In this document: one piece after another, positions 1 through 60,461 of the stretch
Numbering within the stretch: position 1 is the stretch's first letter
Layout of the letters: the number at the start of each line of letters is the position of its first letter
Assembly (NCBI GenBank): GCA_014802015.1
Contig: JAAVDB010000042.1
Span: forward strand, 1 to 60,461
Direction: 5' to 3'
Length of the DNA stretch: 60,461 nucleotides
Source of the DNA: Bacteroides sp.
GTDB taxonomy: Bacteria; Bacteroidota; Bacteroidia; Bacteroidales; Muribaculaceae
Position numbers and translations under genes: made by a program
Notes under the pieces: generated by a model
What the model saw: only the letters and a program-made list of their open reading frames with translations
The model's database searches: none
What the model was told of the DNA's origin: nothing

Positions 1-1
1 C

Positions 2-181
2 GTTCCAACCGCTATCGCACGGTTTCCGAAAGATATTTTGCCTGTACCTAAGCCGTGGATTGAGCGCAATTACCCCCTTGTCCAGTTCTCGGAAATGCCC
101 TACGGCGGACATTTCACCGCCATGGAAGCTCCAGAACCATTCACTGAAGCACTGATAAGTTTTATTGGCAAAATATATTGA
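2..181 (+). CDS. Alpha/beta hydrolase, epoxide hydrolase-like, C-terminal fragment
   Basis: The gene enters from the left edge; only its last 59 codons and a TGA stop are present. The segment contains GGHFTAMEAPEPF, which matches the catalytic-histidine loop near the end of epoxide-hydrolase-type alpha/beta hydrolases (GGHF followed by an acidic, proline-containing helix). The last residues (ALISFIGKIY) fit the closing helix of that fold. Such enzymes hydrolyse epoxides or related esters in the cytosol. The nucleophile and oxyanion regions lie outside the window, so the substrate cannot be inferred, and a haloalkane-dehalogenase relative is possible. Confidence 0.6.
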   Translation, partial: VPTAIARFPKDILPVPKPWIERNYPLVQFSEMPYGGHFTAMEAPEPFTEALISFIGKIY

Positions 182-434
182 AAGCACGCTACAAATGTGT
201 CAGCTCGCATAGTTTTCGTTTGCAGGCAAGTTTTCAGATGATAAGGCAATGACGCGAAAAGACTTTGAAGAGAAGCCACAGGCGCAATCTCAAAGGCTTA
301 TGGCGTTATTGCTGTCATAGGCGTAGCCGTCTATGTTGCCAATGATAGACGGTATAACATACTCGGTGTAGGGGGCATGGAGTATGTTGGCCGACTCAGT
401 TTTCAAAGATAGCACTTCCCAATATTCATATCAC

Positions 435-477
435 GCGGTTTTGCTGAGTGTGCGAGGCAAAACCGCCCCGATTTTTT
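435..477 (+). terminator. Intrinsic terminator-like hairpin with an overlapping second hairpin
   Basis: A perfect 10-bp stem, GCGGTTTTGC (435-444) with GCAAAACCGC (457-466), is followed by CCCGA and six T (472-477), as in an intrinsic terminator for plus-strand transcription. The right arm can instead pair downstream: 461-471 with 479-489 (one G-U pair), so two mutually exclusive hairpins share 461-466. It may end the decayed plus-strand transcript or the hydrolase mRNA. Confidence 0.55.
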
Positions 478-738
478 GTCGGAGCGGTTGATGTGAGATT
501 GTGGATTGTATAACCATTACATGACAGTCCATAACGTCTGATGCCATTCCAAAAGCCGGATAATGGGTGAAATACGGATGGCTGTTGCCTTCTTCATCGG
601 AAGCCGGACTTGACCGTCACTACATTGTTTTGTTCCCACCATTCATCTACGTGATATAACGACCGGATCAGTAATTTCTCCCGTCTTTGTTATGTGAGCT
701 GCATCAACAATCTTGTTTGTCTTGATGTAGCTGGGCTT

Positions 739-880
739 CCAGTGTACAACTCGGATGTACACTGGAAAAAAGCCATCTGACCGGGCCTTTCTCACGACTG
801 CCGAGAATTAGTGTCGTACTCACCACTATACGCACGCTGTATGCACCCCTGCCAAATGTGTACAACATTCTGTACACATT
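739..880. repeat. Two GTGTACA-AC-N4/5-TGTACAC dyads about 115 bp apart
   Basis: The first dyad pairs CCAGTGTACA (739-748) with TGTACACTGG (756-765), and the stem extends two more bases outward. The second pairs AATGTGTACA (855-864) with TGTACACATT (871-880). Both share GTGTACAAC at the start of a 6-7 nt spacer. A further half-site, TGTACACA, follows at 891-898. The arrangement resembles operator or recombinase sites rather than terminators, since no T-run follows either dyad on a plausible strand. Confidence 0.6.
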
Positions 881-939
881 TTCGCGCATTTGTACACACA
901 AAGTGACGCCAAATGAACGAACCCCCTAAGAATACCAAA

Positions 940-975
940 GGCTGTAACGGCCCTTTATGTCAGAGCGTTACAGCC
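940..975 (-). terminator. Terminator hairpin of ppdK
   Basis: GGCTGTAACG (940-949) pairs perfectly with CGTTACAGCC (966-975), 28 bp beyond the ppdK stop codon on the minus strand. The T-tract is short (CTTTGGT), so termination may be moderate. Confidence 0.7.
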
Positions 976-1003
976 TAAGTATCGGTAAATGTTAGACTAA
1001 GTC

Positions 1004-3718
1004 TTAATCTTCAATGGCAGCCTGCGCCGCAGCTACGCGGGCGATGGGCACGCGGAAAGGTGAGCATGATACGTAGTTCATGCCGAGTTTTGCACAGAAC
1101 TTAACCGATGAGGGTTCGCCTCCGTGCTCGCCACAAATGCCGACCTTGAGATCGGGGTTGGTGGCGCGTCCTTTCTCTACTCCCATCTTCACGAGCTGAC
1201 CTACACCTTCCTGATCAAGGACTTCGAAGGGATCGGTCTTGATGATACCGTGCTCTTTGTAGAACTTGAGGAACTTGGGTGCGTCATCGCGTGAGAATCC
1301 GAAGGTCATCTGAGTGAGGTCATTGGTACCGAACGAGAAGAATTCGGCAACCTCTGCGATCTGGTTGGCGCAGAGAGCTGCACGGGGTACCTCAATCATT
1401 GTACCTACCTTATATGCTACATTCTGACCCTGCTCTTCAAATACCTTGGTCGCAGTAGCGTGGATGATATTTGCCTGATTCTCGATCTCTTTGAGTGAGC
1501 CTACGAGAGGTATCATAATCTCGGGATGTACATCAATACCACGAGCCTTGACAGCAAGTGCGGCCTCGATGATGGCGCGAGCCTGCATCTCAGTGATTTC
1601 GGGGTAAGTGATGCCAAGACGGCAACCACGGTGGCCGAGCATAGGATTGAATTCTTCAAGAGAATCTACTTTTGCCTTTACCTCTTCGAGTGTGATACCC
1701 ATCTCTTCGGCAAGTTCTTTCTGAGTTGCAGTCTGATGAGGTACAAACTCGTGCAGCGGGGGATCGAGAAGGCGGATCGTCACGCCGAATCCATCCATAG
1801 CCTCGAAGATACCCTCGAAGTCTCCGCGCTGCATGGGAAGGAGCTTTGCGAGTGCATGACGACGGCCCTCAACATCGCTTGCGAGAATCATCTCACGTAC
1901 GGCCTTGATACGGTCACCTTCGAAGAACATGTGCTCGGTACGGCAGAGACCGATACCCTGTGCTCCGAATGCTCGTGCCTGCTTGGCGTCGCGAGGAGTA
2001 TCTGCGTTGGTTCGAACGAGAGTTTTGGTATACTTTGCAGCAAAGTTCATTACCTGACCGAAGTCACCACCAAGTTCGGGCATAACGGTGGGAACCTGAC
2101 CGTCATAAACCTCACCGGTAGAACCGTTGAGAGAAATCCAGTCACCTTCGTTATATACTTTACCGCCCATCTCGACTGTCTTGGCCTTGTAATCAACACG
2201 TATTTCACCGGCACCTGACACGCAGCACTTACCCATACCACGTGCCACTACAGCAGCGTGAGATGTCATACCGCCACGCATGGTAAGGATACCCTGAGCG
2301 ACTGCCATACCACGAAGGTCCTCGGGAGAAGTCTCGATACGTACGAGAACGACTTTACGCTTCTTCTCTGACCAAGCCTCGGCATCCTCAGCTGAGAATA
2401 CAACCTGACCGGTTGCCGCTCCGGGTGATGCGGGAAGGCCCTTAGCCATCACATTTGCACGCTTGAGGGCAGCCTTGTCAAATACGGGGTGGAGGAGCTC
2501 GTCAAGTTTCTGGGGTTCCATGCGCATGAGAACGGTCTTCTCGTCGATCTCACCTTCGCGGAAGAGATCCATAGCGATCTTGACCATAGCAGCACCTGTG
2601 CGCTTGCCATTACGGGTCTGGAGCATCCAGAGCTTACCGTCCTGGATAGTGAACTCCATATCCTGCATATCCTTGTAGTAATCCTCAAGTTTGTGAGCGA
2701 TTGCGATAAGTTCGGCGGCACATACAGGCATTGATTCCTCAAGAGAGGGATATTTATTCTTGCGCTCATCCTCGCTGATGCCCTGAAGAGCAGCCCAGCG
2801 ACGTGAGCCTTCGATGGTGATCTGCTGAGGTGTGCGGATACCGGCTACGACATCCTCGCCCTGAGCGTTGATCAGATACTCACCATTAAAGATATTCTCG
2901 CCTGTAGCAGCGTCGCGGCTGAATGCAACACCTGTAGCAGAGTTTTCGCCCATGTTACCGTAAACCATAGCCTGTACGTTAACGGCAGTACCCCATTCTT
3001 CAGGGATCTGGTTCATGCGACGGTAGATGATAGCACGCTCGTTCATCCAGCTGTCAAATACGGCACAGATGCCACCCCAGAGCTGTTCCCATGCACTGTC
3101 GGGGAAGTCCTTGCCGGTAAATTCCTTAACAGCTGCCTTGAACTGTTTAACGAGTTCCTTGAGGTCCTCGACATCAAGTTCTGTATCAAGTTTAACACCC
3201 TTGGCCTCCTTCATCTTATCCATGATTTCCTCAAACGGATCGATGTCGGTCTTTGATTTGGGCTTCATGCCAAGCACCACGTCGCCATACATCTGTACGA
3301 AACGACGATAGCTATCCCATGCGAAACGGGGATTGCCGCTCTTCTCAGCAAGAGATGCTACAGTTGCATCGTTCATACCGAGATTAAGCACTGTATCCAT
3401 CATGCCGGGCATAGAAGCACGGGCACCGGAGCGAACTGATACAAGGAGGGGATTAGCGGGGTCATTAAACTTCTTACCTGTGAGCTGCTCAACATGAGCG
3501 ATAGCAGTCTCCACGTCCTTGGTGAGGCGCTTGACCACTTCGTCACGACCATACTGAGTGTATTCTGTACATACTTCGGTGGTGATGGTGAAACCAGGAG
3601 GTACAGGCATACCAAGCAGGTTCATCTCGGCAAGGTTGGCACCCTTACCGCCAAGGAGATTACGCATTGAGGCATTACCCTCGGCTTTTCCATCTCCAAA
3701 TGTATAAACTCTTTTCAT
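1004..3718 (-). CDS. ppdK: Pyruvate, phosphate dikinase
   Basis: This cytosolic enzyme interconverts pyruvate + ATP + Pi with PEP + AMP + PPi, and in anaerobes works in both glycolysis and gluconeogenesis. The 904 residues match the family length. An N-terminal ATP-grasp part opens with GGKGANLAEM and MPVPPGFTIT and holds SVRSGARASMPGMMDTVLN. A central swivelling domain has the phosphohistidine motif GGMTSHAAVVARGMG at about residue 480. The C-terminal PEP/pyruvate barrel ends with GICGEHGG and the conserved catalytic Cys region (SSVKFCAKLGMNYVSCSP). The ATG at 3718 lies about 75 bp downstream of a good promoter and matches the family start (MKRVYTFGDGKAEG). It appears monocistronic, with its own promoter and terminator. 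Confidence 0.98.
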   Translation of the reverse strand: MKRVYTFGDGKAEGNASMRNLLGGKGANLAEMNLLGMPVPPGFTITTEVCTEYTQYGRDEVVKRLTKDVETAIAHVEQLTGKKFNDPANPLLVSVRSGARASMPGMMDTVLNLGMNDATVASLAEKSGNPRFAWDSYRRFVQMYGDVVLGMKPKSKTDIDPFEEIMDKMKEAKGVKLDTELDVEDLKELVKQFKAAVKEFTGKDFPDSAWEQLWGGICAVFDSWMNERAIIYRRMNQIPEEWGTAVNVQAMVYGNMGENSATGVAFSRDAATGENIFNGEYLINAQGEDVVAGIRTPQQITIEGSRRWAALQGISEDERKNKYPSLEESMPVCAAELIAIAHKLEDYYKDMQDMEFTIQDGKLWMLQTRNGKRTGAAMVKIAMDLFREGEIDEKTVLMRMEPQKLDELLHPVFDKAALKRANVMAKGLPASPGAATGQVVFSAEDAEAWSEKKRKVVLVRIETSPEDLRGMAVAQGILTMRGGMTSHAAVVARGMGKCCVSGAGEIRVDYKAKTVEMGGKVYNEGDWISLNGSTGEVYDGQVPTVMPELGGDFGQVMNFAAKYTKTLVRTNADTPRDAKQARAFGAQGIGLCRTEHMFFEGDRIKAVREMILASDVEGRRHALAKLLPMQRGDFEGIFEAMDGFGVTIRLLDPPLHEFVPHQTATQKELAEEMGITLEEVKAKVDSLEEFNPMLGHRGCRLGITYPEITEMQARAIIEAALAVKARGIDVHPEIMIPLVGSLKEIENQANIIHATATKVFEEQGQNVAYKVGTMIEVPRAALCANQIAEVAEFFSFGTNDLTQMTFGFSRDDAPKFLKFYKEHGIIKTDPFEVLDQEGVGQLVKMGVEKGRATNPDLKVGICGEHGGEPSSVKFCAKLGMNYVSCSPFRVPIARVAAAQAAIED

Positions 3719-3800
3719 TTTGGTGGTTAGATAATTTATTAGGAATTGATATTATATTTCTATGACAAGTATTGTCGGCAAGTTTTTTGGTTTAGTATCG

Positions 3801-3830
3801 CAAAGTTAATATTTTTTTACCACATACCAA
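3801..3830 (-). promoter_or_regulatory. ppdK promoter
   Basis: Read on the minus strand: TTG, 19-nt spacer, TAACTTTG, matching the Bacteroidetes -33/-7 consensus. Transcription should start near 3795, giving a leader of about 75 nt that includes a small dyad GACAA-GTA-TTGTC (764-776 of the 3700s). Confidence 0.7.
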
Positions 3831-3872
3831 GTATTTGGCCCTGTTTTGCTGTATTTATAGTTCCTTTTTCAA

Positions 3873-4739
3873 TTATTCGGACTCCCGGTCAGCGGTATGG
3901 TATTGTACGAGACCATGAATAGGAGCCGATGTAACCATACCTAAATGGCCACCATAACGTCCGAGAGCACGTGTGATATAATCCTTGAAATTCAATGCTA
4001 TCGAACCGACAAAGTGGACCGGTAGCCGGTCAAATCCATCATAATGCAACAGATTATGGCTCACGTAGCGACAGAACTCGTTATAAAGAAATTCTTCAAC
4101 TTCAGGATAACGGACGGCACGAGAAGCGATAAAAGGAGCGAACGATGCGAGAAATCTATTGGCACCCGGCTGACGATAAACCCTTGTTATGATGTCGCCG
4201 ACTGCAAGGTTGAACTCTGCGTCAAATTCTTCCCGTAAAGTTTGAGGAAATCGGCCCTTGAAAAGTTGACCGATAAAAAGCCGACCAATTACCGCACCAC
4301 TACCTTCGTCACCGAGTATATATCCGAGAGGGGAGACATTATCAACGACATTTCGGCCATCATATAAGCAGGAATTGGACCCTGTGCCGAGTATACCTAC
4401 AATTCCCGAATTATCGCCACATACCGCACGTGCTGCGCCCAGCATATCGGAGTGGACATTGATCCGAGCGTTCGGGAAAATAGATTGTAATTCCATGACA
4501 ACTCTATCACAAGCTTCGCTGGTGGCGCATCCTGCACCATAGTAATATATGAAACTTACGTCAGACGAAACATCTGCTAATGATGCAACCGCACCCACAA
4601 GTGATGAAAGATCGCCATCACAACCGGACATAGCGTTATATCCATTAGGGATCTCAACAATTTCTGAGCGTTCGGATCGTGAGTCGATAACAGCCGCGGC
4701 TATCTTTGTGCTCCCGCTATCAAATACTATCTTAATCAT
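3873..4739 (-). CDS. murK: BadF/BcrA-type amino-sugar kinase, probable MurNAc kinase
   Basis: A 288-residue ASKHA-fold sugar kinase. The phosphate-1 loop is FDSGSTK at residues 5-11, the phosphate-2 region includes LGTGSNSCLYDG, and DEGSGAVIGR follows; these are hallmarks of the N-acetylglucosamine/N-acetylmuramate kinases of the BadF/BcrA/D family. It would phosphorylate an imported amino sugar in the cytosol with ATP. It is the last gene of the salvage operon, overlapping the namZ stop by 8 bp. In Tannerella forsythia a MurNAc kinase of this type sits beside the MurNAc permease, so MurNAc is the favoured substrate by context. GlcNAc or a broad specificity cannot be excluded from sequence. 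Confidence 0.8.
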   Translation of the reverse strand: MIKIVFDSGSTKIAAAVIDSRSERSEIVEIPNGYNAMSGCDGDLSSLVGAVASLADVSSDVSFIYYYGAGCATSEACDRVVMELQSIFPNARINVHSDMLGAARAVCGDNSGIVGILGTGSNSCLYDGRNVVDNVSPLGYILGDEGSGAVIGRLFIGQLFKGRFPQTLREEFDAEFNLAVGDIITRVYRQPGANRFLASFAPFIASRAVRYPEVEEFLYNEFCRYVSHNLLHYDGFDRLPVHFVGSIALNFKDYITRALGRYGGHLGMVTSAPIHGLVQYHTADRESE

Positions 4740-6021
4740 ATAGATAATATTTCGAAGTTTCAGCCTTAAATTCCTTTGCCTCGTTCATCCAGAGATCATA
4801 TATGTCATCGACCATATACGAACGTGTAAACTGCTGTCGAATCTTGGCAGAACCACACACCATATCAAACATCTTTAATACAGACTGCGTACCCGAAGCA
4901 AATGCTTTATGGGTAGGGTAGAGCGATGCGAGTTCCTGCATTATATAAAACTGGACAAGTGACAGAGGCGTAGCGGCCCAATCCTGAGCATAAATCTGAA
5001 CTCCACCAAGCTTCTCGCCTTTATACATCGCATAATAAGGTTTGTAATACATCGGTCGAAACTCTATCCCGTCCAATGACAGAGCATTCAGGCGGTCGGC
5101 GAGTTTCTGTGCGTCAATCCATGGAGCACCGGTAAGGCTGAACGGCAATGTGTAACCTACACCTATCGATACATAATTAAGCTCACCCATAATTCCTGTC
5201 GCGGGATACATGAGCGCAGCCTCGGGGGTAGGGATATGAGGCGAGGGGAGTACCCATGGCATACCCGTCTCGGCAAACGTCATGTCGCGATGCCACCCTT
5301 CCATAGGAATTACCGTAAGGCGTACTTTCTTACCCGCAGCCGCGACAATGCCTTTCTCATTAAGATATGTAGCAAGTTCACCCGGAGTCAGACCATATAT
5401 ATAAGGTATTGGAAACTGTCCTACGAATGACTCCCGACCCCTCTCTACAAGATTTCCTTCCACGCGCTCTCCCCCCAACGGATCAGGACGATCAAGCACC
5501 ATGAAATCCTTACCGTCACGTGCGGCTGCCTCCATGGCAAGTCCCATAGTGGATATAAATGTATAACTACGGCAACCTATATCCTGTATGTCATATACAA
5601 GGACATCTATATCTTTGAGCATTTCAGGCGTGGGCTTACGTGTACGACCATGCAGGGAGTAGACAGGAACACCGGTTTTCCGATCCACCTCGTTCATAAC
5701 AGTTTCGCCCGCTGTATAATCACCTCTCACGCCATGTTCGGGAGCGAATAGAGCTGTGAGATTCACGTTTTCGGCCTCAGCGAGTATATCAATAGTCGAA
5801 CGCAAATTGTTGTCAATACCGGTAGGATTTGTTATCAGGCCCACACGTTTACCCGATAATGCAGCAAATCCGGATGCGCGAAGCACTTCGATACCGGGTT
5901 TCACGGTTACGGTTTCCGCGTCCGAATCGGCGGAAGAGACGGCGGTGTTTGCCTCAGGCGGGCAACAAGAAGAGGCCGAAAGTATTGTTGATAATCCGAA
6001 TATGAGAGTTAAAAGTTTCAT
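4732..6021 (-). CDS. namZ: NamZ, exo-beta-N-acetylmuramidase (DUF1343, GH171)
   Basis: 429 residues of the DUF1343 family, whose characterised members (NamZ, GH171) remove terminal MurNAc from the non-reducing end of peptidoglycan fragments. Family signatures are VGLITNPTGID, ALFAPEHGVRGDYTAGE, VPVYSLHGRTRKPT, VLVYDIQDIGCRSYT and GLTPGELATYLNE. The N-terminus (MKLLTLIFGLSTILSASSC) is a signal peptide with a lipobox-like ASSC, so an outer-membrane or periplasmic lipoprotein is likely. It lies 18 bp after the permease gene and overlaps the kinase gene, coupling MurNAc release to import and phosphorylation. Confidence 0.92.
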   Translation of the reverse strand: MKLLTLIFGLSTILSASSCCPPEANTAVSSADSDAETVTVKPGIEVLRASGFAALSGKRVGLITNPTGIDNNLRSTIDILAEAENVNLTALFAPEHGVRGDYTAGETVMNEVDRKTGVPVYSLHGRTRKPTPEMLKDIDVLVYDIQDIGCRSYTFISTMGLAMEAAARDGKDFMVLDRPDPLGGERVEGNLVERGRESFVGQFPIPYIYGLTPGELATYLNEKGIVAAAGKKVRLTVIPMEGWHRDMTFAETGMPWVLPSPHIPTPEAALMYPATGIMGELNYVSIGVGYTLPFSLTGAPWIDAQKLADRLNALSLDGIEFRPMYYKPYYAMYKGEKLGGVQIYAQDWAATPLSLVQFYIMQELASLYPTHKAFASGTQSVLKMFDMVCGSAKIRQQFTRSYMVDDIYDLWMNEAKEFKAETSKYYLYD

Positions 6022-6039
6022 ACGTATTAAGAAATTTTA

Positions 6040-7335
6040 TCAATGTTTACGTCCGAAAGCCGGCGATATTCTTAGTGTATAAGTTACTGCAATCGTGGCC
6101 ACACAGCAAATCATAGTCCAAATAAAGAAATTCTGATAGCCGATGGTTTCCTGAATCCATCCGGCCGCCATGCCCGGCAGCATCATACCAAGCGCCATGA
6201 AACCGGTGCATATACTGTAATGAGCGGTAGCATATTCACCTTCTGAAAAATAAATCAGATATAACATATATGCTGTAAAACCGAACCCATATCCGAATTG
6301 TTCAATGAAGACACACACATTAATCGTCAACAGTCCGGGATCAACTGCATAGCTAAGATATAGAAATGTGAGACATGTGAGTGACATACTCCATGCCATC
6401 GGTTTGAGCCAGAATTTAAGACCTTGACGAGCGGCTACAAGTCCGCCTATAATGCCTCCGAGCGTAAGACCGATAATACCTACTGTCCCGTATACGATAC
6501 CCACCTCTGATGTGGAAAGGCCGAGTCCTCCGGCTGAGACAGGATCGAGTAGAAATGGATTTATGAGTTTTACCAGCTGTGCCTCCGGCAGGCGATAAAG
6601 CAGCATAAACAGTATGGCAATACCAACCTGTTTTTTCTTGAAAAAAGCGACAAAAACGCGAATAAATTCTCTCAGAACATCCTTAATATCCACCTTCGTT
6701 TTATCCTCGGTTGTCTTCTCGACTTTAGGCAGAGACCACGAATGATACAGTGCGAATACAAGAAATAGCGCCGAGAGGATAAAGAATACGACGCTCCATG
6801 CGAATGGCACGTTTCCGGTGTTCGTCTCAAGGCAACCGGCTATCACAACCAATGCTCCCTGTCCAGCCACTGACGCTATACGATACGCGGTGGAGCGAAT
6901 ACCTACATAAAACGACTGTTCGTGCGGGTTGAGAGCCAGCATATAATATCCGTCAGCCGCAATGTCATGCGTAGCTGAGACAAATGCCACGAGCCAGAAT
7001 ACAGCAAGTGTCAGGCTGAAAAAGGATGCAACGGGAAGCGCGAACGCTATACCGGCAAAAGCTATGGCTACGAGCCACTGCATAACAATCACCCAACGTC
7101 TTTTGGTCGAGAAAATATCTACAATCGGGCTCCAGAACGGCTTTATGACCCAAGGCAGATATAGCCAACCTGTGTACAGAGCGATGTCGGTATTGGATAT
7201 GCCAAGCCGCTTATACATGATGACCGATATTGTCATCACGGCTATGTAGGGTAGACCTTGGGCGAAATACAGGGTCGGAACCCATGCCCACGGTGAACGA
7301 GAAGAACCGTTATGTTTACAGACTGTCTTATCCAT
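6040..7335 (-). CDS. AmpG-like MFS permease, probable MurNAc/muropeptide importer
   Basis: A major facilitator protein of about 431 residues with 12 predicted hydrophobic spans. It has AmpG-family features: WVPTLYFAQGLPY at the start of helix 1, LYTGWLYLPWVIKPFWSPIVD, and HDIAADGYY after helix 4. Bacteroidales AmpG relatives such as T. forsythia MurT import MurNAc or anhydro-muropeptides across the inner membrane. The longer frame to 7410 would overlap the upstream gene by 74 bp. The ATG at 7335 (MDKTVCKHNG) begins one base after the upstream stop and is preferred. Neighbours NamZ and the sugar kinase support a MurNAc-type cargo. Confidence 0.88.
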   Translation of the reverse strand: MDKTVCKHNGSSRSPWAWVPTLYFAQGLPYIAVMTISVIMYKRLGISNTDIALYTGWLYLPWVIKPFWSPIVDIFSTKRRWVIVMQWLVAIAFAGIAFALPVASFFSLTLAVFWLVAFVSATHDIAADGYYMLALNPHEQSFYVGIRSTAYRIASVAGQGALVVIAGCLETNTGNVPFAWSVVFFILSALFLVFALYHSWSLPKVEKTTEDKTKVDIKDVLREFIRVFVAFFKKKQVGIAILFMLLYRLPEAQLVKLINPFLLDPVSAGGLGLSTSEVGIVYGTVGIIGLTLGGIIGGLVAARQGLKFWLKPMAWSMSLTCLTFLYLSYAVDPGLLTINVCVFIEQFGYGFGFTAYMLYLIYFSEGEYATAHYSICTGFMALGMMLPGMAAGWIQETIGYQNFFIWTMICCVATIAVTYTLRISPAFGRKH

Positions 7336-7336
7336 T

Positions 7337-8659
7337 CTAATACAATTTATCAATTGATGCGCCGGGGTAATAATGGCGTAATATCTCGTCGTATGTGTAT
7401 CCACGTTCACCCATCACGGCTGCGCCGATCTGACATAGGCCTACACCATGACCCCATCCCGCACCGCGTAATGTAAACAAATTTGGGATAGTATCACCCG
7501 GAGCTATATGACGTTCGACTGTAAATGCAGAACTCAACAGATGTGATTCAGATAACGTGCGCCTTATCATTAACTCCTTGCCGATTACAGACTCACCTTT
7601 CGTCCCTGTTATTTTCAGACGGATGATGCGACCTGAAGAGCCTCGCTCCAACGGTTCGAGTGAGATGATGTCACCAAGTTCCAATCCACTACGCTCGCGG
7701 ATAAGAGAAGAGAGTCGTTCTTGTGTATAATGTTCTGTCCAACGATAGAAGTCACGCCGTTCGAGATCATAGCGATTTAGAACCTGTGATAAGATGCGGT
7801 CATCAGAAGTATTGCAGAATGCGGGAGGATTGCCTTCAATCCATTTCTCTGCTTCTGATTCAATAGACAGATCAGGAAACACTCCTGAATCGACATTATC
7901 ACGACGAGGAGCAAGATAAGGATGATCGATGTCATCCCAGCATGATTCAAACCGTTCGAATATCCCGCCACAGCATTTGGAGAACCGGGCATCACACAGT
8001 TTGCCATCATACATAAGCACCCGGCCTTTGGTATCAGCTACCGCTCCGGCTGCAACAGGGCTCGACACTCTGGCTATCCCCTGATAGCGCTGGCAGTGAT
8101 CATCAGCACATACATCAAACAGGGCATGATCCTCACGATCCCACCATTTTATGATTTCTCCCGGATATTTTTCATGAGGTTTGTTGTATGATTTCTTTAC
8201 TGTCATGGAGCGGTTTTGCATCTGTTTGAGCAACCAGGAACGAGATATTACAGCGTGGGCCCGTAACAATTGCAGCGATGACGTAGCAGCCATCTCGCTA
8301 GATATTACCGAGACGAGATAATCCTCGACCTTAACATCATTTATGGCAATGATTTTACCATCATCCACTACTAATCGTAACGCGCCTCGGAATCGTTGAT
8401 TTTCCTTACGTTGCCAATGGAAATCTACGCCGATAGTTACCCCTTCCAGCTCAAACGAATCTCCGTCATAAGTCGTAGGCTCAAATAGGAGAGAGGTATA
8501 TTTACTACCGTTCCAATCAAATGACAGTCCCGAATCTGACAACGTCGCCGTGTGTCGACCTGTGACTACGCTGTCAGACTGTGTGGAGAAAATACCTGTC
8601 AGATCAAAGGTGATTGATTTGCCGGAAAGTATTCCGACTGATACGTATGGCTCATTCAT
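7337..8659 (-). CDS. SpoIID/LytB domain protein
   Basis: 440 residues. A non-family N-terminal part (about 1-85) is followed by the SpoIID core: FRGALRLVVDDG, INDVKVEDYLVSVISSEM and LLRAHAVISRSWLLKQM. The C-terminal block GAGWGHGVGLCQIGAAVMGERGYTYDEILRHYYPGA is complete, including the conserved catalytic-site glutamate in SSEM. SpoIID enzymes cleave denuded glycan strands between MurNAc and GlcNAc or stimulate amidases. No signal peptide is evident at this start, which is odd for a wall enzyme and may mean cytoplasmic action on imported fragments or non-classical export. It overlaps the DUF4922 gene by 4 bp. Confidence 0.88.
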   Translation of the reverse strand: MNEPYVSVGILSGKSITFDLTGIFSTQSDSVVTGRHTATLSDSGLSFDWNGSKYTSLLFEPTTYDGDSFELEGVTIGVDFHWQRKENQRFRGALRLVVDDGKIIAINDVKVEDYLVSVISSEMAATSSLQLLRAHAVISRSWLLKQMQNRSMTVKKSYNKPHEKYPGEIIKWWDREDHALFDVCADDHCQRYQGIARVSSPVAAGAVADTKGRVLMYDGKLCDARFSKCCGGIFERFESCWDDIDHPYLAPRRDNVDSGVFPDLSIESEAEKWIEGNPPAFCNTSDDRILSQVLNRYDLERRDFYRWTEHYTQERLSSLIRERSGLELGDIISLEPLERGSSGRIIRLKITGTKGESVIGKELMIRRTLSESHLLSSAFTVERHIAPGDTIPNLFTLRGAGWGHGVGLCQIGAAVMGERGYTYDEILRHYYPGASIDKLY

Positions 8660-9606
8660 TGCGACAAACGTTTTGCAAATTCAATAAACTCCGTCGTGGT
8701 GTATGCCACATCGTTATATATCTCCTGCATCGCACCCTCATCAAGACGGTCATAGTCCTCACGACGGGAAGTTATAAACTTACCCATCATCTCTATGGAT
8801 GCCGGACTGACGAGCATCTGATCATTTCCAGTCCCATAACACTCAGGGCGATGGTTCTTGCGTGGTATTATGACAATCCTCGTCGCTCCAGATACTCTGA
8901 ACGCCACGACATTCATCATAGGTTCGTCATCGCAATCGGGGAATGTTCCAAGGATCCGTTCAAACATGGGCTGAGTGTCGGCATAAGTCTTGATATCCAT
9001 TATGAAATATCCGAACGGAGTCATATTCGGACGCGGAAGATATATCCTGCTCTTTCCAACCTTCGGACCTTCAATAAGATACTCACGTTTGATATTGAAA
9101 TTAGCAACATCCACTAAGTTCACCGCTTGAAAATGCATGTGATCCGGGGCAGACGCACCACATTTCGGACCATTATAAAAGATGGCATATTCAGGCAACA
9201 TACGGGCCAGTTCAGCCATATCGGTTATTCTATTTACAATGCGTTGTGGTGTATGTTCCTTGCACACGATAGTCAGATGTAAGTCCGATGCAGGATATGG
9301 ATTGGCTAAAATCTCATAATCTTTCCATTCTACTGACCTCTGTTCGGCAGGTCGTGCGGACCGGCACAGGAAACATGGTCGCTCACCGTTTTCGATAGCC
9401 GAAAGATTTGCCGAAAGGGATGCCTTTCGATAAGAAAGCAAGATTTTTCCTGCGCTCCAGAAACACTTTTCAAACAATATTTCATCGGAAAGGGCTTCGT
9501 CAAAAATTTCGTAATTATTCTTTAACAGCTCCCACTCTTCGACCTGAGAGGAAAATGTGTTTTCAACTATATCATGCACTACACTTACATGAGTAGACTG
9601 TTTCAT
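8656..9606 (-). CDS. DUF4922 protein, GalT/Ap4A-phosphorylase-like (HIT superfamily)
   Basis: 316 residues, recognised as DUF4922. Visible signatures point to the nucleotidyltransferase branch of the HIT superfamily: a CFLC zinc-type pair (Cys78, Cys81), [14 protein letters not shown] with a following EH, and PDHMHFQA giving HxHxQ at His156-His158-Gln160. GalT and Ap4A phosphorylase use HxHxQ to form a nucleotidyl-histidine intermediate. The predicted chemistry is therefore transfer or phosphorolysis of a nucleotide on a sugar-phosphate or NDP-sugar; the substrate is unknown. There is no signal peptide, so it is cytosolic. It shares ATGA-type overlaps with both the GT2 gene and the SpoIID gene, so translation of all three is probably coupled. 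Confidence 0.75.
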
Positions 9607-10913
9607 TTCATTCTTGATTTTAGTTCAAGCGTGCGCAACGTATCTTTATAATAATTGTTAGCATTAATCCGATCGCGTGACAGGGCATGGTCTGAATTAT
9701 CCTCCCATCGACGGCACAGATACAATGATTCATAAATGCGTCCGATGTAATACTGTCGGCTGATAGCAAGTCCAACGGCATAATCCTCTCCATAACATAC
9801 GTCCGGGAATCCGATTGATCTCACAACAGGCGTATAGAATGCTCTCGGCGCTCCGAGTCCGTTAATGCGTAATGCATTGTTCGGGCCATTTTCATCAGTC
9901 CACTCCGAATGATCAATCAGTCCGGGGGGCAGAACATTCCTGTCAAAATCAGTGAGGGTATACGAACCTATGACCATAGCACAGTTTTCGCTCCGAAACT
10001 TATCTACGATCTTCTGTAATGTATTATCTGAAGAATATACGTCATCGCTGTCAAGCTGTATGGCAAACCGTCCACACGAGTCCGAGTTTACCGCAAGATT
10101 CCAACATCCGCCGATACCGATGTAAGAGTAGGGGACGACATCAGTATTGATCACGATTAGCTGTGGGTAGCGGAGCGACAACTCGGCAAGTAGTTCGGCA
10201 GTGCCGTCATCACTTCGGTTGTCAACGACTATCACATTATATGGAAAATCCGTTTTCTGCGTGCATGCAGATTCGACAGCATTCGCAATGGTACGACGGC
10301 GGTTTCTTACCGGGATCACCACACTTGCCTCTACCGGGAATACTCCATCAGAAACACATATATCTTTTCGTTCGGCAGGCGTGACAAGTGCACCGATTGA
10401 TTTCAGATAGTCAGTAACCACCTTTTCCATCTCAATCTGTGATGAGCGGTTACGCGGGTCGACGTATGCGAAATGCACCGCTTCGCCATCCTCCTCTCGT
10501 GTTGGCTGTACACAATAAATCGGTTCAGGACAATAGGCCGGTAATCCATTTCTGATCAGCCGCAAACGCAGGTCATACCACCCAGCCGCCAAATAATCAC
10601 ATGAAGTATCTGCCAACGCCTCACGAACAGCCGACGTACGGGCGACAACCAACTTGCCAAAATCGAAATCATCACGCAGAGAACCCTCCTGATAGGGAAT
10701 ATGCCTTTTAATCTCACCGTTCTCGACATAATCACAATACACAAACGGTGCGCCTGACATCTCAAGGACCTGTTCAAGGCGTTCAAGCCCGAGATAATTA
10801 AACTCCGTATGACAATCAGACAGAGATATTATCGTATATTCGCTATCTGTTTCAGCGAGTTGCCGCATCCGTCGCGTAGAGAGTAGCGGGTATGTGGTAT
10901 TATCTTTTTTCAT
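9603..10913 (-). CDS. Family 2 glycosyltransferase with an extra N-terminal GT-like half
   Basis: 436 residues. A canonical GT-A/GT2 domain starts near residue 174 ([20 protein letters not shown], then [12 protein letters not shown]) and carries the DXD-type metal site in [10 protein letters not shown]. The first about 170 residues ([34 protein letters not shown]) look like the second half of another GT2 domain without its own nucleotide-binding start. It would transfer a sugar from an NDP-sugar in the cytosol; donor and acceptor are unknown. It lies 53 bp after the amidase gene and overlaps the DUF4922 gene by 4 bp, so it belongs to the salvage operon. Confidence 0.8.
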
Positions 10914-10966
10914 TGCAGAAATGCTTATAAATCATGGTTTGATAGATGTGGCGAAGAGAGAGATTA

Positions 10967-13822
10967 TTATGATCTTCTGCGTCGTGGACGCCGTGGCTCA
11001 TTGGCGCTTAGTTCAGCCGGATCTCTCAAAAACGGGAACATACCGTCTCCACTATATGCATCCGGCAAAAGTGAATCCTCTTCAGGGGGTAAAAATGCAC
11101 CTGCCGGCAACTTTACAGCAACATATTGAGGCTTGACAGACAGATATGCCAGGATCTGGGACATCAGTTTGTTGCGGGCATCGGCCCGATCTATAGTCTC
11201 AAACGGGAAACCGATAACGACAGCTCTGTGCGATGGTGTTGTTATTGCCGTACCGGCGGGATAATCATTCTCACAATATCTCAGGACCACCGAACCACTA
11301 CCTTTTATCGGCATAAATGATTCCGGTGATTCTACAGCATAGCATTCGGATGACAATTGCTGGTTGAAGCAGAACTTCAATCCTCCGTCAAACTGTTTTA
11401 TACCGGATTTTACCTCACGTACCTCACCGGTTATGGTTGCCTTTGCCTGCCGCCAGTCAACACCGAGGACAGAGTGAGCAAACTCGCGATCAGCCTGTGC
11501 GACAGATGGCATACTATACTTATTCTCAAATAGATCAGCACCGATATAACTGCCACTCACCATCAGTGCCGTTCCGGCATCTGTAAGTTCCGTGAGGCGC
11601 TGTTTTAATTCAGCAGTGAAAGGTTTGAATTTTGTCGCAGAGGTTACGCCTACCGTGATCTCTTTCTGTTTACCGAGAATCAGATCTACGATAGCTGGAT
11701 TTGAGCCGGATTTGACAAACGCATCCACTCCTGAGGATATAAACGAATGTCCCGCAGCCTTGACCGACAATCCATGAGTATAAACAAAGTCGAACGTATT
11801 TCCGACAATTATCCGAGTCTCGTGTGTAGCCCTGCTCGCACCGTGGCCCGGAGCATCGTTAGAAACCCACGGTTGACCGGGGCGAAACTCCGTCTGTGCT
11901 CCCGTGAAAAGCAAATCGTTCACATAAGGCACTCCATGATCTTCCTCATAGTCAAAACCTATATGTCCATCCCGATACACTTCAGCAGGACCCGACACGC
12001 GGGTAAACCCGTTTACGATAGTCACCTGAGGTGCATCTCCTGGCATATAACACAATGCAAGCGTTTCAGATGGGAAACTACGTCCGCCGTCATTAGCTGC
12101 AACTATTCTGTAACTGTAAATCCGGCTGTCCTCAGGCGTGACATTCAGATATGGATCATCCGTGATGGCGAGTTCTGTAAATGCGCCGTCATCAACACGT
12201 TCATATACTATGTAATACTTTGCTTTCGCTGTAGTTTCGAGAGGGTCGGGGACAGGAGTCCATCTAAGGGTATAATTCCCATTATCGCCCGTAATCTCGA
12301 AATTCTTGACAGGAAGCGGAGCCACTACATAAGGTGTCCCGCTTGTCTGATGCAAGTATTTCAGAATACCTTTATATATAGCTCGACTTACATGAAACCG
12401 AAATTCCGGGTCGAGACCGTAACGCATATCCGCAAAATTCTGATGACTCAGCAATTCAAGCAACATGGCGGGCACTTGAGGTTCGCGAGCTTCATGATAT
12501 TGCTTATTCCTAAGTTTTCTTCGGGTCCATTGCGGGTCATATAGTTGCCAAATATCGTCAATGATCTGACTGGTGACGATATTGGCATAGGTCTCCGATG
12601 TCTTACGGCTACGGCCGTCACCAAGGGTCCCTCCGGCTGTAGATATGATCGGAAGAGTTCCTATTGTTGTCACATCATCACCAGTGGTTCCGGCATCGGT
12701 GTGGAGAGCGAATGACAGATCGACAGGTATGCCGAGGCCTTTCTGACCCGGCAATGACTTCGATCCACCGGCCAGATAATTGACCCATAAGCCACGTGAC
12801 TTATAATCATCTTCATAATCGTTTGAGCCATCGGTAATAGAGTATACGCTTGATGGCATTCCCGCCCACTGCAACCAGTAGCGCGCACCCTCCATAAATC
12901 TTGGATAGCCGCTGGTGGCAGCAGTCTCGCTATATCCTCGTTTAACGTTACCGGTCCCACCACCAATCTTTACAGCATCGGCAGTGATAACCTTGCCCTC
13001 ATCATCCGAAACATTGGTAAGCGTAACGACGGGACTCGAACCCTTCTCAAACGGAAATGTTCCGAGATACACCCATGTACCTCCACCCATCGTCTGATTG
13101 ACCTGAAATTCTTCTATGCCACGCATTGACCTTACTGCATATCGGGCATCGCGGGCACTTTCAGGCAAGGATGCATAACTAACATATAGTGCATATTCAC
13201 CGGTCTCGGGTATATCTGCCGTCCATGTGGCCGACGAAGCCTTACCGGCATCTTTTACAGTCGAGATCTTACGTAATGAACCCTGTTTGAATGGATTCAG
13301 AGTCCCGGACAGGACCTCGGATTTGTGAGCGAAACCTGAGACACCGGATGCTGATTCCCAATGCTTGCTACCATTTTGTTCAGCATAACCGTTTTGAGCG
13401 AGCCCTCCGTCACCGTCGACTATAACCTCGACAGACGATGTGTCACGTTCGCGAGGCATCATCACGTATGCACCCGCATTCTCAAGCATGGGCACAAGAA
13501 ATGGGTATATATAGCTTGCGGAATAAAGATCCTCAACCGTACCGAGCAGTCGTCCGCGTTGCCACTGCCAGCGATCTTCAGCCGAATCATAGTAACGGCC
13601 ATGACTCGCCCATAGAGCAATATTTCTGCCATCAAGCCCGGATGGCGCTTCGGGAGCATCAAGCCTTACTACAAACGGTCCTGATGTTCTCGGTTCAGCC
13701 TTGACCGTATTGACGGCGACGGCACGACGCCCGGATGATTTCTTTTTGGATTTACGGGTGGCACCATCACAGGTCAACGCCGAGAGTACGACTAATAATA
13801 TAAGTGTAAAATATTTATTCAT
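10967..13822 (-). CDS. Secreted N-acetylmuramoyl-L-alanine amidase with golvesin-like and FN3 modules
   Basis: 951 residues, often annotated as xanthan lyase, but the catalytic parts are Amidase_3-like: ALWASHGRYYDS near residue 67, VMMPRERD, SFALHTDAG near 390, and PAMLLELLSHQN with its glutamate. Between the first and second halves is an insert of about 220 residues resembling a golvesin/CBM beta-sandwich (TWTADIPETGEYALYVSY, GGTWVYLGTFPFEKGSS). A fibronectin-III domain (PLPVKNFEITGDNGNYTLRW) and a large C-terminal domain follow. A signal peptide (MNKYFTLILLVVLSALTCDGA) sends it to the periplasm or surface. It would strip stem peptides from peptidoglycan. It is the first gene of the operon, with the promoter about 95 bp upstream. 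Confidence 0.85.
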   Translation of the reverse strand: MNKYFTLILLVVLSALTCDGATRKSKKKSSGRRAVAVNTVKAEPRTSGPFVVRLDAPEAPSGLDGRNIALWASHGRYYDSAEDRWQWQRGRLLGTVEDLYSASYIYPFLVPMLENAGAYVMMPRERDTSSVEVIVDGDGGLAQNGYAEQNGSKHWESASGVSGFAHKSEVLSGTLNPFKQGSLRKISTVKDAGKASSATWTADIPETGEYALYVSYASLPESARDARYAVRSMRGIEEFQVNQTMGGGTWVYLGTFPFEKGSSPVVTLTNVSDDEGKVITADAVKIGGGTGNVKRGYSETAATSGYPRFMEGARYWLQWAGMPSSVYSITDGSNDYEDDYKSRGLWVNYLAGGSKSLPGQKGLGIPVDLSFALHTDAGTTGDDVTTIGTLPIISTAGGTLGDGRSRKTSETYANIVTSQIIDDIWQLYDPQWTRRKLRNKQYHEAREPQVPAMLLELLSHQNFADMRYGLDPEFRFHVSRAIYKGILKYLHQTSGTPYVVAPLPVKNFEITGDNGNYTLRWTPVPDPLETTAKAKYYIVYERVDDGAFTELAITDDPYLNVTPEDSRIYSYRIVAANDGGRSFPSETLALCYMPGDAPQVTIVNGFTRVSGPAEVYRDGHIGFDYEEDHGVPYVNDLLFTGAQTEFRPGQPWVSNDAPGHGASRATHETRIIVGNTFDFVYTHGLSVKAAGHSFISSGVDAFVKSGSNPAIVDLILGKQKEITVGVTSATKFKPFTAELKQRLTELTDAGTALMVSGSYIGADLFENKYSMPSVAQADREFAHSVLGVDWRQAKATITGEVREVKSGIKQFDGGLKFCFNQQLSSECYAVESPESFMPIKGSGSVVLRYCENDYPAGTAITTPSHRAVVIGFPFETIDRADARNKLMSQILAYLSVKPQYVAVKLPAGAFLPPEEDSLLPDAYSGDGMFPFLRDPAELSANEPRRPRRRRS

Positions 13823-13915
13823 AAGAGTAATGATACCGCTGATATAAGTTATAACATTTCAAGATCGGATACGGTCTCCTGTTGACTTTTTTTAGACAAT
13901 CAGCGGTTGCAACGT

Positions 13916-13947
13916 CAAAAGTAGTAAATAAATATAAACAGACAAAA
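13916..13947 (-). promoter_or_regulatory. Promoter of the peptidoglycan-salvage operon
   Basis: On the minus strand: TTTTG, 19-nt spacer, TACTTTTG, a full match to the Bacteroidetes consensus. It lies about 95 bp upstream of the amidase ATG and is the only clear promoter found for the seven-gene unit. Confidence 0.75.
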
Positions 13948-14053
13948 ATATCCGTCATAAAATAGGATAATTGAACGCCTGATTTCAGGACGAAAAACGA
14001 CATTACCTGAAGCCGGATTGTCATAATCACTCAAAAAGCATTCAGATTCCATA

Positions 14054-14084
14054 TTGCAGGATTTAATGGAAATGATTATCTTTG
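14054..14084 (+). promoter_or_regulatory. dnaN promoter
   Basis: TTG (14054-14056), 20-nt spacer, TATCTTTG (14077-14084). The predicted start near 14091 lies downstream of the ATG at 14082, which therefore cannot be the dnaN start; the ATG at 14142 is supported. Confidence 0.7.
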
Positions 14085-14141
14085 CATATTAATAACCGGC
14101 TGTTGTCAGCCCGCACGTTACGCAATATAATTAAAAACTAT

Positions 14142-15272
14142 ATGAAATTTACAGTACCCAGTAAGACGCTCCACTCTTTCGCGTCAGCAGTGAGCAAGGT
14201 AATTAATGCCAAGAATGCCATCACGATTCTCAACAATTTCCTTTTTTCCATTAAGGGGAATGTTCTCACAATCACTGCATGTGACGGAGAGAACACACTT
14301 TGCGCCCGCATTCCCATCATGGATGTAGACGGAGAGGGTGACTTCTGCATTGATGCCCGTCGTGTCGTGGAGCTGCTGCGCGTTATGCCCGAGCAGGAAC
14401 TCAATTTCACTGTCGATGATGCTACTCTTGCTGTCGAGATGACACATCCCAATGGTTCATATAAGTTTATGGGACTTCCCGGTCGTGATTATCCCATTCT
14501 TAAAAAAGAGACCGCCGATGGTGCCAAATCGTTCAAAGCTCCCGGCTCGTCACTGTTGCGGGGTCTGGAGTACACATCGTTCGCCGCCGGTACAGACATG
14601 CTTCGCCCCCAGATGACAGGCGTATATTGGGATATTAAATCCGACCGCCTGATATTTGTGGCGACAGATACTCATAAACTTGTGAAATTCGAGGACGACA
14701 GTATCAGTTCAGGCATCGAAGGCTCATTCATCCTTCCTAATAAATCTACCAATGTATTCCGTTCCGTATTCAATAAGGAGGAGGAAGTGACCGTCACCAT
14801 TGATCCTGAACGCGGTGTAACATTTGAGACAGATACATTCACGTTCGACAGCCGTGTAATCAAGGGCCGTTTCCCGGATTATACCCGGGTTATCCCCGAG
14901 AATAATCCTTATACTCTGACCATTAACCGCCATCAGTTTACGACAGCCGTACGTCGTGTCAGCCTGTTTGTCGATGAGGGCCATGGTCTGATCAAATTCC
15001 GTGTCGTGCCTGACAAACTTACTATCAAGGCCTCAGACAATGAATACAACACTTCGGGTGTCGAGACGCTTTCGTCTGATTTTACAGGCTCGGAAATGAT
15101 CATCGGCTTCAGTTCGAGCTATCTTACCGAGCTGGCATCTGTGCTTTGGACTGACGATATTGTGTTCCATCTCGCCGATCCTTCTCGTCCGGCAGTAATT
15201 GTTCCTACCGAGGACAAAGCCGACACGAAACTGACTATGCTCCTCATGCCGATGAATGTTCAGGATTTTTAA
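14142..15272 (+). CDS. dnaN: DNA polymerase III beta sliding clamp
   Basis: 376 residues in three clamp repeats, starting MKFTVPSKTLHSFAS. Typical segments are NAKNAITILNNFLF, LPGRDYPILKKE, FVATDTHKLVKFE, RVIKGRFPDYTRVIP and the C-terminal LLMPMNV. The ring tethers polymerase III to DNA and recruits repair factors. An upstream in-frame ATG at 14082 would add 20 residues, but it lies inside the -7 promoter box. The gene heads a plus-strand run with the exonuclease, coaBC, DUF4835, recN and rlmB genes. Confidence 0.98.
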   Translation: MKFTVPSKTLHSFASAVSKVINAKNAITILNNFLFSIKGNVLTITACDGENTLCARIPIMDVDGEGDFCIDARRVVELLRVMPEQELNFTVDDATLAVEMTHPNGSYKFMGLPGRDYPILKKETADGAKSFKAPGSSLLRGLEYTSFAAGTDMLRPQMTGVYWDIKSDRLIFVATDTHKLVKFEDDSISSGIEGSFILPNKSTNVFRSVFNKEEEVTVTIDPERGVTFETDTFTFDSRVIKGRFPDYTRVIPENNPYTLTINRHQFTTAVRRVSLFVDEGHGLIKFRVVPDKLTIKASDNEYNTSGVETLSSDFTGSEMIIGFSSSYLTELASVLWTDDIVFHLADPSRPAVIVPTEDKADTKLTMLLMPMNVQDF

Positions 15273-15281
15273 TCTCATCCC

Positions 15282-16043
15282 ATGCAGCTCAATCTAAAAA
15301 AACCAATCGTTTTCTTTGATCTCGAAACCACCGGTGTAGACATCACCCATGACCGTATCGTCGAGATCTCACTAATAAAGGTAATGCCATCAGGCGAAGA
15401 GATCGAGAAAACGCGACGTGTAAATCCCGGTATACCTATCCCGCCCGAGGCTACAGCAGTACATCATATAACGGACGAGGATGTGGCTAATGAGCCGACA
15501 TTCCGTCAGATAGCCAAGTCGCTTGCCAACGAGCTGGTAGGGTGTGACATAGCCGGATATAACTCCAACCGATTCGATATACCGATGCTCGATCAGGAGT
15601 TTCAACGCGCTGGAGTGAAGTTCGATTTCTCCAAAGCCCGATTTGTGGATGTTCAGACCATTTTCCACAAAAAGGAACAGCGTACGCTTGTCGCCGCTTA
15701 TCGTTTCTACTGTGGTAAGGAACTTGACGGTGCACACTCGGCCAACGCTGATACTCGCGCGACACTTGAAGTTTTGAAATCTCAGCTTGATCGCTATGAG
15801 GACTTACCGAACGACATCGAGGAACTTAGCAAATTCTCACAGATCAACCGCAATGTCGACTTCATGGGGCGTCTTATCTATAACGATGCTGATAAAGAGG
15901 TCATAAACTTCGGCAAATACAAGGGTAAAATCGCTGAGGACATATTGCGTAAGGAGCCGAGTTACTACGACTGGATCATGAAGAGTGACTTTGCTCAGAA
16001 TACTAAAGACTGTTTCACACGAATTAGACTCAGAATTAAATGA
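15282..16043 (+). CDS. DnaQ-like 3'-5' exonuclease
   Basis: 253 residues. DEDDh exonuclease motifs are visible: Exo I FFDLETTGVD, Exo II with AGYNSNRFDIPML, and Exo III with DGAHSANADTRATLEVL containing the catalytic His and Asp. A C-terminal extension (about 185-253) holds INFGKYKGKIAEDILRKEPSYYDWI, a module often found appended to Bacteroidetes epsilon-like proteins. It is a likely proofreading or repair exonuclease acting with the clamp encoded 9 bp upstream. It overlaps coaBC by 4 bp. Confidence 0.92.
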   Translation: MQLNLKKPIVFFDLETTGVDITHDRIVEISLIKVMPSGEEIEKTRRVNPGIPIPPEATAVHHITDEDVANEPTFRQIAKSLANELVGCDIAGYNSNRFDIPMLDQEFQRAGVKFDFSKARFVDVQTIFHKKEQRTLVAAYRFYCGKELDGAHSANADTRATLEVLKSQLDRYEDLPNDIEELSKFSQINRNVDFMGRLIYNDADKEVINFGKYKGKIAEDILRKEPSYYDWIMKSDFAQNTKDCFTRIRLRIK

Positions 16044-17245
16044 GCATTCTCAACGGCAAACATATTGTCTTAGGTATATGTGGCGGAATCGCCGCATATA
16101 AAAGTGTCAGTCTGTTACGGCTTTTAATTAAAGCCGGAGCAGAAGTGCAGGTCGTCATTACACCGGCAGGTAAGGAATTTATAACTCCCGTGACCCTCTC
16201 TGCTCTGAGCCAGAAACCTGTAGTGAGTGAATTTTTCACTGCCAATACCGGTGAATGGCATTCACATGTCGATTTGGGATTATGGGCCGACTGTATGGTC
16301 ATCGCACCGGCTACAGCCTCGACACTTGGCAAAATGGCTCACGGCATTGCCGACAATATGCTCGTCACAACCTATCTATCGGCAAAGAGTCCTGTATTCA
16401 TCGCTCCGGCAATGGATCTTGACATGATGCGACATCCATCGACACAAACCAATCTTGCTCTGCTCGCGTCTTACGGCAACCACATAATCGAGCCGGGCAG
16501 CGGATTCCTTGCAAGCGGACTGGAAGGGAAGGGGCGTATGGAAGAGCCTGAGAATATCGTAAAGTATCTCGAAGATTTTTTCTCAAAGGCTCAGGATCTT
16601 GCCGGTCATCATGTACTCATTACCGCCGGCCCTACGTATGAGAAAATTGATCCCGTCAGATTTATCGGAAACTATTCATCAGGCAAAATGGGCTATGCGT
16701 TAGCTGAAGAGTGTGCATCGCGCGGAGCCAAAGTTACCCTTGTTTCAGGCCCGGTAAGTATCAAGGCCGTTAATCCTGCTATTACGACCGTACATGTAGA
16801 ATCCGCTCGCGAAATGCTTGAAGAATGCCGAAAAGTATTCCCTGAAACTGATATAGCCATAATGTGTGCCGCTGTGGCTGATTATGCTCCCGCTACTTGC
16901 TCGGACCGTAAAATCAAGCGTGAACATGATGACGTCCCGGTCATCACACTGGTGAAGAATCCTGACATCGCCGCTACACTTGGCGCTGAGAAAAATGATT
17001 CACAGATACTCGTGGGATTCGCGCTTGAGACAGATAACGAGACAGTCAATGCCGAGCAAAAGCTTTACAAAAAGAACCTTGACATGATTGTTCTCAACTC
17101 CATGCGCGACAATGGAGCCGGTTTCGGAGTGGATACGAATAAAGTTAGTATCTTCAAACGTGATTCCGATCCTATGGATTTCCCTCTGAAAACTAAAGCA
17201 CAGGTCGCTACAGACATTATTGATGAAATCGTAAAGTCATTATAA
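16040..17245 (+). CDS. coaBC: Bifunctional phosphopantothenoylcysteine decarboxylase / phosphopantothenate-cysteine ligase
   Basis: 401 residues. The N-terminal CoaC flavoprotein domain has GICGGIAAYKS, the active-site His in NTGEWHSHVDLG, and APAMDLDM. The C-terminal CoaB domain starts near residue 190 with HHVLITAGPTYEKIDPVRFI, then NYSSGKMGYALAEE and AAVADY, with KIK for substrate binding. It converts 4'-phosphopantothenate to 4'-phosphopantetheine for CoA synthesis. The PAMD-type decarboxylase loop and the ligase core are intact. Start overlaps the exonuclease stop (ATGA). Confidence 0.97.
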   Translation: MSILNGKHIVLGICGGIAAYKSVSLLRLLIKAGAEVQVVITPAGKEFITPVTLSALSQKPVVSEFFTANTGEWHSHVDLGLWADCMVIAPATASTLGKMAHGIADNMLVTTYLSAKSPVFIAPAMDLDMMRHPSTQTNLALLASYGNHIIEPGSGFLASGLEGKGRMEEPENIVKYLEDFFSKAQDLAGHHVLITAGPTYEKIDPVRFIGNYSSGKMGYALAEECASRGAKVTLVSGPVSIKAVNPAITTVHVESAREMLEECRKVFPETDIAIMCAAVADYAPATCSDRKIKREHDDVPVITLVKNPDIAATLGAEKNDSQILVGFALETDNETVNAEQKLYKKNLDMIVLNSMRDNGAGFGVDTNKVSIFKRDSDPMDFPLKTKAQVATDIIDEIVKSL

Positions 17246-17268
17246 ATCAACAACAATCTCTCCCAATC

Positions 17269-18183
17269 TTGAGAAGAATCTTCATAAATATCATACCGCT
17301 GTTCTATGTGCTGCTATCGCCCTTGATTTCACGGGCACAGGAGCTGAACTGTCGTGTAGAAATAAATACATCTCAGCTCGAAGGCACGAACAAGAATATA
17401 TTCGAGACCCTGCAGAACGCTATAAATGAGTATGTAAACAGCACAAAATGGACTGATGCACAGTTCTCGGCCAACGAACGCATCGAGTGCACCATGTTTT
17501 TTAATATTACAGAATATGATGCATCTGACGGCCACATGGTCGGGACGCTACAAGTCCAGTCAATCCGTCCGGTTTATAATTCGTCATATACAACGACTCT
17601 ATTAAACTTCAGAGATTCCAAAATAGACTTCACCTATATTGAAAATGAACCGTTGGTATATAACGAAACAAACATGGAGAGTCAGCTGACACAGATTCTT
17701 AACTTCTATGTATACCTCATTCTCGCGACTGATTTTGACAGTTTTTCATCGCATGGTGGAGATCCGTATTTTGAGAAACTTGCCACAATTGTCCAGCAGG
17801 CACAGTCATCGGGAGAAAGCGGGTGGAAGGCTTTTGAAGACACAAAGAATCGTGCGGCCGTACTTAGTGCATTTACCGATCCGTCGACACGAAGTCTACG
17901 TGACCTGACATACACCTATAATCTTCAGGGGCTCGACCAGATGTCTGTAAGCCCGGACAAGGGCCGTAAAACGATTGACCAGAGTCTCGAAATTCTGTCT
18001 GCCATATATAAAGTCGCACCAATGTCGGTAGGACTATCCCTATTCAGGGATGCCAAGCTCGACGAGCTGGTAAATATATACTCAAAGGCAACACCTGAAG
18101 AACGTGAGCATGCCTATAAACTGCTCTCGTCACTATATCCGACAGATCAGGACAGATTAAAGAAGATAAAGGAACAACAATAA
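17269..18183 (+). CDS. DUF4835 family secreted protein (PorD-like)
   Basis: 304 residues. A signal peptide ending near SRAQELNC is followed by the DUF4835 core: NKNIFETLQNAINEYVNSTKWTD, RIECTMFFNITEY and QSIRPVYNSSYTTTLLNFRD. Members are found across Bacteroidetes and include PorD, linked to type IX secretion and gliding. The start is an unusual TTG at 17269: no ATG lies before the signal sequence, so TTG is the only start that keeps it. Its place between coaBC and recN is commonly conserved in Bacteroidales. Confidence 0.85.
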   Translation: MRRIFINIIPLFYVLLSPLISRAQELNCRVEINTSQLEGTNKNIFETLQNAINEYVNSTKWTDAQFSANERIECTMFFNITEYDASDGHMVGTLQVQSIRPVYNSSYTTTLLNFRDSKIDFTYIENEPLVYNETNMESQLTQILNFYVYLILATDFDSFSSHGGDPYFEKLATIVQQAQSSGESGWKAFEDTKNRAAVLSAFTDPSTRSLRDLTYTYNLQGLDQMSVSPDKGRKTIDQSLEILSAIYKVAPMSVGLSLFRDAKLDELVNIYSKATPEEREHAYKLLSSLYPTDQDRLKKIKEQQ

Positions 18184-18205
18184 TCAACATTCAACTCAAC
18201 CGATC

Positions 18206-19867
18206 GTGCTTGAATCACTCCACATATCCAACTACGCTCTCATCGATAGGATTGACATAGCGTTTCATCCGGGTTTCAATGTAATAACAGGCGAGACAGG
18301 AGCCGGCAAATCAATCATTCTCGGAGCGCTCTCACTCATACTCGGTGGTAGGGCAGACACCCGCGTTGTCTCAGATCCTACACGCAGGAGTGTCATTGAG
18401 GCTGTATTTACAGTTGACGGTTATGACGAACTGAAAGCCTACTGCCGCGATGCGGATATAGAGTGGGACGATGAACGTTGCATACTGCGCCGTGAGATTG
18501 CTCCGGCCGGACGGTCACGTGCTTTCATTAATGATTCGCCGGTACCCTTATCAAAACTTCAGGGTGTGGCTATGCGGTTGATCGATATTCATTCTCAGCA
18601 TCAGAATCAGCTACTGTCTACAGCTGAATTTCAGCTGATGGTAATTGACACTCTCGCCGGGAATAAGGATAAACTGGCCGTATACACAACCCGCTACAAC
18701 GCGCTGCGTGATGCCATACGTAGGCTCAAGGCGGCAAGGATACGGGTAGAGAAAAACCGTGAGGACGAAGAATTTACCAGATACCAGCTTGAACAGCTCG
18801 AAGATCTGGCTCTTCAGCCTGGAGAACAGGAAGAGTTGGAGAATGAAAAAGAAATTCTCAACAACCTTTCATCTATAAAGGAGTCACTTGGCCGTGCGAT
18901 CTCGGCGTTATCGTATGACGACACAAACGCCGTCGACCTGTTAGGAATAGCCTCGGACGCATGTGACAGCCTTGAAGATGTTTTGCCAAAGGATGATGAT
19001 ATTCCGGGACGTCTTGAATCAGCCCGGATTGACATTGCCGATATTGCATCGACACTTGAAGACATTGACGGACAGTTAGCCGCAGATCCAAGCCGGCTTG
19101 ATGCTATCGATGACCGTCTCAATACCATATATACACTCTGCCACAAACATCATCTCGAAAATGGAGATGAACTTATAGCCCTGCGTGAGACCCTCAGTAA
19201 GAAACTCGAAGATCTCGACAACAGTGGTGAAATTCTGGCTGATCTTGAAAAAGAAGCCCGGAGAGCGAAAGCACTTGCCCGGGAGACAGCTCTTGAAATA
19301 TCAGAGTCACGCAAGAAAGAGGCAACCATCTTTGCCGAAAATCTGCGCAAGGCCGCGACACCGCTCGGCATGAAGAACCTGCGGGTCGAGGTCGAAGTGG
19401 CACCGGCCGACATGAATCCGACAGGCATAGATGCTGTACGGTTCATGGTGGCATTCAACAAAAACCAGCCACTTATGCCGGTCGGAGACACTGCATCAGG
19501 TGGTGAGATTTCGCGTCTGATGCTGTCGATTAAGACGATTATAGCATCGCGGATGTCTCTGCCCAGCATCATATTTGACGAAATTGATACAGGTGTATCG
19601 GGAGATGTGGCTAACCGTATGGCACTCATGATGCGCGAGATCGCAAAATCCATACAGGTCACCACAATTACCCATTTGCCACAAGTGGCATCAAAGGGTG
19701 ATACACAATATAAGGTATACAAAGAAGATGACGATCAGGCCACTCATACGCGTATCCGTCAACTCACTCCTGAAGAACGCATAGACGCTGTCGCAGAAAT
19801 GCTTGGAGGATCAGAAGTCGATGAAGCTGCGCGTCAGGCCGCAATATCACTGTTAAAAAACAAATAA
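18206..19867 (+). CDS. recN: DNA repair protein RecN
   Basis: 553 residues of an SMC-like ATPase. Walker A is GETGAGKSIILGALSLILGG at the N-terminus, followed by IDIHSQHQNQLL. A central coiled coil spans about 150-370. The ABC signature is TASGGEISRLMLSIK and Walker B is PSIIFDEIDTGVSG; THLPQVASKGD closes the head. It holds DNA together during double-strand break repair. The start is GTG at 18206 (VLESLHISNYAL). Confidence 0.97.
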   Translation: MLESLHISNYALIDRIDIAFHPGFNVITGETGAGKSIILGALSLILGGRADTRVVSDPTRRSVIEAVFTVDGYDELKAYCRDADIEWDDERCILRREIAPAGRSRAFINDSPVPLSKLQGVAMRLIDIHSQHQNQLLSTAEFQLMVIDTLAGNKDKLAVYTTRYNALRDAIRRLKAARIRVEKNREDEEFTRYQLEQLEDLALQPGEQEELENEKEILNNLSSIKESLGRAISALSYDDTNAVDLLGIASDACDSLEDVLPKDDDIPGRLESARIDIADIASTLEDIDGQLAADPSRLDAIDDRLNTIYTLCHKHHLENGDELIALRETLSKKLEDLDNSGEILADLEKEARRAKALARETALEISESRKKEATIFAENLRKAATPLGMKNLRVEVEVAPADMNPTGIDAVRFMVAFNKNQPLMPVGDTASGGEISRLMLSIKTIIASRMSLPSIIFDEIDTGVSGDVANRMALMMREIAKSIQVTTITHLPQVASKGDTQYKVYKEDDDQATHTRIRQLTPEERIDAVAEMLGGSEVDEAARQAAISLLKNK

Positions 19868-19879
19868 TTATAATAACGT

Positions 19880-20635
19880 ATGGAGAAAAGCGACTACATA
19901 TATGGCATCCGTGCCGTGATGGAGGCGATTGAAGCCGGAAGAGAGATCGACAAGATTTTTATTGCCAAGGATCTTCAGGGCGACCTTGCATCACAACTCA
20001 TAAGTCTGGCGAGACAGAAGCACGTAGTGACTCAGCGAGTACCGGTAGAACGAATCAACCGCATCACTCGTAAAAATCATCAGGGCGTGCTGGCAATGAT
20101 GTCTGCCGTGACTTATCACCGTCTTGACCATCTCGTACCTGAGCTTTATGAAGCAGGGATATTACCGTTTATAGTAGTTCTTGACGGCATTACAGATGTC
20201 CGGAATTTCGGAGCCATCGCCCGTACGTGCGAATGCGCCGGAGTGGATGCCATAGTGATCCCTGAACATGGCAGCGTGTCAGTCGGGGCTGATGCTGTCA
20301 AGACATCTGCCGGAGCATTGCATCACATACCGGTGTGTCGTGTCGGTTCGACAGCTTGGGCCGTAAAATTCCTGAAAGAGAACGGTTATAATGTCGTAGG
20401 TGTTACTGAGAAATCCGACATAAGCTATGTTGAAGGCAATTATACTGACCCTGTCGCTCTTGTCATGGGCGCGGAGGATACAGGCATATCTCCTGCCACT
20501 CTCGCGCAGTGCGAGACCAAGGTCGGTATACCGATGTTCGGTAATATCGGATCGCTCAATGTGTCGGTCGCAGCAGGTGTAATGATATATGAAGTTGTAC
20601 GTCAGAGACTCCAGGCTAATCTTGAGATTATCTGA
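19880..20635 (+). CDS. rlmB: 23S rRNA (guanosine-2'-O)-methyltransferase, TrmH/RlmB type
   Basis: 251 residues of the SPOUT class. The N-terminal substrate-binding domain reads IYGIRAVMEAIEAGREIDKIF. The knotted methyltransferase domain has LDGITDVRNFGAIARTCECA (motif 1), VMGAEDTGIS (motif 2) and IPMFGNIGSLNVSVAAGVMIYE (motif 3). It is expected to methylate G2251 of 23S rRNA using SAM. It converges with the minus-strand methyltransferase gene; only 9 bp separate the stops. Confidence 0.93.
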   Translation: MEKSDYIYGIRAVMEAIEAGREIDKIFIAKDLQGDLASQLISLARQKHVVTQRVPVERINRITRKNHQGVLAMMSAVTYHRLDHLVPELYEAGILPFIVVLDGITDVRNFGAIARTCECAGVDAIVIPEHGSVSVGADAVKTSAGALHHIPVCRVGSTAWAVKFLKENGYNVVGVTEKSDISYVEGNYTDPVALVMGAEDTGISPATLAQCETKVGIPMFGNIGSLNVSVAAGVMIYEVVRQRLQANLEII

Positions 20636-20644
20636 CAGACAGAT

Positions 20645-21796
20645 TTATAATCCATCTTCCGCCGATCGTATTTCCCGACCTGTGACAATCATTACTTTGG
20701 AGCCATCCTGGAGGGTGGCTCCAAACAGTATATTGTCACCACCTTCCGATATTTTTAATTTTTTGATAAGCTCGGGGGCGGAGAGGGGAAAATTTCGGGT
20801 TGCGACGTTGATCTGAGGATAGGATTCACGGATAAACTTAATCCCGTTTTTATTGAACGGCACAACCTCAATCACCAGATAGTTCCAACCGGGAAAATCG
20901 GGACGAGGATGTTCACTGACATAAAGATGCGTGGCCGGATGCAACTTTACATAACCGCATATTCTCCCACCGGTGCCCTTCATTACAGCAGGATATGGCT
21001 GCATCAGATACATATTTTTCTCAGGCACACCGTATTCTACAGCCGGACATAACGACTCAATATATTCACCACCTCCGACAGTTATACATTTTGTTATCCG
21101 TCCATTATAGCCATTATTCATTGCTCCCGAATAGAGTGTGAATACGACCTCCTTGCATTCACGGGTCGTACCGATCACCGTAACCTCACAATCAGATATG
21201 CCAAGTTCCTTAATTGCAGCTGAAATATCGACCATTGGCGAGGCCTTGATAATCAACCTGTCACATCGCGACAGGAGTAACGGCAACGAGACGGTAACGT
21301 CAGGGGTGCATTTGCTTAACGCGAAATGTCTTCCGGATTCGTCACGTCTGGCCGGATCAATAAATATCACATCATAATGACGATCATGCTCTGCAAGCCA
21401 CGCGATAGAATCGCCCTCTATAATTTCGATTCTATCATTTAACCCGAGAGCGACAGCATTTGTGCGCAAGCAGCGCACAGCTTCATCCGACATCTCTACA
21501 GCCGTAACCTGACAGTCATTTTTTGCAAAATGGAATGTATCGATACCCAATCCGGCAGTCATGTCGAGAACCGACATCCCACCTCCGACCATATCAGCAT
21601 GGATTGCAGCAACATCATCGGATGTAGACATCTCGGCAAGTGCTATCGACGGGAAGACAAAATCATCGCATTGTAGTGTCTCCGCCAGTTTTTTGACACA
21701 TTTATGCCTACATTCCATCTGAAGTATCTCATTGAGTTTGCCGGTGTCTCCATGATACTTCAGCCTGAGCCGATTGAAGTCTATACCCATTCGCAA
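20645..21796 (-). CDS. Class I SAM-dependent methyltransferase with THUMP-like domain
   Basis: 383 residues. The Rossmann SAM-binding loop is VLDMTAGLGIDTFHFA, with acidic VTAVEMSDEA and FIDPARRD as the catalytic/post-I motifs, and LIIKASPMVDI downstream. The C-terminal third (LHPATHLYVSEHPRPDFPGW, ATRNFPLSAPELIKKLKI) matches the THUMP-like domain of a Bacteroidetes family suspected to modify RNA. The target is not known. It is the last gene of the run beginning with the acyltransferase at 27519. Confidence 0.8.
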   Translation of the reverse strand: MRMGIDFNRLRLKYHGDTGKLNEILQMECRHKCVKKLAETLQCDDFVFPSIALAEMSTSDDVAAIHADMVGGGMSVLDMTAGLGIDTFHFAKNDCQVTAVEMSDEAVRCLRTNAVALGLNDRIEIIEGDSIAWLAEHDRHYDVIFIDPARRDESGRHFALSKCTPDVTVSLPLLLSRCDRLIIKASPMVDISAAIKELGISDCEVTVIGTTRECKEVVFTLYSGAMNNGYNGRITKCITVGGGEYIESLCPAVEYGVPEKNMYLMQPYPAVMKGTGGRICGYVKLHPATHLYVSEHPRPDFPGWNYLVIEVVPFNKNGIKFIRESYPQINVATRNFPLSAPELIKKLKISEGGDNILFGATLQDGSKVMIVTGREIRSAEDGL

Positions 21797-21824
21797 CTAT
21801 ATAGTAAACTCAAGCATAGTAAAC

Positions 21825-22535
21825 TCAAGCATTCTGCCCGTCTAATTTATTCTTGGGCTTTGTAGCCTGAAAATCCTTTATATAATATGGTGTACAATAA
21901 GCCGTATCCAGAAACTCTCGACGTGAATAGGCCTGTTCGCTCAGTGCTATCATATCAACGGCCAACGGCACAATATCCGGAATAAATTCTGCATTAACCG
22001 ACTTGATAACCTCCATAGCCTTTGCACTTCCATCTCCAAAAAACAATGTCCGCCGACCTTCGGCAAGAATATCGGCATAACTTGTCTCATCGAGAATGAG
22101 AGGTTGTTTCTCCATCATAGGAGATAATGAAAAATCATACGCACATGTGTATATCTCCATTCGTCTCGCATCTACCATAGGGACAAATATCTCATCTCCG
22201 ACAAGTCCGTCATGCGTAAACATGACCTGACAGCACATGAGTTTAAGCGTATCTATACCAATCAAGGGCACATCGAGCGCATAGGCGAGACCTTTGGCCT
22301 CGGACAGACCTATACGAAGTCCGGTATAACTGCCGGGGCCCATCGATACAGCCACCGCTTCTATTTTCAGTTCCTTTTCAGCGGCAAAGTCAAGACAATA
22401 TTTTATATAATCACTCAGCAGCGCTGCCTGATTACGGCCATCCATGTCTTCCTGATGGGCAAGCACCATTCCTTCAGCGGTGAGAGCAACTGACGTGGCA
22501 GCTGCCGATGTCTCAATATTAATTATTACTGCCAT
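21825..22535 (-). CDS. tsaB: tRNA threonylcarbamoyladenosine biosynthesis protein TsaB
   Basis: 236 residues of an ASKHA-fold partner of TsaD. Family marks are INIETSAAATSVALT, AVSMGPGSYTGLRIGLSEAKGLAYALDVPLIGIDTL and VPMVDARRMEIYT. It is part of the complex making t6A37 in ANN-decoding tRNAs. It is 2 bp from the folK stop. Confidence 0.94.
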   Translation of the reverse strand: MAVIINIETSAAATSVALTAEGMVLAHQEDMDGRNQAALLSDYIKYCLDFAAEKELKIEAVAVSMGPGSYTGLRIGLSEAKGLAYALDVPLIGIDTLKLMCCQVMFTHDGLVGDEIFVPMVDARRMEIYTCAYDFSLSPMMEKQPLILDETSYADILAEGRRTLFFGDGSAKAMEVIKSVNAEFIPDIVPLAVDMIALSEQAYSRREFLDTAYCTPYYIKDFQATKPKNKLDGQNA

Positions 22536-22537
22536 AA

Positions 22538-22942
22538 TTATTCATCTTGAAATGCACCGTTCGCCAGAAGCTCACGATAACCTATATTAAAATAATATCT
22601 TTCAAAGTCTTTGGGCCGAAGGATACGCGAATCAAAAATAACGAGGTCAAGATCTATTGTAACAACCCCTTTAGAATATGGTTCGGCTGTACGTCCGTGT
22701 GACGACTCCCATTCTTTCAGAAAACGTTTAAGAGCCACACTTCCCACCGGTGAAATGCCGTGAATGACGGCATTCATATATGGAGCATCAGTTCCGTTTA
22801 TGGCCTCGGTTTCATATATGGACGATACGACACACTTGTTTAAGAATCCGGATATATGTTCAATCGCCATATTGATCTGCTGCTCACGGTCATCGCTGTT
22901 ACTTCCGAGGCTTATGGTACATGTTGAGTGATCCATAATCAT
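22538..22942 (-). CDS. folK: Divergent short HPPK-like protein (folate pathway)
   Basis: 134 residues, shorter than typical HPPK (about 160). The start SLGSNSDDREQQIN, the SSIYETEAINGTDAPYMNAV segment, the EWESSHGRT block and the metal-binding IDLDLVIFD are recognisable. The usual arginine-containing GPRT before DLD is replaced by GVVT, and the C-terminal PH...F.L.PL.E block is missing. It may be a working, reduced 6-hydroxymethyl-dihydropterin pyrophosphokinase or a family member with altered function. It lies between tex and tsaB. Confidence 0.75.
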   Translation of the reverse strand: MIMDHSTCTISLGSNSDDREQQINMAIEHISGFLNKCVVSSIYETEAINGTDAPYMNAVIHGISPVGSVALKRFLKEWESSHGRTAEPYSKGVVTIDLDLVIFDSRILRPKDFERYYFNIGYRELLANGAFQDE

Positions 22943-22961
22943 ACATTTGCTAAAATTGCTG

Positions 22962-25106
22962 TTATTGCTGTATACCTTTCATTGTCAGCGCTATTCGTCC
23001 TCGCTGCACGTCTACGTCAATGACTTTGACATTAACACGCTGACCGATTGACACAATATCTGACGGTGAAGAGATGAATTTATCACTCAACTGTGATATA
23101 TGCACCAGACCGTTCTCTTTCATGCCAAGGTCTACAAATACACCGAAAGCGGTGATATTGTTCACCTTTCCTGTAAGCTCCTGTCCTATATGCAGATCAT
23201 CAATTTTCCTAACCGCATCGTCATACACAGGCTCCTCGACAGTATCGCGTGGATCTCGCCCCGGTTTTTCAAGCTCGATAATAATATCCGTCAGGGTAGG
23301 GAGGCCGACCTCTTTAGTCACATAATTATCCAGTTCGATCTTATGTAGCAGATTCTTGTCTCGGGTCAGACGGGCCACATCTGCATTGACATCAGCGGCC
23401 ATCTTTTCGACGAGGGCGTAACGTTCCGGATGCACGGCTGTGTTGTCAAGGGGATTGGCCGAATCCGGAATACGAAGAAATCCTGCACATTGCTGGAAGG
23501 CTTTTTCACCCATACGTGACACCTTCATAAGATCTGTACGGGTAGCAAACGGACCATTTTCAGTACGGTACTTTACAATATTTGCCGCCAACGCAGGACC
23601 AATACCGGACACATAACTCAGCAGCTGGCGAGAAGCTGTATTGACATTTATTCCTACGGCATTAACGCATGTTTCTACCACATGGTCAAGCGATTCCTTT
23701 AGTCTTGTCTGATTCACATCGTGCTGATACTGTCCGACACCTATGCTTTTGGGATCGATCTTTACCAGCTCGGCCAACGGATCAAGCAGACGACGACCGA
23801 TTGATACAGCGCCACGCACGGTCACATCTTCATTAGGAAATTCCTCCCTTGCCACCTCCGATGCCGAATATATCGAAGCCCCCTGCTCATTTACCATGAA
23901 CACCTGAACTCGCCGGGGGAAAACGACATCACGAAGGAAACGCTCTGTCTCCCGTCCGCCAGTACCCGTACCAACAGCTATAGCATCAATACGATAGCGG
24001 TCCACCATATAGCATAGAGTATCACCGGCTCCGACATAATCATTAGCCGGTGGAGTAGGATAGACCACCGCGCGATCAAGCAGATTGCCTTGTTCATCAA
24101 GAGCCACCACCTTACAACCGGTGCGGTATCCGGGGTCTATGGCAAGGATCCTCTTTCGTCCGAGGGGTGGTGACATCAACAGTTGACGCACATTGTCCGA
24201 GAACATCTGAATAGCACTCGTGTCACTCTTCTCTTTCGTAACTCCAGCTATTTCATTCTCGATAGACGGACGCATCAGCCGACGGTAACCATCCTTGACA
24301 GCTCCTTTAACGAAAGAGGCAACTGAAGATGAAGCGGACGGGCGCACGAACATCCGGTTAAGACGGTCCATCATATCTTCGTCATCAATCGTGACCGAGA
24401 CTTTAAGTATACCATCCTCCTCGGCACGTCTTATCGCCAGGTAACGATGAGAATTGCATGTGCGCAAAGGTTCGGAAAAATTAAAATAGTTCTGATATTT
24501 ATTTCCTTCCTCCTCTTTACCGGGGATTACCTTGGACGAAATCAATGCCGAGCGCTGATAACGCGAACGCACTATATTACGGGCTTTCTCGCTCTCGCTG
24601 ACCCATTCGGCTATTATATCTGATGCTCCACCAAGAGCTTCTTCGGCAGATTTCACCTCTTTGCCCACAAATTTTGAGGCCATCGCCTCGGGAGAGGACG
24701 ACGATGTCTGTGCCATCAGCATCTTGGCAAGAGGTTCCAGCCCGAGAGCTCTCGCAGCCTGAGCACGGGTATTACGTTTTGGCTTATAGGGAAGATATAT
24801 GTCTTCGAGTACAGTCGGATCAAATATTTCTTCGATTCTCGCCTCAAGTTCCGGAGTGAGAGCTCCGTTATCACGAATGGTCTGAAGAATATACTCTTTT
24901 CTTTTCTCAAGTTCAAACAGAGCATCGTGACGAGTTTTGATGTTATATACCGTCACTTCATCCATTCCACCGGTAGCTTCCTTGCGATAACGTGCGATGA
25001 ATGGTACAGTCGCCCCCTCATCAAGCAGGCGGAGGCATGCCGCGACATGTTTACGAAGATAGTTTCCGAGTTCTTTTGTAATTATATTGGCGTGTACGTT
25101 GACCAT
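22962..25106 (-). CDS. tex: Tex family RNA-binding transcription accessory protein
   Basis: 714 residues. The N-terminal helical part has VPFIARYRKEATGGMDEV, the YqgF-like domain LAIDPGYRTGCKVVALDEQG, and helix-hairpin-helix segments YVSGIGPALAANIVKYR and LMKVSRMGEKAFQQCAGFLRI. The C-terminal S1 domain is LTGKVNNITAFGVFVDLG...NGLVHISQLS. It binds nucleic acid and acts in transcription or RNA quality control. Confidence 0.96.
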   Translation of the reverse strand: MVNVHANIITKELGNYLRKHVAACLRLLDEGATVPFIARYRKEATGGMDEVTVYNIKTRHDALFELEKRKEYILQTIRDNGALTPELEARIEEIFDPTVLEDIYLPYKPKRNTRAQAARALGLEPLAKMLMAQTSSSSPEAMASKFVGKEVKSAEEALGGASDIIAEWVSESEKARNIVRSRYQRSALISSKVIPGKEEEGNKYQNYFNFSEPLRTCNSHRYLAIRRAEEDGILKVSVTIDDEDMMDRLNRMFVRPSASSSVASFVKGAVKDGYRRLMRPSIENEIAGVTKEKSDTSAIQMFSDNVRQLLMSPPLGRKRILAIDPGYRTGCKVVALDEQGNLLDRAVVYPTPPANDYVGAGDTLCYMVDRYRIDAIAVGTGTGGRETERFLRDVVFPRRVQVFMVNEQGASIYSASEVAREEFPNEDVTVRGAVSIGRRLLDPLAELVKIDPKSIGVGQYQHDVNQTRLKESLDHVVETCVNAVGINVNTASRQLLSYVSGIGPALAANIVKYRTENGPFATRTDLMKVSRMGEKAFQQCAGFLRIPDSANPLDNTAVHPERYALVEKMAADVNADVARLTRDKNLLHKIELDNYVTKEVGLPTLTDIIIELEKPGRDPRDTVEEPVYDDAVRKIDDLHIGQELTGKVNNITAFGVFVDLGMKENGLVHISQLSDKFISSPSDIVSIGQRVNVKVIDVDVQRGRIALTMKGIQQ

Positions 25107-25128
25107 TTATGATTGATAATTAAATCAA

Positions 25129-26313
25129 TTATTTTTTACGTAAAGTTAAAACAGTTATTTCCGGTGTCGCACCTATACGGGCCGGAAATCCTACAGTCCC
25201 GGCTCCAATATTTACATACAAGTGATGTATCGAATCACTGTCAGCATACAGTCCACCCCATGTCCTGTAACGGAATACGGCAGGGGAGTGGCCGGCAATC
25301 TCCATCTGCATCGCGTGTGTATGCCCCGAGAGGGTCAGTGCCACATTAATGTCATGTCCTGATATAGAGTCGGTCCAATGAGCCGGATTATGAGTCAAAA
25401 GGATTTTAAAAACTGAGTCATTCAGCGCAGGATAAGCCTCCACCAGCGATCCGTAGACCGGGAAAGGATAGTCACCGATATTTTCAACTCCGATCAGAGC
25501 CAGTGAGTCAGAACCATTATGCAATGTCACATACTCATTATTGAGCATACGCCAGCCCATATCTTTCTGAGTCTGTTTGAGATAAATCACACTACTGTCT
25601 TTCACTTCCAGACTTGACCATGATGCATAGTCACCATAATCATGGTTTCCCATGATTGAATAGACTCCGTGACGAGCTCTCAACCTACTGAGTGGTCGGA
25701 TGTGCGGTGTAATTTCATTTGTTCGAGAGTTGACTATGTCACCCGTAAACACCACGATGTCCGGTGACAAGCCGTTGATCCTATCCACCAGACGACTTAC
25801 AAAAGCAGTGTCATTTCCAAATGTGCCGGTGTGAAGGTCCGAAAACTGCACGATACGATATCCGTCAAAATCTTCCGGAATATCAGTCCGGGCTATCTCT
25901 ACTTCCTTGACATCAATATTAAACCGCTCAATAAGCGCACTCCACCACATTACTACCGATGACATCACTGCTACGAATACTCCAATCCATGTTATCAGCC
26001 TGATTCTCGGCATATTAAACAATGTCGGGATAGATGCTGCCAGATCAAGGATAACAAACAGATATTTACCCACATACACCGATAAAAATGCGTAAAGCAT
26101 CCACATTACGCTCAACAGCACGTCATTGTCTCCCGAGCGTCTGGGCAAACATACAGCCACGATTAGCAGCACGTACATAAGTACAGCGCTCCATAACTGT
26201 ATGCGGCTCCACAACCTATTCTTAAACCTCCTTGTCAGACATCTGTAAATATAGAAATCTGATAAGACACTGACTATTAAGAAAAGGATTAATGGGAGGA
26301 TATGTAAACGCAT
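25129..26313 (-). CDS. Membrane-anchored calcineurin-like metallophosphoesterase
   Basis: 394 residues. About four N-terminal membrane spans (to about 140) precede a phosphoesterase domain with the five dimetal motifs: FSDLHTGTFG, FTGDIVNS, IMGNHDYGDY, LLTHNPAHW and LTLSGHTHAMQM. This is the YkuE-like arrangement. A membrane phospholipid or lipid-linked phosphoester is a plausible substrate but is not shown by sequence. Confidence 0.9.
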   Translation of the reverse strand: MRLHILPLILFLIVSVLSDFYIYRCLTRRFKNRLWSRIQLWSAVLMYVLLIVAVCLPRRSGDNDVLLSVMWMLYAFLSVYVGKYLFVILDLAASIPTLFNMPRIRLITWIGVFVAVMSSVVMWWSALIERFNIDVKEVEIARTDIPEDFDGYRIVQFSDLHTGTFGNDTAFVSRLVDRINGLSPDIVVFTGDIVNSRTNEITPHIRPLSRLRARHGVYSIMGNHDYGDYASWSSLEVKDSSVIYLKQTQKDMGWRMLNNEYVTLHNGSDSLALIGVENIGDYPFPVYGSLVEAYPALNDSVFKILLTHNPAHWTDSISGHDINVALTLSGHTHAMQMEIAGHSPAVFRYRTWGGLYADSDSIHHLYVNIGAGTVGFPARIGATPEITVLTLRKK

Positions 26314-26349
26314 AAAATATTGAGCTGAGCGGGTAGGGGAGCTATCGTA

Positions 26350-27519
26350 TTAACAATATCCGGCTGCTATAAGTTTATTTCGGAGCGGATTGGCATACAT
26401 GGTATACATATATGTCCGTAAGAAATTTCGTTCTTGCACCGTAATGTCAGGCACATCGATTTTATCTAACTGCCCTTCGATATAAGAGGTAACTTTATCG
26501 GCCTCATCCTGAGTATAGCGTTCGCTATACATATCACTGTCAAAGGCTCTGTCATACGACACATAGTTAATTGGGAATATCTTATAACCGCCATGTATTC
26601 CGCAATCTATGCTGTGACAAGCCCGATGATAAACCTCCTGCTTATCACAATCCGCAGGCAATGCATTGATATGATCAGTAATACATGATGCAAAAGCCAC
26701 GTTGACTCGTCCCTTATATCCGAGAAGACCAGTCTCCATTGAGAACAGATCGTCATGCTGAGACTTCTTGAACTCAGGGTCTCTGTGTTTAAGAAGGTAT
26801 TCGCGAGCTTTCAGATAGTCATTAGGATCAAATTCGTATGAGATTGACACCGGGAATATATTAAGGGACGCAAGATTTTCACGCACATTTCCAGGGCCTC
26901 CGAGTGCAAGCATCTTTATAACACTCTCCTGAGTGTGATCACTTGAATCTTTAGCCCGGCCCTGGCGCTGGGCGATCCATATACTTTCATTCTTATGCGT
27001 AAGCGCATGATGAATGTATGAGGACAACTGCTTTGCCGCCTCAAGTGCTTGACGTGCAGGAAGATTACGTTTGACTATAAAGCTTCCGTTCAGCTTAACG
27101 AGATGTGTTATCCAGTCATATATCAGCAAGTTATCGCCAATAGCGACCTCTGATGTTTTCATTCCTTTACGGAGAAAACACAGATTAATGAAGGATGCAT
27201 CCAATACTATATCCCTATGATTGGATATAAACGTATATGACTTATCGGGCTCGACATTACCGATGCCAGAGGTAGTAATACCTGTAGTAGTGTGTGCTTC
27301 AAGTTCCTCCAGGAACTTCTGCATGATATTTACCTGAAAATCGTGTTTGTTCTTACTTGCACTGAGAAGATTAACAAACTCTTGGTATTCAACATCGGGC
27401 AACACCCAACGTACAGCATGTTCAAAAGCGGGCTCCTTTACCAAATCGGCAATCCGAGAGGCAAACTGAGATTCATCATACGGAGCTATATCTGTATAGT
27501 CAAATTCCTGTGCGTCCAT
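26350..27519 (-). CDS. Glycerol-3-phosphate/lysophosphatidate-type acyltransferase
   Basis: 389 residues. The acyltransferase block I is FISNHRDIVLDASFINLCF, with block II around GSFIVKRNLPARQAL and block III IWIAQRQGRAKDSSDHTQ; NIFPVSISYEF follows as block IV. This is the long Bacteroidetes variant of the 1-acyl-glycerol-3-phosphate acyltransferase family. It would acylate phospholipid or aminolipid precursors at the inner membrane. It is the first gene of a run continuing to 20645. Confidence 0.85.
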   Translation of the reverse strand: MDAQEFDYTDIAPYDESQFASRIADLVKEPAFEHAVRWVLPDVEYQEFVNLLSASKNKHDFQVNIMQKFLEELEAHTTTGITTSGIGNVEPDKSYTFISNHRDIVLDASFINLCFLRKGMKTSEVAIGDNLLIYDWITHLVKLNGSFIVKRNLPARQALEAAKQLSSYIHHALTHKNESIWIAQRQGRAKDSSDHTQESVIKMLALGGPGNVRENLASLNIFPVSISYEFDPNDYLKAREYLLKHRDPEFKKSQHDDLFSMETGLLGYKGRVNVAFASCITDHINALPADCDKQEVYHRACHSIDCGIHGGYKIFPINYVSYDRAFDSDMYSERYTQDEADKVTSYIEGQLDKIDVPDITVQERNFLRTYMYTMYANPLRNKLIAAGYC

Positions 27520-27577
27520 TACACGCTTACAATTATTATATATAAAATATAATGTATAGTCGAAACAATAGTTGGGT

Positions 27578-27608
27578 CAAAGGTAGACTTTTTTGTCAAG
27601 ATATACAA
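27578..27608 (-). promoter_or_regulatory. Promoter of the acyltransferase operon
   Basis: Minus strand: TTG, 20-nt spacer, TACCTTTG. The predicted leader is about 50 nt. Confidence 0.7.
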
Positions 27609-27852
27609 CACAGCACGTCTAAATTAAGTCTTTTTAAGAGCACACGCACAAATCACAGGGGTAGGGATAATCCGATAAAAGTTGCGAAACCGATTCAAAT
27701 CAAGAAATGATATTTAACATAATACTGATTATGTGAATCACAATCATATTAAGTAGTATTGTCTTGCTATGCGGGCCAATTGCGTTCGGATTAAGTGTGT
27801 ATAGCTTTTTAATCTAAAAGAATAAGAAATTCTTATCGTCTGCTATAAAAAA

Positions 27853-27884
27853 TTTGCGGGAGAATCTTTTTTACAATATTTTTG
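27853..27884 (+). promoter_or_regulatory. Promoter of the lone GT2 gene
   Basis: TTTG (27853-27856), 20-nt spacer, TATTTTTG (27877-27884), a full consensus match about 55 bp before the ATG. Confidence 0.7.
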
Positions 27885-27938
27885 CATTAGATATTCAATA
27901 CATTATAATTATTATCTTTCTTAGCAGCTACACTTCTA

Positions 27939-28685
27939 ATGCATCCTCTTTTTTCTATAATTACGGTTACGTTCAATGCGTCCCAGACGTTGCCTGCCAC
28001 TCTGAAAAGCGTAAAGGAACAAACTTGTCGTCTTTTTGAATATTTAGTTATCGATGGTGCTTCGACTGACAATACCGTACAATTGGCTCAGGATTCAGGA
28101 ATTGAGAATATTGAGATTCATTCCGAACCTGATCGTGGCCTTTATGATGCTATGAATAAAGGACTTGGCTTCGCTAAAGGTGACTACGTTATATTTCTAA
28201 ATGCCGGAGATTCATTTCATTCGCCTGACACTCTGCAACATATCGCAGATGCGATATTCCTAAATGATTATCCAGGCATAGTATATGGTCAGACAGATAT
28301 AGTTGACCGAGATCGTAAAAGACTGAGACCTCGGCATTTTAAGGCTCCGGAGGTGCTTACGTTGGAAAGCTTTAGCGAAGGTATGGTGGTGTGCCATCAG
28401 GCATTTGTCGTGCTACGTAAACTCACAAGCATATACGATACACGTATCAGATTTTCAGCCGATTACGAATGGTGCATACGCTGTTTGCAGCGCTCACACA
28501 GGAACTGTTATGTCGATGAAGTCCTGATTGACTACCTATCTGAAGGTATAACCACACGAAACCGATGGAAATCGCTCATCGAACGATTTTCTATTATGTC
28601 TAAATATTACGGCATATTCCCTACCCTATGGCTACACGGTAAAAAGGTATGCAACGCAGTGGTAAAAATTTTCGTTAAAGCCTGA
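27939..28685 (+). CDS. Family 2 glycosyltransferase
   Basis: 248 residues. The GT-A domain starts FSIITVTFNASQTLPATLKS, then YLVIDGASTDNT, EPDRGLYDAMNKG and the metal-binding FLNAGDSF; the catalytic-base region is FSADYEWCIRCLQ. This matches the WcaA-like GT2 group acting in polysaccharide or lipid-glycan assembly at the cytoplasmic face. It is monocistronic, with its own promoter and a terminator reaching into ruvC. It is unrelated by context to the GT2 in the salvage operon. Confidence 0.9.
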   Translation: MHPLFSIITVTFNASQTLPATLKSVKEQTCRLFEYLVIDGASTDNTVQLAQDSGIENIEIHSEPDRGLYDAMNKGLGFAKGDYVIFLNAGDSFHSPDTLQHIADAIFLNDYPGIVYGQTDIVDRDRKRLRPRHFKAPEVLTLESFSEGMVVCHQAFVVLRKLTSIYDTRIRFSADYEWCIRCLQRSHRNCYVDEVLIDYLSEGITTRNRWKSLIERFSIMSKYYGIFPTLWLHGKKVCNAVVKIFVKA

Positions 28686-28720
28686 TAATCAGCTTAGAGC
28701 TTAACCTTATCAGGATTTTT
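28681..28720 (+). terminator. GT2 terminator inside the 3' end of ruvC
   Basis: CCTGATAA (28681-28688) pairs with TTATCAGG (28707-28714) and is followed by ATTTTT. The right half lies within the converging ruvC coding sequence. Confidence 0.65.
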
Positions 28721-29275
28721 AGCTATAAATTCTTTCCATGATTTCGGTCCGTTTGCTATGGCCGGACGTGAAGATTCATAGAAATGGCATAATGCGGCAG
28801 CGAGTCCATCGGTCGCATCAAGTTCCAGATCATCAAGTCGTTCTGCCGGAATCGATAGCATACGTTTTAGCAATTCTCTCACCTGCTCCTTCGATGCCGC
28901 GCCATTACCGGTAATAGCCATCTTGATTTTACGAGGTTCATATTCTGTAATCGGCACGTCGCGCGACAATGCCGCAGCCATTGCTACACCCTGAGCACGC
29001 CCAAGTTTAAGCATTGACTGCACATTCTTACCAAAAAACGGGGCCTCAATGGCCATCTCGTCCGGCAGATATTGCTCTACGAGTCCAAGGACCCGCTCGA
29101 AGATTCGGCTGAGGCGAAGATAATGACTCTCGAATTTATTGAGCTTGACAACTCCAAGAGCTATAAGTGAAGGCCTCTTCCCATTGACCCCAATCACTCC
29201 ATATCCCATTACATTAGTGCCTGGGTCAATGCCGATGATCACCTTATCATAATCCTTTATATCTGTCATGGCCAA
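28694..29275 (-). CDS. ruvC: Holliday junction endonuclease RuvC
   Basis: 193 residues. Catalytic carboxylates are visible in [27 protein letters not shown] and [16 protein letters not shown]. It cleaves Holliday junctions with RuvAB. It overlaps the DUF4286 gene by 10 bp. Confidence 0.96.
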
Positions 29276-29574
29276 ATCCGCTCCATATATGTGGTAAAAA
29301 ACAGAACTTTCTGCCCGAATTTAGCTGATAGCGCTCCACGCAGGTCGGCTGCATGCGAGTCATGCCAAGACTGAGCTTTGGCTATATCCGGTGCCAGACA
29401 TTGCACGGCATATCCGTTCATACCCTCCTGAGGCTCCATTAATATTTTTGCCATTACAGGCTGTTCAAGGCCGCCATGAGCACTTGCTGACGGGAAATAT
29501 TCATGCTCGATCCACCGACGGAACTCTCCGTCGATGGATTCGTGAACATAGAATGTCGTATTAAGTATTATCAT
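29266..29574 (-). CDS. DUF4286 family protein
   Basis: 102 residues: [20 protein letters not shown] at the N-terminus and [14 protein letters not shown] at the C-terminus match DUF4286, a small Bacteroidetes family with a ferredoxin-like look. Function is unknown. Its constant position beside ruvC suggests co-expression only. Confidence 0.8.
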
Positions 29575-31007
29575 GCTTTTTCTATTTCAGGCTTAACGTG
29601 TCGTGAGGCTCTGATATACACAGCGACAAAAATAATTATTGTAACAGCCACACCGAGAGAAGCAGCAATCATACGATTGGTTATATCAAGGAATTGAGGA
29701 GACATAAACACGAAATAGGTCACAATAAACGTCATTACCAATGCGGGGATGAGTGCCACCCAGTAGTTTTTGCGTGACTGGACAAGCCATACATATATAG
29801 TCCAAAGTGTAGCCACGGCAAGTGTCTGGTTAGCCCATGCAAAGTAGCGCCAAACAACGCCAAAGTTAAGAAGTGTTATGCCAAATCCAATGACAAACAG
29901 CGGGATACATACTACCAGACGTTTGGCTATAGGCTTCTGGTCGTAATTGAATATATCCGCGACAATCAAACGAGCACTGCGGAATGCCGTATCGCCCGAA
30001 GTGATCGGAGCGGCCACGACTCCGAGCAACGCGAGGAGTCCGCCAATCTGACCGAGTGTCGAATGAGAGATGACGTCAACTGCCCATGCCGCGTTATTAC
30101 CATGCTCGGCAAGCTGTTGGCCGAGAGAAGTAGGCCCATGGAAGAAAGCCATAGCGATGGCAGCCCAAATAAGAGCGATAATGCCCTCTGATATCATTGA
30201 ACCGTAAAATACCGACCGGCATTTCTTTTCACTTGTCACGCAACGTGCCATAAGAGGTGACTGTGTAGCATGAAATCCTGAAATAGCGCCACAAGCTATC
30301 GTAATGAACAGTGTCGGGATTATCGGTAACGCTTCGGAATCAAGCTGAAAATTATGTAGAGTGGTAAGTTCGGGAATTTCGTATGTCCCGGACAACAATA
30401 CTCCGAGCAGACCTACAGCCATCGCGACCAGGGCCACTCCGAATATAGGGTAAATCTTTCCAATAACTTTATCGACAGGCAGGAGAGTTGCCACAACATA
30501 ATATGCAAGTATGATATAAACCCATATTTCTGTGGGCATAGCCGGCACCATCGAGCCAAGCAACTGGGCAGGGCTGAGAATAAAAACAGCACCAACGAGT
30601 ACCATCAGCGCAATAGAGAACACTCGCACTACCATACGTGTACGGTTACCGAGATATATGCCTATGATTTCAGGCAGACTCTTTCCGTCATTACGAAGTA
30701 TCAGCATTCCTGAAAGATAGTCATGCATAGCCCCAAAGAAGATGCACCCTAATGTAATCCAAAGGAAAGCGACCGGGCCAAAACATGCGCCAAGTATAGC
30801 TCCGAATATCGGGCCGGTTCCGGCGATATTAAGCAACTGTATCAGAAAGACTCTCCAACGAGGGAGTTTCATATAATCGACGCCGTCTTCCATTCGCATT
30901 ACCGGTGTCGGCTTGGCATCATCGGCATCTGCAAGACGTTCAAGATACGAGCCGTATGTAAAATATGCCAGTACCAGCAGAGAAAAGCAGACAATAAAAG
31001 TAATCAT
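29571..31007 (-). CDS. cstA: CstA family carbon starvation / pyruvate transporter
   Basis: 478 residues with many membrane spans. Family segments are AGTGPIFGAILGACFGP, YLSGMLILRNDGKSLPEI, ACGAISGFHATQSPLMARC and RYFAWANQTLAVATLW. CstA relatives import pyruvate or peptides. The protein is much shorter than E. coli CstA (701) but matches the compact Bacteroidetes form. Confidence 0.92.
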   Translation of the reverse strand: MITFIVCFSLLVLAYFTYGSYLERLADADDAKPTPVMRMEDGVDYMKLPRWRVFLIQLLNIAGTGPIFGAILGACFGPVAFLWITLGCIFFGAMHDYLSGMLILRNDGKSLPEIIGIYLGNRTRMVVRVFSIALMVLVGAVFILSPAQLLGSMVPAMPTEIWVYIILAYYVVATLLPVDKVIGKIYPIFGVALVAMAVGLLGVLLSGTYEIPELTTLHNFQLDSEALPIIPTLFITIACGAISGFHATQSPLMARCVTSEKKCRSVFYGSMISEGIIALIWAAIAMAFFHGPTSLGQQLAEHGNNAAWAVDVISHSTLGQIGGLLALLGVVAAPITSGDTAFRSARLIVADIFNYDQKPIAKRLVVCIPLFVIGFGITLLNFGVVWRYFAWANQTLAVATLWTIYVWLVQSRKNYWVALIPALVMTFIVTYFVFMSPQFLDITNRMIAASLGVAVTIIIFVAVYIRASRHVKPEIEKA

Positions 31008-31041
31008 ATTAAATATGTGATAGATGTTTGGTTAGTATCTG

Positions 31042-31983
31042 TTAAAAGAACCACGGATGGTTTATCACCTTTGTTATTCCGTCTGTATCGAGCATACCAT
31101 CGATACGTGATGCTCCGCGATAGACACGAGCAGAGAAATCCGGGTCTGAAGCCTCCATCCGATTGACTTTAACCCGGCCGGATGAGTGAATATAAGTTCC
31201 GGCATTGTCATAAACAGCCACGTGTGATATTCGGCCGTCAGGCGTCTGGCTGAAGAACAACAGATCGCCGGGCCTAAGACCTGCTGTATTCTCCGGCTCA
31301 ATTCTTTGGCCTATTGCTACCTGTTCACGAGCATCCCGTCGGGTAAGAATACCGTTTGCATAATACGCTACTCTCACAAGGCCTGAACAATCAACAGATT
31401 TTGTGGAACAGGCACCCCATAAATACGGAGTACCCATGAGATAGTAACAGCGGTCGAGAATTGCATCCGCATCAAACGGCTGATCTGCCCACTTGTCTGT
31501 ACTCATCATATCTTCAGTTCTTACCCAACCATTACGTCCGTCAGGCAGCGTGATATGTGAATAAACTCCCGTCCCCAGAGCTCCTTCTACGATCGATCCG
31601 TTGACAAGTTCTGTAACGACGTTTCCACGGATCATTCCATTAAGAGTATCAGACAGCACTTTCACCTCCGGCATTGACACGACAGTCAGACGTTGCGAGG
31701 CGCGCCATGCGGCCATATCCGATTCACACTTGCGAACGACACTCGACACATTCACGTATCCGCGATATCCGTCGGGAGCCTCAAGCATGAGCCATTCGCC
31801 ACCATCATCTTCAAGTATACGCATAGGCATACCCATGACTGCCTGTGAGGTCATTTCTGTCGAATGGCCTCGTCCGTCACGGATACACGCAACAGGGATA
31901 TTTATCTGTACCCATTCCGCATTATTCTCACTTAGAGCAAATAACGGCACCAGGATCAGAAGTAACAAAATGAATGATTTCAT
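31042..31983 (-). CDS. SH3-domain NlpC/P60 cell-wall peptidase
   Basis: About 313 residues. A signal peptide (MKSFILLLLILVPLFALS) precedes two SH3-like domains (about 20-80 and 95-160). The NlpC/P60 domain has the catalytic Cys in STKSVDCSGLVR, His in GRISHVAVY, and the third polar residue in YIHSSGRV. It should cut peptidoglycan stem peptides (gamma-D-Glu to diamino acid bond) in the periplasm. An upstream ATG at 32004 would add MSFRSYI; the inner ATG was chosen because it starts the signal peptide cleanly. Confidence 0.9.
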   Translation of the reverse strand: MKSFILLLLILVPLFALSENNAEWVQINIPVACIRDGRGHSTEMTSQAVMGMPMRILEDDGGEWLMLEAPDGYRGYVNVSSVVRKCESDMAAWRASQRLTVVSMPEVKVLSDTLNGMIRGNVVTELVNGSIVEGALGTGVYSHITLPDGRNGWVRTEDMMSTDKWADQPFDADAILDRCYYLMGTPYLWGACSTKSVDCSGLVRVAYYANGILTRRDAREQVAIGQRIEPENTAGLRPGDLLFFSQTPDGRISHVAVYDNAGTYIHSSGRVKVNRMEASDPDFSARVYRGASRIDGMLDTDGITKVINHPWFF

Positions 31984-32009
31984 AATATATGAACGAAAAG
32001 ACATCTAAT

Positions 32010-32783
32010 TTATTCCCTTATTACAAATAAATTCTCTGCATTTTTCGTCGTAATATCTGCAACTTCGTCAACTTCTGTTGATAAGGACAAAGCTACGGTT
32101 TGAGCTGTGTTAACGATATAAGCGCTCTCATTACGTTTACCCCTGTAAGGCACCGGAGCAAGATACGGAGCGTCCGTTTCAAGCAATATACGTGACACAC
32201 CTATCTCCGGCAATACATCTTTGAGCCCGGAGTTTTTGAATGTGACAATTCCATTGATGCCGAAATAGAAATCGCCACAGCGCCGAATCTGTTCAACATC
32301 AGCGACAGTGCCGCCGAAACTATGGAACACACCACGCACCTTGCCTCCGAAATCGGCAAGGACATCAAGAGTTTCAGTCAACCCTTCTCTGCAATGGATT
32401 ATTACCGGCATTTGCCGACTTACAGCCCAGTCCAGCTGACAGGCCAGAGCCTCCATCTGCTCCTTTCGGTATGTCTTATCCCAATACAGATCTATGCCGA
32501 TCTCCCCCACCGCGACATAATCGTCACGGTCAAGTTCATCTTGAATCACTGCAAGGTCATCACGCCATCGCTCACTAATTTCTGTGGGATGTAATCCCAT
32601 AGCCATTAGCGTTATATCCGGATATTCACTGCGAAGGGATTTCATCGGAGCTATTGTACCGAGATCAACATTAGAAAAGAGCATACGCCCTACTCCAGCG
32701 CTTACAGCCCGATCCATCACATCACGTCTGTCGCTGTCAAACTCAGGGAGATAGAGATGAGTATGAGTATCGAACAACATCAT
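32010..32783 (-). CDS. tatD: TatD family metal-dependent hydrolase
   Basis: 257 residues of the amidohydrolase-like fold. Metal ligands are in FDTHTHLYLPEF, AVGEIGIDLYWD, VIIHCREG, GVFHSFGG and LLETDAPYLAPVP. TatD enzymes are DNases or hydrolases of D-amino acyl compounds. It overlaps the prenyl synthase start by one base. Confidence 0.94.
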   Translation of the reverse strand: MMLFDTHTHLYLPEFDSDRRDVMDRAVSAGVGRMLFSNVDLGTIAPMKSLRSEYPDITLMAMGLHPTEISERWRDDLAVIQDELDRDDYVAVGEIGIDLYWDKTYRKEQMEALACQLDWAVSRQMPVIIHCREGLTETLDVLADFGGKVRGVFHSFGGTVADVEQIRRCGDFYFGINGIVTFKNSGLKDVLPEIGVSRILLETDAPYLAPVPYRGKRNESAYIVNTAQTVALSLSTEVDEVADITTKNAENLFVIRE

Positions 32784-33745
32784 TACTTGTTCCTTGTAGC
32801 AGATTTAAGTGCCACATCCATAAAGAATGCGCGCGCCTCCGGGCCGAGTTCAAGATGATCAAGATTCTTGATCGCGGAATCAATATATGCACTTATCAGC
32901 TCATGGATACGTTCAGGCAGATTCAATCTGTCATATACGGCACGAACTCGTTCGATTTTTTCCTGAGGATTATCGGTATGACCGAGCAGAGATGCAATCT
33001 CACCACTCTCATCCTCCTTCATCGCCATTATCAGCAACCAAGTTTTTTTATCATTGAGGATGTCTCCGCCTATGGCCTTACCGAATGTAGCCGGATCACC
33101 GTACGTATCAAGATAATCATCCTGAAGCTGGAACGCGAGACCGAGGTTGACTCCAAAATCAAAGAATCGCACCTGGGTCTCAAACGGCGAGCCGGCCATA
33201 AGTGCACCCATCGCACAGGCACAACCGAGCAGGACTGATGTCTTTAGCCTGATCATCTCCATATACTCCTCTACCGTAACATCTGTGCGTTGCTCAAAGT
33301 CCATGTCATATTGCTGGCCCTCATATATATTCATAGCCGTGCCATTGAACAATTCAAGGGCCTGAGCAAGATGCTCGCCGGCCTTAACCGCCAGGAGCAT
33401 CGTAGATGTTGTGAGCATAGCATCGCCGGAAAGGATAGCCGTCTCCTGATTCCATTTGACATGCACGGTGGGACGTCCGCGACGGACGTCGGCATTATCC
33501 ATCACATCATCGTGCAGCAATGTGAAATTATGGAACATCTCAATTGCTATAGCCTGATGTATCGCCGTCATCGGCTCCTTGCCCATAGCCTGACATGCAG
33601 CGAGCGTGAGTACGGGGCGAAGACGTTTGCCTCCGCAGTCGAGTGTATATCTTATAGGGTCGTACAACCCTGCCGGCTGCTGCGGCAGTCTTATATTGGA
33701 TATTGCATCCTTTACAAGTTGCAGATATTCGTTATATTCTTTCAT
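32783..33745 (-). CDS. Polyprenyl diphosphate synthase
   Basis: 320 residues of a trans-prenyltransferase. The first aspartate-rich motif is LLHDDVMDNADVRRGRPTVH and the second is LAFQLQDDYLDTYGDP; GGKRLRPVL binds IPP. Chain length is unknown; farnesyl or longer products for quinones or undecaprenyl phosphate are possible. Confidence 0.93.
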   Translation of the reverse strand: MKEYNEYLQLVKDAISNIRLPQQPAGLYDPIRYTLDCGGKRLRPVLTLAACQAMGKEPMTAIHQAIAIEMFHNFTLLHDDVMDNADVRRGRPTVHVKWNQETAILSGDAMLTTSTMLLAVKAGEHLAQALELFNGTAMNIYEGQQYDMDFEQRTDVTVEEYMEMIRLKTSVLLGCACAMGALMAGSPFETQVRFFDFGVNLGLAFQLQDDYLDTYGDPATFGKAIGGDILNDKKTWLLIMAMKEDESGEIASLLGHTDNPQEKIERVRAVYDRLNLPERIHELISAYIDSAIKNLDHLELGPEARAFFMDVALKSATRNK

Positions 33746-33793
33746 CGAGTGATATATTGATTGGTAAACACGTTGAATACAGACATCATCACA

Positions 33794-36037
33794 TTATTTG
33801 CGACGACGTTTCTTCTTACCGTGTGACTTTTCGCTCAAGACTTCTTTGACGGAGGCTTTCTTGCCCATATAATCCTCGCCTTTTATAGCCATGCCCTTGT
33901 CATCGAGCAGGACAAAATCAAGCTGTTTCTTCTCAAGATCAGCACGGGCCACCTTAATATCTACGTTGTCACCGAGGCGATAACGATGATTATGCTGGCG
34001 GCCTACAAGACAATGATTCTTTTCGTCAAAATCATAGAAGTCGTCAGCAAGATCGCGCATCGGTACAAGACCTTCGCAAAGATTATCGTTAAGTTCGACA
34101 TACAGGCCCCACTCAGTAACACCGGAAATTATACCCGAATAATTCTCACCGAGATGCGACTGCATATACTCAACCTGCTTGTACTTTATCGAAGCACGTT
34201 CAGCATTAGCGGCCAATTGTTCCATCTCGCTGGAATGCTTGCACTGCTCTTCGAGTTTCTGTACCTGCACACTACGACCTCCCGAAAGATAACGTTCAAG
34301 AAGCCTGTGTACCAACATGTCAGGATAACGACGGATAGGCGAAGTAAAATGTGTGTAGTAATCGAATCCCAGTCCATAATGGCCGATATTCTCAGTGGTA
34401 TATATAGCCTTTGCCATAGAACGGATGGCAAGTGTGGCAAGATAGTTTTCTTCGCCTCGTCCTTTTACCTCTGCAAGCATTTTGTTTATTGAGCGGTTGA
34501 TCTCGCGGGGTGTTCCAGATGATTTAACCTTGTATCCGAAACTACGTGCGATGGCGGCAAGGTCGGCCAGACGCTGAGGATCAGGCGCATCATGCACTCG
34601 ATAGACAAAAGCTTTGGGCTTCTTCTTATCTTTCGGTTTACCGACATAGGTAGCAACGGTCCTATTGGCAAGAAGCATAAACTCCTCGATAAGTTTGTTT
34701 GCATCCTTCGACACTTTGAAATAGACACCGAGTGGAGTGCCGTCAGGAGAAATATCAAATTTGACTTCTGCACGGTCAAAGTCTACCGATCCCTCCTCGT
34801 AGCGTTCCTTTCTCAACACCTTTGCCATTGCGTCAAGAGCAAGGATGGCCTCAACACAATCGCCCATGCCGGTCTCGATAACACTCTGAGCCTCTTCGTA
34901 CGTAAAGCGTCGGTTTGATTTGATTACCGTACGAGCGATCGTTGAATTATATATCTTAGCCTGAGCATCCATCTCGAAGATTACGGAGAATGCAAGCTTC
35001 TCTTCATCCGGGCGGAGTGAGCAGATACCGTTACATAAATGTTCGGGGAGCATGGGCACGACTCTATCAACAAGATAGACGGATGTCGCACGTTTCTGAG
35101 CCTCCTTGTCAATTATACTGTCAGGCGTCACGTAATGTGTAACATCGGCAATATGGACACCCACCTCAAAATGACCATTCGGAAGAACACGGTATGACAG
35201 CGCGTCATCGAAGTCCTTTGCATCAACAGGGTCAATGGTGAATGTGAGCACATCGCGCATATCTATACGCTGTGCCACTACTTCGTCAGTGATTCCGGCC
35301 TCGATTTTGTCCGCAGCCTTTTCTACTGCCTGAGGATATTTGTACGGCAATCCGAATTCTGCAAGTATGGCATGAATCTCAGCAGTATTTTCTCCTGTAA
35401 TGCCAAGAATATCAATAACCTCGCCGGTCGGATTTTTGAAATCCTGTTTCCATTCCGTAATCCTGACCACGGCCTTATCGCCGGTCTTACCACCTTTTAA
35501 TTTAGCTTTGGGGATGAAGATGTCTGTAGCAAGGTATTTTGAGTCAGTAAGAAGATAGCCGAAATGGCGGTCAACTTTAAGCGTTCCGATAAATACCTGC
35601 TCTTTCTTCTCTATAATTTCGACAACTTCAGCCTCCGGCTCAGCGCCACGACGGTAAGCAGCGATATTTACACGTACACGGTCACCGTTGAGTGCGTGCA
35701 TCGAATTACGCTCTGCAATCAGCAGTGTCTCGCCGTCAGTATCAGTGACAACCGAATTCTTGCCATTGCTACGACGTATAAATGTTCCGATAGCCTCATT
35801 ACCACGCTGGGGAGACTTATACTTACCCGGTGAGACTTCAATTATCTCTCCATTAAATGCCATCTCCACAAGCATCAGGGCTATGTTGCGCTGCTGCGCC
35901 GACGTAGATGCGCCAATCGCATGAGAGACCTGACGATAATTGTACGTATTGTTTTTCTGCTGTCTCACAAATTCTTCGACCTGAGTCTTTAACGCCGAAG
36001 CTTTGCTCCCTGATTTATTGCTTGATGATTTTGACAT
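33794..36037 (-). CDS. rnr: Ribonuclease R
   Basis: 747 residues. Order: an N-terminal winged-helix-like part, cold-shock domains (FIGTLKVDRHFGYLL), the RNB domain with FTIDPVDAKDFDDAL carrying the catalytic aspartates and YYTHFTSPIRRYPDMLVHR, an S1 domain (YSGIISGVTEWGLYVEL), and a basic tail (KKKRRRK). It is a 3'-5' exoribonuclease that degrades structured RNA. Confidence 0.96.
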   Translation of the reverse strand: MSKSSSNKSGSKASALKTQVEEFVRQQKNNTYNYRQVSHAIGASTSAQQRNIALMLVEMAFNGEIIEVSPGKYKSPQRGNEAIGTFIRRSNGKNSVVTDTDGETLLIAERNSMHALNGDRVRVNIAAYRRGAEPEAEVVEIIEKKEQVFIGTLKVDRHFGYLLTDSKYLATDIFIPKAKLKGGKTGDKAVVRITEWKQDFKNPTGEVIDILGITGENTAEIHAILAEFGLPYKYPQAVEKAADKIEAGITDEVVAQRIDMRDVLTFTIDPVDAKDFDDALSYRVLPNGHFEVGVHIADVTHYVTPDSIIDKEAQKRATSVYLVDRVVPMLPEHLCNGICSLRPDEEKLAFSVIFEMDAQAKIYNSTIARTVIKSNRRFTYEEAQSVIETGMGDCVEAILALDAMAKVLRKERYEEGSVDFDRAEVKFDISPDGTPLGVYFKVSKDANKLIEEFMLLANRTVATYVGKPKDKKKPKAFVYRVHDAPDPQRLADLAAIARSFGYKVKSSGTPREINRSINKMLAEVKGRGEENYLATLAIRSMAKAIYTTENIGHYGLGFDYYTHFTSPIRRYPDMLVHRLLERYLSGGRSVQVQKLEEQCKHSSEMEQLAANAERASIKYKQVEYMQSHLGENYSGIISGVTEWGLYVELNDNLCEGLVPMRDLADDFYDFDEKNHCLVGRQHNHRYRLGDNVDIKVARADLEKKQLDFVLLDDKGMAIKGEDYMGKKASVKEVLSEKSHGKKKRRRK

Positions 36038-36065
36038 AGTGGATGATTTCTGATGTTAATGGAGC

Positions 36066-36130
36066 GGGGAGCCGATGTGACTCCCCTACTCATATATAAT
36101 AACTAAACCGGCGGAATAGTTCACCCGCCG
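36066..36130 (-). terminator. Two hairpins after gyrB
   Basis: CGGCGG (36109-36114) pairs with CCGCCG (36125-36130), followed on the minus strand by GTTTAG. A second hairpin pairs GGGGAG (36066-36071) with CTCCCC (36081-36086). They lie just after the gyrB stop. Confidence 0.55.
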
Positions 36131-36136
36131 TATGTA

Positions 36137-38080
36137 TCAGGCATCGATGTTGGCATAGTTGGCATTAGCCTCGATGAAATCCTTTCGAGGTGCAACATCC
36201 TCACCCATCAGCATTGAGAATATGCGGTCAGCCTCGGCGGCATCTGAGATATTCACCTGCTTGAGCAGACGCTGATTCGGATCCATTGTTGTGTCTCGAA
36301 GTTCTTCGGCCGACATCTCACCAAGACCTTTGTAACGTTGCACCTTAGTCTTGTTTCCGTGAACCGATATGAATTGCTGCACCTGAGCATCTGTCCAGCA
36401 ATACTCTTCATTCTTACCAAGCTTACACTTATAGAGCGGCGGAGTAGCGAGATACAGATAACCGTTCTCGATGATGGGTCGCATACGGCGGAAGAAGAAC
36501 GTCATAAGCAACGTTGCAATGTGGCTACCGTCGACATCGGCATCAGTCATAATGATAATCTTATGATATGCGAGACGCGAGATGTTTATTTCCATCGGAT
36601 CCTCCGGTGTACCGATCGTCACACGCATCGCCTTGTAGAGACTCTCGATTTCCTTATTATCGAGGATTTTGTGATCCATTGCCTTTTCAACGTTAAGGAT
36701 CTTACCGCGAAGAGGAAGAATAGCCTGGAATGTACGGTCGCGGCCCTGCTTGGCTGTACCGCCTGCCGAATCACCCTCGACCAGGAACAACTCGCAATCC
36801 TCGGCATGACGCGATGAACAATCCGCAAGTTTGCCGGGAAGGCCGCCGCCCGACAGCGGAGACTTGCGAAGGATCTTGTTACGTGCATTATAAGCAGCCT
36901 GACGAGCTTTTGCAGCAAGTGCGACCTTTTCAACAATAGTCTTAGCCTGCTTTGGATGCTCCTCAAGATAATTGCGCAGAGCTTCGCTTACAGCAGATGA
37001 TACAGCGCCGGTGACTTCGCTGTTGCCGAGCTTGGTCTTAGTCTGTCCCTCAAACTGAGGTTCGAGCACCTTGACTGAAATTACGGCTGTGAGACCTTCG
37101 CGGAAGTCATCGCCTGAAACCTCTACCTTCTCTTTTTCAAGCAGCTTATTATCTTCGGCATACTTTTTGAGCGTAGTTGTAAGGCCTCTGCGGAAACCGC
37201 TCAGATGGGTACCACCCTCAATCGTGTTGATATTGTTTACAAACGAGTGGACATTCTCGTTATACGAATTATTATATGTGAGTGCCACCTCCACGGGAAT
37301 ACCTTGACGCTCGGTATTGAGATGTATCACATCATTGATGAGTGATTCCTTGTTTGAATCAATATACTCAACAAATTCTCTGAGTCCGTCCTTGGAATAA
37401 AACACCTCACGGCGGGGATTTCCTTCGTCGTCAAGATGACGCATATCCGTAAGGGTAAGAGAGATGCCTGCATTCAAGAACGCAAGATCGCGAAGACGCA
37501 CTGCCAAAGTATTATAATCATACTCGGTCACAGTAAATATCGATCCGTCAGGCTTGAATGTAATGGTGGTACCTGTAGTATCGCTCTCGCCTATGACCTT
37601 CAATTCCGAGGTAGGCTTACCGCACGAATACTCCTGCATATATATTTTGCCGGAACGGCGCACCTCGGCACGCAGATAGGTAGAAAGAGCATTTACACAG
37701 CTCACACCGACACCATGAAGACCGCCGGACACTTTGTAGCTGCCCTTATCAAACTTACCACCGGCATGAAGGACGGTGAGCACGACCTCAAGCGCGCTTT
37801 TGTGCTCCTTCTCATGCATATCTACCGGTATACCACGGCCATTATCGACAACCGTTATCGAATTATCCTCATTGATTGTAACCTCAATATGCGAAGCATA
37901 ACCGGCAAGCGCCTCGTCGATCGAGTTATCCACCACCTCATACACCAGGTGATGCAGACCTTTGGCACTGATGTCACCGATGTACATAGCAGGACGCTTT
38001 CTTACAGCCTCAAGGCCTTCAAGCACCTGAATATTGCTTGCACTATATTGTTCTTCTCTTACTTTTTCTTCTTCTGACAT
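36137..38080 (-). CDS. gyrB: DNA gyrase subunit B
   Basis: 647 residues. GHKL ATPase motifs are EVVDNSIDEALAGY, DNGRGIPVD and GGLHGVGVSCVNALS; the TOPRIM motifs are EGDSAGGTAKQGRDR and MTDADVDGSHIATLL. The QRYKGLGEM box is complete. Length and motifs fit GyrB; ParE is the alternative but less likely. A dedicated promoter lies upstream, behind phased A-tracts. Confidence 0.94.
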   Translation of the reverse strand: MSEEEKVREEQYSASNIQVLEGLEAVRKRPAMYIGDISAKGLHHLVYEVVDNSIDEALAGYASHIEVTINEDNSITVVDNGRGIPVDMHEKEHKSALEVVLTVLHAGGKFDKGSYKVSGGLHGVGVSCVNALSTYLRAEVRRSGKIYMQEYSCGKPTSELKVIGESDTTGTTITFKPDGSIFTVTEYDYNTLAVRLRDLAFLNAGISLTLTDMRHLDDEGNPRREVFYSKDGLREFVEYIDSNKESLINDVIHLNTERQGIPVEVALTYNNSYNENVHSFVNNINTIEGGTHLSGFRRGLTTTLKKYAEDNKLLEKEKVEVSGDDFREGLTAVISVKVLEPQFEGQTKTKLGNSEVTGAVSSAVSEALRNYLEEHPKQAKTIVEKVALAAKARQAAYNARNKILRKSPLSGGGLPGKLADCSSRHAEDCELFLVEGDSAGGTAKQGRDRTFQAILPLRGKILNVEKAMDHKILDNKEIESLYKAMRVTIGTPEDPMEINISRLAYHKIIIMTDADVDGSHIATLLMTFFFRRMRPIIENGYLYLATPPLYKCKLGKNEEYCWTDAQVQQFISVHGNKTKVQRYKGLGEMSAEELRDTTMDPNQRLLKQVNISDAAEADRIFSMLMGEDVAPRKDFIEANANYANIDA

Positions 38081-38129
38081 ATCTGATGTTATTATTTTTC
38101 TTTACTTTTCAGCACTCATTTTATGCATA

Positions 38130-38161
38130 CAAAGGTACACAAAAAACTTCATATAGCAAAA
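38130..38161 (-). promoter_or_regulatory. gyrB promoter
   Basis: Minus strand: TTTTG, 19-nt spacer, TACCTTTG, about 50 bp before the gyrB ATG. It is separated from cdaA by an A-tract array. Confidence 0.72.
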
Positions 38162-38162
38162 C

Positions 38163-38222
38163 ACAAAAACGCACTAAAAGCGCATTTAAAACGCATCAAA
38201 ACTGCACCTGAAGCGCATCCGC
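38163..38222. repeat. Degenerate about 11-bp repeat with phased A-tracts upstream of the gyrB promoter
   Basis: On the minus strand, the unit TGCGnTTTnA recurs about five times at 10-12 bp steps. On the plus strand, A-runs are centred near 38167, 38177, 38189 and 38199. Helically phased A-tracts bend DNA; here they sit directly upstream of the -33 box. Confidence 0.6.
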
Positions 38223-38223
38223 A

Positions 38224-39000
38224 TCAGCTATTGGCCATTATTTGCGAAAGACGATGCTCAAGATCTGTAGAACTCAATCGCGTATGAAGCACCCCTTTGA
38301 ACGCCACAGATATATAGCCCGTCTCCTCCGACACAACAATAGCAAACGCGTCTGTCGCCTGCGAAATGCCGAGCGCAGAGCGATGACGCAGGCCGAGGGC
38401 TCTGGGGACATTCCTATCATGACTTACAGGCAGGATGCATCCCGCGCTACAGATTCTGTCGTGATCTATTATCATCGCTCCGTCATGAAGCGGCGAGTTC
38501 TTAAAAAAGATATTTTCAATAAGTCTGGAATTAATATCGGCATCAATTATATCGCCACTCTTTTCATAGGACTCAAGTGACATCTCCTGTCTTATCACTA
38601 TCAAAGCTCCGGTCTTGGTCTTAGCCATATTCATGCAGGCGTACACTATCGGCAACACATACCTGCGTCTGTCGGAATCAGCCCCGGTCTTTTCATGCCG
38701 AAACATATTTTTCAAGAAGCGCCATCGCTTATGGTCGCCCAACTCGACAAGAAACCGCTTTATCTGATCCTGAAACAGTATCACGAGCACAAGCAGACCT
38801 ATGCCCATGAACTGATCAAGAATCATCCCGATCAGTTTCAGGTTAAGTATCTGTGATGTAAGAACCCAAACAACGATAAAAGCAAGTACGCCAAAAAATA
38901 TATTTATTGTACCGCTCTCCTTCATTATCCTATATAAGTAGAACAGAAGAAGAGCAACTATCGCAATATCAAATGCGTCTCTTATACCGAACTGATCCAA
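38224..39000 (-). CDS. cdaA: Diadenylate cyclase (CdaA type)
   Basis: 258 residues. Three N-terminal membrane spans precede the DAC domain with NSPLHDGAMII (DGA) and ALGLRHRSALG (RHR), both intact. It makes c-di-AMP from two ATP at the membrane; this messenger controls potassium and osmotic balance and wall homeostasis. It overlaps folP by 19 bp. In Bacteroidetes the folP-cdaA pair is common. Confidence 0.96.
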   Translation of the reverse strand: MDQFGIRDAFDIAIVALLLFYLYRIMKESGTINIFFGVLAFIVVWVLTSQILNLKLIGMILDQFMGIGLLVLVILFQDQIKRFLVELGDHKRWRFLKNMFRHEKTGADSDRRRYVLPIVYACMNMAKTKTGALIVIRQEMSLESYEKSGDIIDADINSRLIENIFFKNSPLHDGAMIIDHDRICSAGCILPVSHDRNVPRALGLRHRSALGISQATDAFAIVVSEETGYISVAFKGVLHTRLSSTDLEHRLSQIMANS

Positions 39001-39860
39001 TTTTTGTCGAATTTATTAGTTAGACAGACTGTGTACATCTTAACAGCAGACACCGCTTCAGGCACATCGTGAACCCTTATTATAGATGCACCCCGCATCA
39101 ATGCGATCGTATTCAATGCAATCGTACCGGCAAGAGCATCCTCGGCCGCTATGCCAAGACTCTTTGTGATCATAGATTTTCGTGATATACCCACCAGCAC
39201 CGGAGCGTCCAGAGCCTGCGAAAACAATTCAAGATTCTTCATCATTTCAAAATTCTGCTCAAGAGTCTTGCTAAATCCAAATCCGGGGTCGATTATCACG
39301 TCCGCCACACCTCGCAATCTCAATTCACGCAATTTTACGGACAAATCTTTAATCACATCGGCTGTAACATCGTCATATTCCGTCAGCGACTGCATTGTCG
39401 CAGGAGTGCCACGCATGTGCATCAATATATACGGCACTTTCAGATCAGCTACAACCGACCACATATCACCGTCAAGATCGCCACCGGAAATATCATTAAT
39501 TATGTCAGCACCTAATTCACATACCGCCGTCCTTGCCACTTCAGACCGAAAAGTATCGATTGATACAAGAATATCAGGCGAAACTGAACGAATCGCCTCC
39601 ATGCCCGTTCGCAGGCGTGCCACTTCTTCCTCAGCATTCACATCATCTGCACCTGGACGCGATGAATACGCTCCGAGGTCTATCATGTCCACACCTGCAG
39701 CAATCATACCCTCAACCCTATCAACGATAGCGTCTTTTTCGGTCACTCGCGAACCCGCATAAAAAGAGTCCGGAGTAACATTAACGATACCCATAACAAG
39801 CGGCCGGTTATACACACGCAACTCGCCATGGATATTAAGAGTAAACGGTACAAAGTCCAT
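38982..39860 (-). CDS. folP: Dihydropteroate synthase
   Basis: 292 residues of a TIM barrel. Pterin and pABA motifs are VMGIVNVTPDSFYAGSR, IDLGAYSSRPGA, IINDISGG, YILMHMRG, IIDPGFGFSKT and VLVGISRKS; IIRVHDVPE closes the site. It condenses DHPP with pABA. FolK is elsewhere in the window (22538-22942). Confidence 0.97.
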   Translation of the reverse strand: MDFVPFTLNIHGELRVYNRPLVMGIVNVTPDSFYAGSRVTEKDAIVDRVEGMIAAGVDMIDLGAYSSRPGADDVNAEEEVARLRTGMEAIRSVSPDILVSIDTFRSEVARTAVCELGADIINDISGGDLDGDMWSVVADLKVPYILMHMRGTPATMQSLTEYDDVTADVIKDLSVKLRELRLRGVADVIIDPGFGFSKTLEQNFEMMKNLELFSQALDAPVLVGISRKSMITKSLGIAAEDALAGTIALNTIALMRGASIIRVHDVPEAVSAVKMYTVCLTNKFDKNWISSV

Positions 39861-39886
39861 AGATTCGACAATTAATAATTACCCTG

Positions 39887-39918
39887 CGAAATTAGTCAAA
39901 AAACTCCGTTTCACAAAA
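39887..39918 (-). promoter_or_regulatory. folP-cdaA promoter
   Basis: Minus strand: TTTTG, 19-nt spacer, TAATTTCG. The -7 box differs from consensus at one position; the leader is about 20 nt. Confidence 0.55.
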
Positions 39919-40009
39919 TAGTCAACATCTAATTCGCACGCCGGTTTATATGATGTCTAACATTCATTGCCAAGCCGGCCCGAACTCTATCCCCGGACCC
40001 AATTGTATT

Positions 40010-40207
40010 AAATAACAAGGGAGTTTCTCCTCACGGAGCCACTCCCTTGTCGTCTTAGCAATAAGACTCTACAAACCTAACATAAAAACACATTTACTAT
40101 TATGCAATTCGGTTACGGTTTTCTATGCATCAAAATATACGAAAAGAGGTTAATCCATGACGTATAATTTCAATTTATAATTGATATAAAGCGATCTTCT
40201 TCAATTT
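40010..40207 (-). ncRNA. Candidate small RNA between purT and folP
   Basis: The 640-bp gap between folP and purT has no protein gene. A minus-strand promoter (40214-40244) would start a transcript near 40207. About 140 nt later come two hairpins: GTCTTA/TAAGAC (40052-40067) and CAAGGGAGT (40016-40024) with ACTCCCTTG (40041-40049), containing an inner CTCC/GGAG. The second is followed by TATTTAATAC. This could be an independent small RNA or a long folP leader with a weak terminator. The family was not recognised. Confidence 0.4.
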
Positions 40208-40213
40208 TCATCG

Positions 40214-40244
40214 CAAAATTACACACTTTAGAGGCACAAGTCAA
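40214..40244 (-). promoter_or_regulatory. Promoter of the candidate small RNA
   Basis: Minus strand: TTG, 20-nt spacer, TAATTTTG (plus-strand CAAAATTA at 40214-40221 and CAA at 40242-40244). Confidence 0.5.
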
Positions 40245-40423
40245 GGAATTAAAACCACAATTTAGACATGCAACACTAAATCAATAAATAATAACTTATA
40301 AATCAATAATATACAACAAAAGCACAACATTGATAGCTATTGTTGAAATTTAGATTCATGATCTGCATATTTAACAAACAACACATGTATCATTCGTTAA
40401 ATACATACACTATTATATGCATT

Positions 40424-40465
40424 ATACCCTTCGACCTATAGAAATTCAAGCCGGTCGAAGGGTAT
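40424..40465 (-). terminator. purT terminator
   Basis: A perfect 13-bp stem (40424-40436 with 40453-40465) lies 39 bp after the purT stop. No T-run follows, as is usual for many Bacteroidetes terminators. Confidence 0.65.
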
Positions 40466-40503
40466 GATAATCGTTTTCAAAAGAATAGAAACTAAAGGCA
40501 GTA

Positions 40504-41688
40504 TCAGAATACGTTAACCTTGAGTTTTTCATAAGCGCGTTCAGCCTTAGCCCGCGCAGCCTCGACTGAGTCATCCGTAGCAAGAATAACACCCATTCGA
40601 CGATGACCGTTAATCTCAGGCTTGCCAAATATGCGCATCTGCACACCGGGTTCCTCAAGAACTTTTTCAAGATCACACATTTCTATACACTTGGTATTCC
40701 CTTCTACAACCACTGCACGTGATGCCGAAGGTCCATAGAAACGAATCGACGGAACAGGGAGTCCGAGCAGAGCACGGGCATGAAGAGCAAATTCACTCAG
40801 ATCCTGTGAGATCATTGTCACCATGCCGGTGTCATGCGGACGGGGAGACACCTCACTGAATATTACGTCGTCACCTTTGACAAAAAGTTCGACACCAAAT
40901 ATGCCGTATCCACCAAGCGCATCAGTTATTTTCTTTGCTATTTCCTGAGCTTTTGCTATGGCCTCGGGAGTCATGGCTTGAGGCTGCCAGGAATAACGGT
41001 AGTCGCCATCAATCTGAATATGACCGACGGGTTCACAATATGTAGTACCTGCCACCGAACGAACAGTCAGAAGAGTAATCTCGTAGTCGAAATCCACGAA
41101 TCCCTCGACAATAACACGTCCTGCCCCGGCACGACCACCCTCCTGTGCTATACGCCATGAGTTCTCAATGTCAGCCTCGCTTTTTATGACGCTCTGACCA
41201 TGGCCGCTTGACGACATGATAGGCTTGACAACACAAGGTATTCCGACAGCCTTTACTGCCGCCACAAATTCATCGTAATCAGATGCGAAGCGGTAAGGCG
41301 AAGTAGTAAGTCCAAGCTCCTCAGCAGCAAGACGGCGTATACCCTCACGGTTCATCGTCAGGAATGCTGCATTTGCGGTCGGAGTCACATTATATCCCTC
41401 CTTCTCAAGCTCGACCAACACCGGAGTAGCGATAGCCTCCACCTCAGGGATGATATGATCCGGTTTCTCACGCTTGATATTCTCCCTTAATGCATCGGCA
41501 TCGAGCATATTGAACACCAAAGCCTTGTCTGCAACCTGCATGGCCGGAGCATCTGCATATTTGTCACAGGCTACGACTTCAACACCCATGCGCTGCAATT
41601 CGAGCGCAACCTCCTTACCCAGCTCTCCACTGCCGAGGAGCATAGCCTTTCGGCCGCGCGGAGTCCACTTGCTTCCTATATTTGACAT
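40504..41688 (-). CDS. purT: Formate-dependent phosphoribosylglycinamide formyltransferase
   Basis: 394 residues of an ATP-grasp enzyme. [18 protein letters not shown] starts the preATP-grasp domain; [15 protein letters not shown] and [17 protein letters not shown] are ATP-grasp segments; [29 protein letters not shown] is the metal/ATP site. It forms formyl-GAR from GAR, formate and ATP in purine synthesis. It is divergent from carB. Confidence 0.97.
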
Positions 41689-41761
41689 AGATAGATGTAA
41701 TTATTATATGTATACTTAATTATAGTTTAACGCGAACAAAAACATTGATTGTTTCTTGCTG

Positions 41762-41769
41762 CAAAATTA
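41762..41769 (-). promoter_or_regulatory. Probable purT -7 element
   Basis: TAATTTTG on the minus strand, about 75 bp before the purT ATG. No good TTTG is found 19-20 bp upstream, so support is partial. It is back-to-back with the carB promoter. Confidence 0.4.
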
Positions 41770-41798
41770 CACATTTTTTTCGAGAGATGTGAAAATAT

Positions 41799-41830
41799 TT
41801 TGTTCGGGTGACAAATAATTATTACCTTTG
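41799..41830 (+). promoter_or_regulatory. carB promoter
   Basis: TTTG (41799-41802), 20-nt spacer, TACCTTTG (41823-41830). Predicted start near 41837 gives a 129-nt leader holding two short ORFs and a terminator. Confidence 0.75.
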
Positions 41831-41849
41831 CGGGCAAATAGACACTCAG

Positions 41850-41891
41850 ATGCAAAATCATCCGATAAAAAATTTCAAGTATATTATATAA
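41850..41891 (+). CDS. Possible 13-residue leader peptide of carB
   Basis: ATG at 41850 opens MQNHPIKNFKYII and stops at TAA 41889-41891, about 13 nt after the predicted transcript start. Its stop abuts the next ATG. It is rich in Asn, Lys and Ile and has no Arg codon. Translation is unproven. Confidence 0.3.
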   Translation: MQNHPIKNFKYII

Positions 41892-41921
41892 ATGTATATG
41901 CGTTACCCACTCGCAGGGTAA
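41892..41921 (+). CDS. Possible 9-residue ORF running through the carB leader hairpin
   Basis: ATG at 41892, immediately after the previous stop, encodes MYMRYPLAG and ends with TAA at 41919-41921, inside the right arm of the terminator stem. A ribosome on it would block the hairpin. Confidence 0.25.
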   Translation: MYMRYPLAG

Positions 41922-41931
41922 CGCATTTTTT
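41898..41931 (+). terminator. Intrinsic terminator in the carB leader (candidate attenuator)
   Basis: A perfect 11-bp stem, ATGCGTTACCC (41898-41908) with GGGTAACGCAT (41916-41926), is followed by a run of six T (41926-41931). It lies between the promoter and the carB ATG on the same strand, so full-length carB mRNA needs read-through. Confidence 0.75.
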
Positions 41932-41965
41932 CTTAATAACACCTTCACCAACCACTATCACAATT

Positions 41966-44900
41966 ATGGAAAAGAAGATTAAGAAAGTGCTTGTGCTGGG
42001 ATCCGGCGCACTGAAGATCGGCCAGGCAGGCGAATTTGACTACTCAGGTTCGCAGGCGCTGAAGGCTCTGCGCGAAGAGGGCATCAGCTCTGTGCTAATG
42101 AATCCCAACATCGCTACCATTCAGACCTCAGATGGTATTGCCGACAAGGTATACTTCCTGCCGTTAACCCCCTACTTCGTTGAGGAAGTCATCAAGAAAG
42201 AACAGCCCGATGGCCTGCTGCTGGCTTTCGGTGGTCAGACTGCGCTCAACTGCGGCACAGAACTGTATCTTAACGGTGTGCTTGACAAGTACGGTGTGAA
42301 GGTGCTCGGCACATCGGTTGAAGCCATTATGTACACCGAGGATCGCGACCTCTTCGTCAAGAAACTTGATGAAATCCCCATGAAGACTCCCAAGAGCCAT
42401 GCCGTTGAGAGTATGGAGGACGCACTTAAAGCAGCTCACGAGATCGGATTTCCCGTGATGGTCCGTTCAGCATACGCACTCGGCGGACAGGGCAGCGGCA
42501 TCTGCGCTAATGAAGAGGAGTTTATCAAACTGGCCGAGAGCGCATTCACTTTCTCCAATCAAATCCTTGTCGAAGAATCACTCAAAGGCTGGAAGGAAAT
42601 CGAGTTTGAGGTGATTCGTGATGCCAACGACCACTGCTTCACAGTGGCAAGCATGGAAAACTTCGACCCCTTAGGCATCCACACAGGTGAATCAATCGTT
42701 GTAGCCCCCACCTGCTCGCTCTCCGACGAACAGGTAGAAATGCTTCAGGAACTGTCACGCAAATGTATCCGTCACCTCGGCATCGTCGGCGAGTGTAACA
42801 TACAGTATGCTTTCAACGCCGAGACCAATGACTATCGTGTTATCGAGGTTAATGCACGCCTGTCACGTTCATCAGCCCTGGCTTCCAAAGCTACCGGCTA
42901 TCCCCTTGCTTTCGTTGCAGCAAAAATCGCTCTCGGTTACACCCTTGACCAGATCGGCGAAATGGGCACGCCCAATTCGGCATACGTAGCTCCGTCTCTT
43001 GACTATCTCATCTGTAAAATTCCCCGCTGGGACCTCACAAAGTTCGTAGGAGTAAGCCGCGAGATCGGTTCAAGCATGAAGTCAGTCGGAGAAATCATGT
43101 CAATCGGCCGTTCGTTTGAAGAAATCATACAGAAAGGTCTCCGCATGATCGGCCAGGGCATGCACGGTTTCGTAGGCAACGACGGTCTGAAATTTGAGAA
43201 CCTTGATCATGAACTATCCCACCCGACCGACCTGCGCATCTTCGCCATCGCACAGGCTCTTGAAGAAGGATATACAATAGACCGAATCTATGAGCTCACC
43301 AAGATCGACCCCTGGTTTATCGGCAAGCTCAAGAATATCGTTGACTTCAAGAATAAGCTATGTACATACAATAGCATCGACGAAATTCCCGCTGATGTAC
43401 TCCGCGAAGCCAAAGTGCTCGGATTCTCCGACTTCCAGATAGCCCGTTTCGTTCTCAACCCTGAGGGCAATATGGAGAAAGAGAATCTTCAGGTGCGTGC
43501 TCGCCGCAAGAGCCTCGGTATCGTTCCCGCCGTTAAGCGCATCAATACAGTTGCCAGCGAACACCCCGAGCTGACCAACTACCTGTACATGACATACGCC
43601 GTAGAGGGATATGACGTAAATTATTATAAGAACGAGAAGTCAGTCATCGTTCTCGGTTCAGGTGCATACCGCATCGGTTCATCGGTAGAATTTGACTGGT
43701 GTTCGGTAAACGCTATCCAGACAGCGCGCAAACTCGGTTATAAGTCAATTATGATCAACTACAACCCCGAGACTGTGTCTACTGACTATGACATGTGCGA
43801 CCGCCTGTATTTCGACGAACTCTCATTCGAGCGTGTTCTTGATGTAATCGATCTCGAGCAGCCTCGTGGTGTTATCGTTTCCGTAGGTGGACAGATACCC
43901 AATAACCTTGCGATGAAACTCTACCGCCAGTCTGTTCCCGTCCTGGGCACATCACCCATCTCTATCGACCGCGCCGAGAACCGCAACAAGTTCTCAGCTA
44001 TGCTCGACCAGCTCGGCATCGATCAGCCCGCATGGCAGGAACTCACAAGTCTTGACGATGTAAAAACATTTGTCGACAAGGTCGGTTATCCCGTACTCGT
44101 ACGTCCATCTTACGTACTCTCGGGCGCAGCGATGAACGTATGCTACAACGAAGAGGAGCTCGCAAACTTCCTCAAGATGGCCGCCGAGGTATCAAAAGAA
44201 TACCCCGTAGTAGTGTCACAGTTCCTCCAGAACACAAAGGAAATCGAATTTGATGCCGTAGCTCAGAACGGCGAGATCGTAGAGTATGCCATCTCCGAGC
44301 ACGTAGAGTTTGCCGGCGTTCACTCAGGTGACGCGACTCTCGTCTTCCCCGCTCAGAAGATATACTTCGCCACTGCACGTCGCATTAAGAAGATAAGCCG
44401 TCAGATAGCCAAAGAACTAAACATCTCCGGCCCGTTCAACATCCAGTTCCTTGCCCGCAACAACGAGGTCAAGGTAATCGAATGCAACCTGCGCGCATCG
44501 CGTTCGTTCCCATTCGTATCCAAGGTGCTCAAGCGCAACTTTATCGAGACTGCGACACGCATCATGCTCGATGCGCCTTACACCCGTCCCGACAAGTCAG
44601 CGTTTGACATCGACCGTATCGGCGTCAAGGCATCACAGTTCTCATTCTCACGTCTGCACAAGGCCGACCCCGTACTCGGTGTCGACATGTCATCGACCGG
44701 CGAAGTCGGATGTATCGGTGATGACTTTGACGAGGCCCTCCTCAACGCCATGCTTGCCACAGGATTTGACATACCCAGCAAGGGCATCATGCTCTCGTCA
44801 GGCGCGGCCAAGAGCAAGGTCGACCTCCTCGAACCGAGCCGTCTGCTTGCGGCCAAGGGTTATGACATCTATGCCACCGCAGGCACAGCCGCATTCCTCA

Positions 44901-45187
44901 ACGAGCATGGCATTCCTGCCAAACCCGTTCACTGGCCCGATGAATGTGCCGACTCAGAGGACAATGTAATGACAATGATCGCCGATCACAAATTTGATCT
45001 TATTGTCAACATACCCAAGAACCACACCAAACGCGAGCTCACCAACGGTTATCGCATACGTCGTGGCGCTATCGACCATAATATACCCCTGATCACCAAC
45101 GCCCGACTTGCAAGTGCGTTCATCGAGGCATTCTGCAACATGAAGCCTGAGGACATCAGCATCAAGTCATGGCAGGAGTATAATTGA
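41966..45187 (+). CDS. carB: Carbamoyl-phosphate synthase large subunit
   Basis: 1073 residues with two ATP-grasp halves. The first half has VLGSGALKIGQAGEFDYSG and FPVMVRSAYALGGQGSG; the second, near 560, has VLGSGAYRIGSSVEFDWCSV and YPVLVRPSYVLSGAAMNV. A C-terminal MGS-type allosteric domain begins near 940 (GIMLSSGAAKSKVDLLE). It makes carbamoyl phosphate for arginine and pyrimidines with CarA, which is not in the window. The upstream TTG at 41828 is inside the promoter, so the ATG at 41966 (MEKKIKKVLVLGSG) is the start. Confidence 0.97.
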   Translation: MEKKIKKVLVLGSGALKIGQAGEFDYSGSQALKALREEGISSVLMNPNIATIQTSDGIADKVYFLPLTPYFVEEVIKKEQPDGLLLAFGGQTALNCGTELYLNGVLDKYGVKVLGTSVEAIMYTEDRDLFVKKLDEIPMKTPKSHAVESMEDALKAAHEIGFPVMVRSAYALGGQGSGICANEEEFIKLAESAFTFSNQILVEESLKGWKEIEFEVIRDANDHCFTVASMENFDPLGIHTGESIVVAPTCSLSDEQVEMLQELSRKCIRHLGIVGECNIQYAFNAETNDYRVIEVNARLSRSSALASKATGYPLAFVAAKIALGYTLDQIGEMGTPNSAYVAPSLDYLICKIPRWDLTKFVGVSREIGSSMKSVGEIMSIGRSFEEIIQKGLRMIGQGMHGFVGNDGLKFENLDHELSHPTDLRIFAIAQALEEGYTIDRIYELTKIDPWFIGKLKNIVDFKNKLCTYNSIDEIPADVLREAKVLGFSDFQIARFVLNPEGNMEKENLQVRARRKSLGIVPAVKRINTVASEHPELTNYLYMTYAVEGYDVNYYKNEKSVIVLGSGAYRIGSSVEFDWCSVNAIQTARKLGYKSIMINYNPETVSTDYDMCDRLYFDELSFERVLDVIDLEQPRGVIVSVGGQIPNNLAMKLYRQSVPVLGTSPISIDRAENRNKFSAMLDQLGIDQPAWQELTSLDDVKTFVDKVGYPVLVRPSYVLSGAAMNVCYNEEELANFLKMAAEVSKEYPVVVSQFLQNTKEIEFDAVAQNGEIVEYAISEHVEFAGVHSGDATLVFPAQKIYFATARRIKKISRQIAKELNISGPFNIQFLARNNEVKVIECNLRASRSFPFVSKVLKRNFIETATRIMLDAPYTRPDKSAFDIDRIGVKASQFSFSRLHKADPVLGVDMSSTGEVGCIGDDFDEALLNAMLATGFDIPSKGIMLSSGAAKSKVDLLEPSRLLAAKGYDIYATAGTAAFLNEHGIPAKPVHWPDECADSEDNVMTMIADHKFDLIVNIPKNHTKRELTNGYRIRRGAIDHNIPLITNARLASAFIEAFCNMKPEDISIKSWQEYN

Positions 45188-45212
45188 TCCGTAACTGAAC
45201 AGTCATAAATCC

Positions 45213-45246
45213 GAGCCGGTATCGAGACCCTATCCGATACCGGCTC
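45213..45246 (+). terminator. carB terminator
   Basis: GAGCCGGTATCG (45213-45224) pairs with CGATACCGGCTC (45235-45246), 26 bp after the carB stop. It ends 15 bp before the next ATG. Confidence 0.7.
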
Positions 45247-45260
45247 TATATATCATAAAT

Positions 45261-45677
45261 ATGAGCCTGAGATATACCCCTGAAAATATCACAGAACTTG
45301 GCGAGGATGAAATCTTCGTATTCGGCAGCAACCTGTTAGGAGCACACAATGGTGGAGCAGCCCGCACTGCAGTTAAACTTTTTGGAGCAAAGCATGGACA
45401 AGGTGTCGGACTGCAGGGTCGGTCATACGCCATCCCTACAATGCAAGGTGGCGTAGAGACTATCAAGCCATACGTCGACGAATTCTTCAACCTTGCCCGC
45501 GAGTGGGATCAGACGACATTTCTCGTCACACGTATCGGTTGTGGAATAGCAGGATTTACCGACGAGGAAATCGCTCCGCTGTTTGCCGAAGCATTGGATC
45601 TTTACAATGTAGTCCTACCTAAATCGTTTGTCGACATAATCCGCAGAAACCGAGGTGAAACGGTTATGGATGACTAA
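45261..45677 (+). CDS. Small macro-domain-like protein (A1S_2505 type)
   Basis: 138 residues. IFVFGSNLLGAHNGGAARTAVKLFGAKHGQGVGLQGRSYAIPT and FLVTRIGCGIAGFTDEEIAPLF match a phage-associated family related to macro domains, which bind ADP-ribose-like ligands. Function is unknown. The run between the carB terminator and a second terminator suggests its own short unit, although no promoter is obvious. Confidence 0.7.
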   Translation: MSLRYTPENITELGEDEIFVFGSNLLGAHNGGAARTAVKLFGAKHGQGVGLQGRSYAIPTMQGGVETIKPYVDEFFNLAREWDQTTFLVTRIGCGIAGFTDEEIAPLFAEALDLYNVVLPKSFVDIIRRNRGETVMDD

Positions 45678-45684
45678 CATACAA

Positions 45685-45720
45685 AAAAATACTCCTATCC
45701 GTAATGACAGGAGTATTTTT
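45685..45720. terminator. Bidirectional terminator between the macro-like and rubredoxin genes
   Basis: AAAAATACTCCT (45685-45696) pairs with AGGAGTATTTTT (45709-45720). A-rich and T-rich flanks make it work in both directions for these converging genes. Confidence 0.8.
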
Positions 45721-45741
45721 TATATGATTAATTGTAGAATA

Positions 45742-45906
45742 TTATTCTTCCACTTTAGCAAACTGATCCTTACCTACTCCACAGAGAGGGCAAACCCAAT
45801 CATCAGGAATATCCTCAAATGCTGTGCCTGGAGCAATACCACCTTCGGGATCACCAACTTCGGGATCATATACCCAATCGCATACTTCACATACGTACTT
45901 ATCCAT
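45742..45906 (-). CDS. Rubredoxin
   Basis: 54 residues, [18 protein letters not shown] at the start and [15 protein letters not shown] near the end. Four cysteines (6, 9, 39, 42) in two CxxC pairs bind one iron. It is a small electron carrier for oxygen or peroxide defence in anaerobes. Full length for the family. Confidence 0.96.
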
Positions 45907-46010
45907 AATCAATAGAATTTTTATAGTTTCTTAATAGTTAATTATCTCTGATAATCTGATAACGCGAGTATGTAAAGAAGTGTTCATGCGACATGCAAAA
46001 ATCCACTATC

Positions 46011-46760
46011 TTACCATTCCCGTTTAGGGTAAATGAAACGGGCAAGACCGTAGATATATCGACGGAAACCGGGACGATAATCCAGCAAACGATCAAACCA
46101 TCCAAGATGAGGATTAACCAGTTTGACTACATATCCCACATAGAACATGGCAAAAAGCGTACCTGGACCGACAACCGTCCATGGCCATGCCCCAAAGAAA
46201 TAAAAACCTGAAATAACAGCCAGTACGACCAATGTAGTGTCCACAATAATTTTCACGAACGGGAATGGCCTACCCGCTACTCGTGCAATAGCAACCTGAA
46301 TACCCTCACCGGGCATGGTTATTGATCCGCATCGGATCTCTATGGCTACGGCACATCCAAGAATCGTCGCACCCATAAATTGAGCGATTATCTGGGCGCA
46401 TAGCGCCTGATAGGTCGAAAAGTATGATGTGAGCCACATATTAATATCCAACAGACATCCGAACACGAATCCGATTAATAATTGAAATAGCTGAATCGGT
46501 TCAAATCTGCGTCGAAGGACAAGAATCTGAGCTATCACAAGAATTACATTCATTATATTAGTATATCCACCGATAGTCAGACCCGGAGCAAGTCCCGCCT
46601 CTCCGGCAAGACTGAACGACATCGGGATTGAAGAGATCACACCACTGCCGAGATTGGAGCGCACACACAGTGCAACACCGAAAGTCATGAAAAACATTGA
46701 GAGCAACAAGAGAAAATGTTGCCAGACAAATCCGATGACCCTTTCTTTATCAATTCTCAT
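46011..46760 (-). CDS. YczE/YitT-like integral membrane protein
   Basis: 249 residues with about five to six membrane spans. FMTFGVALCVRSNLGSGVISSIPM and GEGIQVAIARVAGRPFPFVKIIVD match the YczE/YyaS family of uncharacterised inner-membrane proteins. No transport substrate can be inferred. Confidence 0.8.
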   Translation of the reverse strand: MRIDKERVIGFVWQHFLLLLSMFFMTFGVALCVRSNLGSGVISSIPMSFSLAGEAGLAPGLTIGGYTNIMNVILVIAQILVLRRRFEPIQLFQLLIGFVFGCLLDINMWLTSYFSTYQALCAQIIAQFMGATILGCAVAIEIRCGSITMPGEGIQVAIARVAGRPFPFVKIIVDTTLVVLAVISGFYFFGAWPWTVVGPGTLFAMFYVGYVVKLVNPHLGWFDRLLDYRPGFRRYIYGLARFIYPKREW

Positions 46761-46871
46761 CTTAAATATTATTTAATTCTCAATACTTATAGTCTCTCCT
46801 TACATGGTATTGTTCACCTCTATATCTATAGCATAAATCAATATCGGTTCATGCCATTCATAAAATAAATC

Positions 46872-46902
46872 AAATCCACTGTAGCCATCTAAGCTACAGT
46901 GG
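46872..46902 (-). terminator. tRNA-Ser terminator
   Basis: A perfect 12-bp stem (46872-46883 with 46891-46902) immediately follows the tRNA on the minus strand, with TTTGATTTATTTT after it. Confidence 0.8.
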
Positions 46903-46908
46903 ATTATC

Positions 46909-46995
46909 AGCGGAGAGACAGGGATTCGAACCCTGGGTACCCGTAAGGGCACAACGGTTTTCGAGACCGCCCCGATCGACCGCTCCGGCATCTCT
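46909..46995 (-). tRNA. tRNA-Ser (CGA)
   Basis: 87 nt. The acceptor GGAGAGA pairs with TCTCTCC; the anticodon loop is CTCGAAA (anticodon CGA, reading UCG). A long variable arm (TGCCCTTACGGGTA) identifies a class II tRNA, and the T arm is GGGTTCGAATCCC. CCA is not encoded. Confidence 0.96.
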
Positions 46996-47066
46996 CCTCG
47001 GGAATTGTTTGCTAAAACTTGAGGGCATTCATGCGCTCTCGCACACCCTTTCTGTTATTTGCGGTG

Positions 47067-47074
47067 CAAAGTTA
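47067..47074 (-). promoter_or_regulatory. Probable tRNA-Ser -7 element
   Basis: TAACTTTG on the minus strand, about 70 bp upstream of the tRNA. The -33 region is AT-rich but lacks TTTG. Confidence 0.4.
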
Positions 47075-47131
47075 GGAATTTATTTTTTAATATCCATTCA
47101 TTTTTTCTTAAAAATTTCAGAATTTTTTCTC

Positions 47132-47139
47132 TAAATTTG
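47132..47139 (+). promoter_or_regulatory. Possible murB -7 element next to its start codon
   Basis: TAAATTTG ends 5 bp before the ATG at 47145. If used, the mRNA would be leaderless or nearly so. No good -33 box is seen. Confidence 0.4.
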
Positions 47140-47144
47140 TGCCT

Positions 47145-48161
47145 ATGATTACCACTCGTCAAAACTTCGACCTTGCTCAGGTGACCACGTTTGCCATTCC
47201 GGCGAAGTGTAGTCGCTATATCGAGTATGATCAACCGGAAGATATACCTCTTATAATCTCAGAATTGCAGGATGTAGACCGGCTGTATCATATCGGAGGC
47301 GGGAGCAATCTCCTCTTCACCCATGATTATGACGGAGTCGTTGCTCATAGCGCGATCAAAGGGATTGACGTCGTTGATGAGACTACCGACGGTGTGACTG
47401 TACGTGTCGGGGCAGGTGTCGTGATGGACGACTTCATCAGCTGGGCCTGTGACCGTGGACTGTGGGGCGTGGAAAATCTGTCAGGCATCCCCGGCGAAGC
47501 AGGAGCATCGGCCGTACAGAATGTAGGTGCATACGGTGCCGAAGCTGCTGACACGATTGTTGAGGTCCACGCATACGACAGCCATAAGAATGAGTTCGTG
47601 ACATTCACAAACGAAGACTGCCACTACGGCTATCGTGATTCGATATTCAAGCGCTCCGATATTCGAGGACGTTACATAATCCACTCTGTTGTATATAGAC
47701 TGTCCTCAGTTCCCAAACCCAATATCTGCTATCCTGCTCTGAAAGATCAGTTCGACACGCCACCTGATGATCCGCATCTGATAAGACGGGCCGTGATCGC
47801 AATCCGTGACAGCAAACTGCCGGATCCGTCCAAAGTGCCGAGCGCTGGAAGTTTTTTCAAGAATCCCGTCATCAATGATGATCAGCTGGCAAAGATCATC
47901 AGCATCGAAGGTACGGATACATTCCCCCACTATCGGACAGACAACGGGTGGAAGATTCCGGCCGCATGGCTGATTGACAGATGCGGATGGAAAGGCCATC
48001 ACGATAACAATGCGGCTGTATGGCATCTGCAACCGCTGGTAATAACCAATCCCGGCCGCAAGGCATCTGCCGCAGATATATTAGACCTTGAGGATCGTAT
48101 CAAGCAATCTGTACGGGAACGCTACGGTGTGAATCTTGAACCCGAGGTGGAACACATCTGA
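47145..48161 (+). CDS. murB: UDP-N-acetylenolpyruvoylglucosamine reductase
   Basis: 338 residues of a type I MurB. FAD-binding segments are LYHIGGGSNLLFTHDYDG and LSGIPGEAGASAVQNVGAYGAE; catalytic regions are YGYRDSIFKR, PSAGSFFKNPV with the proton-donor Ser, and the C-terminal LEPEVEHI with its Glu. It reduces UDP-GlcNAc-enolpyruvate to UDP-MurNAc. A GTG at 47139 overlaps a promoter-like box; the ATG at 47145 (MITTRQNFDL) is preferred. MurA is encoded next, so both committed steps are adjacent. Confidence 0.95.
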   Translation: MITTRQNFDLAQVTTFAIPAKCSRYIEYDQPEDIPLIISELQDVDRLYHIGGGSNLLFTHDYDGVVAHSAIKGIDVVDETTDGVTVRVGAGVVMDDFISWACDRGLWGVENLSGIPGEAGASAVQNVGAYGAEAADTIVEVHAYDSHKNEFVTFTNEDCHYGYRDSIFKRSDIRGRYIIHSVVYRLSSVPKPNICYPALKDQFDTPPDDPHLIRRAVIAIRDSKLPDPSKVPSAGSFFKNPVINDDQLAKIISIEGTDTFPHYRTDNGWKIPAAWLIDRCGWKGHHDNNAAVWHLQPLVITNPGRKASAADILDLEDRIKQSVRERYGVNLEPEVEHI

Positions 48162-48221
48162 GCAGCCTGAAATATCAAAGAATAAATCGTTCACCAATAA
48201 AGTTATCAGTCAAATATCTAA

Positions 48222-49532
48222 ATGAGCAAATACATCATCGAAGGGGGACACCGCCTGTGTGGCAGCATCAAGCCCCAGGGAGCCAAAAACGAAGCACTGC
48301 AGGTAATCAGCGCAGTGCTCCTGACCTCCGAGCCTGTGATAATACATAACATACCCAATATCCTCGATGTCAAAAATCTCATTGATCTGCTTAGGGCAAT
48401 GAATGTCAAGGTCGAGAAAATTGGCGAACACAGTTATCGCTTTCAGGCCGATGATCTGGACGAAGAGTATATATCAAGTGCCGATTTCGTGGCTCGCTGT
48501 GCCGGGCTACGCGGTTCGGTCCTCGTAGTCGGACCGTTGCTCGCAAGATTGGGCCAAGCGTATTTCGCCAAGCCGGGTGGTGACAAGATCGGCCGACGCA
48601 AGGTTGATACACATATCTCCGGACTGTCCAAACTTGGTGCAATGATCGCATATAACGAGGAACGTCAAGCCTACTATCTTGTCACGGTCAACGGCCTGAA
48701 AGGCTGCTATATGTTGCTTGACGAGGCATCTGTAACCGGCACGGCCAACATAGTCATGGCCGCCGCACTTGCCGAAGGTGTTACCACCATCTATAATGCA
48801 GCCTGCGAGCCTTACATCCAGCAACTGTGCCGTATGCTCACAAGCATGGGAGTCAAAATCGAAGGCTTAGGTTCAAATCTCCTGACCATTACCGGCACCG
48901 AACGGCTGGGAGGAGCCGTACACACCATACTACCCGACATGATCGAAGTCGGAAGTTTTATAGGTATGGCCGCCCTGACACAGAGCGAACTTACCATCAA
49001 GGATGTCTCATACGACAATCTCGGCATTATCCCCGATGCATTCCGTCGTCTCGGCATCAATCTCGAACGTCGCGGCGATGATATATATATCCCCGCACAG
49101 GAAGTGTATGAGATCGAGAATAATCTTGACGGATCCATACCCACTATTGCCGACGCACCATGGCCCGGACTGACACCGGACCTTCTGTCGGTAATGCTTG
49201 TCACAGCCACCCAATGCCGGGGTTCAGTGCTGATACATCAGAAGATGTTCGAGAGCCGACTGTTTTTTGTCGACCGTCTTATCGACATGGGCGCACAGAT
49301 TATGCTCTGTGACCCGCATCGAGCCGTCGTCATTGGCCTTGATCACAAAGTGCCGTTGCGCGCCAATAACATGCACTCGCCCGACATCCGCGCCGGTATC
49401 GCCATGCTCATCGCTGCACTCAGCGCCAAAGGCATGTCTACGATAGACAATATCGACCAGATTGACCGCGGATATGAGGCTATCGATACACGTCTCGCTT
49501 CAGCCGGAGCATGCATTTCCCGACGTGAATGA
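48222..49532 (+). CDS. murA: UDP-N-acetylglucosamine 1-carboxyvinyltransferase with Asp at the fosfomycin site
   Basis: 436 residues of the EPSP-synthase fold. IKPQGAKNEALQVISAVLLT contains the Lys-Asn pair, and ASVTGTANIVMAA, PDMIEVGSFIGMAAL and PDIRAGIAMLIAAL are typical. It transfers enolpyruvate from PEP to UDP-GlcNAc. The loop that normally reads GGCxIG here reads PGGDKIGRRKVD: residue 121 is Asp (codon 48582-48584) instead of the Cys alkylated by fosfomycin. Asp at this site is known to preserve activity and give fosfomycin resistance. Confidence 0.96.
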   Translation: MSKYIIEGGHRLCGSIKPQGAKNEALQVISAVLLTSEPVIIHNIPNILDVKNLIDLLRAMNVKVEKIGEHSYRFQADDLDEEYISSADFVARCAGLRGSVLVVGPLLARLGQAYFAKPGGDKIGRRKVDTHISGLSKLGAMIAYNEERQAYYLVTVNGLKGCYMLLDEASVTGTANIVMAAALAEGVTTIYNAACEPYIQQLCRMLTSMGVKIEGLGSNLLTITGTERLGGAVHTILPDMIEVGSFIGMAALTQSELTIKDVSYDNLGIIPDAFRRLGINLERRGDDIYIPAQEVYEIENNLDGSIPTIADAPWPGLTPDLLSVMLVTATQCRGSVLIHQKMFESRLFFVDRLIDMGAQIMLCDPHRAVVIGLDHKVPLRANNMHSPDIRAGIAMLIAALSAKGMSTIDNIDQIDRGYEAIDTRLASAGACISRRE

Positions 49533-49565
49533 TTTTGATTCAACCCAGACTTCACCATTCCTTTA

Positions 49566-51767
49566 ATGGAAGAGAATAATATACAATCCAACGATCTTCG
49601 TCAGCTTGTCAGACGCCTGAGCAACGATGCCGCCACCGTAAGCGAACCGACTGACTATGCGACTCTGCGTCGTGTATACAAAGAGGCTGTAGAAGCAGGT
49701 TATGCACCGGCGCACACTCACGGCATTGATCCGACGACCCGTGCGATAGAGACGTGTATAGCGTTATGCGAGATGGTATCCCCCGACCGCAACATGATTA
49801 TTGCGACTATGGTCTATAATCTATGTGCAGCCGGTGTCCTTGACATCGAACGAGTCGGACAACTATGGGATGCCGATGTGGCACGTCTGGTCAATGGACT
49901 CATGAAGGTGTCGACCCTTTACGGCAAACAGACCGTTGTCAAGACCGATAACTTCCGTCGGCTGCTCATGGCTCTTGCCGATGACATCAGGGTTATAATC
50001 ATAATGATCGTTGACCGACTGGTGCTCATGCGGGCCATCAACCATCATCCTGACGAAAAGTTTGTCATTGACACTGCATTCGAGGCCAACTACCTGTATG
50101 CACCACTCGCACACCGTCTCGGTCTGTACAAAATCAAGAGCGAACTCGAAGATATGTCGCTCAAATACACCGCACGTGAGACGTACACTAAAATCGCCCG
50201 CGAGCTTAACGAGACCAAGACTGCCCGTGACGCATACATAGCATCCTTTATCGCGCCGGTCAAGGAGAAGCTTGACAAAACCGGGTTGAAATATGAGATA
50301 AAGGGTCGTACAAAAAGTATTTTTTCCATCTGGAACAAACTGCGCAAACAGCAGGTAGAACTGTCCGGAATATATGATCTTTTCGCCATACGCATAATTC
50401 TTGACGTGCCCCTTGAGGATGAGAAGGCCGAATGCTGGAGAGTATTCTCCATCATAACTGACATGTACACCCCCAACCCCAAACGCCTCAAGGACTGGCT
50501 GTCGATACCGAAAGGTAACGGTTACGAATCGCTGCACACCACAGTGATGGGTCCTGACAATAAATGGGTGGAAGTACAGATACGCACCCGAAGAATGGAT
50601 CTTGTGGCCGAGAAAGGACTCGCAGCCCACTGGAAATACAAAGGCATAAAGAGTGAAGGACAGTTGGACTCATGGATGAATAATGTCCGCGACATTCTTG
50701 AGACAGCAGACGGTCCTCTTGAACTCATGAAGAATTTCAAGATGGATCTTTATGACAAAGAAGTATTCGTCTTCACTCCGATGGGCGACCTGTACCGTCT
50801 GCCTATGGGCGCATCAGTCCTTGACTTTGCGTTTGCGATCCATTCCAAACTCGGATGCTCGTGCACCGGAGGCAAAGTCAACGGACGCAATCGCAAACTC
50901 AACCATAAACTATCGTCAGGAGACACTGTCGAGATCCTCACCTCTCCCTCTCAGCAGCCTAAACTCGACTGGCTGAACTTTGTAGTCACGAACAAGGCCC
51001 GCAATAAGATAAAGCAGACCATTAACGAACGGGCCAACCGCTCATCCGAATACGGTCGCGAATTGTTGCAACGCAGATGCAAGAACCGCAAGATTGATCT
51101 TGACGAAGGTACGCTCATGCGCACCATCAAAAAGATGGGTTATCGCACCGTGACCGACTTTTACAAAGCTATTGCTGAGGAAAACATTGATGTCAACGAT
51201 ATCATAACCACCTACGAGCTCATTGAATCAGCTGACAACCGCGCCGAGATCGAACGCCGTAGCGCCGAAGAGTTCGAGCTTATGGATCCCAACGAGCGCA
51301 TTTCGGAATCATCAGCTGACGACATACTTGTGATCGGTGACAATATCAAAGGGGTCAATTACAAGTTGTCAAAATGCTGTAATCCCATCTATGGAGACGA
51401 CGTATTCGGATTCGTCTCAGCCGAAGGAGTCATCAAGATCCACCGTAATGACTGCCCCAACGCCCGGCACATTCGCGAACGCTATCCCTACCGCGTCATC
51501 CGCACAAGGTGGTCAGGCAAAGCCGGCAACCAGTTTGCCGCGACCGTACGTATCGTAGGCATCGATGATATAAGCATTGTCACCAACATATCATCAATAA
51601 TAAACAAAGAGAAAGACGTAGCCCTTCGCAACATCTCCATCGAGTCACACGACGGAATGTTCTCGGGATTTCTCGTACTCGGCATTACGGACACAGCCGC
51701 ACTTGATAATATCATCAAAAAGATCAAAACAGTCAAAGGTATTAAAGATGTTCAACGCAGCAACTAA
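49566..51767 (+). CDS. RelA/SpoT (p)ppGpp synthetase with a degenerate HD domain
   Basis: 733 residues. The N-terminal hydrolase domain has lost key residues: the HD pair is Tyr84-Asn85 (IATMVYNLCAAG) and the later ADRLHNMRT reads VDRLVLMRA. The synthetase domain is intact (GRTKSIFSIWNKLR, GIYDLFAIRIIL, GYESLHTTVMGP) and has RLKD (307-310), the RXKD motif usual in bifunctional Rel. TGS (VFVFTPMGDLYRLP), zinc-finger-like (LSKCCNPIYGDDVFG) and ACT domains follow. It should make but not degrade (p)ppGpp. It is in a unit with murA. Confidence 0.93.
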   Translation: MEENNIQSNDLRQLVRRLSNDAATVSEPTDYATLRRVYKEAVEAGYAPAHTHGIDPTTRAIETCIALCEMVSPDRNMIIATMVYNLCAAGVLDIERVGQLWDADVARLVNGLMKVSTLYGKQTVVKTDNFRRLLMALADDIRVIIIMIVDRLVLMRAINHHPDEKFVIDTAFEANYLYAPLAHRLGLYKIKSELEDMSLKYTARETYTKIARELNETKTARDAYIASFIAPVKEKLDKTGLKYEIKGRTKSIFSIWNKLRKQQVELSGIYDLFAIRIILDVPLEDEKAECWRVFSIITDMYTPNPKRLKDWLSIPKGNGYESLHTTVMGPDNKWVEVQIRTRRMDLVAEKGLAAHWKYKGIKSEGQLDSWMNNVRDILETADGPLELMKNFKMDLYDKEVFVFTPMGDLYRLPMGASVLDFAFAIHSKLGCSCTGGKVNGRNRKLNHKLSSGDTVEILTSPSQQPKLDWLNFVVTNKARNKIKQTINERANRSSEYGRELLQRRCKNRKIDLDEGTLMRTIKKMGYRTVTDFYKAIAEENIDVNDIITTYELIESADNRAEIERRSAEEFELMDPNERISESSADDILVIGDNIKGVNYKLSKCCNPIYGDDVFGFVSAEGVIKIHRNDCPNARHIRERYPYRVIRTRWSGKAGNQFAATVRIVGIDDISIVTNISSIINKEKDVALRNISIESHDGMFSGFLVLGITDTAALDNIIKKIKTVKGIKDVQRSN

Positions 51768-52605
51768 ATCACGACTCAATATACTTCTCGCCTCAATCGC
51801 ATCGCTCGGTCTCTACACCTCATGTGCGGGTTCCGGTGACAAAGCCAAGGCTCAAGCCCTGCTCGATGAAGCTACCGCAGCATTCGACGCCGGAAATTAT
51901 GCAGGATCACTCACACTCACCGACTCCATCAAGGCGGCCTATCCTGCCGAAATAGAGGTAAGGCGCGAGGCACTGCATCTTGCCACCCGGGCGACGGAAG
52001 GCCTCACCGTACAGCGTCTGCAATCAGCCGACTCACTCGTAGCTGTTCTCGGTGTAAGAGGCGACTCCCTGCAGCGACTTGTAAAATTCGTGAATAACCC
52101 CATTGAAGGATATTATGTCGGTATCAACTCTCCGTCAGGTGGCATCGTAGGATCAAACGGTATTCAGGCTCGCATCAGCCCCGATGGAGATTTCTATATA
52201 ATCTCATCGCTCAAGGCCCGACAGGTCAAAAGCACATCCGTGACCGTAAGTTGTGACGGGGCAAGTGCATCGACATCGGTTGTTGAGCATGACGGCGAGC
52301 GTAATGATCGCTCGATGGGAGCCGAAGTCATAACATTCATGGGCGTGGAATGCGACTCATTAGGACGATTCATCGAACAGCACCGCGGAATGCCGATGAC
52401 ACTTACATTCAACGGAGCATCTACCTACTCGATGCCATTGCCCGAAGCACAGGCCTCCGAGATCGCCACTCTTTACGACTATGCCACGACTCTGCGTCGA
52501 GCCAAAGTCGCATCAATTGAGAAGGAAAAACTCACCCGCGCTCTCGACATCGCCCGCATGCAGGCCGCTAAAACTTATGTAGAGAAATCCGACAATGAAG
52601 AGTGA
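51748..52605 (+). CDS. Predicted lipoprotein, function unknown
   Basis: 285 residues. The chosen ATG at 51748 gives MFNAATKSRLNILLASIASLGLYTSC, a signal peptide with a YTSC lipobox-like end. An alpha-helical start with a repeat-like ALLDEATAAFDAGNYAGSL precedes a beta-rich middle and a helical tail (LTRALDIARMQAAKTYVE). It starts inside the rel 3' end (20-bp overlap) and overlaps yihY by 11 bp. No family was recognised. Confidence 0.7.
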   Translation: MFNAATKSRLNILLASIASLGLYTSCAGSGDKAKAQALLDEATAAFDAGNYAGSLTLTDSIKAAYPAEIEVRREALHLATRATEGLTVQRLQSADSLVAVLGVRGDSLQRLVKFVNNPIEGYYVGINSPSGGIVGSNGIQARISPDGDFYIISSLKARQVKSTSVTVSCDGASASTSVVEHDGERNDRSMGAEVITFMGVECDSLGRFIEQHRGMPMTLTFNGASTYSMPLPEAQASEIATLYDYATTLRRAKVASIEKEKLTRALDIARMQAAKTYVEKSDNEE

Positions 52606-53956
52606 CGGACAGAAACAGGGACGCATCTCACGCCTATATGACCGTGCGAGTAAAAAGGCCATGGATTTGTGGTCATACTGTTCGGAAGGCGTATGGGAGG
52701 ACCATCGTGACTCACTGAAGGTCAAACTCATCAAGACGGCCAATCTGACCGTCAGGACTTTTATGAGTTCCGATCTGCAGAGCAAAGCGTGTGCGATGAC
52801 CTACCGCACTATGCTTGCCGTTGTCCCTGCTCTCGCACTCGTCTTTGCTATCGGACGTGGATTCGGATTCCAGAACCTCCTGCAAAACCAACTGTACAAT
52901 TATCTGCCGTCCCAGCGCAAAGCTCTTGAGATGGCATTTTCATTCGTCGATTCATGCCTCGCACAGGCATCCGAGGGCATATTTGTCGGTGTCGGCATCG
53001 TATTCCTGCTATGGACAATCCTATCACTGCTTGACAGTGTCGAAGAGACGTTCAATCAAGTGTGGGGCGTAACGGTCGACCGCTCATTTTTCCGCAAAGT
53101 CACCGACTATCTTGCCATCTGCATCATTCTTCCCATCCTTATGATATGTTCGGGAGGATTACAGATATTCATGTCGACAGCCATACAGAAACTTCTGCCT
53201 TTCGACTTTCTGTCACCGGTGCTCGAAGCAATGCTTGATTTGGCAAGCTACGTCCTTGCTTGGCTTTTCTTTGTCGGGGCGTATATGCTCATACCTAACG
53301 CGAAGGTCAGGCTCAGCAGCGCCTTACCTGCAGGAATACTTGCCGGCACAGCATTCCAGATCCTACAGTGGCTCTTTGTCTCAGGACAGTTATATGTAGC
53401 GAAATACAACGCCATCTACGGCTCATTTTCATTCCTGCCGTTAATGTTGATATGGATGCAGCTGTCATGGCTCATCACGCTTGCCGGAGCCCTTGTGTGC
53501 AGTTCCGCTCAGAATATTTCGATGTTCACCTACCGCCGCCAGACGCAAAACATATCTGACAATTATCGTCTCAAAGTGACTCTTGCCGTACTTTCAGTCA
53601 TCATAAAACGATTTGAGTCGGCCGGTAAACCAATTACTCCACATGAGACGGCAGACACATACGGTATTCCCTCTCCGCTGGTATCAGCCATATTTACCAG
53701 GCTTATGGCATGTGGGCTGATCGTACGAGTAGTCCCTGACGGCACAGCCGAGATGTCCGATAATCTCCCGGTCCAACCTGCCATGAGCATCAACCACTAT
53801 ACCATAACATTCGTTATCGAACGACTGAGAAACCATGGCGACACCGACTTCATTCCGGACTTCAGCTCACAGTTTCCGGGGGTCATAGCGATATGCGATG
53901 ACATCGACAGCAGACTCACCACTATGGACGGACATAAACTGCTGACTGAACTTTGA
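52595..53956 (+). CDS. YihY/BrkB family inner-membrane protein
   Basis: 453 residues. About six spans are found between residues 60 and 310, with [45 protein letters not shown] and [25 protein letters not shown] as family marks. A C-terminal cytoplasmic winged-helix-like part (about 330-453) follows. Once called RNase BN, the family has no secure function. Confidence 0.88.
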
Positions 53957-53997
53957 AACAGTACCCTCAAAATATCAATGTTAAACATTTAATCAAA

Positions 53998-54372
53998 ATG
54001 AAAGAAGTAATTTCCACCACAGCTGCTCCCGCAGCAATCGGCCCCTACAGCCAGGCTATCAAATGCGGTTCTCTCCTGTTCTGCTCAGGTCAGATCCCCG
54101 TCAATCCCGCTACCGGCGAAGTTCCCGAAGGCATCGTAGCTCAGACCGAACAGTCTCTCGCCAACGTCAAAGCCCTTCTCGCAGCTGCCGGCACAAGCAT
54201 AGATCGCGTTGTGAAGACTACAGTATTCCTTGCTGATATGAGCCTTTTCGGCCCGATGAACGAAGTGTATGCACGCACATTTGCCGAGCCATTTCCCGCA
54301 CGTTCAGCCGTAGCCGTACGTGAGCTTCCCAAGCAGGTACTCGTCGAGATTGAGGTTATCGCAGAAGTATAA
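53998..54372 (+). CDS. ridA: RidA family enamine/imine deaminase
   Basis: 124 residues. [50 protein letters not shown] and [18 protein letters not shown] are all family segments, including the conserved Arg. It removes reactive 2-aminoacrylate. The upstream ATG at 53953 would add 15 residues and overlap yihY; the ATG at 53998 matches the family start. Confidence 0.95.
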
Positions 54373-54425
54373 TCTGTCAACTTCAATCAAAGGCTATTTG
54401 TCAATAGTCTCCCTTACCAAATAAG

Positions 54426-54467
54426 TTGTCCCCGATGCGTTAATTAAAATTTTCGCACCGGGGGCAA
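54426..54467. terminator. Terminator between ridA and the GH140-like gene
   Basis: TTGTCCCCG-TGCG (54426-54439) pairs with CGCA-CGGGGGCAA (54454-54467), with TCTTTT after it. The two flanking genes converge. Confidence 0.65.
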
Positions 54468-54496
54468 TCTTTTACCAATATCTTTATCTATTCGAG

Positions 54497-55942
54497 TTAT
54501 TCGGTCAGGTCGCGCGTATCAAGAGCGGGGACCGATTTCAACGACGTAGTCTGCGGAGTTAAATATCCGGCCGAAGAGTCGGTCACTATCAATACTCCGT
54601 CCGCATCTCCCTCGGGAGTATAGCGTATATCCTTACCCGCCTCACCTATATAGCTGATGTCACCTGTGGAGGCATCCATCCACCATGCGTTGTGTTTACG
54701 CCCGGTGATTTTGCTCAGGTCTATATCCATCGGCCGGCCGGTATGATTATACACCATAACATAATCGTTGCCACGAGTCGCGATCAGACGCTCGTAGCGC
54801 TCGCCGTTGTCACGGATCACGGACTGATCCGGCACACGCTCAAAATACGGGAACGCGAGCATCAGCCTCTTCAGATGTTGCATCTGATTGAATCCCTCGT
54901 CATCGAGAGCCTTATACCAAGGCTTGGTCACACCGTCTGCAAAATAGGCTCCGGGCACCCCGGGGCGAACAAATTGCATTATGGAATTATGCCCGTACGT
55001 GTGTCCGCACGAACCTCCGAACACCGACCAGTAAGCATACCTTCTGACATCTTTGGGCGACCATCGCGGCTCATCAGCGCCATGCAGTCCCTGAGGTATA
55101 TCCTCATAGCTCGGCTCTCCGTCCAGCACAGGACGCACGGGATCATACACTCTTGTCGAGTCAACGTACATCCACGAATCCTCCTCGGTTCCCTCCTGTA
55201 TGGGATAATCCTTATTACCCATACGTTGATTATATCTTCGGTGTCCGCTCTGGAACATGTGAAAATCGAGCCATTCCCTATCGGCAAACCATTGAGCCGA
55301 CGTATGTCGTCCACGAGGATGATAGGTCATAACGTGATTCTTGTCTATACTGCGGATAGTTCGTGCGAGTGAATCCCACACCTCAGGATGGATGTTTCCC
55401 TGCACGTCACCACCCATTATCCACACTATGTTGGGACGATCCTTATATCTGTTGGCGAGAAAAGTACCGTAGGCCACCGCCTGCTCTTCGTCCATCATTC
55501 CGGCCTTGACCATTCCGCCCCAGATACACACCATTCCTATATAGATACCATTTCTTTCAGCAATATCGATTATATAGTCAAGGTGATCCCAATAGCCATA
55601 CTCTCCATGACGATCTATATTGGAGAAATCAAATCCGTCAGGCATCGACATCTTTCCGTAGGCATTAAAGGCCGGTATACCGTTGATAACTTGTATCTGA
55701 ACGACATTATATCCCGCCTCTCCACATCTTTTTAGATAATAAGCTGCCTCGTCTCGATCAAGACGTTCCGGTAAAAGCCAGCCCGTATCTCCGAGCCAGA
55801 AGAATGGAGTGCCGTCTTTGTGACACAAATAAGGTGAATTTTCAGCCTGTTTCAGGCCTCCGTGCGACCAGGGCTTCTCTGCAGCACAGAGACTACCGCC
55901 TGACAATACTGCGCATAATAACGCTGTTACAAGTTTTTTCAT
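54497..55942 (-). CDS. Secreted GH140-like (DUF4038) glycoside hydrolase
   Basis: 481 residues. A signal peptide (MKKLVTALLCAVLSGGSLCAA) precedes a TIM-barrel domain of the DUF4038/GH140 type: PFFWLGDTGWLLPERLDRDEA, VQIQVINGIPAFN, VWIMGGDVQGN (candidate acidic residue) and RPVLDGEPSYED (candidate glutamate). A small beta domain (about 395-481) closes it. Characterised GH140 enzymes are apiosidases acting on rhamnogalacturonan II. No susCD pair is nearby, so the substrate is open. Confidence 0.88.
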   Translation of the reverse strand: MKKLVTALLCAVLSGGSLCAAEKPWSHGGLKQAENSPYLCHKDGTPFFWLGDTGWLLPERLDRDEAAYYLKRCGEAGYNVVQIQVINGIPAFNAYGKMSMPDGFDFSNIDRHGEYGYWDHLDYIIDIAERNGIYIGMVCIWGGMVKAGMMDEEQAVAYGTFLANRYKDRPNIVWIMGGDVQGNIHPEVWDSLARTIRSIDKNHVMTYHPRGRHTSAQWFADREWLDFHMFQSGHRRYNQRMGNKDYPIQEGTEEDSWMYVDSTRVYDPVRPVLDGEPSYEDIPQGLHGADEPRWSPKDVRRYAYWSVFGGSCGHTYGHNSIMQFVRPGVPGAYFADGVTKPWYKALDDEGFNQMQHLKRLMLAFPYFERVPDQSVIRDNGERYERLIATRGNDYVMVYNHTGRPMDIDLSKITGRKHNAWWMDASTGDISYIGEAGKDIRYTPEGDADGVLIVTDSSAGYLTPQTTSLKSVPALDTRDLTE

Positions 55943-55963
55943 GGCAATTGTTATTTACTCTGC

Positions 55964-55971
55964 AAAGATAA
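55964..55971 (-). promoter_or_regulatory. Probable -7 element of the GH140-like gene
   Basis: TATCTTTG on the minus strand, 21 bp before the ATG. No consensus -33 box is found. Confidence 0.4.
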
Positions 55972-56637
55972 TAATTATCCTCCAATACTACTGATGATAT
56001 TCGATAGGAAAAGTATGCAATTGCATTAAGAGCCGGTTCAAATCTTTGTAAAATATTGAAGAGTAGAGAAATCTTTTTTTACATTTCTATTGTTATAATA
56101 ACAAAAGTTCATAGAAATATCGGTTTTCATTTTTGAATTTAAAATTACATATTGCTATTGTGATTTTACGATTTAAAATTTAGAAAATCAAAAGAGGGAT
56201 TGTATTTGCAAATAGAAATAACCAAAATGTAAATCTAAATTTCAATTCGGCAACTCACTACTATTGTAAATAACTCAATTTTGAGAGGTTTGATATTATG
56301 AATTTGCATCGCACCCCTATTGCCCGAGAATTGCAAATAGCCTAAATTTCAAATATCAACTCGTTCACATTTCTAAATTCGGTGCAAAATCAACTCATTT
56401 ACACTAATTAACAATTATCACAACACGTTGATTTACATGTTAGTAAAAATTATATCCGCAGCACAGCTTTAAATATAAGACCTCTATCCCGAGATTCACC
56501 ACTCACACAGCTATCCACGCGGCTACATATCCATATATCACCAATTTATATATGTCATATTACAGCGCAACTTTAACAAGGTATTTACACCCCACCACCC
56601 ATCAGTATACATAATCAAATAAGTATCGACCATCTTG

Positions 56638-56679
56638 TTTACAAACACAACCCATTCAACAAATTTACAAATACAATCC
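56638..56679 (+). repeat. Direct repeat TTTACAAAyACAAyCC upstream of the HTH gene
   Basis: Two 16-bp copies (56638-56653 and 56664-56679) differ at two positions and are spaced 26 bp. They lie just upstream of the HTH promoter and may be operator sites. Confidence 0.5.
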
Positions 56680-56705
56680 GCAAACTGCGATTTATAAAAA
56701 TAAAT

Positions 56706-56736
56706 TTTGCTATTTCAAAAATAATAATTACATTTG
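56706..56736 (+). promoter_or_regulatory. Promoter of the HTH regulator gene
   Basis: TTTG (56706-56709), 19-nt spacer, TACATTTG (56729-56736), full consensus. The leader is about 33 nt. Confidence 0.7.
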
Positions 56737-56775
56737 CATACCGATTAGTAAGCTAAATTTTATCAAGTTTGCAAT

Positions 56776-57390
56776 ATGGACCTCGTTTCAAGACTCAAAC
56801 AGTACCTCTCTTCACAGGGAATCACTATCACTCAGTTTGCAGATGAGTGCGACATTCCGCGCCCCACGGCTTCACAACTACTCGCAGGTCGTAACAAGAA
56901 AGTGAGTGATGAAATTATTGGCAAGATACATTACACTTACCCCGCCCTTTCAGTAACGTGGCTGATGTTTGGCGAGGGAGATATGCTGACAGAGTCATAC
57001 AGCGAAACCTCAGAGCGTCAAAACGCACCTCAGAAGGCCGGTTTTCAAACACAAACGCCTGAAAAACAAAGTATTTCACCTGGCACGACGAATATTTTTT
57101 CTATCCACGAATCCGAGTCAGAAAAATCAGAACTCACCCCACAGCATCCGGACCAGACACAGGCACCTGCAAGTAGTGCTGATGAGTTCTCATTTCAGGA
57201 CAAAAACACCTTCGCCTTTACCAGCCCGTCCGCCAAACCTCAAAACGAAACACCGGCGACGAATCCTCACCCCATAACCGTAACCCCCGACAAAGGAAAA
57301 TGCGTCACCGGAATCGTCGTCTACTACAGCGATTCAACATACGAGTCATTCGTCCCCGACCCGGAGGGCAAACATCCGTTTATGCGTTAA
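56776..57390 (+). CDS. XRE-like helix-turn-helix regulator
   Basis: 204 residues. An N-terminal HTH (about 1-75; ITITQFADECDIPRPTASQL, then ALSVTWLMFGEGDML) resembles phage repressors. A low-complexity Gln/Ser/Pro/Thr linker (about 80-165) follows. The short conserved tail KCVTGIVVYYSDSTYESF is found in a Bacteroidales regulator group. Targets are unknown; autoregulation through the upstream direct repeat is possible. Confidence 0.8.
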   Translation: MDLVSRLKQYLSSQGITITQFADECDIPRPTASQLLAGRNKKVSDEIIGKIHYTYPALSVTWLMFGEGDMLTESYSETSERQNAPQKAGFQTQTPEKQSISPGTTNIFSIHESESEKSELTPQHPDQTQAPASSADEFSFQDKNTFAFTSPSAKPQNETPATNPHPITVTPDKGKCVTGIVVYYSDSTYESFVPDPEGKHPFMR

Positions 57391-57400
57391 GAACCGGCTC

Positions 57401-57805
57401 TTAAATTATCTCGACACGAAACACCACCGGCCTCGTGCCATCAGGGCATGCCACGATAAACACATCACGCACCCCCTCCACGCATGACGACTGCGCATTT
57501 ACAGCAGCGGCCACCGAGCGCCAGGCTCGCAAGCAAAACCCCTTGGGACAGCACTCCCCTTTTTCCAACACCCATTCATCGCCTGTAGCGAATGTGTCGC
57601 ATGGCCCCGTCTCAGGATCATCGAGATACAGAGCCTGTATATCCTCGTAACACTCACGGCGCATCACCGTCAAACGGCAGGCTCGCGTCAACACCGTGTC
57701 GTCATCATTCGATGCCACGCACACATTAGCCATACCCTTGAGACTCCCTGCCCCAAGTGCTCCAAGTGCAAGTGCTCCTATTTTACAAAATTGACGTCTA
57801 TCCAT
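57401..57805 (-). CDS. TIGR04076 family protein with Tat-like signal
   Basis: 134 residues from the ATG at 57805. MDRRQFCKIGALALGALGAG resembles a twin-arginine signal (RRQF). The mature part matches TIGR04076 with VLEKGECCPKGFCLRAW and a closing PDGTRPVVFRVEII, and is Cys-rich. Function is unknown. A longer frame to 57859 adds an unlikely N-terminus, so the inner ATG is used. Confidence 0.78.
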   Translation of the reverse strand: MDRRQFCKIGALALGALGAGSLKGMANVCVASNDDDTVLTRACRLTVMRRECYEDIQALYLDDPETGPCDTFATGDEWVLEKGECCPKGFCLRAWRSVAAAVNAQSSCVEGVRDVFIVACPDGTRPVVFRVEII

Positions 57806-57867
57806 CGAGCGTTCATATATTACAGATACAAATATACGAAATTCACATAATAAAACCACATTCTAAC

Positions 57868-57898
57868 TTTGACATTTCAAAAAAAATACTTACTTTTG
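57868..57898 (+). promoter_or_regulatory. tRNA-Gly promoter
   Basis: TTTG (57868-57871), 19-nt spacer, TACTTTTG (57891-57898), perfect consensus. A leader of about 75 nt precedes the tRNA. Confidence 0.75.
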
Positions 57899-57978
57899 CA
57901 CACGTCTGACCGAAGCACCCCCTCTCTCATCTCAGGTAGCCTCGGGCATCGGACTATTACAAACTTAACATTTTTACT

Positions 57979-58051
57979 GCGGTAATAGCTCAGTTGGTAG
58001 AGCATCAGCTTCCCAAGCTGAGGGTCGCGAGTTCGAGCCTCGTTTACCGCT
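57979..58051 (+). tRNA. tRNA-Gly (CCC)
   Basis: 73 nt. GCGGTAA pairs with TTACCGC in the acceptor; the D arm is GCTCAGTTGGTAGAGC; the anticodon loop is TTCCCAA (anticodon CCC, reading GGG); the T arm is GCGAGTTCGAGCCTCGT. CCA is not encoded. Confidence 0.96.
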
Positions 58052-58058
58052 CTGACAG

Positions 58059-58085
58059 AAAAGGCCCTTACAAAAGGGCCTTTTT
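58059..58085 (+). terminator. tRNA-Gly terminator
   Basis: AAAAGGCCCTT pairs with AAGGGCCTTTT around a 4-nt loop and is followed by a T-rich tail. Confidence 0.85.
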
Positions 58086-58142
58086 CTTTATATCTCACGG
58101 CACTTATATCACACGCCACTAATCCTTCAACTTATTTCTGAA

Positions 58143-59015
58143 ATGCACGACATCTGGAATCCCTGGCACGGCTGTACAAAAATCAGCGAAGGTTGCCATA
58201 ACTGTTACATGTACTTTCTTGACCGCAAGCGTGGCATGGATGCAAGTCGTGTATTCCGCACTCAGACCGGATTCAACTATCCGTTGCAAAGAAAGCGCAA
58301 CGGCTCGTATCGAATCTGTAGTGGTGAACTGATACGCGTATGCATGTCATCCGACTTCTTCCTTCCCGAGGCCGATCAGTGGCGCAGCGATGCGTGGAGG
58401 ATTATAAAGGAGCGTAGCGACGTGAAATTCTTTCTCCTGACCAAGCGCCCCGACCGCGTACTCCAATCCCTCCCTCCCGACTGGGGCAACGGGTGGGATA
58501 ATGTGTTTTTCAACGTTACTTGCGAAAATCAGCGACGCGCTGACGAGCGTATTCCAATCCTACTCGAACTTCCATTCCGCCACAAAGGCATAATGACAGC
58601 CCCGCTGATCGGGCCTGTCAATATTGAGCCATATCTTGCCACCGGACAGATCGAACAGGTTATAGCCGGAGGTGAAAATTATGATGGCTCACGTCCATGC
58701 GACTTTGATTGGGTCAAATCACTCTCAGCTCAATGCCGCGTGCATGACGTGACATTCTGCTTCATTGAGACCGGCACAGAATTTATCAAGGACGGCAGAC
58801 GTTATCACCTTCAGGGCAAACAGCTACAGAGCCGCATGGCACACAAGGCCGGAGTTAACCACATCGGTCGGCCAATACACTTCATATTGCGTGACGGATT
58901 CGGCGAAATTATCCCTCCAGAACAGCTTTACAAACCCATCTATCGCTCCAACTGCGATGAATGCGGCAGCAGACCTATCTGCAACGGATGCAGCAATTGC
59001 GGCCGCTGTCGTTGA
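58143..59015 (+). CDS. DUF5131 (phage Gp37/Gp68-like) cysteine-cluster protein
   Basis: 290 residues. The N-terminus IWNPWHGCTKISEGCHNCYM carries the family's three-cysteine cluster (Cx6-7CxxC), which resembles a radical-SAM-type or zinc site. SSDFFLPEADQWR, FLLTKRPDRV, VFFNVTCENQ and QVIAGGENYDGSRPCDFDWV are further family blocks. A C-terminal Cys-rich tail (NCDECGSRPICNGCSNCGRC) holds up to eight more cysteines. The family is common in phages and mobile DNA and has no assigned reaction here. Confidence 0.85.
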   Translation: MHDIWNPWHGCTKISEGCHNCYMYFLDRKRGMDASRVFRTQTGFNYPLQRKRNGSYRICSGELIRVCMSSDFFLPEADQWRSDAWRIIKERSDVKFFLLTKRPDRVLQSLPPDWGNGWDNVFFNVTCENQRRADERIPILLELPFRHKGIMTAPLIGPVNIEPYLATGQIEQVIAGGENYDGSRPCDFDWVKSLSAQCRVHDVTFCFIETGTEFIKDGRRYHLQGKQLQSRMAHKAGVNHIGRPIHFILRDGFGEIIPPEQLYKPIYRSNCDECGSRPICNGCSNCGRCR

Positions 59016-59225
59016 CCGATTTAGATTTTATCCATCTCCATCCGTATAATCAATTCCTCAAGCGAATACTTGGGGACGTGGTGAGATACAGCGGAAGATG
59101 TCAAACAGACATCAAAACAGACCAAATCTATTTTCAGTCTACTCTATATCAATCTATTTTCATGTGCTACATATCAATTGAAAAAAGTATTTTATCAAAA
59201 GCCCCCGATAATAACTTTTTTTAAT

Positions 59226-59233
59226 TATCTTTG
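59226..59233 (+). promoter_or_regulatory. -7 element upstream of the candidate structured RNA
   Basis: TATCTTTG; predicted start near 59240. The -33 position lacks TTTG. Confidence 0.45.
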
Positions 59234-59239
59234 CGGTGA

Positions 59240-59513
59240 ATTAATCTACCGATACGAAGAGTCGTCATATGATTAGTTCATCATATTTAATTAAAAAGGT
59301 GTTATTGAAATTTTATCTTCGTCATTCAAACTTGGCGGTTTATAATGCAGTGAAGATGAGATTGGCAATAGCACCTACATCGATTGCTTGTACCCTGCCG
59401 TGAAAGGCAGATTATATAGCAATATCGGTGTGGGGCTATTGTTTTATCTACTGCAAAGGTACGCCAAGACCTGAATGACAGATAAAACAAGATACATTCC
59501 TCACACCTTTTTT
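59240..59513 (+). ncRNA. Candidate structured non-coding RNA
   Basis: About 274 nt with no ORF but nested pairings. P1: 59297-59307 with 59366-59376 (11 bp, one G-U) and inner 59309-59320 with 59352-59363 (12 bp, two G-U). P2: CGAT-TGCT with AGCA-AT-ATCG (about 59381-59426), inner CTGCC/GGCAG. P3: GGTGTGGGG (59427-59435) with CCTCACACC (59499-59507), enclosing TTTTATCT/AGATAAAA (59442-59449, 59480-59487), then six T (59508-59513). Short upstream hairpins lie at 59255-59287. It does not match tmRNA, RNase P, SRP or known riboswitches by eye; a diverged 6S-like or retron-type RNA cannot be excluded. Confidence 0.55.
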
Positions 59514-59565
59514 ATGTCTATTTATATAACGTCTCAATGGAGGATGAGAGATATGATACAAATAT

Positions 59566-59724
59566 ATGGATGCTGCATTGAAATCACAATTTCTCAGTCT
59601 GTATTGTATGGTTCTTGCGGATGGCATTATTGATGCAAAAGAACTGGAAACCCTCTATAAAATAGGCATTGAACAATATGGATTATCACAATCTATAGTC
59701 GCGCAAACGAAACGTACAATTTAG
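59566..59724 (+). pseudogene. Truncated TerB-like ORF
   Basis: 52 codons: MDAALKSQFLSLYCMVLADG then IIDAKELETLYKIGIEQYG. The acidic ADGxIDxxE helix start is typical of TerB/tellurite-resistance-type domains, which are normally about 110-150 residues. The frame stops inside the first AAACGAAACGTAC repeat, so the rest of the domain appears to have been replaced. Confidence 0.5.
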
Positions 59725-59906
59725 AAAACGAAACGTACCGAATTTGTACCGCCCTAAAATCTTTATAAGTAACTAATATCAAATTATTTACAAGTAAAAT
59801 GAACAAATTTTGTTAAAATATTAACGGTACACCCCCTAAAAATTTTGTACACCCTTACATGTTTGATTATCAACAAATTGCAAAAAAGTTGTACACCCCC
59901 TAAAAA
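59705..59906. repeat. Cluster of GTAC-core repeats
   Basis: AAACGAAACGTAC occurs at 59705-59717 and 59726-59738 (21-bp spacing, two helical turns). GTACcgCCCTAAAAT (59746), GTACACCCCCTAAAAA (59827-59842), GTACACCCTTA (59847) and GTACACCCCCTAAAAA (59891-59906) follow. They have no coding explanation and look like protein-binding iterons or element-end sites. Confidence 0.65.
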
Positions 59907-60067
59907 ACGAAAAGTGCAATTTTGACTTTTGGGACGATTTCGCGGTAAAATTATGTTTAAGTCTTGATTAAACAATGAGTTACGATTTTTCAATGGGGTG
60001 TTATTGTTGATTTTATTAATATTCGTTTACAAAATGTTCCACGGCGATTTTTAGGCCTAAATCCGGC

Positions 60068-60105
60068 AAAAAAGCGCGGCGACAATCGGGTAAAATTGTC
60101 GCCGC
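60068..60105 (-). terminator. Terminator of the minus-strand operon at the right edge
   Basis: GCGGCGACAA (60076-60085) pairs perfectly with TTGTCGCCGC (60096-60105). On the minus strand it is followed by GC and six T (plus-strand A-run 60068-60073), 49 bp after the last small ORF. Confidence 0.8.
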
Positions 60106-60153
60106 TTTCGCGTTATGGTTACCGCTTTGGAATTGTATGTGATAGGCGTTTTA

Positions 60154-60318
60154 TTAGACCTTGAGATAACTCAGATATGTCCTATAACAGATGCCGAATA
60201 TAGGGAAAATATGCCTGCGCCAAATATTTTTATGACACTTTGCCAGATTGCCCGGCTCATAATGTTTCGCGGAGATCTTTTTTACCGCCTCAATTCTTGA
60301 TCTGGTACTCTCTGTCAT
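60154..60318 (-). CDS. Small basic protein, function unknown
   Basis: 54 residues: MTESTRSRIEAVKKISAKHY, then EPGNLAKCHKNIWRRHIFPI and FGICYRTYLSYLKV. The form 'HYEPG...C...WRRHI.P.FGI..RT...YL' recurs, from memory, in small ORFs of Bacteroidales mobile elements; this was not verified. It starts 12 bp after the upstream stop and precedes a strong terminator, so it is the last gene of that operon. Confidence 0.55.
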   Translation of the reverse strand: MTESTRSRIEAVKKISAKHYEPGNLAKCHKNIWRRHIFPIFGICYRTYLSYLKV

Positions 60319-60329
60319 TTTATATCGGT

Positions 60330-60461
60330 TTAATCGGTTAACGCGCTTACGATTGCACCCACGCCCTTACCACGGATAGGCAGAGCGACAAAACGTTTGT
60401 CAAAACCCACGATCGTGGCACGTTCCCCGGGATCGTCCTCCTTGGAATACATATAAATCTC
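60330..60461 (-). CDS. C-terminal end of an unrecognised protein
   Basis: The last 43 codons and TAA of a gene entering from the right edge. It begins EIYMYSKEDDPGERATIVGF, with KGVGAIVSALTD at the end. No family was recognised. It is co-oriented with the small ORF. Confidence 0.55.
   Translation of the reverse strand, partial: EIYMYSKEDDPGERATIVGFDKRFVALPIRGKGVGAIVSALTD

Follow-up and report, generated by a model that had tools for sequence, protein, structure and literature searches.

The operon analysed here is already described in Tannerella forsythia as the ampG-murTKQ operon (Tanf_08345 to Tanf_08385). According to the available parts of PMC5388701 and PMC7670621, the T. forsythia operon forms one transcript and encodes an AmpG that was tested and works. 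The GT2 and DUF4922 genes are both labelled gtf and the SpoIID gene is named lytB, and the available text of these two papers gives no role for the two gtf genes or lytB. In the available part of PMC7670621 (2020), T. forsythia grows on GlcNAc-anhMurNAc though AnmK is not predicted, requires AmpG for disaccharides, and grows better on GlcNAc-anhMurNAc digests than on free anhMurNAc; in its closing remark, how AmpG-imported fragments are processed is called an important question. The poor growth on free anhMurNAc could instead reflect uptake. The same task, handling AmpG-imported anhydroMurNAc units, is performed by the AnmK-MurQ and AnmK-MupP-AmgK-MurU recycling pathways, as described in the accessible part of PMC13041923.

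The window, a stretch of 60,461 nt from Bacteroides sp. (Muribaculaceae; GCA_014802015.1, JAAVDB010000042.1), was studied at positions 3873-13822, which are filled by seven ORFs on the minus strand (Table 1). The amidase and GT2 genes are separated by +53 bp, GT2/DUF4922 and DUF4922/SpoIID each overlap (-4), and the SpoIID gene is followed by AmpG after +1 bp, given that the ATG at 7335 is taken as the AmpG start and not the GTG further upstream at 7410. NamZ follows AmpG after +18 bp and overlaps the kinase gene (-8). The first-pass annotation had described a seven-gene operon in which a GalT/Ap4A-phosphorylase-like gene and a glycosyltransferase gene are embedded with 4-bp overlaps, and the ORFs and their tight spacing confirm this. 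The gene order is identical to that of T. forsythia (L091) up to NamZ, whereas the window operon contains neither murT nor murQ.

Table 1 Features of the seven-gene operon in the window
Feature	Position	Strand	Remark
Amidase-like secreted protein, Golvesin_C domain, 951 aa	10967..13822	-	T. forsythia counterpart Tanf_08345
GT2 glycosyltransferase, two-domain type, trio member 1, 436 aa	9603..10913	-	
GT2 motif QLDSDD, residues 286-291	10041..10058	-	residues invariant in alignment A5
DUF4922 protein, Ap4A-phosphorylase-like, trio member 2	8656..9606	-	
DUF4922 Cys78-x-x-Cys81	9364..9375	-	both Cys invariant in 64 sequences
DUF4922 His156-Met-His158-Phe-Gln160 (HxHxQ)	9127..9141	-	H156, H158, F159, Q160 invariant in 64 sequences
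SpoIID-type lytic-transglycosylase-like protein, no signal peptide found, trio member 3	7337..8659	-	
SpoIID Glu122, C. difficile E101 counterpart by SEM context	8294..8296	-	invariant in alignment A3
SpoIID zinc-type motif His178-x5-Cys184-x3-His188-Cys189-Gln-x-Tyr192	8084..8128	-	sequence motif
AmpG-type permease	6040..7335	-	
NamZ exo-N-acetylmuramidase, probable lipoprotein	4732..6021	-	NamZ_N, NamZ_C
MurK-type BadF-family kinase	3873..4739	-	BadF profile, NVSPLG motif

The permease scores 179.8 bits with TIGR00901, below the curated cut-off of 350, and is 57% identical to the T. forsythia AmpG, the relative for which import of GlcNAc-anhMurNAc is reported. NamZ matches NamZ_N (282.3 bits) and NamZ_C (137.1 bits). 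The kinase matches BadF with 37.1 bits (cut-off 31.5) and shares 37.6% identity with the MurK of L091 and 33.2% with K1058. Its NVSPLG motif contains the Ser-Pro-Leu of MurK, corresponding to the lactyl-pocket residues S133-P134-L135 (PMC10465942), and the kinase is therefore consistent with phosphorylation of MurNAc at position 6 and would not have to supply DUF4922. The amidase-like protein has a hydrophobic N-terminus and a clear Golvesin_C domain (91 bits), and scores only 21.1 with Amidase_3 (cut-off 27); one of the five orthologues scanned reaches the gathering score.

The middle of the operon is a trio

Gene neighbourhoods were compared in 80 named Bacteroidales loci, which are the best 80 of at least 585 confirmed matches to one peptide pattern and therefore not an even sample. 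Among these best matches, DUF4922 adjoins GT2 in 65/71 and SpoIID in 70/73 loci, with AmpG nearby in 57/61, NamZ nearby in 36/50, the BadF kinase downstream in 37/50 and the amidase upstream in 37/58 (the denominators omit loci with too little flank on one side). The conserved adjacency argues that the grouping is not due to chance. As had been proposed from the window alone, the genes belong to peptidoglycan salvage, and the possibility that DUF4922 and GT2 occur mostly outside salvage loci is borne out neither among these matches nor by the trio genomes of the phylum sample, all of which carry AmpG, though the genes are often scattered in two families of the phylum.

GT2, DUF4922 and the SpoIID-type protein are all present in 54 of 238 genomes and partially present in two, and they co-occur even where their genes are scattered. 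Among the same best 80 of at least 585 matches, SpoIID is joined to DUF4922 in six loci and to both GT2 and DUF4922 in another six, 12/80 in all. A DUF4922-SpoIID fusion is also found in G032, and GT2 and DUF4922 share a single open frame in three genomes (G013, G016 and G024). In the phylum sample, full-strength DUF4922 occurs in 28/198 genomes, the same 28 that carry a long-insert SpoIID, a class assigned by visual inspection of the match lengths (339 to 357 bases versus 255 to 288). The first-pass annotation had seen GT2 and DUF4922 as an embedded, unexplained pair; their linkage holds, but the unit is a trio with SpoIID as its constant third partner. Three weak DUF4922 matches (19.8 to 26.6 bits; G067, G176 and G200) were dropped before counting, and the two inspected resemble small HIT proteins. 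Additional split matches in G087 were left out of the counts, and the SpoIID match of G228 is interrupted by a TAG stop.

The window GT2 matches Glycos_transf_2 (66.4 bits), shows a GT-A fold and carries a DxD-type motif, QLDSDD, found in 71/72 relatives; it lacks about 50 N-terminal residues present in most of them. Its best PDB sequence match is the K4 chondroitin polymerase K4CP (E 4.2e-22), with which it shares two GT2-like halves; in contrast to K4CP, its first half has no DxD when inspected by eye.

The DUF4922 protein scores 146.3 bits with its own profile and 27.1 with Ap4A_phos_N (cut-off 23.1). It was initially described as GalT/Ap4A-phosphorylase-like, in agreement with its fold, which belongs to this branch of the HIT superfamily with yeast Ap4A phosphorylase as the best match, and with its HxHxQ motif, a transferase or phosphorylase signature. 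The HxHFQ form is present in 76/80 ORFs, and one of 68 ORFs exceeds the threshold for a hydrophobic N-terminus. Compared with yeast Apa2, DUF4922 shows about 15% identity, has an extra invariant CxxC and, unlike Apa2, always has a SpoIID partner in the genomes examined. We take plant GDP-L-galactose phosphorylase to stand beside Apa2 as the nearest known system.

The third member matches the SpoIID/LytB family TIGR02669 with 165.8 bits (cut-off 83.3) and PF08486 with 76.6 (cut-off 23). It resembles the lytic transglycosylase of spore formers in family match, catalytic Glu context and the zinc-type motif H-x5-C-x(3,4)-HCQ-x-Y; to our knowledge, the sampled phylum is not known for spores. The SSEM motif is found in 70/74 trio SpoIID ORFs, and the zinc-type motif, also present in the C. 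difficile stretch, in 74/74 versus 0/12 other SpoIID paralogues. Unlike the spore-former enzyme, the trio protein has no detectable signal peptide, contains an added stretch and is fused to DUF4922/GT2 in some loci. Judged by hydropathy, none of 62 trio relatives passes the applied threshold for a hydrophobic N-terminus (median 0.88), whereas an export-type N-terminus is seen in 9 to 11 of the 12 other paralogues from the phylum. The trio protein keeps the transglycosylase motifs but, as a signal peptide was not found, is probably cytosolic, and its earlier placement in the route outside the cell is not supported. The fusion in L077 contains an internal hydrophobic segment of 1.88.

Retention of the trio with AmpG and inversely to AnmK

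In the phylum sample, AmpG is present in 28/28 trio genomes and in 32/170 others, as detected with a profile made from trio-linked permeases, which may therefore miss divergent AmpG elsewhere. Among these 60 AmpG-positive genomes, AnmK is present in 32/32 without the trio and 9/28 with it (p 3e-9, each genome counted alone regardless of descent), and MurQ in 32/32 and 20/28, respectively (p 0.001). Across all 198 genomes, MurQ is found in 20/28 with the trio and 120/170 without. Unlike the AnmK pathways, the trio genomes lack AnmK in 19/28 cases and MurQ in 8/28, and contain three other enzymes instead; in eight, AmpG is present while AnmK and MurQ are both missing. In the sample of relatives, where 23 of the 28 trio genomes belong to one genus, AnmK occurs in 1/28 trio genomes versus 8/13 others, and the two trio-less members of the dominant genus also lack it. 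The search of G000, a genome 87% complete, found no AnmK.

NamZ is present in 194/198 genomes, and one genome (G049) has the trio without it. Retention of the trio tracks AmpG, and AnmK inversely, and follows neither NamZ nor MurQ. The trio may stand in for the known recycling enzyme AnmK in relatives of common gut species.

Possible reactions of the trio

We consider it fairly likely that the trio processes the peptide-free disaccharide imported by AmpG, above all GlcNAc-anhydroMurNAc, in place of AnmK, which would become dispensable. The exact chemistry is proposed tentatively. Outside, the amidase and NamZ would prepare fragments, from which AmpG would import GlcNAc-(anhydro)MurNAc. The SpoIID-type enzyme could then open the 1,6-anhydro ring by lytic-transglycosylase chemistry in reverse, and the inverting GT2, also in reverse, could use NDP to convert GlcNAc-beta-1,4-MurNAc into NDP-GlcNAc and MurNAc. 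DUF4922, a putative NDP-sugar phosphorylase akin to the Ap4A and GDP-sugar phosphorylases, would convert NDP-GlcNAc and phosphate into GlcNAc-1-phosphate and return the NDP, while MurNAc would pass to MurK and MurQ, with release of D-lactate, or to AmgK-MurU. Against this explanation, the reverse GT2 step alone is uphill, nine trio genomes retain AnmK, and the gene scattering and SpoIID-GT4 neighbourhood in families f32 and f50 are not accounted for.

GT2 enzymes usually run forward, and the closest structures of the window GT2 are synthases and transferases. Moreover, a GNAT or GT4 gene lies near the trio genes in some outlying genomes. These points favour a forward route along the lines of the first-pass annotation, in which DUF4922 builds an NDP-sugar from recovered sugar-1-phosphate and GT2 uses it to glycosylate an acceptor, which might be the disaccharide taken up or the precursor of a surface glycan, and SpoIID trims or opens the product. 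Such a route is unlikely, since it gives no reason why, among AmpG-positive genomes, AnmK is absent only from those with the trio, and the MurK-type kinase of the operon, a 6-kinase, would not supply sugar-1-phosphate. Alternatively, the SpoIID-type protein might open GlcNAc-anhydroMurNAc with phosphate rather than water, conserving the bond energy in a glycosyl phosphate from which DUF4922 would form a UDP-sugar, either UDP-MurNAc or, with release through GT2, UDP-GlcNAc, and the fragments would re-enter precursor synthesis with no need for AnmK, MurQ, AmgK or MurU. Such a route would account for the eight trio genomes with AmpG but without AnmK and MurQ, and would mean that a lytic-transglycosylase fold has turned into a cytosolic phosphorylase; we regard it as quite doubtful.

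In f32 and f50, the trio genes are often scattered, SpoIID adjoins a GT4 gene, and BatA-type and other unrelated genes are also neighbours. This arrangement would suit a trio that uses peptidoglycan sugars to build a separate glycan or signal molecule and lies beside salvage genes only through a common substrate or regulation. Such a function appears improbable given the constant presence of AmpG in trio genomes, and elsewhere in the phylum the trio again stands next to AmpG in further families, accompanied by a different amidase in L131 and by a GH3/beta-lactamase protein in L130 and L135. Least of all do we expect DUF4922 to be an operon passenger, a housekeeping phosphorylase for clean-up of Ap4A or NDP-sugars: its fold match and Ap4A_phos_N score point in that direction, but its restriction to the genomes with long-insert SpoIID and its fusions to SpoIID argue against it.

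Processing of imported disaccharide by the trio, if true, would give Bacteroidales a branch of peptidoglycan recycling that does not depend on AnmK, would provide DUF4922 with its first role, and would assign a probably cytosolic job to the SpoIID family, which is mainly familiar from spore formers. As a candidate for the fragment-processing question in T. forsythia, the trio is specific and can be cloned; it is encoded on the same transcript and is easy to assay because it forms one polypeptide in several Prevotella-labelled genomes. Recovery of wall fragments by these bacteria presumably bears on the amount reaching the host. Many of the operons compared also encode a dehydrogenase-type oxidase, suited to D-lactate.

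The salvage operon and its gene spacing

Seven minus-strand genes fill the operon of the window (see table), and the first-pass annotation's observation of such an operon is confirmed by the open reading frames, domain profiles and spacing. GT2, DUF4922 and SpoIID are linked by 4-bp overlaps, the best start of the AmpG gene is an ATG at 7335, one base past SpoIID, and NamZ and the kinase overlap by 8 bp. The amidase assignment is weak in the window (Amidase_3 21.1 bits vs a cut-off of 27), and this cut-off is reached by one of five orthologues scanned. The kinase is of the MurK type by motif (motif residues from PMC10465942). The N-terminus of the window GT2 is approximately 50 residues shorter than in most relatives, and its profile match carries on upstream, crossing a pair of TGA codons and reaching into the final part of the amidase gene.

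The same gene order is found in Tannerella forsythia (locus L091), for which the excerpted text of a 2017 paper (PMC5388701) reports Tanf_08345 to Tanf_08385 as a single transcript by RT-PCR and calls the three genes in its middle gtf, gtf and lytB. Literature and database searches found no described function for the trio of GT2, DUF4922 and SpoIID. The operon is already known; the trio within it is the part without explanation, and a candidate for a new form of peptidoglycan recycling.

Coordinates of the operon and of associated genes
Feature	Location	Strand	Remark
Seven-gene operon: amidase-like/Golvesin_C, GT2, DUF4922, SpoIID, AmpG-type permease, NamZ, BadF-family kinase	window 3873-13822	minus	domain profiles
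GT2 with the upstream run of its profile match	window 9603-10985	minus	
FAD/4Fe-4S oxidase	L063:5662-8475		also in 32 other named loci
FAD/4Fe-4S oxidase	L142:9657-12584		
GH9 + polysaccharide deacetylase	L060:12260-14731		between SpoIID and AmpG
Second BadF kinase	L091:4188-5096		T. forsythia; also in 10 other loci
GNAT acetyltransferase	L132:8672-9181		domain confirmed
GNAT acetyltransferase	L134:8620-9144		
AmpG with insert	L047:7741-9636		
SpoIID match of genome G228	C1:815898-816242		one TAG stop inside

The trio as a unit and its link to AmpG and AnmK

Across 198 genomes of the phylum, full-strength DUF4922 and the long-match SpoIID type occur in the identical 28 genomes, and GT2 is present in 27 of these (G196 excepted) and in 0 of the 170 others. 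Among 41 relatives, DUF4922 and SpoIID are both found in the same 28, and GT2 in every one of these and, weakly, in G035. Since the window's genome is common to both samples, the whole trio is present in 54 of 238 distinct genomes. The co-occurrence persists where the genes are distant, as in G224 and G228 (SpoIID apart) and G114 (three contigs). Moreover, among the 80 named loci (the best 80 of at least 585 matches), six carry DUF4922-SpoIID fusions and six carry GT2-DUF4922-SpoIID fusions; a Pfam scan of four triple and two double fusions gave the domain order GT2-DUF4922-SpoIID in the former and DUF4922-SpoIID in the latter. Genome G032 has an additional DUF4922-SpoIID frame, and in G013, G016 and G024 one open frame holds both GT2 and DUF4922 matches. 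The first-pass annotation had singled out GT2 and DUF4922 as an unexplained pair; the two do co-occur, but the 54 genomes and the fusions define the unit as the trio with SpoIID.

AmpG, scored at E <=1e-40 with a profile built from trio-linked permeases, is present in 28/28 trio genomes vs 32/170 others; among these 60 AmpG-positive genomes, AnmK is found in 32/32 without the trio vs 9/28 with it (p 3e-9) and MurQ in 32/32 vs 20/28 (p 0.001), all for related genomes with kinship ignored. AnmK and MurQ are both absent from eight trio genomes, including the window's own (87% complete). Both are also absent from 43 of the 170 genomes without the trio, and AmpG is found by the same profile in none of these 43. 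The trio families sampled repeatedly (f30, f32, f35, f46 and f50) each contain AnmK-positive and AnmK-negative members. Among the relatives, AnmK occurs in 1/28 trio genomes vs 8/13 others, or, counted by family because 23 of the 28 trio relatives share the window's genus, in 1/6 vs 8/11.

Proposed handling of imported disaccharide

The simplest reading, which we favor with some confidence, is that the trio handles imported disaccharide and relieves the cell of the need for AnmK. The excerpted text of a 2020 paper on T. forsythia (PMC7670621) reports that growth on GlcNAc-MurNAc and GlcNAc-anhMurNAc sources requires AmpG, that AnmK is not predicted, and that free anhMurNAc gives poor growth (OD ~0.32), while Slt70 digests rich in GlcNAc-anhMurNAc-peptides give an OD of ~0.8; it describes the processing of imported fragments as an important question, still being studied. 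The better growth on disaccharide than on free anhMurNAc fits a disaccharide-requiring enzyme; uptake could also cause this gap.

As for the chemistry, we tentatively offer a rather doubtful scheme in which SpoIID would open the anhydro ring, GT2 would work in reverse and DUF4922 would carry out phosphorolysis, the trio acting in effect as a disaccharide phosphorylase. The reverse GT2 step alone would be uphill and would benefit from fusion to the next enzyme. Release of MurNAc followed by MurK would fit the MurK-type motif of the window kinase. In the forward route of the first-pass annotation, DUF4922 would convert a sugar-1-phosphate to an NDP-sugar for transfer by GT2. We consider this route less likely. 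The earlier interpretation is borne out in part.

The trio SpoIID is probably cytosolic. At the threshold used, 0 of 62 trio SpoIID proteins have a hydrophobic N-terminus; this threshold is strict, catching only 12/42 amidases and 18/49 NamZ, so the medians of N-terminal hydropathy (0.88 for trio SpoIID vs 1.66 for amidases and 1.68 for NamZ) weigh more than the counts. Of 12 control SpoIID paralogues of other type, nine have a hydrophobic segment after a Met, two have one without a clear start and one has none. The zinc-type motif is kept in 74/74 trio SpoIID proteins, 70 of them with the glutamate context SSEM, and was found in 0 of the 12 paralogues. According to the excerpted text of PMC6221140, C. 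difficile SpoIID required E101, C140 and H145 for peptidoglycan activity in vitro, and H145A affected sporulation to a limited extent only.

Variation in the gene neighborhood

Elsewhere in the phylum, other families have the trio beside AmpG together with a clear, different Amidase_3 protein of 136 bits (L131) or a GH3/beta-lactamase protein (L130, L135), or beside BadF-family kinases (L133, L134, L135). The trio genes are often scattered in f32 and f50, and SpoIID adjoins a GT4 gene in five loci of these families, beyond what the proposed model explains. The order SpoIID then GT4-type glycosyltransferase gene is seen in L127, L128, L138, L139 and L140 of two outlying families, with the domain confirmed for L139 only. 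The GT2 and DUF4922 genes are separated by one for a GNAT acetyltransferase in two outlying genomes (L132 and L134), with the domain confirmed for L132 only.

Among the best 80 of at least 585 matches, further genes recur, named by position and domains: an FAD/4Fe-4S oxidase of D-lactate-dehydrogenase type further along the operon (33/80), a protein at the MurT position (32/80), for which HGSNAT_cat gives 20.3 bits against a cut-off of 22, and, at the MurQ position, a SIS protein (34/80). The oxidase gene adjoins GT2 in G114, even though the trio is scattered there. Within the same best 80 of at least 585 matches, eight loci encode a GH9/polysaccharide-deacetylase protein. Eleven loci carry a second BadF kinase nearer to T. 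forsythia K1058, whose natural substrate is reported as unknown (PMC10465942), than to MurK. Long AmpG frames are common (at least 550 aa in 25/69), and the two read, in L047 and L158 (G228), share an insert of ~150-185 residues at the same position between two membrane segments.
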